Below are positions 1 to 40,308 of a stretch of DNA of 40,308 nt, one piece after another. Below the pieces are notes generated by a model that was given only the letters and a program-made list of their open reading frames with translations, did not search any database and had not been told where the DNA came from. A program made the translations under genes and the position numbers. Source of the DNA: an uncultured Chitinophagaceae bacterium (GTDB taxonomy: Bacteria; Bacteroidota; Bacteroidia; Chitinophagales; Chitinophagaceae); NCBI GenBank assembly GCA_903884185.1, contig CAISDV010000186.1, positions 1 through 40,308 on the forward strand. Direction: 5' to 3'. How positions within the stretch are numbered: the first letter of the stretch is position 1; the number at the start of each line of letters is the position of its first letter.

Positions 1-2
1 CG

Positions 3-392
3 TTTAATGTGAATTATTCTACGCAAACATATACAGATGGTTCGGGCTATACCACCCGTTTTAAAAACTTTGATTATGGTGCAGGTGTGTTTGCAAGGGT
101 ATGGCCTGTTGATTTTTTATTCATACAGTTTCAACCGGAAGTGAACTGGATAAATTCCACTCAAACCGGCTTGAATTTTTCAGGCTCCCAATCGCATACA
201 TATAAATCAACAAGCTTTTTGGGTGGCGTGGGTTATGGGGGAAGACTGATCGGCAGTCATTATTCTTACTTCACATTGATGATCGACCTGATGAATGATA
301 TTAATTCGCCCTATCGCGATCAATACAATACTGCTACTCCTGTTGTGAGGGCAGGATTTGGTTTTTATTTCAAGCCCAGCCGGAGAAAATAG
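3..392 (+). CDS. Outer-membrane beta-barrel-like protein, C-terminal part (cut by window start)
   Basis: The reading frame is open to the first bases of the window, so only the last 130 or so residues are present; the in-frame GTG at 9 is probably internal. The sequence alternates aromatic/hydrophobic and polar residues (for example GAGVFARVWPVDFLFIQFQPE) and approaches its end with GFGFYF, a pattern typical of membrane beta-strands and of the terminal strand of outer-membrane barrels, followed by a basic tail (KPSRRK). It is probably a porin-like or PorT-like barrel in the outer membrane. The family cannot be fixed from the fragment. It overlaps the 3' end of the convergent LOG gene by 23 bases. 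Confidence 0.6.
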   Translation, partial: FNVNYSTQTYTDGSGYTTRFKNFDYGAGVFARVWPVDFLFIQFQPEVNWINSTQTGLNFSGSQSHTYKSTSFLGGVGYGGRLIGSHYSYFTLMIDLMNDINSPYRDQYNTATPVVRAGFGFYFKPSRRK

Positions 393-909
393 ATTGCGGC
401 GAATCATACACTTCAATTCGCTGCCGCCAGTCGCCATACAAAAACCCCTGCTGCTGCATTTTATCTAAGTGTGCAATGAGGTGATCATAAAATCCTCCTG
501 AATTCAGTAAGGCAATTTTTTTATCATGGATCTTTAGTGAATTCCATGTAACCAGTTCAAACAATTCATCCAGCGTGCCATTGCCTCCGGGTAAAATGAT
601 CGCTGCATCACACTTATCATACATGATCTTTTTCCTGATATGCATATCTGCCACTACATTCATTTCAGTGAGGCCCTGGTGCTGCTGTTCCCAACTCAAT
701 AATATTTCAGGTATCACTCCTATTACTTTTGCACCGTTTTCTATGGCAGCATCTGCCACTGCTCCCATCAATCCCGCTTTACCTCCACCATACACCAATA
801 CCATTTTATTCCTGCCAATCAATTCACCCACTTCCTTTGCATGCAATTCATACAATGGATCATTACCGGGCTTGCTTCCACAAAAAACAGCTACACTTTC
901 ATATCGCAT
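370..909 (-). CDS. LOG family protein (TIGR00730), putative nucleoside 5'-monophosphate phosphoribohydrolase
   Basis: A 179-residue protein, the usual length for this family of single-domain Rossmann-like enzymes. The signature PGGNGTLDE lies at residues 107-115, preceded by the nucleotide-binding YGGGKAGLMG (about 40-49) and the MHIRKK segment (about 89-94) that carries the conserved Arg and Lys. Family members hydrolyse the N-glycosidic bond of cytokinin riboside monophosphates or of AMP/GMP-like nucleotides; in bacteria outside plant associations the physiological substrate is usually unknown. It is cytoplasmic, with no signal peptide. The ATG at 909 is the only start giving a complete N-terminus. 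The gene is transcribed alone and its 3' end overlaps the convergent barrel gene. Confidence 0.9.
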   Translation of the reverse strand: MRYESVAVFCGSKPGNDPLYELHAKEVGELIGRNKMVLVYGGGKAGLMGAVADAAIENGAKVIGVIPEILLSWEQQHQGLTEMNVVADMHIRKKIMYDKCDAAIILPGGNGTLDELFELVTWNSLKIHDKKIALLNSGGFYDHLIAHLDKMQQQGFLYGDWRQRIEVYDSPQSIFSGWA

Positions 910-1012
910 ACAACTCGTTTATACAGCAATATAAAACGTTTCAGGATATTGAAACCAATACTTGCCAATAGTTTTTTATCTTGCCTGCGATTTATTCATT
1001 TAACGCGCTGCT

Positions 1013-2578
1013 ATGTCCCCCATGCTTTTGTTTTCCTTTGTGATCCTCTACTTCGCTATATTGTTGGGCGTGGCATGGTACACAAGCCGCAACTCCAATA
1101 ACGATTCATTTTTTATTGGCAACCGCAACAGTAACTGGATGCTGGTAGCATTTGGTATGATTGGCACATCATTAAGTGGAGTCACTTTTGTAAGTGTGCC
1201 GGGTGGTGTGGGAGATTTTGCCGGCAATTCATTCAAAGGCTTTGCCTATATGCAGGTAGCGATCGGCTATCTCATTGGTTATTTCGTGATCGCCGTTGTT
1301 CTACTTCCATTGTATTATCGCCTAAACCTCACTTCGATTTATAATTATTTGCTGCAGCGTTTTGGAAAGACCGCTTATAAAACGGGTGCTTTATTTTTTA
1401 TTATCAGTCGTACAGTTGGCGCTACCGCAAGATTATACCTTGTGATCAATGTATTGCAGTTCTTCATACTAAATCAACTCGGCGTTCCCTTTGTTGTTAC
1501 TGCTTCCGTGATATTGCTGATGATATTATTATACACTTTTGAAGGGGGTGTAAAGACCATTGTTTATACCGATACTTTACAAACCACTTTAATGATTACA
1601 GGGCTCATAGTATGCGTGGTGTATATTTTAAGTCACCTGCATGTAGGTGTAGGTGAGGCATTATCTCAAATGAAGGACAAAGGCTACCTGTATATCTTTA
1701 ATACAGATGTGAACAGTAAAGGGTTTTTCCTGAAACAGATCATTGGTGGTGCATTTATTACCATTGCCATGACAGGGCTTGACCAGGAAATGATGCAAAA
1801 AAATATCAGTGTAAAAAGGCTGGGTGATTCACAAAAGAATGTGATCACCATGTCCATTGTATTGGTAGCAGTTTTATTTCTTTTCTTAACATTGGGCGGG
1901 TTGCTCTACATGTATGCCGGTTCAAAAGGCGCGGTTTATACTGATGTAATGGTAAATGGAAAAATGATCAAACAGCTATTGGTCACAGCACCCAACCATG
2001 ATGCAAGTATGAATGTGATAGGTGATAAACTCTTTCCTTTTGTTGCCATGCAATTCCTTCCACCTGCCATCAGCATCATATTTATCATTGCATTGATCTC
2101 TGCACTTTTTCCAAGTGCCGATGGCGCATTGACCGCACTCACTTCTTCTTTTTGTATTGATATGCTGGGATTACAGCAAAGGACCGACCTGGATGAAAAA
2201 GGAAAAAAGCGTTTGCGTTTGAGCGTGCATCTTTCCTTCGCAGTTATTTTTCTATGCTGTATCATGGTATTTTATTTCCTCAATAATAACAGCATCATTG
2301 ATATCATATTGGATGTGGCAGGTTATACCTATGGGCCGCTTCTTGGTTTGTTCGCATTTGGTATACTTACAAAAAGGCAATTGCCTAATTCGGCCATTAC
2401 AACCATTATGTGTTTGATAGCCCCGGTATTATCTTATTTTATTTCCCGCAATGCCGCCAGTTGGCTAAATGGCTACCAGATAGGCATAGAATTACTGATC
2501 ATTAACGGGCTTCTCACTTATATGGGACTATGGCTTATTTCTCACCCAAAAAAGATAGCCAATGATACTGGTGAATGA
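1013..2578 (+). CDS. Sodium:solute symporter (SSS family)
   Basis: A 521-residue, very hydrophobic protein with about 13 predicted membrane helices and the SSS-family opening, where an N-terminal helix is followed by a SLSGVTFVSVPG-like segment that resembles the unwound sodium site of helix 1. It should import an organic solute coupled to Na+ across the inner membrane. The substrate (sugar, amino acid, sialic acid or vitamin) cannot be read from the sequence. A distal loop at about residues 300-340 is consistent with Bacteroidota members of the family. The last 17 bases overlap the start of the O-methyltransferase gene, so the two are almost certainly co-transcribed. The ATG at 1013 gives a normal family N-terminus. 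Confidence 0.9.
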   Translation: MSPMLLFSFVILYFAILLGVAWYTSRNSNNDSFFIGNRNSNWMLVAFGMIGTSLSGVTFVSVPGGVGDFAGNSFKGFAYMQVAIGYLIGYFVIAVVLLPLYYRLNLTSIYNYLLQRFGKTAYKTGALFFIISRTVGATARLYLVINVLQFFILNQLGVPFVVTASVILLMILLYTFEGGVKTIVYTDTLQTTLMITGLIVCVVYILSHLHVGVGEALSQMKDKGYLYIFNTDVNSKGFFLKQIIGGAFITIAMTGLDQEMMQKNISVKRLGDSQKNVITMSIVLVAVLFLFLTLGGLLYMYAGSKGAVYTDVMVNGKMIKQLLVTAPNHDASMNVIGDKLFPFVAMQFLPPAISIIFIIALISALFPSADGALTALTSSFCIDMLGLQQRTDLDEKGKKRLRLSVHLSFAVIFLCCIMVFYFLNNNSIIDIILDVAGYTYGPLLGLFAFGILTKRQLPNSAITTIMCLIAPVLSYFISRNAASWLNGYQIGIELLIINGLLTYMGLWLISHPKKIANDTGE

Positions 2579-3200
2579 ATTGGTTGAGCAGTATGCATCG
2601 CAATTCAGTTCACCCGATGAAGAGTGGATGCAGGAACTTCACAGGCATACCCTGGCAACACATCCCCATGCCCAGATGCTCAGTAGCCCTGTACAGGGAA
2701 AATTTTTATCCTTTTTGAGCACTATTGTTAGGCCAAAGTTCGTTTTAGAGATAGGGACCTTTACCGGTTACAGCGCTTTGTGCCTTGCACAAGGACTTGA
2801 AAATGAGGGGGAACTGCATACTATTGAACTTAGAACTGAAGATGCTGCGGTTTCTCAACAAAACTTTAGCAAATCTGGGTTTGATAAGAAAATACATTTG
2901 CACACCGGTAACGCATTGGATATTATACCAACATTGAACTATAGTTGGGACCTGGTTTTTATTGATGCCGATAAGACAGGTTATATAGATTATTACGAAT
3001 TGGTTTTGCCCCGGCTGGCTGAAAATGGACTGATCATTGCGGATAATGTACTCTTCCATGGCGAAGTTCTGGAAGAACCACTTACCGGGAAAAATGCCAA
3101 AGCCATTCATGCTTTTAATGAGCATGTGGCAAATGACCCAAGAACAGAACAAGTGATGCTCACCGTACGCGACGGGTTGATGCTGATCAAAAAGAAATGA
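2562..3200 (+). CDS. SAM-dependent O-methyltransferase (Methyltransf_3 / COMT-like)
   Basis: A 212-residue class I methyltransferase. The SAM motif VLEIGTFTGYS is at residues 61-71. The metal/catechol-site residues of the family are visible as FIDADK (133-138) and ADN (160-162), the positions that bind Mg2+ in catechol- and caffeoyl-CoA-type O-methyltransferases. It is cytoplasmic and methylates a hydroxyl of a small aromatic or related compound; the natural substrate of the bacterial members is generally not known. The start overlaps the symporter gene by 17 bases and the stop overlaps the next ATG within ATGA, which indicates translational coupling in a three-gene unit. Confidence 0.88.
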   Translation: MILVNELVEQYASQFSSPDEEWMQELHRHTLATHPHAQMLSSPVQGKFLSFLSTIVRPKFVLEIGTFTGYSALCLAQGLENEGELHTIELRTEDAAVSQQNFSKSGFDKKIHLHTGNALDIIPTLNYSWDLVFIDADKTGYIDYYELVLPRLAENGLIIADNVLFHGEVLEEPLTGKNAKAIHAFNEHVANDPRTEQVMLTVRDGLMLIKKK

Positions 3201-4303
3201 TGATGAAAAAGACAGTTTTATTTGTTTGCCTGCTTGCCTCTTTTGCAGCCAATGCACAAAGGGAAAAAGCAACTGCCTATATCAATAACTATAAAGACAT
3301 TGCCATGAGCGAGATGGTGCGCTCTGGTGTGCCTGCTGCTATTACTCTTGCGCAGGGTATCCTCGAATCCAAATATGGCGAAAGCAATTTGTGCAAAGAA
3401 TCCAATAATCATTTTGGAATCAAGTGCAAACCTGAATGGACAGGCGAGAGAGTTTATCATGATGACGATGCCAAACACGAATGTTTCCGCAGTTATGCTA
3501 CCGCTGAAGAATCTTTTCGTGACCATTCAGATTTTTTAAAGAACAGGCCTTACTATACAGATCTCTTCCTGCTTGATCCTGCAGATTATGAAGGTTGGGC
3601 AAAAGGATTAAAGAAAGCAGGCTATGCTACTGAAAAAGATTATCCTCAAAGATTGATAGAACTGATTGAAACATACGATCTCAATAAATATTCTTTACTC
3701 GCACTTCAGCAGGGTAAACCTGCAGAATCAAAGATAGTAGCTGTTGCAGATAAGGAAGAAAAGATTGTCATCACTCCTGCAATAAAAGCTGAAGTCCTGC
3801 AACCCGCAGAAGAAACTAAAGAAGATAAAAAAGAAGTGGAAACACCCGTTGCTCCTCAGCCTGCAAAAGAAATAGAAGCACCCAAAGAAGAGAAAAGTAT
3901 TTACCCAGAAGGTGTTTTTACCATCAATCATTCCAAAGTGATCTATGCGAAAAAAGGTGTCTCCCTTCTTTCTCTCGCAGGACAATACAATATTACTCTC
4001 AGCAAATTGTTTGATTTCAATGATATGACTGAAACAGATATCCTTGGAGCCAGCAAGCTCATGTTCATTGAAAGGAAATTAAAGAAAGGCGCTTCCGACT
4101 TTCATGTTGTTGCCACCGGTGAAACTCTCTATGATATCAGCCAGCAGGAAGGTGTTCGCCTCGAAAACATATTAGCCTATAACGGTTTACAAAAGACCGC
4201 CACCCCTACCCTTGGGCAAAAAATTTACCTGCGTGTACCAGCTCCGGTTATTTCTAAATCTGTGCCTGTTTCCGCAAATAAATCCGTTACTTCGTCAAGG
4301 TAA
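3197..4303 (+). CDS. Exported glucosaminidase-domain protein with C-terminal LysM-like repeats
   Basis: A 368-residue peptidoglycan hydrolase. Residues 1-20 are a signal peptide (hydrophobic core, then FAANA-Q). The glucosaminidase domain (PF01832 type) covers about 25-165; the likely catalytic Glu57 sits in QGILESKYGES, followed by NNHFGIKC. Residues about 175-245 form a Lys/Glu/Pro-rich linker. Two LysM-like repeats follow at about 250-300 and 303-350, the second with the classic GETLYDIS and ILAYNGL pattern, giving binding to the glycan backbone. It should cleave beta-1,4 bonds next to GlcNAc in the periplasm. The ATGA overlap with the methyltransferase gene marks coupling. Confidence 0.92.
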   Translation: MMMKKTVLFVCLLASFAANAQREKATAYINNYKDIAMSEMVRSGVPAAITLAQGILESKYGESNLCKESNNHFGIKCKPEWTGERVYHDDDAKHECFRSYATAEESFRDHSDFLKNRPYYTDLFLLDPADYEGWAKGLKKAGYATEKDYPQRLIELIETYDLNKYSLLALQQGKPAESKIVAVADKEEKIVITPAIKAEVLQPAEETKEDKKEVETPVAPQPAKEIEAPKEEKSIYPEGVFTINHSKVIYAKKGVSLLSLAGQYNITLSKLFDFNDMTETDILGASKLMFIERKLKKGASDFHVVATGETLYDISQQEGVRLENILAYNGLQKTATPTLGQKIYLRVPAPVISKSVPVSANKSVTSSR

Positions 4304-4334
4304 CCATCAGGTAAATCTCATAAATATCTCTCCC

Positions 4335-4874
4335 ATGAATGTGATAAAGGTCCACGACAAAACTTTTGTGCCATACATTTCCGAAGCCACCATTTTAAAT
4401 AAAATAAAAGACCTTGCCGCGCAGCTGAATAAAGATTATGAGGGCAAACAACCCATCTTTATTTCCATACTCAATGGTTCGTTTATTTTTTCTGCCGATC
4501 TTTTTAAAGAATTGACCATTGAGGCCGAGATATGTTTTATTAAGCTCGCTTCTTATAAAGGAACACAGTCAACCGGGCATGTGATCACTTCTATTGGGCT
4601 CGATGCCAATATCACAGGAAGGCATGTGATCATTTTGGAAGATATCATTGACACCGGAAGAACGATGCACAACTTCCTGCCGCAGATCACCAACCAGCAA
4701 CCCGCTTCTTTAAAGATCGCTGTGCTGCTTCATAAGCCCGAAGCCATGGAATTTCCCATCAACATAGACTATTGCTGTTTTTCCATCCCCAACAAATTTG
4801 TATTGGGCTATGGCCTTGATTATGATGGTTTTGGAAGGAATATCCGCGAGATCTACCAGCTTCATAACGATTAG
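4335..4874 (+). CDS. hpt: Hypoxanthine phosphoribosyltransferase
   Basis: A purine-salvage enzyme that makes IMP (and usually GMP) from the free base and PRPP. The type I PRTase PRPP loop is clear: LEDIIDTGRT at residues 101-110, preceded by the flexible loop with the SYKG segment (73-76) and the early ILNGS loop. At 179 residues from the ATG at 4335 the length matches the family. An open frame continues upstream to 4212, but that part overlaps the glucosaminidase gene in another frame and does not resemble the family, so the internal ATG is chosen. It lies 31 bases after the glucosaminidase stop and may be read from the same transcript. Confidence 0.93.
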   Translation: MNVIKVHDKTFVPYISEATILNKIKDLAAQLNKDYEGKQPIFISILNGSFIFSADLFKELTIEAEICFIKLASYKGTQSTGHVITSIGLDANITGRHVIILEDIIDTGRTMHNFLPQITNQQPASLKIAVLLHKPEAMEFPINIDYCCFSIPNKFVLGYGLDYDGFGRNIREIYQLHND

Positions 4875-4926
4875 CACTTACGTGTTATACTATTGACATT
4901 TAGTTCAGATGATTTTATAGTTTTTC

Positions 4927-5043
4927 ACCGCAGAGACGGAGAGAAACGCAGAGAGAGTTACTATTTCCATTGACATTGAGTTTCTAACTCTGCGAACCTC
5001 CAAGCCTGCCCCGCTAAATGCGGGGTCTCCCTGTCTCTCCGGT
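4927..5043. repeat. Imperfect inverted-repeat element (CGCAGAG type) with nested hairpin
   Basis: The left end (4927-4944) and right end (5026-5043) are inverted copies with about 3 mismatches in 18 bases; inner arms 4947-4960 and 4985-4994 also pair, apart from a short extra AGAG run. Inside the right half sits a perfect 6-bp hairpin with a 5-base loop (ccccgc-taaat-gcgggg, 5009-5025). Arms built from repeated CGCAGAG/GAGA words look like a dispersed intergenic element seen in many environmental bacterial genomes (recollection, not tested). It fills most of the gap between hpt and the vWA gene. Confidence 0.7.
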
Positions 5044-5144
5044 AATTCTTTCTATTCTAATTCTACAACGATTAGTATTTAACATACTGTGGGGAATATT
5101 TTTCTTACTCCTTCGTTATATTGGTACAATTAATTGCCATTGGC

Positions 5145-6890
5145 ATGAAACAGGCCTTGCTTGCTGCGCTTTGTCTCGTGCTGTGCTCCCCTCTATTGAG
5201 CCAGTTTTATATGCGTGGCGAGGTACGCGACGATAAAGGACAGTTATTGGCCGGAGTAAAAATCACTCTCTCTTCAAAAAGCAATACCAGTTATTATAGC
5301 GGCAATGCAGGCGCATTTGGAATCCCCTCCCTTCTCGCTATAGATACTATTAATTTGGAACTGGAAGGATATGAGTCTTTAAAAAAAGCTGTGCAGACAA
5401 CCAAGTATCAGTCATTGGTGATGAAGATGTTGCCCGGTGTATCCAGCTTTATGAAGAACAGCCTTACCTCGAGGACAAAAAATCTGACAGTAGATAAAAA
5501 TTCATTGCCTTCTGTTGCAGGTGAAAGTTATAGTTACCTTGTTGAGAACGAATTTGTAAACGCTTCCCAATATCCTGAAACAGGTTTTGCATTAAATGTG
5601 GACAGGGCATCTTACAGCAATACGCGCCGCTTTCTCTCCAATGAAATGAATGTTCCGCCCGATGCAGTGCGTATTGAAGAGATGCTGAACTATTTTGATT
5701 TTCGCGATCCAAAAGATACCATAAGAAACAAGGATTTTATTTGCCACACTACGCTTAGTACTTGTCCGTGGAATCCTGCTACGCAATTATTATTTGTTCA
5801 CCTTGATGCTCCAAGATTGAATCTTGATAAAGTACCTCCCAGTAATCTTGTTTTTTTAATAGATGTATCCGGCTCCATGGAAAGGCCCAACCGACTGCCT
5901 TTGCTTCAATCTGCTTTTAAATTACTGGTAGAGAATCTTCGCCCAATTGATACCGTTTCTATTGTAACCTATGGCGGGCATGTAGCTGTTGTATTATCCT
6001 CTACAGGTGGCGCCGAAAAACAGAAGATCAATAATATCATTGATTCATTGGTAGCTGATGGAGATACGCCCGGTGAAGGCGCTATCCGCACCGCTTATTC
6101 TATCGCAAAAAGAAATTTTGTTGCCAATGGCAATAATCGTGTGATACTCGCTACTGATGGCGATTTTAATGTAGGACAATCAACCGAAAAAGAATTGGAG
6201 GATCTCATCACCCTACAACGTGCGAGTGGTATTTATCTTACTTGTATTGGCGTAGGAATGGGTAATTATAAAGACAGTAAGTTAGAAGCACTCGCTAAAA
6301 AAGGCAATGGCAATTTCGCTTACCTCGATAATATCCGTGAAGGAGAAAAGGTGTTAGTGACAGAATTTACCAAAACAGTCTATGCAGTGGCAGATGATGC
6401 CAGCCTCAATGTAAGTTTTGATCCTGCTGTGGTGAAAGATTACCGCCTTATAGGTTTCGATAATAAGAAACAAGCCATCAGTGATCATACCAGTGAGTTG
6501 GAGGGTGGTGAGATTGGCAGCGGGCATTCTGTAATGGCGGTGTTTGAGATCACGCCTCAAAAAGATGTAAAGGCAGACAGCAGTGTATTTGCAAAGCTCA
6601 ACCTGCAATACCGTTTACCCGGAACTGATAGTGTGCTTTACAGAAGATTCTCTGTTCCGTATTCTGTGCAGCCGTTCGATAAAGCAGATTCTTCCATTCG
6701 TTTTGCTACATCTGTAGTGATGTTTGGTTCTTTATTAAAGAAATCCAAGTTCACAAAGAATGATACTTACTTAGATGTGCTAAATCTTGCCCGGAGCGCT
6801 TCGGGTAAGGATAATTATTTGCAGCAGGAATTTATTACGTTGGTACAGAAGGCGGAGAAGATTTATAATTATAAGAAGAAGAAAAAGTAA
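5145..6890 (+). CDS. Exported von Willebrand factor A protein (YfbK-like), with N-terminal carboxypeptidase-regulatory-like domain
   Basis: 581 residues from the ATG at 5145; an upstream in-frame TTG at 5121 would add 8 residues ahead of an already good signal peptide (1-19, SPLLSQ). Residues about 23-95 look like a carboxypeptidase-regulatory/CNA-B-type beta-sandwich (GEVRDDKGQLLAGVKITL). About 135-190 match the N-terminal region found ahead of vWA domains in YfbK-like proteins (NVDRASYSNTRRFL). The vWA domain follows with an intact MIDAS motif DVSGSM at 240-245, and a DUF3520-like C-terminal region completes it. It probably acts in the periplasm or at the cell surface, binding a partner through a divalent metal. 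Partner unknown. It appears monocistronic. Confidence 0.88.
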   Translation: MKQALLAALCLVLCSPLLSQFYMRGEVRDDKGQLLAGVKITLSSKSNTSYYSGNAGAFGIPSLLAIDTINLELEGYESLKKAVQTTKYQSLVMKMLPGVSSFMKNSLTSRTKNLTVDKNSLPSVAGESYSYLVENEFVNASQYPETGFALNVDRASYSNTRRFLSNEMNVPPDAVRIEEMLNYFDFRDPKDTIRNKDFICHTTLSTCPWNPATQLLFVHLDAPRLNLDKVPPSNLVFLIDVSGSMERPNRLPLLQSAFKLLVENLRPIDTVSIVTYGGHVAVVLSSTGGAEKQKINNIIDSLVADGDTPGEGAIRTAYSIAKRNFVANGNNRVILATDGDFNVGQSTEKELEDLITLQRASGIYLTCIGVGMGNYKDSKLEALAKKGNGNFAYLDNIREGEKVLVTEFTKTVYAVADDASLNVSFDPAVVKDYRLIGFDNKKQAISDHTSELEGGEIGSGHSVMAVFEITPQKDVKADSSVFAKLNLQYRLPGTDSVLYRRFSVPYSVQPFDKADSSIRFATSVVMFGSLLKKSKFTKNDTYLDVLNLARSASGKDNYLQQEFITLVQKAEKIYNYKKKKK

Positions 6891-6933
6891 GGGGGTTTGT
6901 TGTAACGGAAATAAAGTTAGAACGTCATATCGA

Positions 6934-6981
6934 ATCCCGCTAAACGAGATTTCATTTTTTATATGTTTTTCAAAGCGGGAT
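6934..6981. repeat. 8-bp inverted repeat between convergent genes
   Basis: atcccgct (6934-6941) and agcgggat (6974-6981) are perfect inverted copies separated by 32 bases, in the gap between the vWA gene and the convergent membrane-protein gene. The left arm carries the cccgctaaa word also present in the nested hairpin at 5009-5025, so it may be a decayed relative of that element. The long loop makes a simple terminator unlikely. Confidence 0.4.
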
Positions 6982-7013
6982 AAGATATTTCTACGTTATT
7001 ATGTAGTTGACTT

Positions 7014-7592
7014 CTACTCCTTTTTGTCCTTTACTAAATGTGTTTGCCCCGTAGCAAAGAAGCTAAATGCAGGCCCAGACTTAAGAGTCATATCTTTTTC
7101 TTTCATACCAAATACATCTTCAGCCACGCCAGAATCATCGATATAAAGCAGTACATCTTTTGATATAAAAAAATGGAAAATTGGATATGCCGTCTTCAGA
7201 TTAGTTGAATATCTCATTTTTTTAACCTTCCCATCCCTTTCCAACACTATTTTTAAAACATCGCCTCTGGTTGATAAACTGAAGAAAACTTCTTTCATAT
7301 AAGAATATGGGAAAGATTCTCCCTCATCTGATTTTCTAAAGTTATGTTTGATGACAAAATTCTTTTCCTTCAATATAATTACTTTTTTACTCCAGGCGTA
7401 AACAAATGCAATACTTGAAGTAAACAATATCCAAAGGAGAAAATATAATGGAGTTGAATGAAGAGCGAATATCATACCGAACGAAAATAAGGCCCACGTA
7501 AAAAGCAGATCATTATAGTTAGGCTGAATCCGGAGCTTTTCACCTTCTTCTATTGGTATCAGGTTATTAGGCCACACGAGTTTTGTTTTCAT
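7014..7592 (-). CDS. Hypothetical membrane protein with two helices and a PH-like C-terminal region
   Basis: Not recognised as a named family. From the ATG at 7592 it is 192 residues; an alternative GTG at 7607 adds five. A polar N-terminus is followed by two closely spaced hydrophobic helices (about residues 28-45 and 48-66: LLFTWALFSFGMIFAL, YFLLWILFTSSIAFVYAW) and a soluble tail rich in alternating hydrophobic strands (VIILKEKNFVIKHNF, VLKIVLERDGKVKKM), as in bacterial membrane-anchored PH-like domains. The tail would face the cytoplasm if both ends do. No catalytic motif is seen. The composition is A/T-rich compared with the neighbouring vWA gene. It stands alone. Confidence 0.7.
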   Translation of the reverse strand: MKTKLVWPNNLIPIEEGEKLRIQPNYNDLLFTWALFSFGMIFALHSTPLYFLLWILFTSSIAFVYAWSKKVIILKEKNFVIKHNFRKSDEGESFPYSYMKEVFFSLSTRGDVLKIVLERDGKVKKMRYSTNLKTAYPIFHFFISKDVLLYIDDSGVAEDVFGMKEKDMTLKSGPAFSFFATGQTHLVKDKKE

Positions 7593-7617
7593 GAAGATAC
7601 AAAACACTCATCTCTTT

Positions 7618-7787
7618 GTTCCATCGGAACAATGTGTTGGTAGAAAACCATTTATAAAATGATTCCACGTTCCAGCGGAACGTTGTGTGATATTTATCAT
7701 ATTTCAATACAATCACCCGGCGGTCCTACGGAGCGCTAAACCCCATTTCCAATTATGTTCTACCTACACCGCCTACCTACGGCAGGC
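7618..7787. repeat. Array of four 3-base-loop palindromes spaced about 51 bases
   Basis: Four short inverted repeats, each with a three-base loop: gttcc-atc-ggaac (7618-7630), acgttcc-agc-ggaacgt (7667-7683), gcggtcc-tac-ggagcgc with one mismatch (7720-7736), and gcctacc-tac-ggcaggc with one mismatch (7771-7787). Their starts are 49, 53 and 51 bases apart. The word tagaaaacc lies between the first two. Repeats of this kind are, from memory, common between genes in Bacteroidota; the regular spacing is what is seen here. Confidence 0.75.
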
Positions 7788-7824
7788 TTATTTAAGGCGC
7801 AATCATTATTTCAATATTCGAAAT

Positions 7825-7872
7825 CTCCTATCCCGAATCTCGCATCTCCCACCCAAATCTCCCATCCCCTAT
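7825..7872. repeat. Degenerate heptamer tandem repeat (YYCNNAT type)
   Basis: Seven consecutive units of seven bases (one unit has six) following the pattern ctcNNat / cccNNat, such as cccgaat, ctcgcat, ctcccat and cccctat. The same heptamer family reappears inside the tsaD coding region at 38764-38805. It is non-coding here. Confidence 0.75.
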
Positions 7873-7926
7873 CACACATATCTCAAATTCGCTCCAACAA
7901 GCTCCATAACGGCTCTTGATAGGCAG

Positions 7927-8002
7927 GATAAGCCGGAGATAAGCCCGTGATAAGCCGGATACAAGCCCCTGATAAGCCCGATCTATTAAGGACGGGCTTA
8001 TC
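7927..8002. repeat. 11-base tandem repeat (five units) plus inverted copy
   Basis: Five head-to-tail units of exactly 11 bases run from 7927 to 7981: gataagccgga, gataagcccgt, gataagccgga, tacaagcccct, gataagcccga. Ten bases later, acgggcttatc (7992-8002) is the exact reverse complement of the second unit, so the array can fold back on itself. The 11-base period is close to one helical turn, which would place every unit on the same DNA face. Confidence 0.85.
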
Positions 8003-8231
8003 TTGGGGTCATGTGCAGTTTTTTTCGGCTTTATGGGCAGTCTATTAGTTCTTTCAAGTGCCTTTATGGTAGAATTTAGAGAGTACCTGGGACCTTTGCG
8101 ACAGGTAGGACATACATTAGAACATAATCAACTATATCTGTTTGGAGCAAATAAGCCTTTTTTTCGCTGAGTATCAGTGATGTGGAAACAAAAATTATCA
8201 TGTTTAGGGCAAAAAGAATATCTTGAATTCA

Positions 8232-9791
8232 ATGAAAACTGTTTCCCGCAGGAAATTCCTCTCACATACAGGCATGCTGGCAGGTGGCATTTACCCGGCT
8301 ATGCTGGCAATGGGTATGCTACGGAAAGCGCCTGCGTCCCCTTTTCAATTAGATGGGGATGCCAAGGGGAAACATGTCATTATTCTTGGGGCTGGGTTGG
8401 CAGGCATGGCATCTGCGTATGAACTGATGAAAAAGGGCTACCAATGCACTATCCTGGAAGCAAGAGAACGCGCTGGTGGGCGTTGCTGGAGTGTACGCAA
8501 AGGTTCTGTCAACCAGGAAATGGGCCGTCCATTGCAAACTGCAGGATTGGATGATGGTTTGTATTTTAATGCAGGCCCTTCAAGGATACCACATCACCAC
8601 CAACTAACGCTTCACTACTGCAAGGAATTAAATGTGCCGGTGGAGATCTACAATAATGTGAATGAAGCGGCGTATTATTTTAGTGAAGGAAAAGGTTCCC
8701 TCTCCAATAAAAAAATACGCGCACGTGAGATACATAACGACCGCCGCGGATATATGAGTGAGCTACTCGTAAAAGCCATCGATCAAAAACAACTCGATGC
8801 TGCCATGACAAAAGAAGATGCACAGAAAGTAATTGAATACCTGCGCGCAGAAGGCGGATTGGATATTGATAAATTATACAAAGCATCTGCACGCCGCGGT
8901 TATATGGAAGAACCGGGCGCTGGGGAAAAAGTTGGGCGCATTGCCGATCCATACAAACTGCATGATATTATTGCTTCGGGATTGATGGACCCAGATTTCT
9001 ATAATGTGGCAGAATATACTTACGAATTACAAATGACAATGTTCCAGGCAAGAGGCGGAATGGATATGATAGCAAAGGCATTTGAAAAACAAGTTGGGCA
9101 ATTCATTAAATACCATGCAGAAGTAAGTTCTATAAAAAATACGGATGCAGGTGTAAGCATCAGTTATAAAGACAGCACCGGTGAACATAAAATAGATGGC
9201 GACCTATGCATTTGTACCATACCACTTCCGGTGCTGAGTAATATTGATCATAATTTTTCATCCGATGTGAGTCGCGCGATCGATTATGTTTCTTATATCC
9301 AAACAGGAAAGATAGGCCTGCAATTCAAACGCCGTTTTTGGGAAGAGGACGAACAGGTGTACGGCGGCATCACTCATACCAATAATGAACTCACCCAGAT
9401 ATTTTACCCTTCGTATGATTATCTGGGTAAAAAGGGGATATTAATAGGCTATTATAATTTTAATGATAAAGCGAAACGCACAGGAGAGTTGTCTTTTAAA
9501 GAGCGGGAGCAGCTGGCTATGGAAAAAGGGGCTTTGATACACGGACAATACCCCAAAGAGTTCGAGAACTCGTTCTCCATCAGCTGGCACAAGACCAAAT
9601 ACAGCCTGGGCGGGTGGGCGCTGTATTCGGCCGAGGAGAGGCAAACTGTGTATAAAGCGCTTTTAGAACCGGATAAACAAGTGTATTTTGCAGGAGAACA
9701 CCTTACCTACCTGAATGCATGGATGGCTGGCGCTTTTGAATCGGCGCGGAGCGTGGTAGAAGCGGTTCACAAAAGGGTACAGGCGGCATAA
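8232..9791 (+). CDS. Tat-exported flavin monoamine oxidase / L-amino-acid oxidase family protein
   Basis: 519 residues from the ATG at 8232; a TTG nine bases upstream is less likely. The N-terminus has a perfect twin-arginine motif SRRKFL (5-10) followed by a moderately hydrophobic stretch, so the protein should be exported folded with its FAD. The FAD-binding beta-alpha-beta motif follows: IILGAGLAGMASAYEL (50-65), then LEARERAGGR (75-84) holding the ribose-binding Glu. The C-terminal FAD motif is FAGEHLTYLNAWMAGAFESA. Family members oxidatively deaminate amines or amino acids, releasing H2O2 and ammonia; the substrate here is unknown. It is the first gene of a three-gene run of exported proteins, 45 bases before the aminotransferase. 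Confidence 0.9.
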   Translation: MKTVSRRKFLSHTGMLAGGIYPAMLAMGMLRKAPASPFQLDGDAKGKHVIILGAGLAGMASAYELMKKGYQCTILEARERAGGRCWSVRKGSVNQEMGRPLQTAGLDDGLYFNAGPSRIPHHHQLTLHYCKELNVPVEIYNNVNEAAYYFSEGKGSLSNKKIRAREIHNDRRGYMSELLVKAIDQKQLDAAMTKEDAQKVIEYLRAEGGLDIDKLYKASARRGYMEEPGAGEKVGRIADPYKLHDIIASGLMDPDFYNVAEYTYELQMTMFQARGGMDMIAKAFEKQVGQFIKYHAEVSSIKNTDAGVSISYKDSTGEHKIDGDLCICTIPLPVLSNIDHNFSSDVSRAIDYVSYIQTGKIGLQFKRRFWEEDEQVYGGITHTNNELTQIFYPSYDYLGKKGILIGYYNFNDKAKRTGELSFKEREQLAMEKGALIHGQYPKEFENSFSISWHKTKYSLGGWALYSAEERQTVYKALLEPDKQVYFAGEHLTYLNAWMAGAFESARSVVEAVHKRVQAA

Positions 9792-9836
9792 AATTTACAA
9801 CCAGAATTTATATTTTTAATACTTAAAACTACTCTT

Positions 9837-11015
9837 ATGTCAAGCAACATCAACCGTCGCGATCTTCTGAAAAAAGGCGCGCTATTGGCTGGCGGGCTTC
9901 CTTTTGCTTCTTCCCTGCTGAATGAAATAGCAGCGAAACCAAAAGCTCCATATATACCTGCTTCAACAAGTAATGCATTTTTGACTGATCGTGAGATCGG
10001 GTTGAATGCACCTCCTGAATTGAAAGCACGTTTATTTGCGAATGAAAATCCTTTTGGCCCTTCGCCTAAAGCCAAACAGGCGATCACAGAAGCGATGGCG
10101 AGTAGTTACCAATACCCTTTTATGTTTTCGAGAGACCTGTCTCAAAAGATAGCAACCTATGAAGGGTTAAATGAACAGCAACTAATGCTGGGTGCAGGCT
10201 CCTCACCACTGTTACTGGCTGCTGCCATTTGTTTCAGTAAAGAAGGTGGCAATATTGTAACCGGCGATCCAACGTATGAAGACCTTCCATCAAGAACACA
10301 GCCTTTTAAAGAACAATGGATCAAAGTTCCTTTGACAGCAGATCATAAGCTTGACCTGGATGCAATGGAAAAAAGTATTAATGCAAATACTGGGCTGGTG
10401 TATATCTGTAATCCTAATAACCCTACTGCCACCGTGGTAGATGCAGATAAATTAAAAGCATTTTGTGAGCGCGTATCAAAACGTGTAACAGTATTTATTG
10501 ATGAAGCCTATATTGACTACCTGCCCGATCCACAAGGCACTACATTAATGAGTGGAGTGAAAAAAGGACAGAACATTATTGTGGCAAGAACCTTTTCTAA
10601 ATTATACGGTTTTGCCGGATTGCGTGTAGGATATATTGCTGCACAGCCAGAGACGATCCAGAAATTATCGAATTATACAGAAGGGTTGATGTCCGTTTCC
10701 GCTACGTCACTGAAAGCTGCCATTGCCGCTTACCAGGATAAAGAATTTTTACAGGGCGCGTTGCAAAAGACCATTGCCTCAAAAGAATTCCTGTACAGTG
10801 TATTGAAAAAGGAAGGGTATGATTATATTCCTTCTTCTGCCAATTTTGTGATGTTCCCTGTTAAGATCGATGCGGAAAAATTTGTTTCAGAAATGATGAA
10901 ACGTGGTGTGGGTGTGCGTCCCTGGCAGTTCGATAATAAACAATGGTGCCGTGTAAGTATTGGAAGGATGGATGAGATGGAAGCATTTGCCACGGCATTC
11001 AAAGAAATATCGTAA
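9837..11015 (+). CDS. Tat-signal PLP-dependent aminotransferase (class I/II, HisC-like)
   Basis: 392 residues. The N-terminus (NRRDLLKKGALLAGGLPFA, residues 6-24) looks like a twin-arginine signal, with RR followed by a hydrophobic stretch, which is unusual because most fold-type I aminotransferases are cytoplasmic. The catalytic core is intact: NPNNPT (192-197), IDEAY (221-225) and the PLP Lys255 in SKLYGFAGLRVGY, the arrangement of histidinol-phosphate aminotransferase relatives. It is unlikely to be the biosynthetic HisC given the leader and the absence of his genes nearby. It follows the Tat amine oxidase by 45 bases and precedes the Hint-domain gene by 28, so a shared role in periplasmic amino-acid or amine chemistry is inferred. 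Confidence 0.88.
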   Translation: MSSNINRRDLLKKGALLAGGLPFASSLLNEIAAKPKAPYIPASTSNAFLTDREIGLNAPPELKARLFANENPFGPSPKAKQAITEAMASSYQYPFMFSRDLSQKIATYEGLNEQQLMLGAGSSPLLLAAAICFSKEGGNIVTGDPTYEDLPSRTQPFKEQWIKVPLTADHKLDLDAMEKSINANTGLVYICNPNNPTATVVDADKLKAFCERVSKRVTVFIDEAYIDYLPDPQGTTLMSGVKKGQNIIVARTFSKLYGFAGLRVGYIAAQPETIQKLSNYTEGLMSVSATSLKAAIAAYQDKEFLQGALQKTIASKEFLYSVLKKEGYDYIPSSANFVMFPVKIDAEKFVSEMMKRGVGVRPWQFDNKQWCRVSIGRMDEMEAFATAFKEIS

Positions 11016-11043
11016 CAACATTATTCAATAAAAATCTTTCCCG

Positions 11044-12048
11044 GTGAAATTCTTCTTTCTTGCCGCTTCGGGGGCCATGCTAAGCCTGTCTGTTATTGCA
11101 CAGGAACAACCTGCCAGTCGTGCCATTACTACAGATGAATATGAGAAGGCCAAAACATTTTCTGTAAAGGACCTCGACAAGGATACTTATGTAAAGTTTG
11201 AGAATACTTATGTGCTCGACAGGTATGAATCGCGCAAACCTTATTTTATTACGGGCGATGATGGCATGAAGAAAAGAGTGGACATGTATAAGCTGATCCT
11301 GAAAGATGGTATGCAGGAACTGGGCACCATGATCTATTACACCAATGAAAAAGGAAAACTTTATAAAGTATGCCTTCCTGGTTTTAAAGCAGATAGCAAA
11401 ATATGGGAGAAATATTTTACTGATATCCATGCCATAGATAAGGAAGAACCCAATTTTGTTTTGAAGCTTTCTTATATCCTATCCAAAGAATTTGGATTTC
11501 AATTATACAAGGCATCCACTGGGGGAAAAGATATCAGCAAGGAAGCAGGTACTTATGGAACTGATATTTGTTTCCCGGGCAATATGAAAGTATCCATGGC
11601 AGATGGTTCTACAAAAATGCTGAGCAAGATACAGGCAGGAGAAAAAGTGATCACTGTTGATGCTGTTACTCATACCGCCAAAGAAACGATTGTAAAAGAA
11701 TTGTCGGTACACGAAGCAAAGAATTATGCGCTCACAAATATTTTGCTTTTATCAGCTACTGAAAAAAGATCAGCTACTGGCACAGATGTGCAGTTGAGAA
11801 CAAAAGAGTTGAGTGTTACACCCAATCATCCCCTACTCACCACAACAGGTGAAAAGCATGCCGGTGAAGTAAAAGAAGGCGATAAAGTTCTTTGCAAAGA
11901 TGCGCAGGGAACGGCGTATAAAGAATATACCGTGTTTTATGTAAATGAGAAAGCAGGCGGTTTACAGAAAGTATATAATATCGTAGCCGAAAGCGGTGAT
12001 ACTTTTATTATGAATGATGTGATGGTGATGCAGAAGGGGAAGAATTGA
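11044..12048 (+). CDS. Exported protein with C-terminal Hint (hedgehog/intein) domain
   Basis: 334 residues from a GTG start at 11044, chosen because it begins a clean signal peptide (FFFLAASGAMLSLSVIAQ). Residues about 21-170 form a conserved-looking but unrecognised N-terminal domain. The Hint domain begins at Cys176 (CFPGNMKVSMADGSTKM, block A), continues with the TPNHPL block B (T259, H262), and ends with block F-like VYNIVAESGDTFIMNDVMV (310-328). The usual terminal His-Asn is replaced by Met-Gln, so intein-type Asn cyclisation is not expected; N-S acyl shift and cleavage at Cys176, as in hedgehog proteins, remains possible. It is third in the run after the Tat oxidase and aminotransferase. 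Confidence 0.85.
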   Translation: MKFFFLAASGAMLSLSVIAQEQPASRAITTDEYEKAKTFSVKDLDKDTYVKFENTYVLDRYESRKPYFITGDDGMKKRVDMYKLILKDGMQELGTMIYYTNEKGKLYKVCLPGFKADSKIWEKYFTDIHAIDKEEPNFVLKLSYILSKEFGFQLYKASTGGKDISKEAGTYGTDICFPGNMKVSMADGSTKMLSKIQAGEKVITVDAVTHTAKETIVKELSVHEAKNYALTNILLLSATEKRSATGTDVQLRTKELSVTPNHPLLTTTGEKHAGEVKEGDKVLCKDAQGTAYKEYTVFYVNEKAGGLQKVYNIVAESGDTFIMNDVMVMQKGKN

Positions 12049-12087
12049 GTATGTAAAGTATATGTGGTAAATAAAGTATACAATTAA

Positions 12088-12115
12088 AAATAGCACTCTT
12101 TCAGCGAGGCTATTT
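12088..12115 (-). terminator. Probable Rho-independent terminator of the CofD-like cassette
   Basis: Read on the minus strand, AAATAGC and GCTATTT form a 7-bp stem, with an inner CTC/GAG pairing, followed by TTAATTG after the stem. It sits exactly at the end of the nucleotidyltransferase gene, and the stop codon of that gene (12110-12112) lies within the stem. The T-run is short, so strength is uncertain. Confidence 0.55.
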
Positions 12116-12844
12116 GCCGATTGCATCTTCAATCGCTTTTAATTCTTCAGGTGTGTTAAAACTCATACAATCAGATGGCAGTGCTATCGGGTAGCCTTCT
12201 ACTTTTTCTCCTTGAATGCACAACTTTTCAATTGCGTATAAGAAGCCATGTTCGCCAAGGAGACCCGTACAATATTTGAGAGAATCTTTTTTCAGTATTT
12301 CAAACAACGGCTTCTTCCTAAATACAAACAGTCCGATGTCCCTTTCTCCATACTTTGCTGGCTGAATACCCAATGCTCTTGTTTCTTTAACCCTGGTTAT
12401 TTTTCCATTTTTGCGTTCTACAATAGTATAACAGTTATTCCCAATGCTTGTGGCAAATGAAAAATTGTTCTTATCTGATTGATGAAAATTTACCAGGCTA
12501 TCCAGTGTTTTTTCACTTAACATAGGAATATCTGACCATATCAAAAGAATGTCCCCGGCATCATCAATTTTTCTATCGGCATACAAAACAGCATCACCCA
12601 TCCCCTTGGGTTCTTCCTGGAATACAAACTCTGCCCTCATTTCAAATTCATCCATGACAGCCTGGAATTGTTCTCTAAAAGCAGGGTTTACAATAATGAT
12701 AGGATTATTGTCGTATTTCTCAACCAATTTACAAATTCTTATTAAAATAGGGACACCCCCAATTCTATACAATGTTTTGGGGTAATTGAGGCCGCTGCGT
12801 GAACTTCGTCCACCCGCCGGTATCAAAACACGGAGACTTCTCAT
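12110..12844 (-). CDS. NTP transferase domain protein (GlmU/RmlA-like sugar-phosphate nucleotidyltransferase)
   Basis: 244 residues, a single nucleotidyltransferase domain without the acyltransferase half of GlmU. The nucleotide loop LIPAGGRSSRSGLNYPKTLY (7-26) fits the L-x-x-G-G-x-(G/S)-S-R pattern with the conserved Lys in PKTL. A later WSDIPML segment carries the metal-binding Asp, and EEPKGMGDAV resembles the base-recognition region of GlmU. It should form an NDP-activated compound from NTP and a phosphorylated substrate, most likely a sugar phosphate. The start directly abuts the stop of the glycosyltransferase gene (zero bases between), and it is the last of four tightly packed minus-strand genes. 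A CofC-like role (activating a phospho-acid) is a less likely alternative. Confidence 0.85.
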   Translation of the reverse strand: MRSLRVLIPAGGRSSRSGLNYPKTLYRIGGVPILIRICKLVEKYDNNPIIIVNPAFREQFQAVMDEFEMRAEFVFQEEPKGMGDAVLYADRKIDDAGDILLIWSDIPMLSEKTLDSLVNFHQSDKNNFSFATSIGNNCYTIVERKNGKITRVKETRALGIQPAKYGERDIGLFVFRKKPLFEILKKDSLKYCTGLLGEHGFLYAIEKLCIQGEKVEGYPIALPSDCMSFNTPEELKAIEDAIGK

Positions 12845-13738
12845 TTAAAATCTTTTAATAAAATTACCTTTTATTCCATCCCTGATTCCGTAATAAAAAT
12901 ATTTTGTATTAGCGCCAAATACATAGGTTAACGAATTCAAAAACCCATTTCTTTTTAATATCCTCCACCAAGTGACGAATACTGTAAAAAAATTTCTCGC
13001 AATCACAAGATCAAAATATTTTCTATTAATAATAATTGAATTTCTGATAAAATAATATACTCTCATTTTATCGATTACCCTTTGATTAACATCGGGGTGA
13101 TAATGTAATGCACTCAATAAGGAAAAGACATTCCCAACCTTCCTTAACCGGCAATAATAATCAACTTCATCCCCATATATAAAATAATCCCTGTCTACAT
13201 TATCGATCTGTGCTGCATATTCGAGATTAATAAGCGCCCCATTAAAAAGATGAACAAAAGGATATGTTTCTACCCCTGCTGGCAATTCACTGAACGTATA
13301 ATATTTTCTTTTCAAAGAAAACACAACAGGATTGCCTTTCCGGTTCAACAAGGACATTCCAAATACAAATTCATCATGTTTTTTTTCCTTTACAACAACA
13401 GAAGAAATACAAGCAGTATGTTCATCTGTATTCTCAAGTAATAGTTCCAGGGCTCTATGGTGAGGGTATCCATCATCATCCATCAGCCAAACAAAAGAAT
13501 AGCCTTTGCTTATTCCTTCAGAAATACCTCTTGCCCAGCCAGCAGATGATCCCTCGTTGGACTGCGTAATGTGCCCAATATTATTTTCACTAAGAAATTT
13601 TTCTGTTCCATCTGTTGACTCATTATTGATAATAAGAATATCAGGTAAAGTAGATTGTTTTTGCAAATAATAGATGCACCGCTTTAGCAGGTTGAGCCTG
13701 TTATGTGTAACTATAACTGCTAATACTTTATCAGGCAT
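12845..13738 (-). CDS. Family 2 glycosyltransferase (GT2, galactofuranosyl/rhamnosyl-transferase-like)
   Basis: 297 residues from the ATG at 13738. The GT-A fold is evident: VLAVIVTHNRLNLLKRC near the N-terminus, IINNESTDGT for the nucleotide-sugar site, LMDDDGYP as the metal-binding DxD equivalent, and GDEVDYYCRLR with the likely catalytic acid. An open frame extends 26 codons further upstream, but that part overlaps the HAD gene and is not family-like. With the chosen start, the gene overlaps the HAD stop by 8 bases. It has no membrane helices except a weakly hydrophobic region near residues 255-270. It should transfer a sugar to a lipid-linked or surface glycan acceptor. The coding sequence is strongly A/T-rich. 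Confidence 0.88.
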   Translation of the reverse strand: MPDKVLAVIVTHNRLNLLKRCIYYLQKQSTLPDILIINNESTDGTEKFLSENNIGHITQSNEGSSAGWARGISEGISKGYSFVWLMDDDGYPHHRALELLLENTDEHTACISSVVVKEKKHDEFVFGMSLLNRKGNPVVFSLKRKYYTFSELPAGVETYPFVHLFNGALINLEYAAQIDNVDRDYFIYGDEVDYYCRLRKVGNVFSLLSALHYHPDVNQRVIDKMRVYYFIRNSIIINRKYFDLVIARNFFTVFVTWWRILKRNGFLNSLTYVFGANTKYFYYGIRDGIKGNFIKRF

Positions 13739-14453
13739 GCGGCAACCGGGATTGTAATTGATTTGACAATGATTTAAAATCAGCGAACCAAACATGTTTA
13801 TCCGCGACCCTGGCAATCTTTAATTCATTATTTATGCAGACAACATCCAGCCCGGCGGCGATAGCAGCTTGTATACCCGATTCGGCATCTTCGATAACAA
13901 GTACACTCGCAGGATCCATTTTCTTTGAATCCAGTATCTTTTGAAAGACTTCAGGGTGCGGCTTCGAACAAGAAATATCATCGGCAGTAACGATCATCTC
14001 AAAGTATTTGTCAATGCCTAGTTTATGCAACCCGGTAGTTACATTTAATCGTGACCCAGAACTTCCAATGAAAAGTCGAAACCTGTTCACGTGTAAAAGT
14101 TCAATAAACGCTAAAGCACCAGGAATAAATTGCAAGGCATTTTTATACAATTCATTTGCCAAGGTACGTTTCTCCTTTGTCAGCCGCTTTAATTCCGCTT
14201 CGTCAATTGCATATCTATTAGAAATAAAAATTGCGCGCATAGCGTCTTCCGTAGACATTCCGAGGTGATCTTTATATTCAAACTTTACACTATGTATGGC
14301 CAGGGCTTTTTTAAAAGCATTTTCATGTAAATGAAGGCTATCAGCAATAGTACCGTCAAAATCAAAAATAATCGATTTTTTCTTTTTAAATAAATTCTCC
14401 AATTTCTGGCGCCTTTTAGATAACTGTAGATATGGTATATTTTTCAGATCCAC
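13731..14453 (-). CDS. HAD-superfamily hydrolase (beta-phosphoglucomutase / phosphoglycolate phosphatase-like)
   Basis: 240 residues from a GTG start at 14453, the only suitable start in the frame. A basic leader of about 28 residues precedes motif I FDFDGTIADS, where the first Asp is the phosphorylated nucleophile. Motif II is FIGSSGS, the motif III Lys lies in CSKPHPEVF, and motif IV is VIEDAESGIQAA. The helical cap between motifs I and II makes it a subfamily I enzyme, acting on small phosphate esters such as sugar phosphates. It lies 6 bases after the CofD-like gene and overlaps the glycosyltransferase start, so it is within one transcript. It could dephosphorylate or isomerise the sugar phosphate used by the cassette. 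Confidence 0.88.
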   Translation of the reverse strand: MDLKNIPYLQLSKRRQKLENLFKKKKSIIFDFDGTIADSLHLHENAFKKALAIHSVKFEYKDHLGMSTEDAMRAIFISNRYAIDEAELKRLTKEKRTLANELYKNALQFIPGALAFIELLHVNRFRLFIGSSGSRLNVTTGLHKLGIDKYFEMIVTADDISCSKPHPEVFQKILDSKKMDPASVLVIEDAESGIQAAIAAGLDVVCINNELKIARVADKHVWFADFKSLSNQLQSRLPHA

Positions 14454-14459
14454 TTAAAT

Positions 14460-15683
14460 TTACTTTTCAAGCTTGGATGTAGCGGCCTGATACAAATTGA
14501 TAATAAGTTTAGAAAGAAGAGTGGCATCATGCTTCCCGGGGTTTTGTAAATCCTCAAAACCGTCAATTATTATTTTACAGCCGATTTTGTTTAGTTGATT
14601 CAAATCAAATCTTATATAATTTTCGAGTTTATCATCTGAAAACCTGTTATTGACCAAGGCAACCGTAATCAAGTCCTCAACTGCAATATTGGAAGTGGTT
14701 CCCATTCTTAAATATTTGACGGCACCATTAATAAGATCATTTGCAGAGTAACTGGGTGTTTCATAATCTTCTCCTATATTGGCAATGAATACTTTTAATG
14801 CTTTTTTATTTGCTACAATAGAATCAGTTAGCCCTTTGGTCATATAACTTAGATACAATGATGAGTGCTGGGTACCGGCAGAATAAATGATAATATCGGC
14901 ATCACTAATACTCCTGGCAACTCTCGGCGTTATTGAAACCTGCCGGTTCATTATTTCAAAATATTCTTCTACTTTCTCTACTGCCATTGTTGATAAAATA
15001 TTTTTATCAGGATACTGATCTAGTAAATAGATCTTTTTAATTCGTGAATTGGACCTTAGTTCCACTATCTCGGCCTCGGAATATAATATGGTGCCATCTT
15101 CTCTTATTGCCACTAATTTTTTATCCTCATTATTAGTTGGCAAAACGGTACCACGAAGCTTGAACAGTTTATCAATAAAAATAGTTGCCTCTTCAAAATT
15201 TCCACCAAAAACCAGGTATGCTCCTGCATAGATCAGGTTCATCAGGGCGCAATCAGAGAAATTTATTTTCTTATTTTCAGATTTTTCGATAAGTTCAATA
15301 CCCTTTAATAACCTGCCTACGCATGTCTTAAGTGCTTCTTCTATAGTTGCGTCTTTAAAAGAAATTCCTTCTATCTCACCACAACTAGCAAAGTCCCTCA
15401 TCTTTCTTAAGACAATTTCATGATCAGCATCAACCGGGAATCTAAAATCAAAAACCCTGCAAACTGATTCATAATCCAGCAAGTCCTTTGGTAGCATAGC
15501 TTCCTGTACTTTCCTAATATCAGACGGGCCTAACATTTTAAAAAAATCTCTTATTTCACCTGTTGACTTTCCGTCATCATATGCGTTGAGGATACAAGTC
15601 AGGTTAACCCCATCAATATCCAGAAGAACCGGGATTAGATTTTTTGCACCCCTGCCTCCATTAAATGAAACGATATTTACCAT
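14460..15683 (-). CDS. CofD/YvcK-like protein (2-phospho-L-lactate transferase family), divergent
   Basis: 407 residues. The N-terminal nucleotide-binding region reads VSFNGGRGAKNL (about 5-16), then AYDDGKSTGEIRDF and LGPSDIRK, matching the GGGTG, DDGGSTG and PPGDIR signatures of CofD and YvcK with several substitutions. A later IIYSAGTQHSSLYLSYMTKG segment matches the GPGSLYTS region of the family. CofD transfers a phospho-acid moiety to the F420 precursor; YvcK binds UDP-sugars and controls carbon and envelope metabolism. Neither role is assured because no other F420 genes are present and the gene heads a glycan-type cassette (HAD, GT2, NTP transferase). Its coding sequence is A/T-rich. 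Confidence 0.8.
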   Translation of the reverse strand: MVNIVSFNGGRGAKNLIPVLLDIDGVNLTCILNAYDDGKSTGEIRDFFKMLGPSDIRKVQEAMLPKDLLDYESVCRVFDFRFPVDADHEIVLRKMRDFASCGEIEGISFKDATIEEALKTCVGRLLKGIELIEKSENKKINFSDCALMNLIYAGAYLVFGGNFEEATIFIDKLFKLRGTVLPTNNEDKKLVAIREDGTILYSEAEIVELRSNSRIKKIYLLDQYPDKNILSTMAVEKVEEYFEIMNRQVSITPRVARSISDADIIIYSAGTQHSSLYLSYMTKGLTDSIVANKKALKVFIANIGEDYETPSYSANDLINGAVKYLRMGTTSNIAVEDLITVALVNNRFSDDKLENYIRFDLNQLNKIGCKIIIDGFEDLQNPGKHDATLLSKLIINLYQAATSKLEK

Positions 15684-15733
15684 ACATGCTAAAAATTATC
15701 AAACAGTTTGTCTGGCCGTCCTGCTACCCCAAG

Positions 15734-15741
15734 CAAAAATA
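15734..15741 (-). promoter_or_regulatory. Candidate -7 box of the CofD-like cassette
   Basis: On the minus strand TATTTTTG matches the Bacteroidota -7 consensus TAnnTTTG exactly and lies about 50 bases before the ATG of the CofD-like gene, the first gene of the four. No good -33 TTTG is seen at the expected distance, so this rests on one box only. Confidence 0.4.
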
Positions 15742-15839
15742 GGTCGCTTCTGAAGAACTACCATATTAGTTATTTCCATTGTATAAGGCTTATAACCCTA
15801 TAGCAAGTAAAATCAAAATATAGATAGCAATTTATGAAA

Positions 15840-15869
15840 TAAAAAAGCCCCACTGAAAAGCCAGGGCTT
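15840..15869 (-). terminator. Rho-independent terminator after dnaJ
   Basis: On the minus strand AAGCCC (15869-15864) and GGGCTT (15850-15845) form a stem around a 13-base loop, followed by a T-run and TATTT. It starts a few bases after the dnaJ stop codon, so it ends the grpE-dnaJ transcript. Confidence 0.75.
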
Positions 15870-15875
15870 ACTATT

Positions 15876-17030
15876 TTAATTAAACGCTTCTTTCACTCTT
15901 TCAAAGAAACTCTTATTATTCTTATCGGGCCGTGGCTTGAAGTTCTCGCTGTTATTCAATTTCTCAAGAGCAGCCTTTTCATCTGAATCCAAATGTTGTG
16001 GTGTCCACACATTAACATATACCAACTGGTCGCCTCTTCCATAACCTTGTACTTCGGGGAAACCCTTTGCCTTTAAGCGGAATATTTTTCCACTCTGTGT
16101 GCCGGCAGGTATCTTTATTTTAGCACGGCCATCGATCGTTGGTACTTCTACCGTTGTTCCGAAAGCTGCATCAGGAAAAGAAATATGCAGGTCGTATGCT
16201 ACATTCAATCCATCACGCACTAATTCAGGATGCGGCTCCTCTTCTATTTGGATAATCAGGTCGCCGGGCGCACCGCCACGTTCACCAGCATTGCCTTTTC
16301 CACCCATACTCAACTGCATGCCTTCCTGTACACCTGCAGGAATATCTATTGCAATGGTCTCTTCGCCATAAACCCTTCCTTCACCTTTACATACACCGCA
16401 TTTGGAAGTGATGGTGGAGCCTTCTCCATTACAGGTTGGACAAGTAGTAACCGTTTGCATCTGTCCAAGAAAAGTATTGGTCACTCTTTTTACCTGACCG
16501 CTTCCACCACAGGTACCACAATTCTGTATGCTGCTTTTATCTTTTGCACCGCTACCGCTACAAGTAGTGCAGAGAACATGCTTTTTTACTTTTACATTCT
16601 TGGTAACACCTTTGGCGATCTCTTCATAAGTGAGTTTCATTTTAATGCGGAGATTGCTGCCTCGTTGTCCCCTGGCCCTTGTTGCACCGGCACCACCACG
16701 CCTTCCTCCACCAAAAAAACTACCAAACATATCATCACCAAAAATATCTCCAAAGTGGCTGAAGATATCTTCCATATTTCCTGAACCACTGAAACCGCCT
16801 GTTCCCGGGCCAAATGCCTGGTGGCCAAAACGATCGTATTTAGAACGCTTGTCTGTATCGCTCAAGACTTCATAAGCCTCTGCTGCTTCTTTGAATTTTT
16901 CTTCGGCTGCTTTATCCCCAGGATTGCGATCGGGATGGAATTGCATCGCTACTTTGCGATATGCTTTTTTGATCTCATCAGCAGAAGCGCTTTTGGTAAC
17001 GCCTAATATTTCGTAATAATCTCTCTTCAT
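15876..17030 (-). CDS. dnaJ: Chaperone protein DnaJ (Hsp40)
   Basis: 384 residues with the full type I DnaJ layout: J domain (1-70) with HPD in [10 protein letters not shown], a Gly/Phe-rich linker (about 75-125), four CxxCxGxG zinc repeats ([32 protein letters not shown], about 150-220), and the two C-terminal substrate-binding domains. It stimulates DnaK ATPase and delivers unfolded clients. It follows grpE by 49 bases in the same direction, so the two form an operon, while dnaK itself is outside the window. No CIRCE-type heat-shock operator was found ahead of grpE. Confidence 0.98.
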
Positions 17031-17079
17031 AAAATGGGGTGTGATAATATGCTGATACGGTCAGCGTATTATCGAATAA

Positions 17080-17643
17080 TTATTTTCCAACTACAACTTT
17101 TGCAAAACGTATGAGCTTATCGTTCAGGTAATATCCTTTCTGTACTTCATCCAATACCTTTCCTTTTAATGCATCTGTTGGGGCCGGCACTTCAGTAATA
17201 GCTTCGTGTTTTTCTACATCAAAATCCGTATGCATACTTTCCATGGCTTTTACACCCCTGCTTTGCAAAGTGCTGCGGATCTTATTAAACACCAGTTTGA
17301 TACCTTCCTTTTGCAGTTCAATATCATCATTCCCCTCTAATTGTTTCTCTGCGCGGTCGCAATCATCCAATACATCCAGTAAAGAAACAACCACATCTTT
17401 GCCGGCTGTCTGTATCAGTTCTAATCTTTCTTTTGCTGTTCTGCGGCGGAAATTGTCGAATTCAGCCATTAAACGGAGGTATTTGTCTTTTTGCTCATCC
17501 AGGTCGGCCTGTAGTTTATCGGTCTCACTTTCTTCTACGGGGTCGTTCAGATGTGTCTGGCCACCTGCATTTTCGTCAGCATTAATATCCATATTCAGCT
17601 CTTCCGCCAGTTTTTGATGCGTTTCTTTCTGTTTCATACTCAT
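17080..17643 (-). CDS. grpE: Nucleotide exchange factor GrpE
   Basis: 187 residues. An acidic, low-complexity N-terminus (about 1-45) leads into the long dimerising helix (KLQADLDEQKDKYLRLMAEF) and the family signature DNFRRRTAKER; the C-terminal beta domain ends with GYYLNDKLIRFAKVVVG. It promotes ADP/ATP exchange on DnaK. It is the first gene of the grpE-dnaJ pair and is divergent from the RlmI-like gene, the two starts being about 100 bases apart. The ATG at 17643 is followed by another Met two codons later, so the exact start is uncertain by two residues. Confidence 0.97.
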   Translation of the reverse strand: MSMKQKETHQKLAEELNMDINADENAGGQTHLNDPVEESETDKLQADLDEQKDKYLRLMAEFDNFRRRTAKERLELIQTAGKDVVVSLLDVLDDCDRAEKQLEGNDDIELQKEGIKLVFNKIRSTLQSRGVKAMESMHTDFDVEKHEAITEVPAPTDALKGKVLDEVQKGYYLNDKLIRFAKVVVGK

Positions 17644-17729
17644 TTTAGGTATATGCCCTATACAGGCAATTTTTTTGCCAACGCAAAGAAAGGGGATTTT
17701 TTGTCAGGCAGGGCGCAGATGGGGCTGAC

Positions 17730-17737
17730 TATCTTTG
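17730..17737 (+). promoter_or_regulatory. Candidate -7 box of the RlmI-like gene
   Basis: TATCTTTG matches TAnnTTTG exactly and ends only four bases before the ATG at 17742, which would give a leaderless or near-leaderless mRNA. A TTTG at 17700-17703 is 26 bases upstream, a little too far for a standard -33 box. Confidence 0.5.
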
Positions 17738-17741
17738 CAAT

Positions 17742-18917
17742 ATGACAAAAGTGTACCTGAAGCGAAAGATCGCACCCCGTATTGCCAATGGGCATCCCTG
17801 GGTGTATGGCAATGAAACCGAGAAGATAGTGGGTGAAGTGAGGCCTGGCGATATCGTAGAGGTGTATTATTGGGACCAAAAGTTTGCAGGTCGGGGATAT
17901 ATCAACCCTCAATCACAAATATTGGTGCGGCTGTTGACGAGGAAAAAAGAAGAGATCAATGAAGCTTTCTTTTATAACAGGATAATGGAAGCCTGGAATT
18001 ACCGCCGCAAAACGGGTTATACAGAAAATTGCCGGTTGGTATTTGGCGAGGCCGATCTGTTACCGGCTTTGGTGATTGATAAATTCAACGACTATTTTGT
18101 GATACAGACCTTATCAATGGGAATGGATGTTTGGAAGCCCACGATCGTAGATACGCTTGAAAAAATATTCTCACCAAAAGGTATCTATGAAAGAAATGAT
18201 GTGCCTGTAAGAGAGTTGGAGGGTTTGCCTATGCAGAAGGGTTTTCTCTCTGTTCCTTTTGATACGAATATCCTCATTAATGAAAATGGTTTGAAGTTTT
18301 ATGTTGATATTGAGAATGGACAAAAGACCGGTTATTTTTTAGACCAGCAGGATAACCGCCGTGCCATACAACATATTGTAAAAGATGCAGAGGTGCTGGG
18401 TGCATTTACTTATACTGGCACATTTGAAATTCATGCGGCACATTATGGCGCTAAAAAAGTGACAGGAATAGATATTAGTGAAAATGCAGTGGCGCAAGCC
18501 AATCGTAATGCACAGCTCAACGGACTTGATTCTATCTGCACATTTGAAGCAATGAATGCATTTGATGTATTGAAAACATGGGGCAAAGAAAAAAGGCAGT
18601 ATGATGTTGTGATGCTTGACCCACCTGCATTTACCAAGAGCAGGGAAAATATTGAAAAGGCGCTGACAGGATATAAAGAAATTAATTTGAGGGGAATGAA
18701 GTTACTCCGGAGCGGTGGTTTTTTAGTTACATCCAGTTGCACCAATTTAGTACACCCGGGTTTGTTTTTAGAAACGATAGAAGCAGCTGCCAGAGATGCC
18801 GGTAAAAGGATACGGCAGGTATGTTTTAATACTCAATCGGCAGATCATCCGATCGTATGGGGACTCGAGAACACGAATTACTTAAAGTTTCTGATTATAG
18901 AAGTCTCAGATAGATAA
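17742..18917 (+). CDS. Class I SAM-dependent rRNA methyltransferase with PUA domain (RlmI-like)
   Basis: 391 residues. The N-terminal PUA domain (about 1-75: KRKIAPRIANGHPWVYGNE, GDIVEVY) and EEHD-like central part (about 75-185) precede a Rossmann methyltransferase domain. The catalytic-region motif LDPPAFTKS and the SSCTNLV segment are typical of the RlmI family, which makes 5-methylcytosine in 23S rRNA. SAM motif I reads VLGAFTYTGTF, where relatives usually have VLDxFxYTGGF; the missing acidic residue and GGF-to-GTF change are odd but the rest of the fold is intact. It stands alone, divergent from grpE, with a -7 box almost touching its ATG. Confidence 0.9.
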   Translation: MTKVYLKRKIAPRIANGHPWVYGNETEKIVGEVRPGDIVEVYYWDQKFAGRGYINPQSQILVRLLTRKKEEINEAFFYNRIMEAWNYRRKTGYTENCRLVFGEADLLPALVIDKFNDYFVIQTLSMGMDVWKPTIVDTLEKIFSPKGIYERNDVPVRELEGLPMQKGFLSVPFDTNILINENGLKFYVDIENGQKTGYFLDQQDNRRAIQHIVKDAEVLGAFTYTGTFEIHAAHYGAKKVTGIDISENAVAQANRNAQLNGLDSICTFEAMNAFDVLKTWGKEKRQYDVVMLDPPAFTKSRENIEKALTGYKEINLRGMKLLRSGGFLVTSSCTNLVHPGLFLETIEAAARDAGKRIRQVCFNTQSADHPIVWGLENTNYLKFLIIEVSDR

Positions 18918-18938
18918 TCACGAATTTTTTGCTGAGCT

Positions 18939-18970
18939 AACTGGCAACTAGTAACTGGCAACCGGCAACT
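18939..18970. repeat. Short tandem repeat of aactggcaac
   Basis: Two exact copies of aactggcaac (18939-18948 and 18953-18962), separated by tagt, are followed by a partial copy, cggcaact. It lies in the 54-base gap between the RlmI-like gene and the convergent T9SS-domain gene. No terminator is seen. Confidence 0.6.
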
Positions 18971-18971
18971 A

Positions 18972-19313
18972 TTACTTAACAACCTGGAACTTGCCAGACT
19001 CAATGATCTGACCGGCCTTGTCGCGTAATTGAAAGAAATAGAGTCCGCGGGTATATGCATCCAGGTTAAGAGTGATCTTGCTGGTGGTTATTGATAATTC
19101 ATTCATCTTTCTTCCCACACCAAAACTATAAACCTGGAAGGTGTAGGATTTATCAACTACTTCGTGTGAGAATTCAAAATTGATAATGGATGTAGCGGGG
19201 TTGGGATATACCTGTACGATCTTCACCAACTCATCAGGTACGGGCACAGGCTTGTTAAAGCTGCTCACACCAAGAGCGGTTACCAATAAAAAAAGAAGGT
19301 ATACTTTCTTCAT
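18972..19313 (-). CDS. Miniature T9SS type A sorting-domain protein
   Basis: 113 residues. A signal peptide (about 1-19) is followed by a linker of only about 15 residues and then a type A sorting domain starting at VYPNPATSIINFEF and ending YTRGLYFFQLRDKAGQII..KFQVVK, as in TIGR04183. In normal T9SS cargo this domain is the last 70-80 residues of a large secreted protein; here there is no cargo. It would reach the periplasm by Sec and be recognised by the T9SS translocon and PorU-type sortase. It may be a remnant of a longer gene, a decoy or regulator of sorting, or a tiny surface protein. The ATG at 19313 starts a good signal peptide, so it is unlikely to be a simple 3' fragment. Confidence 0.85.
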   Translation of the reverse strand: MKKVYLLFLLVTALGVSSFNKPVPVPDELVKIVQVYPNPATSIINFEFSHEVVDKSYTFQVYSFGVGRKMNELSITTSKITLNLDAYTRGLYFFQLRDKAGQIIESGKFQVVK

Positions 19314-19402
19314 ACATTCGATTACACTGCTAAATTAATTGAAAGATGCCAAGTAGTCCAAAGAAATACTGTTAATATGTTAAAAAAAATCTTACCACAT
19401 CA

Positions 19403-19873
19403 TCATGCGAGGGTTTTTAAAACAGACTCAATTGCTTCAAAGTTGGGCAGGTCTCCTGCATTTGCCAGTATCTCCGCATACTGTAACACTCCTTCGCTGT
19501 CAATTACAAAAGCTGAACGCCTGCTTACTCCTTTCATCCAACCCATGAAGCTATCATAAATGGTTTCATACATGGTAGATGCTTCTTTATTAAAATCGCT
19601 CAGCAAAAGAAAATCAAGTTTCTGCTCTTCTTTGAACCTGGCCAAAGTAGCGGGTGCATCAACAGAGATACCCAAGACCACTGCATCCGCTGTATTGTAA
19701 AATGCCATATTATCTCTTACACTGCATAATTCTTTTGTGCAAACCCCTGTAAATGCCAGTGGGAAGAATAGCAATACTACTTTTTGCCCTTTGTAATCGC
19801 TGAGTGTGACCTTATTCTTTGCTGAATCATACAAAGTAAAATCCGGTGCGGGTTTGCCAATTTCGATCTTCAT
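19403..19873 (-). CDS. Peroxiredoxin (thiol peroxidase, PrxQ/BCP- or AhpE-like)
   Basis: 156 residues with thioredoxin fold. The peroxidatic site is FPLAFTGVCTKELC (37-50): Pro38, Thr42 and Cys45 make the PxxxTxxC triad and Cys50 lies five residues later, the spacing of the resolving Cys in many BCP/PrxQ enzymes. The catalytic Arg is probably in SRRSAF near residue 118. It reduces H2O2 or organic peroxides in the cytoplasm, using thioredoxin-like donors. No signal peptide. It stands alone between the T9SS-domain gene and the divergent aquaporin gene. Confidence 0.93.
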   Translation of the reverse strand: MKIEIGKPAPDFTLYDSAKNKVTLSDYKGQKVVLLFFPLAFTGVCTKELCSVRDNMAFYNTADAVVLGISVDAPATLARFKEEQKLDFLLLSDFNKEASTMYETIYDSFMGWMKGVSRRSAFVIDSEGVLQYAEILANAGDLPNFEAIESVLKTLA

Positions 19874-20000
19874 CTTTTTGTTTTAGTGCCTTAGGTGGCT
19901 TTGTGGAAAATATGTGCCAGCAAAATACATTAAAATACTTTTACATCTCAACATAATGGCTATTTTGTATTATTGTTAAACAACCAAAATTTTCTTGCTT

Positions 20001-20618
20001 ATGAAAAAGTACATTGTAGAATTCATTGGCACTTTTTTTCTTGTGCTAACTGTTTGCATGGCTGGCAGCAAAGCCGGTGAAATGGCCCCCATAGCTATTG
20101 GTGGCGCCTTAATGGTGATGGTATATGCGGGAGGCTATATCTCAGGTGGGCATTATAATCCAGCAGTATCTTTTGCAGTCTGGATCCGTGGCAAACTCAG
20201 TCTTACCGAAATGATCAGTTATTGGGTAGTGCAGCTGGCCGGTGGTGTAGCAGCAGCTTTATTGGCACAACATGTATTTGATTATATAGTTGTACCACAT
20301 GATCCTATTGGCAAAACCGCCATAATAGCCGAAGCAATTGGAACATTTGCATTGGCGTTTGTAGTTTTGAATGTTGCCACCTCACAAAAAACATCAGGCA
20401 ATAGTAATTATGGGCTTGCCATAGGTTTTACGGTTACTGTGATGGCTTATACGCTTGGCCCGGTAAGTGGTGGCGCTTTTAATCCTGCAGTAGCGCTTGG
20501 TAATACAGTGTTTGGAGGATTTTACTGGAATGAATTATGGATGTATGTGATAGGCACTTTGGCCGGTGCAGCATTGGCCGGGCTGCTCTATAATTATCTG
20601 AAACCGGATACCGATTAA
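20001..20618 (+). CDS. Aquaporin / MIP family channel lacking the selectivity-filter Arg
   Basis: 205 residues from the ATG at 20001 (a TTG six bases upstream is unlikely). It has six membrane helices and the two half-helix NPA motifs, HYNPAVSFAV (NPA at 53-55) and AFNPAVALG (161-163). In AqpZ and GlpF the second NPA is followed by an Arg that forms the ar/R filter; here residue 164 is Val, so the pore may be wider or differently selective. It should conduct water or small neutral solutes across the inner membrane. Length is slightly below the 230 residues typical of AqpZ. The gene is monocistronic and ends at a strong bidirectional terminator. Confidence 0.92.
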   Translation: MKKYIVEFIGTFFLVLTVCMAGSKAGEMAPIAIGGALMVMVYAGGYISGGHYNPAVSFAVWIRGKLSLTEMISYWVVQLAGGVAAALLAQHVFDYIVVPHDPIGKTAIIAEAIGTFALAFVVLNVATSQKTSGNSNYGLAIGFTVTVMAYTLGPVSGGAFNPAVALGNTVFGGFYWNELWMYVIGTLAGAALAGLLYNYLKPDTD

Positions 20619-20636
20619 ACGAATAAAATAATTTTT

Positions 20637-20670
20637 AAAAAGGATATTCCCTGTGGAATATCCTTTTTTT
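20637..20670. terminator. Bidirectional Rho-independent terminator
   Basis: aaaaaggatattcc (20637-20650), loop ctgt, then ggaatatcctttttt: a near-perfect 14-bp stem with a T-run on either strand. It ends both the aquaporin gene (plus strand) and the surface-glycan operon (minus strand), whose last stop codon touches its edge at 20669. Confidence 0.92.
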
Positions 20671-21607
20671 ATTGAATGAATTTTGTATAAGCCCGCTCAC
20701 CCCAGTAGGTATAATTTTTATTTTCGAGTGCTGTGCCAATCAATACTGAATGAATAAACCCATTTCTTTCTACCTGTACCGTATGGAATATTTTTTTTTC
20801 CGGATTATCAACAAAAAAGAAATTGACCTGGTTTTTGCTTGAGGAGAATTGCTGCACACTGTCCTGCCTGTTGATATGAAAAGGAAAATATGCCGACAGG
20901 TCTTTCATCATCAGGTGGCTTCGGTACCAGGTTCCACCAGTAGGCGTCACGAGCGGTTTGCCATTATAGATCACTACACTGTCGTTGTATGCAAATACTG
21001 TTAAATGATGTGATGGGAATGCTTTGATCCAATCAGTAAATTTTTGGGTGAAGCTGGAATCATATCCATAATCGCTGTCAAGGAAACTGATGCGTTCTAC
21101 TTTTGAAGGTATCTGTTCTTTTGACTGGATATATCCTAATACAAAAGAACCTCCACCACTATGTCCATTCAGGTGGAGCCAATATTTTTTTAGAGAAAGT
21201 ACTTGTGAGATGGTGTCAACGATCTTAGGTATCAGGTCTGTATAATCAGGATGGGTCTTTTTCCATTGTGGCCATGCTTTCAGGTCATTCTCCAGGTAAA
21301 CCACAATAATATTTTCATCAGAGCTGCTGTTTCTCACAAATGCCGCCTGTGCTGCTATATGCTGTATATCAAAATGCCAGTCATCTCCTTCTTTTAATAT
21401 TTTCCCCATCGTTTGGGCAGTTGTATTCCCATTGGGTAATGCGAATAGAATGAGTTGGGTATTTTTTTTTGAAGAGAAATCTTTCGGATAGCTAACAGTA
21501 AGCGTAACATCATTTCTGAAACGGAAACTGAATACAGAATCCCGTGAAGCGAATGAATGCTGCGCTATAAGTGATACAACAAATAATATTGGTAAAACTT
21601 TTCTCAT
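20669..21607 (-). CDS. Exported alpha/beta-hydrolase-fold protein, function unknown
   Basis: 312 residues from the ATG at 21607; an upstream start would only add residues overlapping rmlD. Residues 1-20 are a signal peptide (VLPILFVVSLIAQHSFA). LNGHSGGGSFVLGYI has the G-x-S-x-G nucleophile elbow of alpha/beta hydrolases, with LDSDYGYD later as a possible acid site and a His in the C-terminal FIHSVLIG. It may be a periplasmic esterase. It overlaps the rmlD stop by one base (TAATG), so it is the last gene of the nucleotide-sugar operon and might remove or add acyl groups on its glycan; that is inference. Confidence 0.75.
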   Translation of the reverse strand: MRKVLPILFVVSLIAQHSFASRDSVFSFRFRNDVTLTVSYPKDFSSKKNTQLILFALPNGNTTAQTMGKILKEGDDWHFDIQHIAAQAAFVRNSSSDENIIVVYLENDLKAWPQWKKTHPDYTDLIPKIVDTISQVLSLKKYWLHLNGHSGGGSFVLGYIQSKEQIPSKVERISFLDSDYGYDSSFTQKFTDWIKAFPSHHLTVFAYNDSVVIYNGKPLVTPTGGTWYRSHLMMKDLSAYFPFHINRQDSVQQFSSSKNQVNFFFVDNPEKKIFHTVQVERNGFIHSVLIGTALENKNYTYWGERAYTKFIQ

Positions 21608-22488
21608 TACTGCGAAGCTGTTATTTTTTGCAGGCAATCTTTTAAACTAAGTTTCCAGTCTCTCAGCTCTATACCAAAATCACCAACAATTTTTTGTTTA
21701 TCCAGTACAGAATAGTGTGGACGTTTGGCAGGTGTGGGATAGGCTATGGTTGGAACGGGCATTAGCCGACAATTCAATCCTGCCATTGACTTAATGGCAA
21801 CTGCAAAGTCGTACCAGGAAATAATTCCATCATTACTGAAATGATAGAGACCATATTTGGGGTTTGATCCAGATAGTTGGTTGATCATTTTCATAATAGC
21901 CTGTGCAAGGTCTGCTGCATAGGTAGGTGATCCTATTTGATCGTTCACAACGCTGATCTCTTCCTTTTCCTTCATCAGCCGTAACATCGTCTTTACAAAA
22001 TTATTTCCAAAGGGGCTATATATCCAGGAAGAGCGGATAATGACCGTTTCTTTGCAATTTTGTAAAGCGGCTATTTCACCTTGCTGTTTTGAGTAGCCAT
22101 AATAATTGATGGGATCAGTGGGATGATCTGTTGGATACGGCGCTTTCCCTTTTCCATCAAAAACATAATCAGTAGAGATCGTAATCAATTTACAATTCAC
22201 TAAAGAACATGCTTCTGCAATCGCGCCAACCGATTCTGCATTGATCGTATATGCCTGTGCTTTTTCTGATTCAGCTTTATCAACTGCAGTATAAGCAGCA
22301 CAGTTAATAAAATATTGTGGCTTGTGTTTTTGAATGAATGGGGGGATAGTTTCGGGTTTACTAAGATCGAGTTCTTCTTTGCCTGTGAATACAAAGTCAA
22401 AGTCGCCCGAAAATGAAGAGTGCAATTGCTCTAATTCCCGGCCAAGCTGGCCATTTTTTCCCGTAACAATGATCAATGGCCTTGCCAT
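21607..22488 (-). CDS. rfbD: dTDP-4-dehydrorhamnose reductase
   Basis: 293 residues, a short-chain dehydrogenase/reductase of the RmlD family. The NAD(P)-binding loop is VTGKNGQLGREL, followed by DYVFDGKGKAPY and YGYSKQQGE with the catalytic Tyr and Lys. Usually it makes dTDP-L-rhamnose from dTDP-4-dehydrorhamnose. The rfbA, rfbB and rfbC genes are not in the window, so the rest of that pathway must lie elsewhere, or this enzyme reduces another 4-keto sugar. It lies 19 bases after the decarboxylase gene in the surface-glycan operon. Confidence 0.92.
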   Translation of the reverse strand: MARPLIIVTGKNGQLGRELEQLHSSFSGDFDFVFTGKEELDLSKPETIPPFIQKHKPQYFINCAAYTAVDKAESEKAQAYTINAESVGAIAEACSLVNCKLITISTDYVFDGKGKAPYPTDHPTDPINYYGYSKQQGEIAALQNCKETVIIRSSWIYSPFGNNFVKTMLRLMKEKEEISVVNDQIGSPTYAADLAQAIMKMINQLSGSNPKYGLYHFSNDGIISWYDFAVAIKSMAGLNCRLMPVPTIAYPTPAKRPHYSVLDKQKIVGDFGIELRDWKLSLKDCLQKITASQ

Positions 22489-22507
22489 AAATGAATTTTA
22501 ACTGGTC

Positions 22508-23488
22508 TTATTTGCTTTTAAACTCTTTAGGCAATTTATAAAGTTCTTCCTTGGGCAATGACTTAAAATATTTGTATGTTTTTTTCAAGCCCTCAGCCCT
22601 GTCTACCAAAGGTTGCCAGCCCAGTATTTCCTTTGCTTTGGTGATATCAGGTTGTCTCTGTTTAGGGTCATCAGCCGGCAAAGGTTTATAAATTATTTTC
22701 ACATTAGATTCGGTCAATTTTAAAACTTCTTCGGCAAAATCTTTCAATGATATTTCATTGGGGTTCCCTATGTTCACAGGCAAATGATAATCACTCAGCA
22801 ACAAACGATAGATACCATCTATCAGATCATCTACATAACAAAAACTTCTTGTTTGGCTACCATCTCCAAAAACTGTAAGGTCCTCACCCCTCAATGCCTG
22901 TCCTATAAATGCAGGTAATGCCCTGCCATCGTTCAAACGCATACGCGGGCCATAGGTATTGAAAATGCGTACGATCCTGGTTTCTATATGATGAAAGCTG
23001 TGATAGGCCATGGTAATAGATTCCATGAATCTTTTGGCCTCATCATATACTCCACGCGGGCCAACAGGGTTCACATTCCCCCAGTATTCTTCTGTTTGAG
23101 GATGTACCAGTGGATCGCCATATACTTCACTTGTGGAAGCCACTAATATTCGCGCTCCTTTTTCTTTTGCCAATCCCATACAGTTATGTGTGCCTAGCGC
23201 TCCTACTTTTAATGTTTGTATGGGGATCTTTAAATAATCGATGGGGCTGGCGGGTGAAGCAAAATGGAGTATAAAATCAAGGTCACCATTAATATGTATG
23301 AACTTTGTTACATCATGGTGATAATATTCAAATTGTTCAAGAGGAAAAAGATGTTCTATATTTTTAATGTCGCCGGTGATGAGGTTATCCATTCCTATAA
23401 CACGATATCCTTCTGCAATAAATTTATCACATAGATGAGAGCCTAAAAATCCTGCGGCGCCAGTGATCAAGACCCTTTTTCTTTTCAT
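22508..23488 (-). CDS. UDP-glucuronate decarboxylase / UDP-xylose synthase-like epimerase-dehydratase
   Basis: 326 residues of extended SDR fold. The NAD loop is [14 protein letters not shown]; the [19 protein letters not shown] segment and the SEVYGDP / YDEAKRF catalytic stretch are characteristic of UXS enzymes, which convert UDP-glucuronate to UDP-xylose. [19 protein letters not shown] is the substrate-binding Arg region. It has no membrane anchor, as usual in bacteria. It lies 12 bases after the UDP-glucose dehydrogenase gene, whose product is its substrate, so the UDP-Glc to UDP-GlcA to UDP-Xyl route is complete in one operon. Confidence 0.9.
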
Positions 23489-23500
23489 AAATAAATGGGT

Positions 23501-24802
23501 TTATGGCCTGCCGATACTTTCGTAATGATATCCGAGATGCCTGAGTTGTTTTACTTCAAAAAGGTTGCGCCCATCAAAAATAATTTTATTCTTAAGTTTA
23601 TTACTGATCAGTTCAAAGTCGGGTGTCCGGAATTCGCTCCATTCTGTTGCGATGATCAGTGCATCAGCATTATGTAAAGCATCATATTGGCTTTCAGCAT
23701 AACTGATCTTATCTCCAATTGTTTTTTTTACATTAGACATAGCTTCAGGGTCATATGCCGAAATAGTAGCCCCGGCAGCAATTAATGCATCAATCAAATA
23801 CAAAGCGGGTGCTTCTCTTATATCATCTGTATTAGGCTTAAAAGCCAGTCCCCATAATGCAAAATGTTTGTCCTTCAGATTATTCTTGAAATAATCACTT
23901 ATTTTAGGAAGGAGGTGCAACTTTTGCTTTTGGTTCACCGAATCCACTGCTTTCAAAATCTGAAAGTCATAGCCAATTTCTTCAGATGACATCACTAAAG
24001 CCTGCACATCTTTTGGAAAGCAACTTCCGCCATAACCTATGCCAGGGAATAAGAATCTTTTCCCTATTCTTTCATCACTACCAATACCCCGGCGCACCAT
24101 ATCAACATCAGCGCCCATTCTTTCGCAGAGCTGGGCAATTTCATTCATGAATGAAATTTTTGTTGCCAGGAATGAATTAGCTGCATACTTTGTAAGCTCA
24201 GCACTTTTTTCATCCATATAAATAACCGGGTTGCCCTGCCTTACAAATGGGGAATATAAATCACCCATTACTTTTCTTGCACGCTCAGAGGATGTTCCGA
24301 TCACAACCCTGTCCGGCTTCATAAAATCATCCACAGCTACCCCCTCACGTAAAAATTCAGGGTTGCTTACAACGTCAAATTCTTTTTTATAATTTTTAGT
24401 GATCGCAAGGCGAACTTTTTCAGCTGTCCCCACAGGTACAGTACTTTTATCAACGATCACAGTATAATCCTTTAATATCTTTCCAAGGCTGTCAGCAACA
24501 CCCAGCACATAACGCAGGTCAGCATTCCCATCTTCTCCAGGTGGTGTTGGAAGGGCCAAGAAAATAATAGCTGCATCTTCCGTTCCTTCTGCTAAATCAG
24601 TTGTGAATCGCAAACGCCCCTCTTTCAGGTTACGCAAAAACAATTTTTCCAGGCCGGGCTCATAAATGGTAATGCCCCCATTAGATAATTTAGCTATTTT
24701 ATCAGCATCAATATCAATACAAGTGACATGGTTACCCGTTTCTGCAAAACATGTTCCTGTCACCAATCCAACATAACCTGTTCCAACAACTGCAATTCTC
24801 AT
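23501..24802 (-). CDS. ugd: UDP-glucose 6-dehydrogenase
   Basis: 433 residues, family-typical. The NAD-binding motif is VVGTGYVGLVTG at the N-terminus; the catalytic Cys is in GYGGSCFPKD, with the conserved Asn/Lys helix TKYAANSFLATKISFMNE ahead of it; the C-terminal domain carries WGLAFKPNTDDIREAPA. It oxidises UDP-glucose twice to UDP-glucuronate with two NAD+. It lies 6 bases after the DegT aminotransferase gene. Together with the downstream decarboxylase it supplies uronate and pentose donors for surface polysaccharide. Confidence 0.96.
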   Translation of the reverse strand: MRIAVVGTGYVGLVTGTCFAETGNHVTCIDIDADKIAKLSNGGITIYEPGLEKLFLRNLKEGRLRFTTDLAEGTEDAAIIFLALPTPPGEDGNADLRYVLGVADSLGKILKDYTVIVDKSTVPVGTAEKVRLAITKNYKKEFDVVSNPEFLREGVAVDDFMKPDRVVIGTSSERARKVMGDLYSPFVRQGNPVIYMDEKSAELTKYAANSFLATKISFMNEIAQLCERMGADVDMVRRGIGSDERIGKRFLFPGIGYGGSCFPKDVQALVMSSEEIGYDFQILKAVDSVNQKQKLHLLPKISDYFKNNLKDKHFALWGLAFKPNTDDIREAPALYLIDALIAAGATISAYDPEAMSNVKKTIGDKISYAESQYDALHNADALIIATEWSEFRTPDFELISNKLKNKIIFDGRNLFEVKQLRHLGYHYESIGRP

Positions 24803-24808
24803 GACTGA

Positions 24809-25939
24809 TTATTTACAATAATTTAATACTTCCGAGCTAATATAATTCAATTGTTCTTCATCCAGTTCGGTATGCATGGGTAATGAGATGACCCTTTCTG
24901 TAAGCCACTCAGTAACGGGCAGGTCATACCTCACTTCTCCAAAAGAAGCAAACATTTTTTGTTTGTGGCCGGGAACAGGATAATAGATCATAGAAGGGAT
25001 CTTCTTCTCAGCAAGATGCACATTCAACCCATCCCTGCTTATATCATTCAATACGATCGTGTATTGATGAAATACATGGTTTGTATATTTCCCGGAAGTT
25101 GGTGTCGTAATATGCTTATTGCCTGCAAATGCTTTGTTATAAAAAGCCGCTGCATTTTGTCTTGCAGCAAGATACGCATCAAGGTTTTTTAGCTTGACAT
25201 TTAGTATGGCCGCCTGTATAGAATCCAGGCGTGAGTTACAGCCCACCAAATCATGATAATATCTTTTACTCTGCCCATGATTGGCTATCATTTTCATTTT
25301 AGCCGCCAAAGCATCATCATTCGTGAAGATAGCTCCGCCATCTCCAAAAGCGCCTAAATTTTTACTTGGGTAAAAGGAAGTGCAACCAATATGCCCTATC
25401 GTTCCTCCTTTCTTTTTTGTACCATCTTTAAAAGTATAATCACAACCTATGGCTTGTGCATTGTCTTCAATTACCCATAGGCTATATTCTTTGGCGATCT
25501 GCATAATTTCTTCCATTGGTGCTGCCTGCCCATAAAGGTGTACAGGCACGATCGCTTTTGTTTTTGGTGTGATAGCTTTACGAACCGCTTCCGGGCTCAT
25601 ACAAAAAGTGTGCTTGTCCACATCCACAAAAACGGGTTTCAGCTTTAATAAAGCTACTACTTCTGTTGTAGCAATATATGTAAAGGAAGGTGTGATCACT
25701 TCATCGCCAGGCTGCAGGTCAAGCGCCATCATGGCTATTTGGAGCGCATCCGTTCCATTGGCACAGGGGATGGTATGGCCTGATCCCATATAAGTGTTCA
25801 ATGCCCCCGTAAACTCACTAACAGCTTTCCCGTTGATATAGGCGGCACTATCAAGGACCTCCTTAATGGCAGCATCCACTTCGTCTTTTATTTTGAGATA
25901 CTGGGTCTTAGTATCTACCATTTGTATGGGTCTCATCAT
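24809..25939 (-). CDS. DegT/DnrJ/EryC1/StrS aminotransferase (WbpE-like)
   Basis: 376 residues, PLP-dependent sugar aminotransferase. The PLP-phosphate region CANGTDALQIAMMAL, the aspartate contact IEDNAQAIG and the internal aldimine Lys in FYPSKNLGAFGDGGAI are all present. The overall run of motifs resembles WbpE, which aminates C3 of a UDP-keto-hexuronic acid. Here the preferred substrate could be a keto-sugar made by the neighbouring SDR enzymes, but this is not certain. It is the first gene of a five-gene minus-strand operon, divergent from kdtA. Two adjacent ATG codons (25939 and 25936) could serve as start. Confidence 0.92.
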   Translation of the reverse strand: MMRPIQMVDTKTQYLKIKDEVDAAIKEVLDSAAYINGKAVSEFTGALNTYMGSGHTIPCANGTDALQIAMMALDLQPGDEVITPSFTYIATTEVVALLKLKPVFVDVDKHTFCMSPEAVRKAITPKTKAIVPVHLYGQAAPMEEIMQIAKEYSLWVIEDNAQAIGCDYTFKDGTKKKGGTIGHIGCTSFYPSKNLGAFGDGGAIFTNDDALAAKMKMIANHGQSKRYYHDLVGCNSRLDSIQAAILNVKLKNLDAYLAARQNAAAFYNKAFAGNKHITTPTSGKYTNHVFHQYTIVLNDISRDGLNVHLAEKKIPSMIYYPVPGHKQKMFASFGEVRYDLPVTEWLTERVISLPMHTELDEEQLNYISSEVLNYCK

Positions 25940-25956
25940 CGTTTTCAGAATGGCTG

Positions 25957-25964
25957 CAAAATTA
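25957..25964 (-). promoter_or_regulatory. Candidate -7 box of the nucleotide-sugar operon
   Basis: On the minus strand TAATTTTG fits TAnnTTTG exactly and lies 17 bases before the first ATG of the DegT aminotransferase. No convincing -33 TTTG at the usual distance. It would drive the five-gene operon. Confidence 0.45.
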
Positions 25965-26064
25965 CATGAAAAAAGATTAATGGATATCGGGGCAACTTGG
26001 GCATTAAGTCTGGCTCCTACAATGATTTTAATGTGTTTATTTGCAGTACTAACACATTTTTGTA

Positions 26065-27318
26065 TTGAAACCTTTCTATCGCCTTTTTATTTTTCTTTAC
26101 CCCAGGGTTGCCCGGCTTATCAGCTTTAAAAACAGTAAAGCTGCACTATGGCTCGAAGGGAGAAAAGGGTTATTCGAAAAATTAAGCCGCACTTTTACCA
26201 GCAATACAGATAAGATTGTCTGGATGCATTGTTCTTCATTGGGTGAATTTGAACAAGGGAGGCCTGTTTTGGAATCTGTCAGGAAAACAAATCCCGGAAT
26301 AAAAATACTTCTCAGTTTTTTTTCTCCATCAGGGTATGAAGTACGGAAAAATTATACCGGTGCCGATTGGGTTTTTTACCTGCCAATGGATTCACCTGAA
26401 AATGCAAAACGATTTTTTGATATTGTCAATCCTTCACTGGTACTTTTTGTAAAATATGAGTTCTGGTATTATTACTTGAAAGAGGCAGAAAAAAGAAATA
26501 CCCCACTGCTATTGGTATCAGGGGTTTTCAGGAGCAGCCAGCCTTTTTTTAAGTGGTATGGAAATTTCTACAGGGAGATGTTACAGTGCTTCACTCATTT
26601 GTTTGTACAAAATGAAGTCTCTATTGCATTATTGAAAAGTATTGGCATTCATCATACATCCATTAGCGGCGATACAAGGTTCGACAGGGTGATAGAGATC
26701 GCAGAACGTGCAGAATCTTTTCCTGATATTGAAAAGTTTATTGGCAATAGTAAAGTTGTCGTTGCCGGAAGTACCTGGACCGAAGACGACGAAGAACTTG
26801 ATCATTTTGCAAATACACAACCACAAACAAAGTTTATTATCGCACCACATAATATTGAAGAAGAAAAATTGCAGGAATGCCTTTCATTGTATAAGCATGC
26901 CATTTTATATTCCCAATTAAAACATCCCGGCATTGATCTCTCCTCTGTAAATACATTGATCGTAGATAATATTGGTATGCTGAGCGCTCTTTACCGCTAT
27001 GCCACCATTTGTTATATCGGCGGCGGATTTGGTAATGATGGCGTACACAATGTACTGGAAGCGGCAGTGTATAGCAAGCCGGTTGTATTTGGGCCTGAAT
27101 ACGATAAGTATACAGAAGCCATCGGGCTGATAGATGCAGATGGGGCATTTAGTATTGAAAGTGCTTTGGAGCTGGAAGAGATACTTGCCGAATTGTTATC
27201 TGGCGGAGAAGAATACGAAAAAACAGCAATGAACGCCGGGAGTTTTATCAAACAAAATGCAGGCGCAGTAAAACTGGTGATTCAATATATTCAGGAGAAC
27301 CGCCTTCTCACCAGTTGA
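26065..27318 (+). CDS. waaA: 3-deoxy-D-manno-octulosonic acid (Kdo) transferase
   Basis: 417 residues. The N-terminal helix (YRLFIFLYPRVARLI) would anchor it to the inner membrane. The glycosyltransferase N-terminal domain shows WMHCSSLGEFEQGRP (catalytic Glu in the GE pair) and VKYEFWYYYL; the GT-B C-terminal domain has GGGFGNDGVHNVLEAAVYSKPVVFGP-like Kdo-nucleotide site residues. It adds Kdo to lipid IVA. The frame has a stop at 26050-26052 and no ATG before the conserved N-terminus, so the TTG at 26065 is the best start. It is divergent from the nucleotide-sugar operon and overlaps its convergent neighbour by 28 bases. Confidence 0.94.
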   Translation: MKPFYRLFIFLYPRVARLISFKNSKAALWLEGRKGLFEKLSRTFTSNTDKIVWMHCSSLGEFEQGRPVLESVRKTNPGIKILLSFFSPSGYEVRKNYTGADWVFYLPMDSPENAKRFFDIVNPSLVLFVKYEFWYYYLKEAEKRNTPLLLVSGVFRSSQPFFKWYGNFYREMLQCFTHLFVQNEVSIALLKSIGIHHTSISGDTRFDRVIEIAERAESFPDIEKFIGNSKVVVAGSTWTEDDEELDHFANTQPQTKFIIAPHNIEEEKLQECLSLYKHAILYSQLKHPGIDLSSVNTLIVDNIGMLSALYRYATICYIGGGFGNDGVHNVLEAAVYSKPVVFGPEYDKYTEAIGLIDADGAFSIESALELEEILAELLSGGEEYEKTAMNAGSFIKQNAGAVKLVIQYIQENRLLTS

Positions 27319-27917
27319 TCAAATAATTTAACAGCTTCCCTCTCATCACTCCAACCGATCTTCACTTTTAATTCGCGCTGTATCCAATATTCCGCTTCAG
27401 GATAAATACTAAAAGCATTGATGGTCTTGATACTTCTTTCATACATATTTTCATCACCCCGAAAAAGTTCATTGATAAAAAGGTAACGGTCATTCAAGCC
27501 GATTGCTTTCCTGAGATCACGAACGGGCGCACCCTGCAATAAATTCGCTACTTCAGTTATTTCTTCTTTCAATTTTTCATTCAGGCTTTCTTCTTCGGCC
27601 ACCATCACATCATTCAATTCAAATGCCCCTTTTTGTTCCTGGTGAATCAGTGTTGGAACAGAATCGATGGGGTCAAATGACCATTCTTCCTCAGGCTCTT
27701 CTTCTTTTTTATTGTTCGTTGTAACAGTAATGGAATCTACAATATATTGAGGAGTAAGAGGCATTACAACAGCAACACGCCCCTTCACAACAGGCTGCGT
27801 TCGTCTTTGTTGTAATTCTGTCAGGAGCATCTGGGCGGTGATCAACAATCTGTCCTCACTCGCACCCTGTTCCAACTGCTCCTTCAATTTGTCGATAAGT
27901 GTGCCCACTCTTTCCAT
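27291..27917 (-). CDS. Conserved hypothetical protein of Bacteroidota type
   Basis: 208 residues, cytoplasmic, without a recognised catalytic motif. An N-terminal helical part (MERVGTLIDKLKEQLEQGA) is followed by a Glu-rich, probably disordered middle (about 65-110) and a C-terminal region with the APVRDLRKAIGLNDRYLFIN segment, a pattern recalled from many unnamed Bacteroidota proteins. It is probably a small helical scaffold. Its end overlaps kdtA's end on the other strand by 28 bases, and its start is 79 bases from the divergent tdk start. Confidence 0.8.
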   Translation of the reverse strand: MERVGTLIDKLKEQLEQGASEDRLLITAQMLLTELQQRRTQPVVKGRVAVVMPLTPQYIVDSITVTTNNKKEEEPEEEWSFDPIDSVPTLIHQEQKGAFELNDVMVAEEESLNEKLKEEITEVANLLQGAPVRDLRKAIGLNDRYLFINELFRGDENMYERSIKTINAFSIYPEAEYWIQRELKVKIGWSDEREAVKLFDQLVRRRFS

Positions 27918-27996
27918 TGGATGTAATACATTTGGGGGTTGTCAGCAAACGGCTTAAAGTTACTAAGCTTTTACAAACAATTATAAGTTTTAGCAA

Positions 27997-28581
27997 ATGT
28001 TTATTGAACCGGGTATCAGGGGCGAAAAAAGAGGATGGATCGAAGTGATCTGCGGAAGCATGTTCAGCGGCAAGACCGAAGAGTTGATAAGAAGGCTGAA
28101 AAGAGTAAAGATCGCCAACCTGAAAGTGGAAATATTTAAGCCGGGCATTGATACCCGCTACGATGAAACTAAAGTAGTAAGCCATGATGCCAATGCTATC
28201 CAGTCAACCCCTATCGAAAACTCCCAAACCATCCTACTGCTGGCACAGGATGTAGACGTGGTGGGCATTGACGAGGCCCAGTTCTTTGATGCGGAGATAG
28301 CCAATGTCTGTGAAACACTTGCTACCAGGGGCATCAGGGTGATCGTTGACGGGCTGGATATGGACTACCAGGGGAAACCTTTCGGGCAGATGCCCAACCT
28401 CCTGGCCATAGCTGATTATATTACCAAGCTTCACGCTATCTGCGTTCAATGCGGAAATATTGCCAATATCTCGTACCGGAAAACTGCCCAGGAAGGACAA
28501 GTGCTGATAGGCGAAAAGGATGTGTATGAACCCCGATGCCGTGTATGCTATCATGCATCCGAAGCATCCAAAAGCATCTAA
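27997..28581 (+). CDS. tdk: Thymidine kinase
   Basis: 194 residues, type II (TK1-like). P-loop [14 protein letters not shown], Walker B with the catalytic Glu in [11 protein letters not shown], and a zinc site made by CVQCG and CRVC. The lasso-loop Tyr region ISYRK follows the first zinc pair. It phosphorylates thymidine to dTMP with ATP in salvage. It stands alone; its stop codon TAA (28579-28581) overlaps the stop of the convergent barrel gene. Confidence 0.96.
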
Positions 28582-29378
28582 AATTTATAGACCAGGTTAT
28601 TGGAAAGGTTATAATAGAAATTGGCGATCGGGACAACGGGCTTGAAATCATAAATGCTCGCAAATTTCAATCCCAATGAAAAATGTTTGGAAATATTTAC
28701 ATCTAAAGAAATATTTGTAGCAGTACGGGGCTGAAAAAAATCATCAAACTTCGCCTGCCAGAAAAAAGCGATCGCGATAGCAGCATTCTCTGATAATTTT
28801 CCTTCCAGCTTTATATAACTATTGCTTTTGAATACGCTTGTTTGCACATCAGGATGAACCGTTGGAATTTTAGAAGAATCCACTCCATCATAATTCCAGG
28901 TTTCATTTTCATACATCAGGCCGGTAGCAAATGTCATTTCCCACATCCGAAGATGCCAGAAATTGTAACGAAGGTTCTCCCCTGTTACAAATCTGTGCCG
29001 CAAGCCACGCTTACTGTCCCATTGGTATTGTACATAGCTCTCCGGATGCAGCTGTTCCTTATAACTATGCCTCCATCGCAAATGCAGGTAACCTGAATTC
29101 AAAAAATCCTGTGGGCCATTATAAGTAAACCTTTCACCACAGGAAAGAATCAATAACTCTTTCATCTTTTGAAGTGATATATCCAAACCATTGGTGGCAT
29201 CATATAATGTTTGCTGTTGTTTATCTATCTCCAGCCCGGCTGAGATATTCCCCTCCCATTTTGCTTTTTTGATATAAGCTGTGGTATCTATTTTGTCGAT
29301 ACTGAGGATCTGTGCTGACAACGTAATCGACATCATCATTAGAACAAATAAAGAAATAATTTTTGTACTCAGGCTCAT
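28578..29378 (-). CDS. DUF481-like outer-membrane barrel protein
   Basis: 266 residues from the ATG at 29378; the frame is open a further 21 codons upstream but that part would precede a good signal peptide ([21 protein letters not shown]). The mature part has repeated amphipathic strands ([31 protein letters not shown]) and ends in [12 protein letters not shown], with a terminal aromatic as in outer-membrane barrels. It resembles the YdiY/DUF481 family, whose function is unknown. Its start lies about 60 bases from the divergent ccmB start, and its stop overlaps the tdk stop. Confidence 0.75.
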
Positions 29379-29425
29379 GGGATTGTGCTGAAAATTAAAA
29401 TTAACAGAAATGAGTGTAGGCTGTT

Positions 29426-29433
29426 TATTTTTG
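29426..29433 (+). promoter_or_regulatory. Candidate -7 box of ccmB
   Basis: TATTTTTG fits TAnnTTTG exactly and ends six bases before the ATG at 29440. If used, the mRNA is near-leaderless and the upstream ATG at 29410 cannot be the start. No -33 box at the usual distance. Confidence 0.4.
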
Positions 29434-29439
29434 CAGCAC

Positions 29440-30105
29440 ATGCAACGCCCATCTTATCAACATATTTTCAGGCTGGTAAAAAAGGATATACTGCTCGAAA
29501 CAAGGCAGCAGTACACTTTTTATGGGATATTGCTATACGTTGCTTCCACCATTTTTGTTGTGTATTTCTCTATGGGGCAACCCGAAGACCGGGTATGGAA
29601 TGGGTTATTCTGGGTGATACAGCTGTTTGTGTGTGTGAATGCAGTGGCGAAAAGTTTCCTTGCAGAAAGCAGGGGCAGGATGCTTTATTTCTATTCTATT
29701 GCAGGTGCAAGGGATTTTATTCTCTCAAAATTATTATTCAACCTGCTGCTAATGCTCTGTATGAGTTTACTGAGCCTTGGCGTTTTTATACTATTGCTAG
29801 GTAACCCATTAGAGAATATTTTACCATTTGTGGGTATTGTTTTTTTGGGAGGGATAAGCCTGAGCCTGGTATTTACTTTTCTTGCAGCTATTGCAGCCAA
29901 AGCACAACAGCAGGCTGCTCTCATGGCCATTATGGGTTTCCCACTTATTATACCACAACTGTTATTGCTGATGAAAATTTCTACCATTGCTTTTTCACAG
30001 GTGATACAAACCGGCCTGTCACAGATGGTATTATTACTGGTTGGATTGGATATACTGGTAGTTGCACTCGCAGTGATCCTGTTTCCTTTTTTATGGAAGG
30101 ATTAA
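29440..30105 (+). CDS. ccmB: Heme exporter / cytochrome c maturation protein CcmB
   Basis: 221 residues, six predicted membrane helices. The N-terminal FRLVKKDILLETRQQYTFYG is the typical cytosolic lead-in of CcmB, and GVFILLLGNPLENI plus the Ala/Gln-rich AAIAAKAQQQAALMAI helix follow the family. CcmB is the permease of the CcmAB ABC transporter that works with CcmC, D and E in heme delivery for c-type cytochromes. An ATG at 29410 would add 10 residues; the inner ATG is preferred for family fit. ccmC and ccmD are about 4.3 kb away on the other strand, and ccmA is not in the window. Its stop is four bases from the convergent AMP nucleosidase stop. Confidence 0.88.
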   Translation: MQRPSYQHIFRLVKKDILLETRQQYTFYGILLYVASTIFVVYFSMGQPEDRVWNGLFWVIQLFVCVNAVAKSFLAESRGRMLYFYSIAGARDFILSKLLFNLLLMLCMSLLSLGVFILLLGNPLENILPFVGIVFLGGISLSLVFTFLAAIAAKAQQQAALMAIMGFPLIIPQLLLLMKISTIAFSQVIQTGLSQMVLLLVGLDILVVALAVILFPFLWKD

Positions 30106-30109
30106 GAAG

Positions 30110-30880
30110 CTAAAATTTCAGATGTCTTACTGTTGCTCCGTTATTGATCAATTGTTTTAATGAATCAATCCCGATCTTCAGATGCCTTTCCACAAATTCT
30201 GATGTAACTTTTTTATCACTCGCTTCGGTTTTAACACCATCCGGTACCATGGGTGAATCACTCACCAGTAACAATGCACCTGTAGGAATATGGTTATAAA
30301 AACCAACCATGAAAATAGTAGCTGTTTCCATATCAATGGCATAAGCCCTAACCCTCTGAAGATGTTTTTTAAAATCATCATCATGTTCCCATACGCGGCG
30401 GTTGGTGGTATATACTGTGCCCGTCCAGTAATCCACTTTATAATCCCTGATGGTGGTGGAAATGGCTTTCTGCAAAGCAAATGCAGGCATGGCAGGCACT
30501 TCGGGTGGGAAATAGTCATTGGAAGTACCTTCTCCCCTGATAGCTGCGATAGGAAGGATCAGGTCACCCAGTTTGTTTCTTTTTTTCAATCCTCCACATT
30601 TACCTAAAAACAATACCGCTTTGGGTTCTATTGCCGAAAGCAGGTCCATCATAGTGGCTGCCCCGGGGCTGCCCATCCCAAAGTTAATAATGCTGATCCC
30701 ATTAGCTGTAGCACACTGAAAAGGCCTGTCCTTGCCCACTACCGGCACTTTATTCCATTTGGCAAACATGTCTACATAATTGCTGAAATTGGTAAGCAGC
30801 ACATATTTTCCGAAGTTTTCCAGTTTTTCGCCCGTGTAACGCGGGAGCCAGTTATTGACGATCTCTTGTCTTGTTTTCAT
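30110..30880 (-). CDS. amn: AMP nucleosidase
   Basis: 256 residues of the phosphorylase/nucleosidase (PNP/UDP) fold, the short form that Bacteroidota use. FGMGSPGAATMMDLL and LFLGKCGGL are the phosphate/ribose-site loops, DMETATIF carries the ribose-contacting Met-Glu, and the catalytic Asp is in LLVSDSPMVPDG. It splits AMP to adenine and ribose 5-phosphate and helps regulate adenylate pools. It is transcribed alone, convergent with ccmB and divergent from the HsdR_N-type gene (60 bases between starts). Confidence 0.92.
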   Translation of the reverse strand: MKTRQEIVNNWLPRYTGEKLENFGKYVLLTNFSNYVDMFAKWNKVPVVGKDRPFQCATANGISIINFGMGSPGAATMMDLLSAIEPKAVLFLGKCGGLKKRNKLGDLILPIAAIRGEGTSNDYFPPEVPAMPAFALQKAISTTIRDYKVDYWTGTVYTTNRRVWEHDDDFKKHLQRVRAYAIDMETATIFMVGFYNHIPTGALLLVSDSPMVPDGVKTEASDKKVTSEFVERHLKIGIDSLKQLINNGATVRHLKF

Positions 30881-30940
30881 ACGCTGAGCCCAATGGGATT
30901 TTTAATGAATCAGTAAAAATAAACATTTTACTTTTATCGG

Positions 30941-31369
30941 GTGATCAAGATCGAATACCCGCAATACCAGTTCCGTTTCAAAGAAGAAGAGGGCAAGGAA
31001 TTTATTTTTGACGAGCAACGGAAACAATGGCTCCGTCTCACCCCTGAAGAATGGGTGCGACAGAATTTTTTACAATACCTGATTCATTCCAGGAATTATC
31101 CAGCCTCTTTAATTGCCATAGAAAAAGAGATCGGGCTGGGTGAACTTAGAAAAAGATGCGATATCGTTGTATACAAAAACGATAAGCCCTGGATGATCAT
31201 TGAATGTAAAGAAATGGGGGTGGAATTGACCGCTACAGTTACAGAACAGGTATTAAGATATAATCAATCGCTGGATGCGAGCTATCTCCTCATCACCAAT
31301 GGCAGTTATACTTTTGGGATTGACACTGTTACTCATGAGGAACTTGCAGTGATTCCTGAATATGTTTAG
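30941..31369 (+). CDS. Solitary HsdR N-terminal-like PD-(D/E)XK protein
   Basis: 142 residues from a GTG at 30941. The nuclease core has Asp74 in KRCDIVVY and Glu88-x-Lys90 in IIECKEM, the D-(x)13-ExK spacing of PD-(D/E)XK nucleases, and Glu63 upstream as a possible extra metal ligand. It matches the HSDR_N_2-type domain of type I restriction enzymes but has no helicase or methylase part and no hsdM/hsdS neighbours. Such stand-alone proteins are common in Bacteroidota and their role, perhaps in DNA repair, is not established. Its stop overlaps the stop of the convergent vWA-like gene by four bases. Confidence 0.85.
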   Translation: MIKIEYPQYQFRFKEEEGKEFIFDEQRKQWLRLTPEEWVRQNFLQYLIHSRNYPASLIAIEKEIGLGELRKRCDIVVYKNDKPWMIIECKEMGVELTATVTEQVLRYNQSLDASYLLITNGSYTFGIDTVTHEELAVIPEYV

Positions 31370-32805
31370 TTGGATTTATATTCGCCTTGCACTTTGCCAT
31401 TTACCGTCATATAATTTCTCCCTTTAATAAGTATGGATTTTCCTTCTTTTAAAGGAGAGAGGTCCACGATATCATCGTTCATAAAATGTAAGCTACCACC
31501 TGTTTCAAGCGCTATCGTAATATAGTCAGTAACAATACCGGTAAGGTTGCCGCATAAAATGACCTTCACGGGTTTCTTTATCTGTTTCACCAGTTCAATA
31601 TCACGCGCAGGAGCCCAGTTATCTGCTACCAGTACAACATCTTCACAAGACGGGCACATGCCTATTGCCTTGATCAATGCTTCACAAACATTTTCGGGTG
31701 TATCTCCGCCAGAGCCTTTGTTCATGGTATTTTCCATCAATTCACTCACTTGCATTACCGACTTGAATGGTTGCCCATAAACACCGCCGGTGTTACCCAG
31801 TTGCTTTTTTTCGGTAGGCATATCATCTCCATCGTTAAAACATACCACATAACTGATATTTCTTTTCAGTTCGCTTTTACCCAGCCAATACAGGAATTGC
31901 CCGGTGTATGCCGACATACTCGCTGTTACATCAGTAACCACCAGTGCCTGTTTCAATTTGGTTCTTGTCAATACTTTCATTACAGTAGAATCGGGCAGCC
32001 TCACTTCCATCGTTGGCTTTGCTATATCCTTCTGATGCGTATCAAATTTGATAGCAGGGCCAAGTACGAGGTAAATAGAATCTTTCTTTCCATAACGCCT
32101 TCTTTCCACTTCATTTAATAAGCGTTTGTTATTGGCCGATATAGGTGTGAGTGCCAGAATAAAATCACCGGGTTCTAATTTTGCTTCTCTATTATCTATG
32201 ATTGATTTTATTGGCCTGTCGTTATAAAAACGTGTTTGCTCACCATCACCTCCATATATCATATCCCAGTAATGCAGCTTGGGTACGGCTTTTGCAGGAA
32301 CTACCACAACAGGCTGGGGCAATAATGCAACCAATTCTTTTAAATAAACGATCTCTTTTTCAGTCCCTTCTTTTGTAGGTGCAGCACGGTAATTGATCAT
32401 AAAACCATGTAACAGGTTTTGGGAAGATTCTTTGTCTTTGCCGTCTGTTTGCCTGAATACCTGCCAGCGTACGCCGTTTTGCTGAATAAGAAATGGCAAT
32501 AACTGAATAAGGTTCTGCAGTCTTTTTTTATTGAGTGGTTTCAGGGTTTGATTGGCAGGAAAATCAGAGAACAATAAGTCAACAGAAAGTATATCTGCAT
32601 GAAGCAATTTATAAAAACCGGTCGTGTCTGCGATCTCGGACTTAGCATAATCCATCTTCACAAATAGGTTTTCGTTGCTTATCACAGATGATTGATAACT
32701 GGGCAACGATATGATCCTGTTATCAAGAATGGAATCCACAAAATGGTCCTGTGCATAGATACACACCGGAATAAAAAAAATAAACAGGGTCAATGTCTTT
32801 CTCAT
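31366..32805 (-). CDS. Exported protein with vWA-like domain
   Basis: 479 residues. Signal peptide 1-19 (LTLFIFFIPVCIYAQ). The N-terminal half (about 20-270) is not recognised. From about residue 285 a Rossmann-like vWA domain appears: LVVTDVTASMS has the DxTxS form of the MIDAS motif, GSGGDTPENV supplies the downstream metal Thr/Asp region, and VVLVADN the following strand. Two Cys in GMCPSCEDV could make a disulfide. It is probably periplasmic or surface-bound and binds a protein ligand through a metal. It is not closely similar in layout to the other vWA protein at 5.1-6.9 kb. The gene stands alone. Confidence 0.75.
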   Translation of the reverse strand: MRKTLTLFIFFIPVCIYAQDHFVDSILDNRIISLPSYQSSVISNENLFVKMDYAKSEIADTTGFYKLLHADILSVDLLFSDFPANQTLKPLNKKRLQNLIQLLPFLIQQNGVRWQVFRQTDGKDKESSQNLLHGFMINYRAAPTKEGTEKEIVYLKELVALLPQPVVVVPAKAVPKLHYWDMIYGGDGEQTRFYNDRPIKSIIDNREAKLEPGDFILALTPISANNKRLLNEVERRRYGKKDSIYLVLGPAIKFDTHQKDIAKPTMEVRLPDSTVMKVLTRTKLKQALVVTDVTASMSAYTGQFLYWLGKSELKRNISYVVCFNDGDDMPTEKKQLGNTGGVYGQPFKSVMQVSELMENTMNKGSGGDTPENVCEALIKAIGMCPSCEDVVLVADNWAPARDIELVKQIKKPVKVILCGNLTGIVTDYITIALETGGSLHFMNDDIVDLSPLKEGKSILIKGRNYMTVNGKVQGEYKSN

Positions 32806-32855
32806 ACAGCTTCAGTGGGTCATATTCGGTTTTCAAGATAGAACCACATTCCCAC

Positions 32856-32891
32856 AAAAAAAATAAAGCCGGTGCTTTTAACACCGGCTTT
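32856..32891 (-). terminator. Rho-independent terminator after the glutamate dehydrogenase gene
   Basis: On the minus strand aaagccggtg (32891-32882) pairs perfectly with caccggcttt (32874-32865) around a 7-base loop, followed by ATTTTTTTT. It lies 20 bases after the stop of the gene. Confidence 0.92.
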
Positions 32892-32912
32892 ACAATCAAT
32901 ATCAGTTATTGC

Positions 32913-34331
32913 CTATGGGAAGATACCCAGCTCAGCATACGAAGTTCCTACTTTATTGATGGCACATACATAAGCCGCAGTGCGCATATCAGGTATGGAA
33001 GGATTATTTTTCCATATCTCCATGATCTCGCGTGTGGCAGTGATCATTGTTTCTTCGAGCCCGCTATGTACCAGGTCAACTTCATCAGCGCCATGCATGA
33101 TAAAATTGCGTTCGTTCTCACTTACTTTTTTATTGGTGAGTGATTCTATTTGCCCAAGGATATGTGAGTTCATGTTTTCCGTAAATCTTTTTTCCATCCT
33201 GCCATAACGCACATGGCTCAGGTTCTTTAGCCATTCGAAATAAGAAACAGTAACACCACCGGCATTGAGATACATATCCGGAACTACCAATATTCCTTTG
33301 GCTGAAAAGACATCATCTGCTTCAGGTGATAGCGGACCGTTGGCTGCTTCGCCAATGATCTTTGCTTTTACCCTTGGTGCATTTTCTCCATTGATCACAT
33401 TTTCCAGTGCAGCAGGAATTAAAATATCACATTCCAGTTCCAATGCATCTGTATTCTTTGCGAGATTTTTTGCACCCGGAAAATTCAAAATACTTCCTGT
33501 TGCTTTTCTATGCTGGAACAATTCTTCTTCATTAATACCATCAGCTTTATAAATAGCTCCTTCATATTCTGCAATGGAAACCACAATAGCGCCATGCTCC
33601 CTGAAAAATTTTGCTGAATGATATCCTACATTACCCAACCCTTGTACTACTACAGTCTTTCCCTCCACACCTGTGGTCAATCCCAGTTTCTGCATTACAT
33701 CCACCATATTACATACTTCACGGATGCCGAAGAATACACCAAGTCCTGTAGCTTCTTTACGTCCGCGTACACCACCTTGTGTAATGGGCTTACCCGTTAC
33801 ACAACCTGCTGCATCTATTTCGCCGGGCATGAGTGAAGCATATGTATCAACGATCCATGCCATTTCTCTTTCACCGGTTCCATAATCCGGTGCTGGAACA
33901 TCTATACCGGGACCAATGAAATTTTTCTTTACCAATTCACTTGTATAACGGCGCGTGATCTTTTCCAGTTCATACACGCTGTGTTTGCGCGGGTTGATCT
34001 TGATTCCACCTTTACCACCACCAAAAGGCACATTTACGATTGCGCATTTGTATGTCATCAAACTGGCCAATGCCATTACTTCATCCTGGTTCACTTCATC
34101 ACTGAAACGAATACCGCCTTTACATGGGCTCTTGTGCTGGCTATGCTGCACACGGTAAGCCTCTATCACTTCAATACGCCCATCATCCATTTTCACCGGG
34201 AAATGCATGCTGTATACACTGTTGCAGGCTTTGATCTGCTCGAGCAAACCTTTATCCCATTTCGTATATTTTGCTGCTTTATCAAAACTTTTTCCAACAC
34301 TTTGAAAAAAGCTATACTGTGGATTTGACAT
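32913..34331 (-). CDS. Glu/Leu/Phe/Val dehydrogenase (glutamate dehydrogenase)
   Basis: 472 residues from the ATG at 34331; a TTG six bases upstream is not needed. The substrate domain shows KGGIRFSDEVNQDEVMALA and PFGGGKGGIKINP with the catalytic Lys, followed by PAPDYGTGEREMAW. The dinucleotide domain has VVQGLGNVGYHSAKFF. It interconverts glutamate and 2-oxoglutarate plus ammonia, probably as a hexamer; the coenzyme cannot be told with certainty. It is followed by a strong terminator. The ccmD gene stops 44 bases upstream in the same direction, so partial read-through from ccmC-ccmD is possible. Confidence 0.94.
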   Translation of the reverse strand: MSNPQYSFFQSVGKSFDKAAKYTKWDKGLLEQIKACNSVYSMHFPVKMDDGRIEVIEAYRVQHSQHKSPCKGGIRFSDEVNQDEVMALASLMTYKCAIVNVPFGGGKGGIKINPRKHSVYELEKITRRYTSELVKKNFIGPGIDVPAPDYGTGEREMAWIVDTYASLMPGEIDAAGCVTGKPITQGGVRGRKEATGLGVFFGIREVCNMVDVMQKLGLTTGVEGKTVVVQGLGNVGYHSAKFFREHGAIVVSIAEYEGAIYKADGINEEELFQHRKATGSILNFPGAKNLAKNTDALELECDILIPAALENVINGENAPRVKAKIIGEAANGPLSPEADDVFSAKGILVVPDMYLNAGGVTVSYFEWLKNLSHVRYGRMEKRFTENMNSHILGQIESLTNKKVSENERNFIMHGADEVDLVHSGLEETMITATREIMEIWKNNPSIPDMRTAAYVCAINKVGTSYAELGIFP

Positions 34332-34375
34332 GATCAATCGTTTTATGTTAAGTTATTATGGCTTTGTTTGACGAA

Positions 34376-34591
34376 CTATTGTTTTTCCAGCTTGCTAATT
34401 TTCCTGTCAAGTCTAAGCAGGTAAAGGAACAACCCTGCAACGATCACTACTACTACTACCATTACCACATATATTTTCCCATTGCTTTTCATGATATCGG
34501 TGTTTGCACTGGCTGCTGTGTCCTGAGCATTTGCCGCAAAGCTCATTACTGCCATGATCATTACTGCGACGATGTGTTTTAACTTATTCAT
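34376..34591 (-). CDS. ccmD: CcmD family protein
   Basis: 71 residues from the ATG at 34591 (another ATG at 34597 adds two). A signal-like first hydrophobic stretch (HIVAVMIMAVMSFAANAQ) is followed by a second helix (IYVVMVVVVVIVAGLFLYLL) and the basic end RLDRKISKLEKQ, the hallmark of Bacteroidota CcmD. CcmD helps release heme-loaded CcmE from CcmABC. The start overlaps the ccmC stop by 8 bases, indicating coupling. ccmE is not seen in the window. Confidence 0.85.
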   Translation of the reverse strand: MNKLKHIVAVMIMAVMSFAANAQDTAASANTDIMKSNGKIYVVMVVVVVIVAGLFLYLLRLDRKISKLEKQ

Positions 34592-35264
34592 GAGCATTTC
34601 TTTTTTCCTTGATAATTAGCAAGCGTATTTTAATTGTGCTGATCCAAACACCGAGCAGTGTCCATCCTATCACCGCAGGATAAAAAACACTTCTCATGTG
34701 CGCATCCATATCTCTTCCATCAATTCCGGGGTTTCCTTCACTGCCTTGTCCGCCGGGATGCAGTGACTGCGTCAACCTTGGCAATATCCATAAAGTAGGG
34801 AACAGCATAAAAAATGCAAAGACATTATATACCGCACTCACCCTTGCTCTTTTTTCATCATCATTCAAACTTCCTCTTAAAACAAAATAAGCGAGATAGA
34901 TCAGTAATGCAATAGCTGCTCCATTTTGTTTAGGATCGCCGCTCCAGAAACTGCCCCATTGAAAATGTGCCCAAATAGATCCGGTAGTAATACCTAATAT
35001 TCCAAACAAAGTTCCTGTTGCTGCATAAGCGGAGGCGTAATGGTCATAAACAGGATTGGGCTTGCGCAGGTATTTGACTGCATATACCAGTGAGACGAAT
35101 AACAATATCATCATCCCAAACCACATCGGCACATGAAAGAAAAAATTACGGATGGATTCCTGCATCCTGTCATCTAATTTGGGAACCTGCACTAAGAAGC
35201 CATAAGTGCATGTGTACATCAGTAAAACAAAGCTTAATATCTTCCACCAGGATTTCCGGATCAT
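34584..35264 (-). CDS. ccmC: Cytochrome c biogenesis protein CcmC/CcsA family
   Basis: 226 residues from the ATG at 35264. Six membrane helices and the tryptophan-rich heme-handling motif AHFQWGSFWSGDPKQNG (WGxxWxxDPK), with His residues in the flanking periplasmic loops (FFFHVPMW and SLHPGG). It attaches heme to CcmE with CcmD and CcmAB. It heads the ccmC-ccmD pair, with a candidate -7 box 57 bases upstream. It is divergent from the ABC ATPase gene. Confidence 0.92.
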   Translation of the reverse strand: MIRKSWWKILSFVLLMYTCTYGFLVQVPKLDDRMQESIRNFFFHVPMWFGMMILLFVSLVYAVKYLRKPNPVYDHYASAYAATGTLFGILGITTGSIWAHFQWGSFWSGDPKQNGAAIALLIYLAYFVLRGSLNDDEKRARVSAVYNVFAFFMLFPTLWILPRLTQSLHPGGQGSEGNPGIDGRDMDAHMRSVFYPAVIGWTLLGVWISTIKIRLLIIKEKRNAHE

Positions 35265-35320
35265 GATCAATTTTTTACAGGGCCGTGAAGGGCAAGCAAA
35301 ACGGCGAGCAATCTGTGGCG

Positions 35321-35328
35321 CAAAATTA
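35321..35328 (-). promoter_or_regulatory. Candidate promoter of ccmC-ccmD
   Basis: On the minus strand TAATTTTG fits TAnnTTTG, with a TTTG 15 bases upstream as possible -33 element (slightly close). The leader to the ccmC ATG would be about 57 bases. Confidence 0.45.
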
Positions 35329-35463
35329 GGGGAAGCCCTGCAACAAAAACGCGATATGTGTAAATTTTACCTTGTGCTAAGGAAACATCCAGCATTTTAA
35401 AAAACCTGCATCATTTGGGGAATCATTTCAAACTATTTTCAATAATTAGTGTTAATTAGCAGC

Positions 35464-37200
35464 ATGCAGCCGTCTTTACTAAAGATCAAAAATTTATCGG
35501 TTGATTTTGTCTCCTCAGGCAAATCCACCAGGGCATTGCAACAGGTCAATATTACTGTGAATCGTGGTGAGATTGTTGCCATTGTTGGAGAAAGCGGTTC
35601 GGGTAAATCAGTCACTGCGTTGTCTGTTCTTCAATTGCTCCCTTCACCACCCGCTGTTTACGCAGAAGGTGAAATATTGCTGACCCCTGAAAAAGATACT
35701 ATTGATGTATTAAAGTCTTCTGAAGAGGTTTTACGTTCGATTCGTGGTAACCGGGTGGCCATGATCTTCCAGGAACCGATGAGTTCACTAAACCCGGTAT
35801 TGACCTGTGGCTCGCAGGTGATGGAAGCCATTTTACTCCACAACAATATTTCAAATGATGATGCGAAGCAAAGAACGATCGAATTATTTGAGAAAGTACA
35901 ATTGCCTGATCCTGCTGGTATTTTCTATCGTTATCCCCATCAATTAAGCGGCGGACAAAAACAAAGAGTGATGATAGCCATGGCGATGAGTTGTGAGCCT
36001 TCACTACTAATTTGCGATGAACCCACCACCGCACTTGATGTTACCGTGCAGAAAAATATTTTAGAATTGATAAGAGAGTTGCAGCGGCAAAATAATATGG
36101 GGGTGATCTTTATTACGCATGATCTTGGCGTGGTGGCAGAAATAGCTGATAGAGTGATCGTGATGTACAAAGGAAGGATCGTGGAAGAAAATTCAACTGT
36201 AAATATTTTAAACTCTCCGCAACATCCATACACAAAAGCACTTCTTGCCTGCAGGCCTGCACTTCACCCAAAAGAAGAACGGTTACCCGTGGTGAGTGAT
36301 TTTATGGAAATTGACAGCAATGGAAATATCATTGAAAAGATAGCTGCGGATATTCCTAAAAAAATAGAAGTAAAGCCCACACTAGTTTCCAATTATACAC
36401 CGGGAGTTTTATTAAAAATAGAAGGTCTCAAAGTTTATTATCCTTCCAAAAAAAGTTTCCTTGGAAGAGTAAAAACATACACAAAAGCAGTGGATGATGT
36501 GAGTTTTGAAGTGTACAAAGGAGAGATATTAGGATTAGTAGGCGAAAGTGGTTGCGGCAAAACAACTTTAGGCAGGGCTATTTTACGATTGATCGATACA
36601 ACAGGTGGCCAAATTCATTTTAACGGTAGAGAACTCACAACCATTTCTGAAAAAGAATTAAGGGAGTTACGAAAGCAAATGCAGATCATTTTCCAGGACC
36701 CCTACTCTTCTCTGAATCCTAGAATGACCATTGGCGATGCTATCGCTGAGCCATTGCAAGTACACGGACTTGTAAATTCTTCCAAAGAAAGAAAGGAAAA
36801 AGTAAACAGGTTATTGGAGAAAGTGGGATTGGGTGCTGAACACTACTCACGTTACCCGCATGAATTCAGCGGCGGACAAAGGCAACGGATAGTAATAGCG
36901 AGGGCGCTTGCATTGGAGCCTTCATTTTTGGTTTGTGATGAAAGCGTGAGCGCATTGGATGTGAGTGTACAGGCGCAGGTACTGAATTTATTGCACGACC
37001 TGAGAAAAGAATTCAACTTCACCGCTATTTTTATTTCGCATGACCTTTCTGTAGTACGTTATATCAGCGACAGGATACTGGTGATGAATAAAGGAAAAAT
37101 CGTAGAATCGGGGAATGCGGAAGAAATTTATTTGAATCCGAAGAGTGAGTATACGAAGAAGTTGATTGAGTCCATTCCAGGAAGAGTGGTTATTGAATAG
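35464..37200 (+). CDS. ABC transporter, fused double ATPase (oligopeptide/dipeptide type, DppD-DppF-like)
   Basis: 578 residues from the ATG at 35464 (a GTG 15 bases upstream is less likely). Two complete nucleotide-binding domains in tandem: domain 1 with Walker [12 protein letters not shown], signature LSGGQKQRV and Walker [13 protein letters not shown]; domain 2 with [20 protein letters not shown] and [12 protein letters not shown] (Ser in place of the usual Pro after the catalytic Glu). Each has the C-terminal [16 protein letters not shown]-type extension of the oligopeptide family. It powers import of peptides or a related solute, but no permease or binding-protein genes are near it. It stands alone, as such fused ATPases often do. 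Confidence 0.93.
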
Positions 37201-37212
37201 TGTGCCCTTAAC

Positions 37213-37395
37213 TTACGCAATTACTTTTTTTTGGGTACTTTTTTTATGCATTGCCAGCTTAGCAGGAATCTTCTTATCAGAATGCTTTGCCTTATAAGTG
37301 CGAATATATTCACTAATTGCTGCTTCTTCTTTCTTTGTCAAGGGTCTACTTTTGATTACAAAGTCAACTCCTTCTGGTTCTTTAATGTGTCCCAT
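37213..37395 (-). CDS. Small basic protein of 60 residues, partner of the GNAT-like gene
   Basis: Not recognised as a named family. 60 residues, begins MGHIKEPEGVDFVIKSRPLT and continues as a helix (KKEEAAISEYIRTYKAKHSD) with a Lys-rich tail, likely pI well above 9. From memory, short proteins starting MGHIKEP occur across Bacteroidota. It begins 5 bases after the stop of the GNAT-like gene, in the same direction, so the two are translated from one mRNA. It could be an antitoxin-like or accessory partner; no DNA-binding fold is clear. Confidence 0.75.
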   Translation of the reverse strand: MGHIKEPEGVDFVIKSRPLTKKEEAAISEYIRTYKAKHSDKKIPAKLAMHKKSTQKKVIA

Positions 37396-37400
37396 TTTAT

Positions 37401-37928
37401 TTAGCTTTTAAAATATTTGTCAATTAGATATTGCGAAGCGTTTGTACTCATTATCATCAGATGATTCCCAAAATGATATGCTCCCAAGGTCTTTTCGTAA
37501 TGGGAAATTAGTTTTGTTTTAGCTGTGAAAGAAATAAAACCGTTAAAGCCATTCTCAAATGAAATTTTAGCGGCAAATGCTACTAAATTTCCGGGCACTC
37601 CTTCATAAAGTTTATTCCGCCCAAGATTAAAGGGTGCGCTTTCTATCAAATTCATATAAATATGATCTGCCTTCACAGTTAAACTTAAAAGCCCCTGAAT
37701 AATCTCAGGGTTGTTAACGATTGTCAGTTTGTAGACTTCCCTTGCTTTATTATTAAACTCTTCTTTCCAGTTAAAATTCCATCCGTTTATCTTGGTCACC
37801 TGCTTAATGTCAGATTTTGTCAAAAGGCTGACTTCTGTTGTAAAACTATCCCCCGAAATTGTGTTTTGTATGGAGTTTGTCAGCTTATCAACTACAAAAT
37901 CAAGATATATTTTTCCTCCCTTTCTCAC
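37401..37928 (-). CDS. GNAT-like acetyltransferase-fold protein
   Basis: 175 residues from a GTG at 37928; no ATG occurs before residue 92 that would keep the fold. The stretch GVPGNLVAFAAKISFENGFNGFISF followed by KTKLISHYEKTLGAY looks like GNAT motifs A and B: a beta strand, the acyl-CoA-binding turn and helix, and an HYEK.LGA end as in N-acetyltransferases, though the classic Q/RxxGxG/A loop is replaced by a Gly-Val-Pro-Gly turn. It is cytoplasmic. It is followed after 5 bases by a small basic protein gene. A toxin-like or house-cleaning acetyltransferase role is possible but not shown. Confidence 0.72.
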   Translation of the reverse strand: MRKGGKIYLDFVVDKLTNSIQNTISGDSFTTEVSLLTKSDIKQVTKINGWNFNWKEEFNNKAREVYKLTIVNNPEIIQGLLSLTVKADHIYMNLIESAPFNLGRNKLYEGVPGNLVAFAAKISFENGFNGFISFTAKTKLISHYEKTLGAYHFGNHLMIMSTNASQYLIDKYFKS

Positions 37929-37981
37929 TCTTTAAAGATACAAAAAAAGAGTGATTTTCCATATAATTTGATTAAAAAAAT

Positions 37982-39001
37982 CTACCATTCTGCCCTTGCA
38001 GTAGGGCTAATATCCAGCTTCGCAAACTGCCCTGCGAGATATTTATGATAAGCCGTAATGGCTATCATAGCTGCATTATCCGTACAATATTCAAATGCGG
38101 GAATAAAAGTTTTCCATCCATTCAATTCACCCATTTGTTTTAATCCATTTCTCAAACCGCTGTTGGCACTTACACCACCGGCAATACAAACTTCTTTCAC
38201 TCCAGTTTGCTCTACTGCTTTCTTTAATTTCTTGAGGAGGATATTGACGATCGTATATTGAATGGAAGCGCAGAGATCATTCAAATTTTCTTCTATAAAA
38301 CCGGGTTGTTGTTTTTGTAGAAAATACAATACAGATGTTTTTAATCCGCTAAAGGAAAAATCAAGCCCTGCTATTTGTGGTTCTGTGAATTTGAATTTAT
38401 GCGCATCGCCCTTTTTTGCATACTGATCGATCAATGGCCCGCCGGGATAAGGCAAGCCTAATAATTTTGCGGTCTTATCAAATGCTTCCCCCGCAGCATC
38501 ATCAATTGTTTGGCCTATCACTTCCAGATCAAGCGCCGATCTGGCCAATACTATTTGTGTATGCCCGCCGCTGACTGTCAAACACAAAAAAGGAAAAGGA
38601 GGTTTATCATCAGCAATTAAATTTGCGAGTACATGTGCCTGCATATGATGCACTGCTATCAAAGGTTTATCCAATGCCAGCGATAATGATTTTGCAAATT
38701 GTGCACCTACCAATAAACTACCAATCAACCCCGGAGCTTGTGTAAATGCGATCGCATCAATATCCCCCATCCCGTATCCCGTATCTCGCATCTCGCATCC
38801 CGCATCCCTCAAAGCCAAATCAACAACTGGAACAATATGCTGCATATGTGCCCTGCTGGCAAGTTCGGGAACAACACCTCCATATTTCTGGTGTATGGCT
38901 TGATTGGCGATATAGTTAGATAATATTTTACCATCAACACAAACCGAAGCAGAGGTTTCGTCGCAGGATGATTCTATCGCTAATATTGTTACCGGCTTCA
39001 T
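37982..39001 (-). CDS. tsaD: tRNA N6-adenosine threonylcarbamoyltransferase TsaD
   Basis: 339 residues. IESSCDETSASV is the family start, VHHMQAH holds the two metal-binding His, and LTVSGGHTQIVL and IAGGVSANSGLR are the ATPase-fold nucleotide loops. With TsaB, TsaC and TsaE it makes t6A37 on ANN-reading tRNAs and is essential in most bacteria. Residues about 66-79 (GCEMRDTGYGMG) are encoded by a seven-base tandem repeat and lengthen the loop before DIDAIAF by about seven residues relative to the E. coli protein as recalled. The frame is intact, so the protein is probably functional. It stands alone between the GNAT-like gene and the permease gene. Confidence 0.95.
   Translation of the reverse strand: MKPVTILAIESSCDETSASVCVDGKILSNYIANQAIHQKYGGVVPELASRAHMQHIVPVVDLALRDAGCEMRDTGYGMGDIDAIAFTQAPGLIGSLLVGAQFAKSLSLALDKPLIAVHHMQAHVLANLIADDKPPFPFLCLTVSGGHTQIVLARSALDLEVIGQTIDDAAGEAFDKTAKLLGLPYPGGPLIDQYAKKGDAHKFKFTEPQIAGLDFSFSGLKTSVLYFLQKQQPGFIEENLNDLCASIQYTIVNILLKKLKKAVEQTGVKEVCIAGGVSANSGLRNGLKQMGELNGWKTFIPAFEYCTDNAAMIAITAYHKYLAGQFAKLDISPTARAEW
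38764..38805. repeat. Heptamer tandem repeat inside tsaD
   Basis: Six units of seven bases (cccccat, cccgtat twice, ctcgcat twice, cccgcat on the plus strand), 42 bases in all, or 14 codons, so the frame is kept. Same repeat family as the intergenic tract at 7825-7872. On the coding strand it reads as repeated GATGCGR/GATACGG words. Confidence 0.9.
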
Positions 39002-39035
39002 TTTATCCGCGCTGATTAATTTTTGGTAAAAGTAA

Positions 39036-39049
39036 TCCGCCTAGGCGGA
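39036..39049. repeat. Perfect 14-base palindrome
   Basis: tccgcctaggcgga is its own reverse complement and lies in the 57-base gap between the permease gene and tsaD, both on the minus strand. It has no T-run, so it is not an obvious terminator; it may be an intergenic repeat or a protein-binding site. Confidence 0.6.
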
Positions 39050-39058
39050 CAACTGGGC

Positions 39059-40308
39059 TTATTTGGTACGTATTGCAACAACAGGATCCATCCTCGCAGC
39101 AATAAATGCAGGTATGATGCCCGCCAGAATTCCAAGAACGATACAGATGCCTAATGCGATACCAATAATATTGGCTGATACAAAAATTGGGAACGGTAAT
39201 AATGCACTTAATGCCAGTGTCAACAACCAAACACAAAGGAGGCCGATAAGTCCTCCAATGACACATAGAAAAGCGCTCTCTAATAAAAACTCTGTAAGTA
39301 TTGTTTTCTTTTTAGCACCGATGGCTTTTTTTAATCCTATTTGGCTCGTTCTTTCGCGAACAGTCACGAACATAATATTCGCCACACCAAAACCACCCAC
39401 CAAAAGACTTAACCCTGCAATAAATATACCTGCAATATTCAGTACAGAGGATATTCCATCAACAAATGAAGTGCCTAATTCATTAATATCGTTCAATGCA
39501 AAATTATCCTCTTCCTGAGGCGACAGCCTTCGCAACTGACGCATATCCCCTCTTAATTCATCTACCATTGCCTGTTTGGGAACATTTGGTTTCGCCTGGA
39601 CCATGATCAGGTTTTGTCCGACCTTGTTAGGATCAACCATAGAGGCAAAAAAGCGATAAGAGATTAGAACTGTATTATCAAACTGGAAGCCCCCAGGTAG
39701 TAAGCTAGTTCCCTGCTTTTCAATTAATCCAACAATTACTACTTTCCTGCCATAAATCGTCACTTCTTTCCCTACCGCCCTCTCAGCTTCCCCAAAAAGG
39801 TTTTCTGCATTGGTGTATCCAATAACACAACTCGCTGTACCTCTCAAAAAGTCCGCATCACTGATATAGCGCCCCTCCACAATTTTAATATCCTGTATCT
39901 TATAAAAATCTTCCGAAATACCATACAGGCTTACCCCTTGTAACACATTATCCTTGTAAGAGACTGTAGTACCGATGGGGACAAAATAAGCGATGTTTTC
40001 TGCCTGCTTCATATTTGCCTTCAGGAACAGCACATCCTTATATTTATTCATAGGGCGCTTATTATATTTCCAAAAGGGATAATCAGGCCCTCCATTACCA
40101 TATTCAAATTTGTCTACCCAGATACTGTTGGCTCCAAGGGATTTAATATCTCCATTGATCTTAGCCTTAAGGCTGTCAACAGTTGCCAAAATGCTTATGA
40201 TGCAAAAAATACCGATGGTGATCCCAAACAACGACAGGAAAGTACGCAGTTTATTGCCCTTTAATTCCTGCAGGGCCATCTTGAAACTGTTCCACAATAT
40301 GTTGAACA
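39059..40308 (-). CDS. MacB/FtsX-type ABC transporter permease (cut by window end)
   Basis: At least 416 residues, with the frame open to the last base. The N-terminus (NILWNSFKMALQELKGNKLRTFLSLFG) is the normal start of this family, and the last two window bases read TG on the coding strand just before TTC, so the start codon is probably split by the window end. Layout: helix 1 (FLSLFGITIGIFCIISILA), a large periplasmic MacB-type domain (about 45-275), and three C-terminal helices with the FtsX fold (GVANIMFVTVRERTSQIGLKKAIG, then two more). It would pair with a separate ATPase, probably encoded just outside the window, in lipoprotein or antimicrobial-peptide efflux. Confidence 0.9.
   Translation of the reverse strand, partial: FNILWNSFKMALQELKGNKLRTFLSLFGITIGIFCIISILATVDSLKAKINGDIKSLGANSIWVDKFEYGNGGPDYPFWKYNKRPMNKYKDVLFLKANMKQAENIAYFVPIGTTVSYKDNVLQGVSLYGISEDFYKIQDIKIVEGRYISDADFLRGTASCVIGYTNAENLFGEAERAVGKEVTIYGRKVVIVGLIEKQGTSLLPGGFQFDNTVLISYRFFASMVDPNKVGQNLIMVQAKPNVPKQAMVDELRGDMRQLRRLSPQEEDNFALNDINELGTSFVDGISSVLNIAGIFIAGLSLLVGGFGVANIMFVTVRERTSQIGLKKAIGAKKKTILTEFLLESAFLCVIGGLIGLLCVWLLTLALSALLPFPIFVSANIIGIALGICIVLGILAGIIPAFIAARMDPVVAIRTK

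Follow-up and report, generated by a model that had tools for sequence, protein, structure and literature searches.

A cassette of four genes in the genome of an uncultured Chitinophagaceae bacterium probably, on balance, represents a short pathway that makes and uses a nucleotide-activated unusual sugar. This reading is based on gene co-occurrence, gene fusions, predicted fold and conserved residues. Coenzyme F420 synthesis and the cell-wall protein YvcK/GlmR provide the known examples of CofD-type enzymes, to which the protein at the head of the cassette is related. No paper that places a CofD-family enzyme in a bacterial glycan or phage DNA-glycosylation setting was found in the open-licence literature.

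The cassette in the window

In the window (the whole stretch of DNA analyzed, 40,308 nucleotides long), the cassette is a minus-strand run at 12110-15683. It consists of genes for a CofD-like protein, a HAD protein, a GT2 glycosyltransferase and a nucleotidyltransferase (NTPT), with intergenic gaps of 6, -8 and 0 (Table 1). The placement, the strand and the gaps of 6 and 0 given by an earlier, sequence-only reading of this DNA were borne out. The -8 overlap holds when the GT2 gene starts at the ATG at 13738; the mechanical list of open reading frames begins it at the TTG at 13816.

Table 1. Features of the cassette and of the region between it and dnaJ
Feature	Position	Strand	Description
CofD-like protein, cassette head	14460..15683	-	407 aa; PF01933 5.5e-33; AF2 model pLDDT 89.3
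HAD class IA phosphatase/phosphomutase-type protein	13731..14453	-	240 aa; DFDGT and EDAESG motifs; HAD_2 6.9e-34
GT2 glycosyltransferase	12845..13738	-	about 297 aa (ATG start, 13738); DDDG motif; PF00535 (Glycos_transf_2) 1.1e-14
NTPT, sugar-type nucleotidyltransferase	12110..12844	-	244 aa; GlmU N-domain-like; IWSD and SFNTPEEL signatures; PF12804 (NTP_transf_3) 8.3e-14
Hairpin and T-run between dnaJ and cassette	15842..15870	-	weak; possible terminator of the grpE-dnaJ unit

The predicted fold of the hairpin has an energy of -12.2 kcal/mol (z -1.76), equaled or bettered by 11 of 200 shuffled sequences, and the hairpin is missing from the output of the terminator scan. The scan for promoters and terminators gave no signal, with 19 and 3 sites, respectively, versus 15.8 and 3.0 in shuffled sequences.

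The CofD-like protein

The CofD-like protein passes the Pfam CofD cut-off (114.8 bits versus 30). Its predicted model is of the YvcK/GlmR fold and closer to YvcK than to CofD. Structures of the YvcK family match the model with Z scores of 22.5-34.4, the best being 2ppv (Z 34.4, 310 residues, 2.6 Å), and CofD/FbiA structures match it with Z scores of 20.1-21.4. Residues 33-58 form a private motif, NAYDDG..STG..R....LGPSDIRK, the end of which has the general form LGxSDxRK. The first Asp of this motif, D36, is present in 57/57 cassette and phage proteins. The second, D37, is found in 6/6 bacterial and 12/51 phage proteins and is replaced by Asn in 34/51 phage proteins. By motif match, the two residues correspond to the catalytic D40/D41 of Listeria GlmR. 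Position 58 is Lys in all 57 cassette and phage proteins, and Asn, Ser or Gln in three GAK and one YvcK references.

The best NCBIfam match, aligned over the full length, is the GAK-system CofD-like family TIGR04357 (125.3 bits, below the cut-off of 340). The score for the YvcK/GlmR family TIGR01826 is 105.6 bits, below the cut-off of 196. Near-identical phage rows were omitted from the trees, one of which kept 61 of 69 sequences. In the tree of 69 sequences, calculated without L137-L139 and L141, the window, Pseudomonadota-type and phage proteins form a clade apart from the GAK proteins with a support of 0.88.

The window genome contains a single PF01933 gene. No match in it was found for the F420 ligase (PF01996), for which three archaeal control genomes were positive, or for CofC (PF01983), so the earlier statement that F420 genes are lacking holds for the families tested. 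An ordinary YvcK or F420 gene is ruled out by the model cut-offs, the type of NTPT, the neighbors and the absent F420 partner families. The earlier description of a divergent CofD-type enzyme agrees with the fold and the Asp residues. The comparison of active-site structure that it called for gave a YvcK/CofD-type fold in which these residues are conserved, the nucleotide pocket being judged through fold and residues.

Conservation in bacteria

As judged from sequence, the four-gene set is genuinely conserved and probably acts as one unit. Among 18 bacterial loci with a CofD-like gene, a GT2 gene is adjacent or fused in every one, an NTPT gene is nearby in 15 and a HAD gene in 10. A CofD-GT2 fusion occurs in 10/10 loci of a Pseudomonadota-type group (L130-L139), counted with a profile derived from two of these loci and confirmed with Pfam on L130 and L133. 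Three kinds of fusion found elsewhere, CofD-HAD, HAD-NTPT and CofD-GT2, together connect all four activities. Because of these fusions and the recurring gene order, a chance neighborhood is rejected. The same evidence supports the proposal that the genes act together, and the order recurs in other loci, so that the CofD-like gene is not always apart from the other three.

Around the CofD gene of L132 and of four SAR11-type loci (L004, L088, L140 and L141, the last being a contig of 5 kb), no HAD gene was detected. The L004 genome has a weaker HAD relative (2.1e-23) away from its CofD gene. The glycan setting proposed earlier applies to the other Bacteroidota and the SAR11-type loci, the surroundings of which are rich in glycan genes, but not to the window, where the cassette sits outside any glycan cluster.

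The phage version

The connection to phages was absent from the sequence-only reading. In viral contigs, 57 of 59 CofD open reading frames, repeats included, are CofD-HAD fusions; 54 of the HAD domains were recognized by motif search and 3, with the variant DWDDT, by eye. The other two belong to one phage contig, which carries a HAD-NTPT fusion, as read from its sequence. An NTPT gene lies near CofD in 26/28 viral contigs.

A relative of the T4-type beta-glucosyltransferase (BGT) is present in 20/28 viral contigs, the family being assigned with Pfam and PHROGs on L008, L009 and L010. Four further contigs contain a TET-associated glycosyltransferase (TAGT, PF20691), and no recognized DNA glycosyltransferase was found in the remaining four (L014, L031, L036 and the truncated L037). 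In a reverse search from BGT, 35/39 loci were in module-bearing contigs; 33 of these 35 show both CofD and NTPT, and two, in contigs already known, show one of them. BGTs from module loci were used to build the profile for this search, which biases it towards such loci. Two L009 proteins taken as virion parts gave no match in PHROGs, and L009 therefore rests on its BGT and neighbors.

Genes of the thymidylate synthase (TS) family were found in 16/28 viral contigs. An Asp is present in 18/18 phage TS rows, repeats included (L010, L011 and L027 are copies of one phage, and L021 and L034 share one protein), at a position where ThyA of the window genome has Asn. One locus comparison kept 26 loci after the repeats L011, L025, L027 and L034 were dropped. 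Among 50,697 records of named phages, only LR756500, an unannotated 462 kb uncultured phage, matches the CofD relatives at E limits of 1e-5 and 0.01.

The fusions and the phage loci bear on the possibility, a very improbable one, that the CofD-like protein is a non-catalytic regulator or UDP-sugar sensor of the YvcK/GlmR kind, which controls the adjoining glycosylation genes. The YvcK fold would fit such a role, and B. subtilis YvcK is reported to bind UDP-sugars, with GlmS as its proposed target. Papers describe YvcK/GlmR in either capacity, as regulator and as enzyme. Against a regulator speak the fusion of the CofD-like protein to two kinds of enzyme (HAD and GT2), its presence in phages with DNA glycosyltransferases, the invariance of the first Asp and the report that Listeria GlmR is an enzyme that produces UDP-GlcNAc (PMC10128056).

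The partner enzymes

The NTPT looks like GlmU rather than CofC in sequence. It is a single domain that matches GlmU models down to 2.7e-20 and falls below the cut-off of the curated GlmU model (72.3 versus 450 bits). Its match to the CofC model TIGR03552 is 0.0026 (17.4 bits, below the cut-off of 105). The catalytic and metal residues of GlmU, R18, K25, D105 and N227, are kept in 6/6 bacterial and 45/45 phage NTPTs, and the position of GlmU Y103 is Trp in 51/51. This alignment omits near-identical phage rows, the L026/L059 fusion and the L130-type NTPTs. The bacterial NTPT profile gives the phage NTPTs 16-77 bits, a span that also takes in E. coli GlmU at 60 bits, and the NTPT link between bacteria and phages is therefore mainly at the family level.

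The window HAD protein has its best NCBIfam match in TIGR02009 (beta-phosphoglucomutase/YqaB family; 118 bits versus 153 needed) and is also below the cut-off of the beta-phosphoglucomutase model TIGR01990 (102.7 versus 189.4 bits). It is not claimed to be a true beta-phosphoglucomutase. The bacterial and phage HADs are both nearest to hexose-phosphate families (beta-phosphoglucomutase/YqaB; phosphomannomutase, Z 18.6). They differ in cap class, and the HAD step was therefore recruited twice. The GT2 protein scores 84.3 bits with the GlfT1 galactofuranosyltransferase model NF050113, below its cut-off of 330.

The type of NTPT also bears on a somewhat unlikely alternative, in which a CofC-like NTPT would make an NDP-activated phospho-compound, the CofD-like enzyme would move the phospho-group to a sugar in the way that CofC and CofD act on FO, the HAD would prepare the substrate and the GT2 would build the glycan. 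The CofD/FbiA fold is common to the CofD-like protein, CofC and CofD act as a coupled pair according to PMC8764529, and the NTPT is in a MobA-like family with its weak CofC match. However, the NTPT is far nearer to GlmU, the CofD-like protein is nearer to YvcK (Z up to 34 versus 21), and the usual phage partner is a relative of the T4 beta-glucosyltransferase. The GlmU-like NTPT and the phage relatives found beside relatives of UDP-glucose DNA glycosyltransferases favor synthesis of a sugar donor, and the earlier suggestion of a glycan decorated with a phospho-acid or sugar-phosphate was not established.

Composition and spread

Whole-gene GC contents are 35.9 (CofD-like), 38.3 (HAD), 33.4 (GT2) and 38.8 (NTPT), compared with 41.2 +/- 2.5 for the 35 other genes of the window. 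Within the cassette only the CofD-like and GT2 genes lie beyond two standard deviations, and two non-cassette genes are equally low (34.3 and 34.7). The low GC of these two genes agrees with the earlier impression of a deviant composition, which was exaggerated by its three hand-counted lines. Low GC argues only weakly for the transfer then proposed; the patchy spread of the cassette across genomes supports it better. The dnaJ gene is present in 22/23 genomes of relatives, and no empty site for cassette insertion was demonstrable in the three dnaJ loci of relatives that were read, as the gene order downstream of dnaJ is too poorly conserved. CofD-like matches were found in 3 of 72,556 plasmid records at 21-23% identity; two are annotated as GAK CofD-like and the third is without annotation.

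Proposed pathway

In the favored sugar-activation reading, the CofD-like enzyme would bind a nucleotide donor and act on a sugar phosphate by a transfer of the phospho or nucleotidyl type. The HAD would then remove or move a phosphate to give a sugar-1-phosphate, the GlmU-type NTPT would convert it to an NDP-sugar, probably with UDP, and the GT2 would attach the sugar to a surface glycan. The phages would retain the first three functions as CofD-HAD and NTPT, and a DNA glycosyltransferase would replace the GT2 and sugar a modified cytosine. We infer the order of the steps, UDP as the carrier and DNA as the target.

For the CofD-like step, the preferred, though doubtful, guess is addition of an anomeric phosphate, by analogy with the kinase of the NDP-heptose route; GlmR-like uridylyltransfer and CofD-like diester transfer are alternatives. 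A GlmR-like uridylyltransferase would make the NTPT redundant. It is improbable that the CofD-like protein makes an NDP-sugar alone, like GlmR, and that the NTPT supplies a different activated sugar destined for the same glycan. GlmR activity is reported to depend on D40/D41/N198 (PMC10128056), the first two of which have their counterparts in D36/D37. Yet the phages retain both enzymes beside usually one recognized glycosyltransferase, and most of their proteins have Asn as the second residue.

It is plausible, if short of probable, that a third CofD/YvcK branch commits a new nucleotide-sugar route, that bacterial surface-glycan loci and phages, some of them large, have exchanged the module, which in phages feeds BGT or TAGT relatives, and that these phages bear an unseen DNA base sugar.

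Relation to known systems

The cassette and phage proteins resemble YvcK/GlmR in fold, in the Asp pair and in the link to UDP-sugar metabolism; they differ in family score, in Lys 58 and in their glycan or DNA-glycosylation modules. Two annotated genes for GAK-system CofD-like proteins have neighbors unlike those of the cassette. CofD/FbiA with CofC of F420 biosynthesis share the fold and the nucleotidyltransferase partner, but the cassette has a GlmU-like NTPT, the genome gives no match to the families of F420 ligase and CofC, and the Z score is about 21. The NDP-heptose route consists of an anomeric kinase, the GmhB HAD and the HddC nucleotidyltransferase. It likewise has a HAD and then a nucleotidyltransferase acting on a sugar-1-phosphate, and the cassette has the CofD-like protein in place of the kinase; this is an analogy only.

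The arabinosylation modules of RB69/Mosigvirus and the pentose modules of Thanatos, as described in PMC6024577, PMC12838424 and PMC13390438, also place phage sugar-activation genes next to those for a dCMP-modifying enzyme of the TS family and a DNA glycosyltransferase. Instead of the CofD-like set, they have an NTPT-phosphotransferase fusion, and a predicted isomerase, epimerase and kinase; the word CofD is absent from these papers. Thanatos TH1_063 is reported there to produce UDP-xylose in vitro (PMC12838424), and the route to the arabinose donor for phage DNA is called unclear (PMC6024577, PMC13390438).

The CofD-like branch in sugar-activation modules offers a way to learn further roles of the CofD fold. 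Sugars on phage DNA influence the set of restriction and CRISPR systems that the phage evades. The sugar-activation reading predicts that the bacteria have a new surface-glycan sugar and the phages a new glycosylated cytosine.

The cassette in the window

Each of the four cassette proteins matches one Pfam family above its cut-off: CofD (PF01933), HAD_2, Glycos_transf_2 (GT2) and, for the nucleotidyltransferase (NTPT), the MobA-like NTP_transf_3. Every specific functional (equivalog) model among the NCBIfam matches listed stays below its cut-off. The best model for the CofD-like protein is the GAK CofD-like one, at 125 bits (cut-off 340); the HAD protein scores 102.7 bits with beta-PGM (189.4) and clears the general HAD-IA models, the GT2 scores 84 bits with GlfT1 (330), and the NTPT 72 bits with GlmU (450). 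The window's genome has no second PF01933 gene and no match to the F420 ligase or CofC families; for these families, the absence of F420 genes noted in the sequence-only reading is confirmed.

With dnaJ on one side and a Hint-domain gene on the other, the window cassette is an exception among the loci in its surroundings, although apparent NDP-sugar genes are found 6-10 kb away. The Hint-module gene converges on the cassette and lies outside it. The NDP-sugar genes are RmlD-like, UDP-glucuronate decarboxylase-like, UDP-glucose dehydrogenase-like and DegT aminotransferase-like; the cassette of the Bacteroidota locus L117 has a decarboxylase and a dehydrogenase relative nearby.

Coordinates of the cassette and of features near it or its relatives
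Locus	Positions	Strand	Feature	Basis
Window	12110-15683	minus	four-gene cassette	ORF reading
Window	11044-12048	plus	Hint-module protein	PF01079, 2.7e-9
Window	21607-25939	minus	NDP-sugar genes	translations, by eye
L002	14416-15777	opposite, after NTPT	membrane-type protein, ~455 aa	27-48% identity
L117	13092-14456	opposite, after NTPT	same
L003	14538-15917	opposite, after NTPT	same
L002	11237-12112		methyltransferase adjoining CofD gene
L003	11263-12171		same
L009 (phage)	1498-2322		same
L014 (viral)	3771-4982		DNA cytosine-5 methyltransferase-like protein near module	by eye

Bacterial relatives

Eighteen bacterial loci were compared (the window, L002, L003, L004, L088, L117 and L130-L141). 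An NTPT lies close to the CofD-like gene in 15 of them; none was seen in the stretches examined of L131, L138 and L139, the CofD gene being at the contig end in the latter two. A class IA HAD is close by in 10/18. A GT2 of the window's kind adjoins CofD in all eight Bacteroidota and SAR11-type loci, with the HAD in between in Bacteroidota, and in the remaining ten the C-terminus of the CofD-like protein carries a fused GT2 domain (Pfam on two). A GT4 relative lies upstream in L117, L004, L140 and L088, as in L002, and is absent from L003, L130 and the window. The surroundings include glycan genes: by Pfam, L002 has a protein of the flippase type and L004 one of the EpsG type, and further ones were recognised by eye. 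The membrane-type protein of L002, L117 and L003 has no Pfam match, is possibly a polymerase, and has no relative that we could find in the window.

The Pseudomonadota-type L130 cluster contains a radical-SAM protein and a methyltransferase (Pfam), and similar proteins occur in L132-L136 (by eye). Both accompany the CofD-GT2 fusion, and methylation or rearrangement of the sugar is possible. The methyltransferase has a Cys-rich N-terminus.

Phage modules

Profile searches, with four and then eight bacterial proteins, gave 28 viral contigs with a CofD-like relative; tblastn hit a single uncultured phage record, LR756500, which duplicates one of these contigs. The L028 terminase and L008 clamp loader are consistent with phage genomes. 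An NTPT is nearby in 26/28. The glycosyltransferase is a relative of T4 beta-glucosyltransferase (BGT) in 20 contigs (match to 1bgt, 9.4e-62) and a TET-associated one (TAGT, PF20691; 2.8e-24 or better) in four more (L013, L028, L032, L035). No DNA glycosyltransferase was recognised in L014, L031 and L036, nor in L037, which is incomplete. In L014 the NTPT lies upstream of CofD-HAD. In L031 and L036, an SDR (Pfam on L031) and an unassigned GT-like protein with a WIDAN motif lie upstream of the CofD-HAD gene, in the position of BGT or TAGT elsewhere; the latter is a possible unrecognised DNA glycosyltransferase.

A reverse search with a BGT profile found 39 loci, 35 in module-carrying contigs; in the other four, which lack the module, the BGT is at its most divergent (28-29%) and immediately follows a thymidylate synthase (TS)-family gene. 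TS-family genes, labelled thymidylate synthase by PHROGs (3/3 scanned), are present in 16/28 viral contigs. They have Asp in 18/18 rows where ThyA of the window genome has Asn, a change that marks dCMP hydroxymethylases. The exact base may differ, since PMC13390438 places a 5-hydroxy-dCMP synthase in the same superfamily.

Fusions and relationships

A C-terminal HAD motif is found on 57/59 phage CofD ORFs (repeat contigs counted), and the one phage contig left (L026, L059) has an HAD-NTPT fusion in its place. Each activity of the window cassette is therefore fused to another somewhere (CofD-GT2, CofD-HAD, HAD-NTPT). These fusions are the strongest evidence for the cassette being a single pathway, and they support the proposal that its genes act together.

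Modelled with AlphaFold2 (mean pLDDT 89.3) and also searched by Foldseek, the CofD-like protein resembles five YvcK-family structures (Z 22.5-34.4) and CofD/FbiA (Z 20.1-21.4). The first Asp of the Asp pair and the Asp and Lys of SDxRK are invariant in 57 cassette and phage proteins, whereas three GAK references and one YvcK have Asn, Ser or Gln at the Lys position. In Listeria GlmR, according to PMC10128056, altering D40, D41 and N198 together lowers activity ~100-fold. FastTree separates the window-type, Pseudomonadota-type and phage proteins from GAK and YvcK (support 0.88), with bacterial cassette (0.92) and phage proteins (0.94) as sister groups; in a previous tree with thinner sampling, support for the clade as a whole was 0.65, and one SAR11-type protein grouped with phages at 1.0.

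The modelled phage HAD domain (pLDDT 94.6; also searched by Foldseek) best matches phosphomannomutases (6cfs, Z 18.6), followed by Cof-type hydrolases (17.3), trehalose-phosphate (16.9) and sucrose-phosphate phosphatases (14.8). The window HAD differs in cap class and is nearest to beta-PGM/YqaB. All 51 NTPTs retain the GlmU catalytic positions and have Trp at a GlmU Tyr position. A specific kinship of bacterial and phage NTPTs has only moderate support, because GlmU itself scores 60 bits with a bacterial-only profile, within the span of the phage NTPTs.

Distribution

PF01933 exceeds its cut-off in one of 296 genomes of the phylum sample, the window's own. Carriers of the CofD-like gene are few and scattered: 2/147 genomes in the window's family and 1/395 in its phylum (own included), 2/289 in the class and 11/398 in the phylum of the SAR11-type carrier G530, and 4/162 in the order of another genome, G791 (G530 included in all three). 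A contig search of genomes yielded two more Bacteroidota MAGs, L002 (69%) and L003 (65%), and L004 (42%), located in G530. Transfer had been suggested from composition. The shift in GC is genuine, though modest, and an empty site could not be demonstrated; the patchy occurrence over phyla and phages supports horizontal movement.

Proposed pathway

Among the papers that searches of open-licence PMC literature listed, no title or abstract reports a CofD/YvcK-type enzyme with a glycosyltransferase cluster, HAD fusion or phage DNA modification, and a term search within PMC8670742 gave neither CofD nor YvcK. Donor synthesis by phage genes has a precedent in Thanatos TH1_063, described in PMC12838424 as a phage-encoded UDP-pentose pyrophosphorylase tied to DNA modification.

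The existence of CofD-HAD and HAD-NTPT fusions suggests that the order would be CofD, HAD, NTPT, glycosyltransferase; how the CofD-like enzyme acts on its substrate we can only infer. A sugar-phosphate intermediate is pointed to, because the two HAD classes are unrelated and both nearest to hexose-phosphate enzymes. The carrier would be UDP, as the NTPT is related to GlmU and the phage transferase to T4 BGT. The CofD-like protein, HAD and GlmU-type NTPT are retained while the GT2 gives way to a BGT or TAGT; this would be most simply explained by a donor-synthesis module coupled to an exchangeable transferase.
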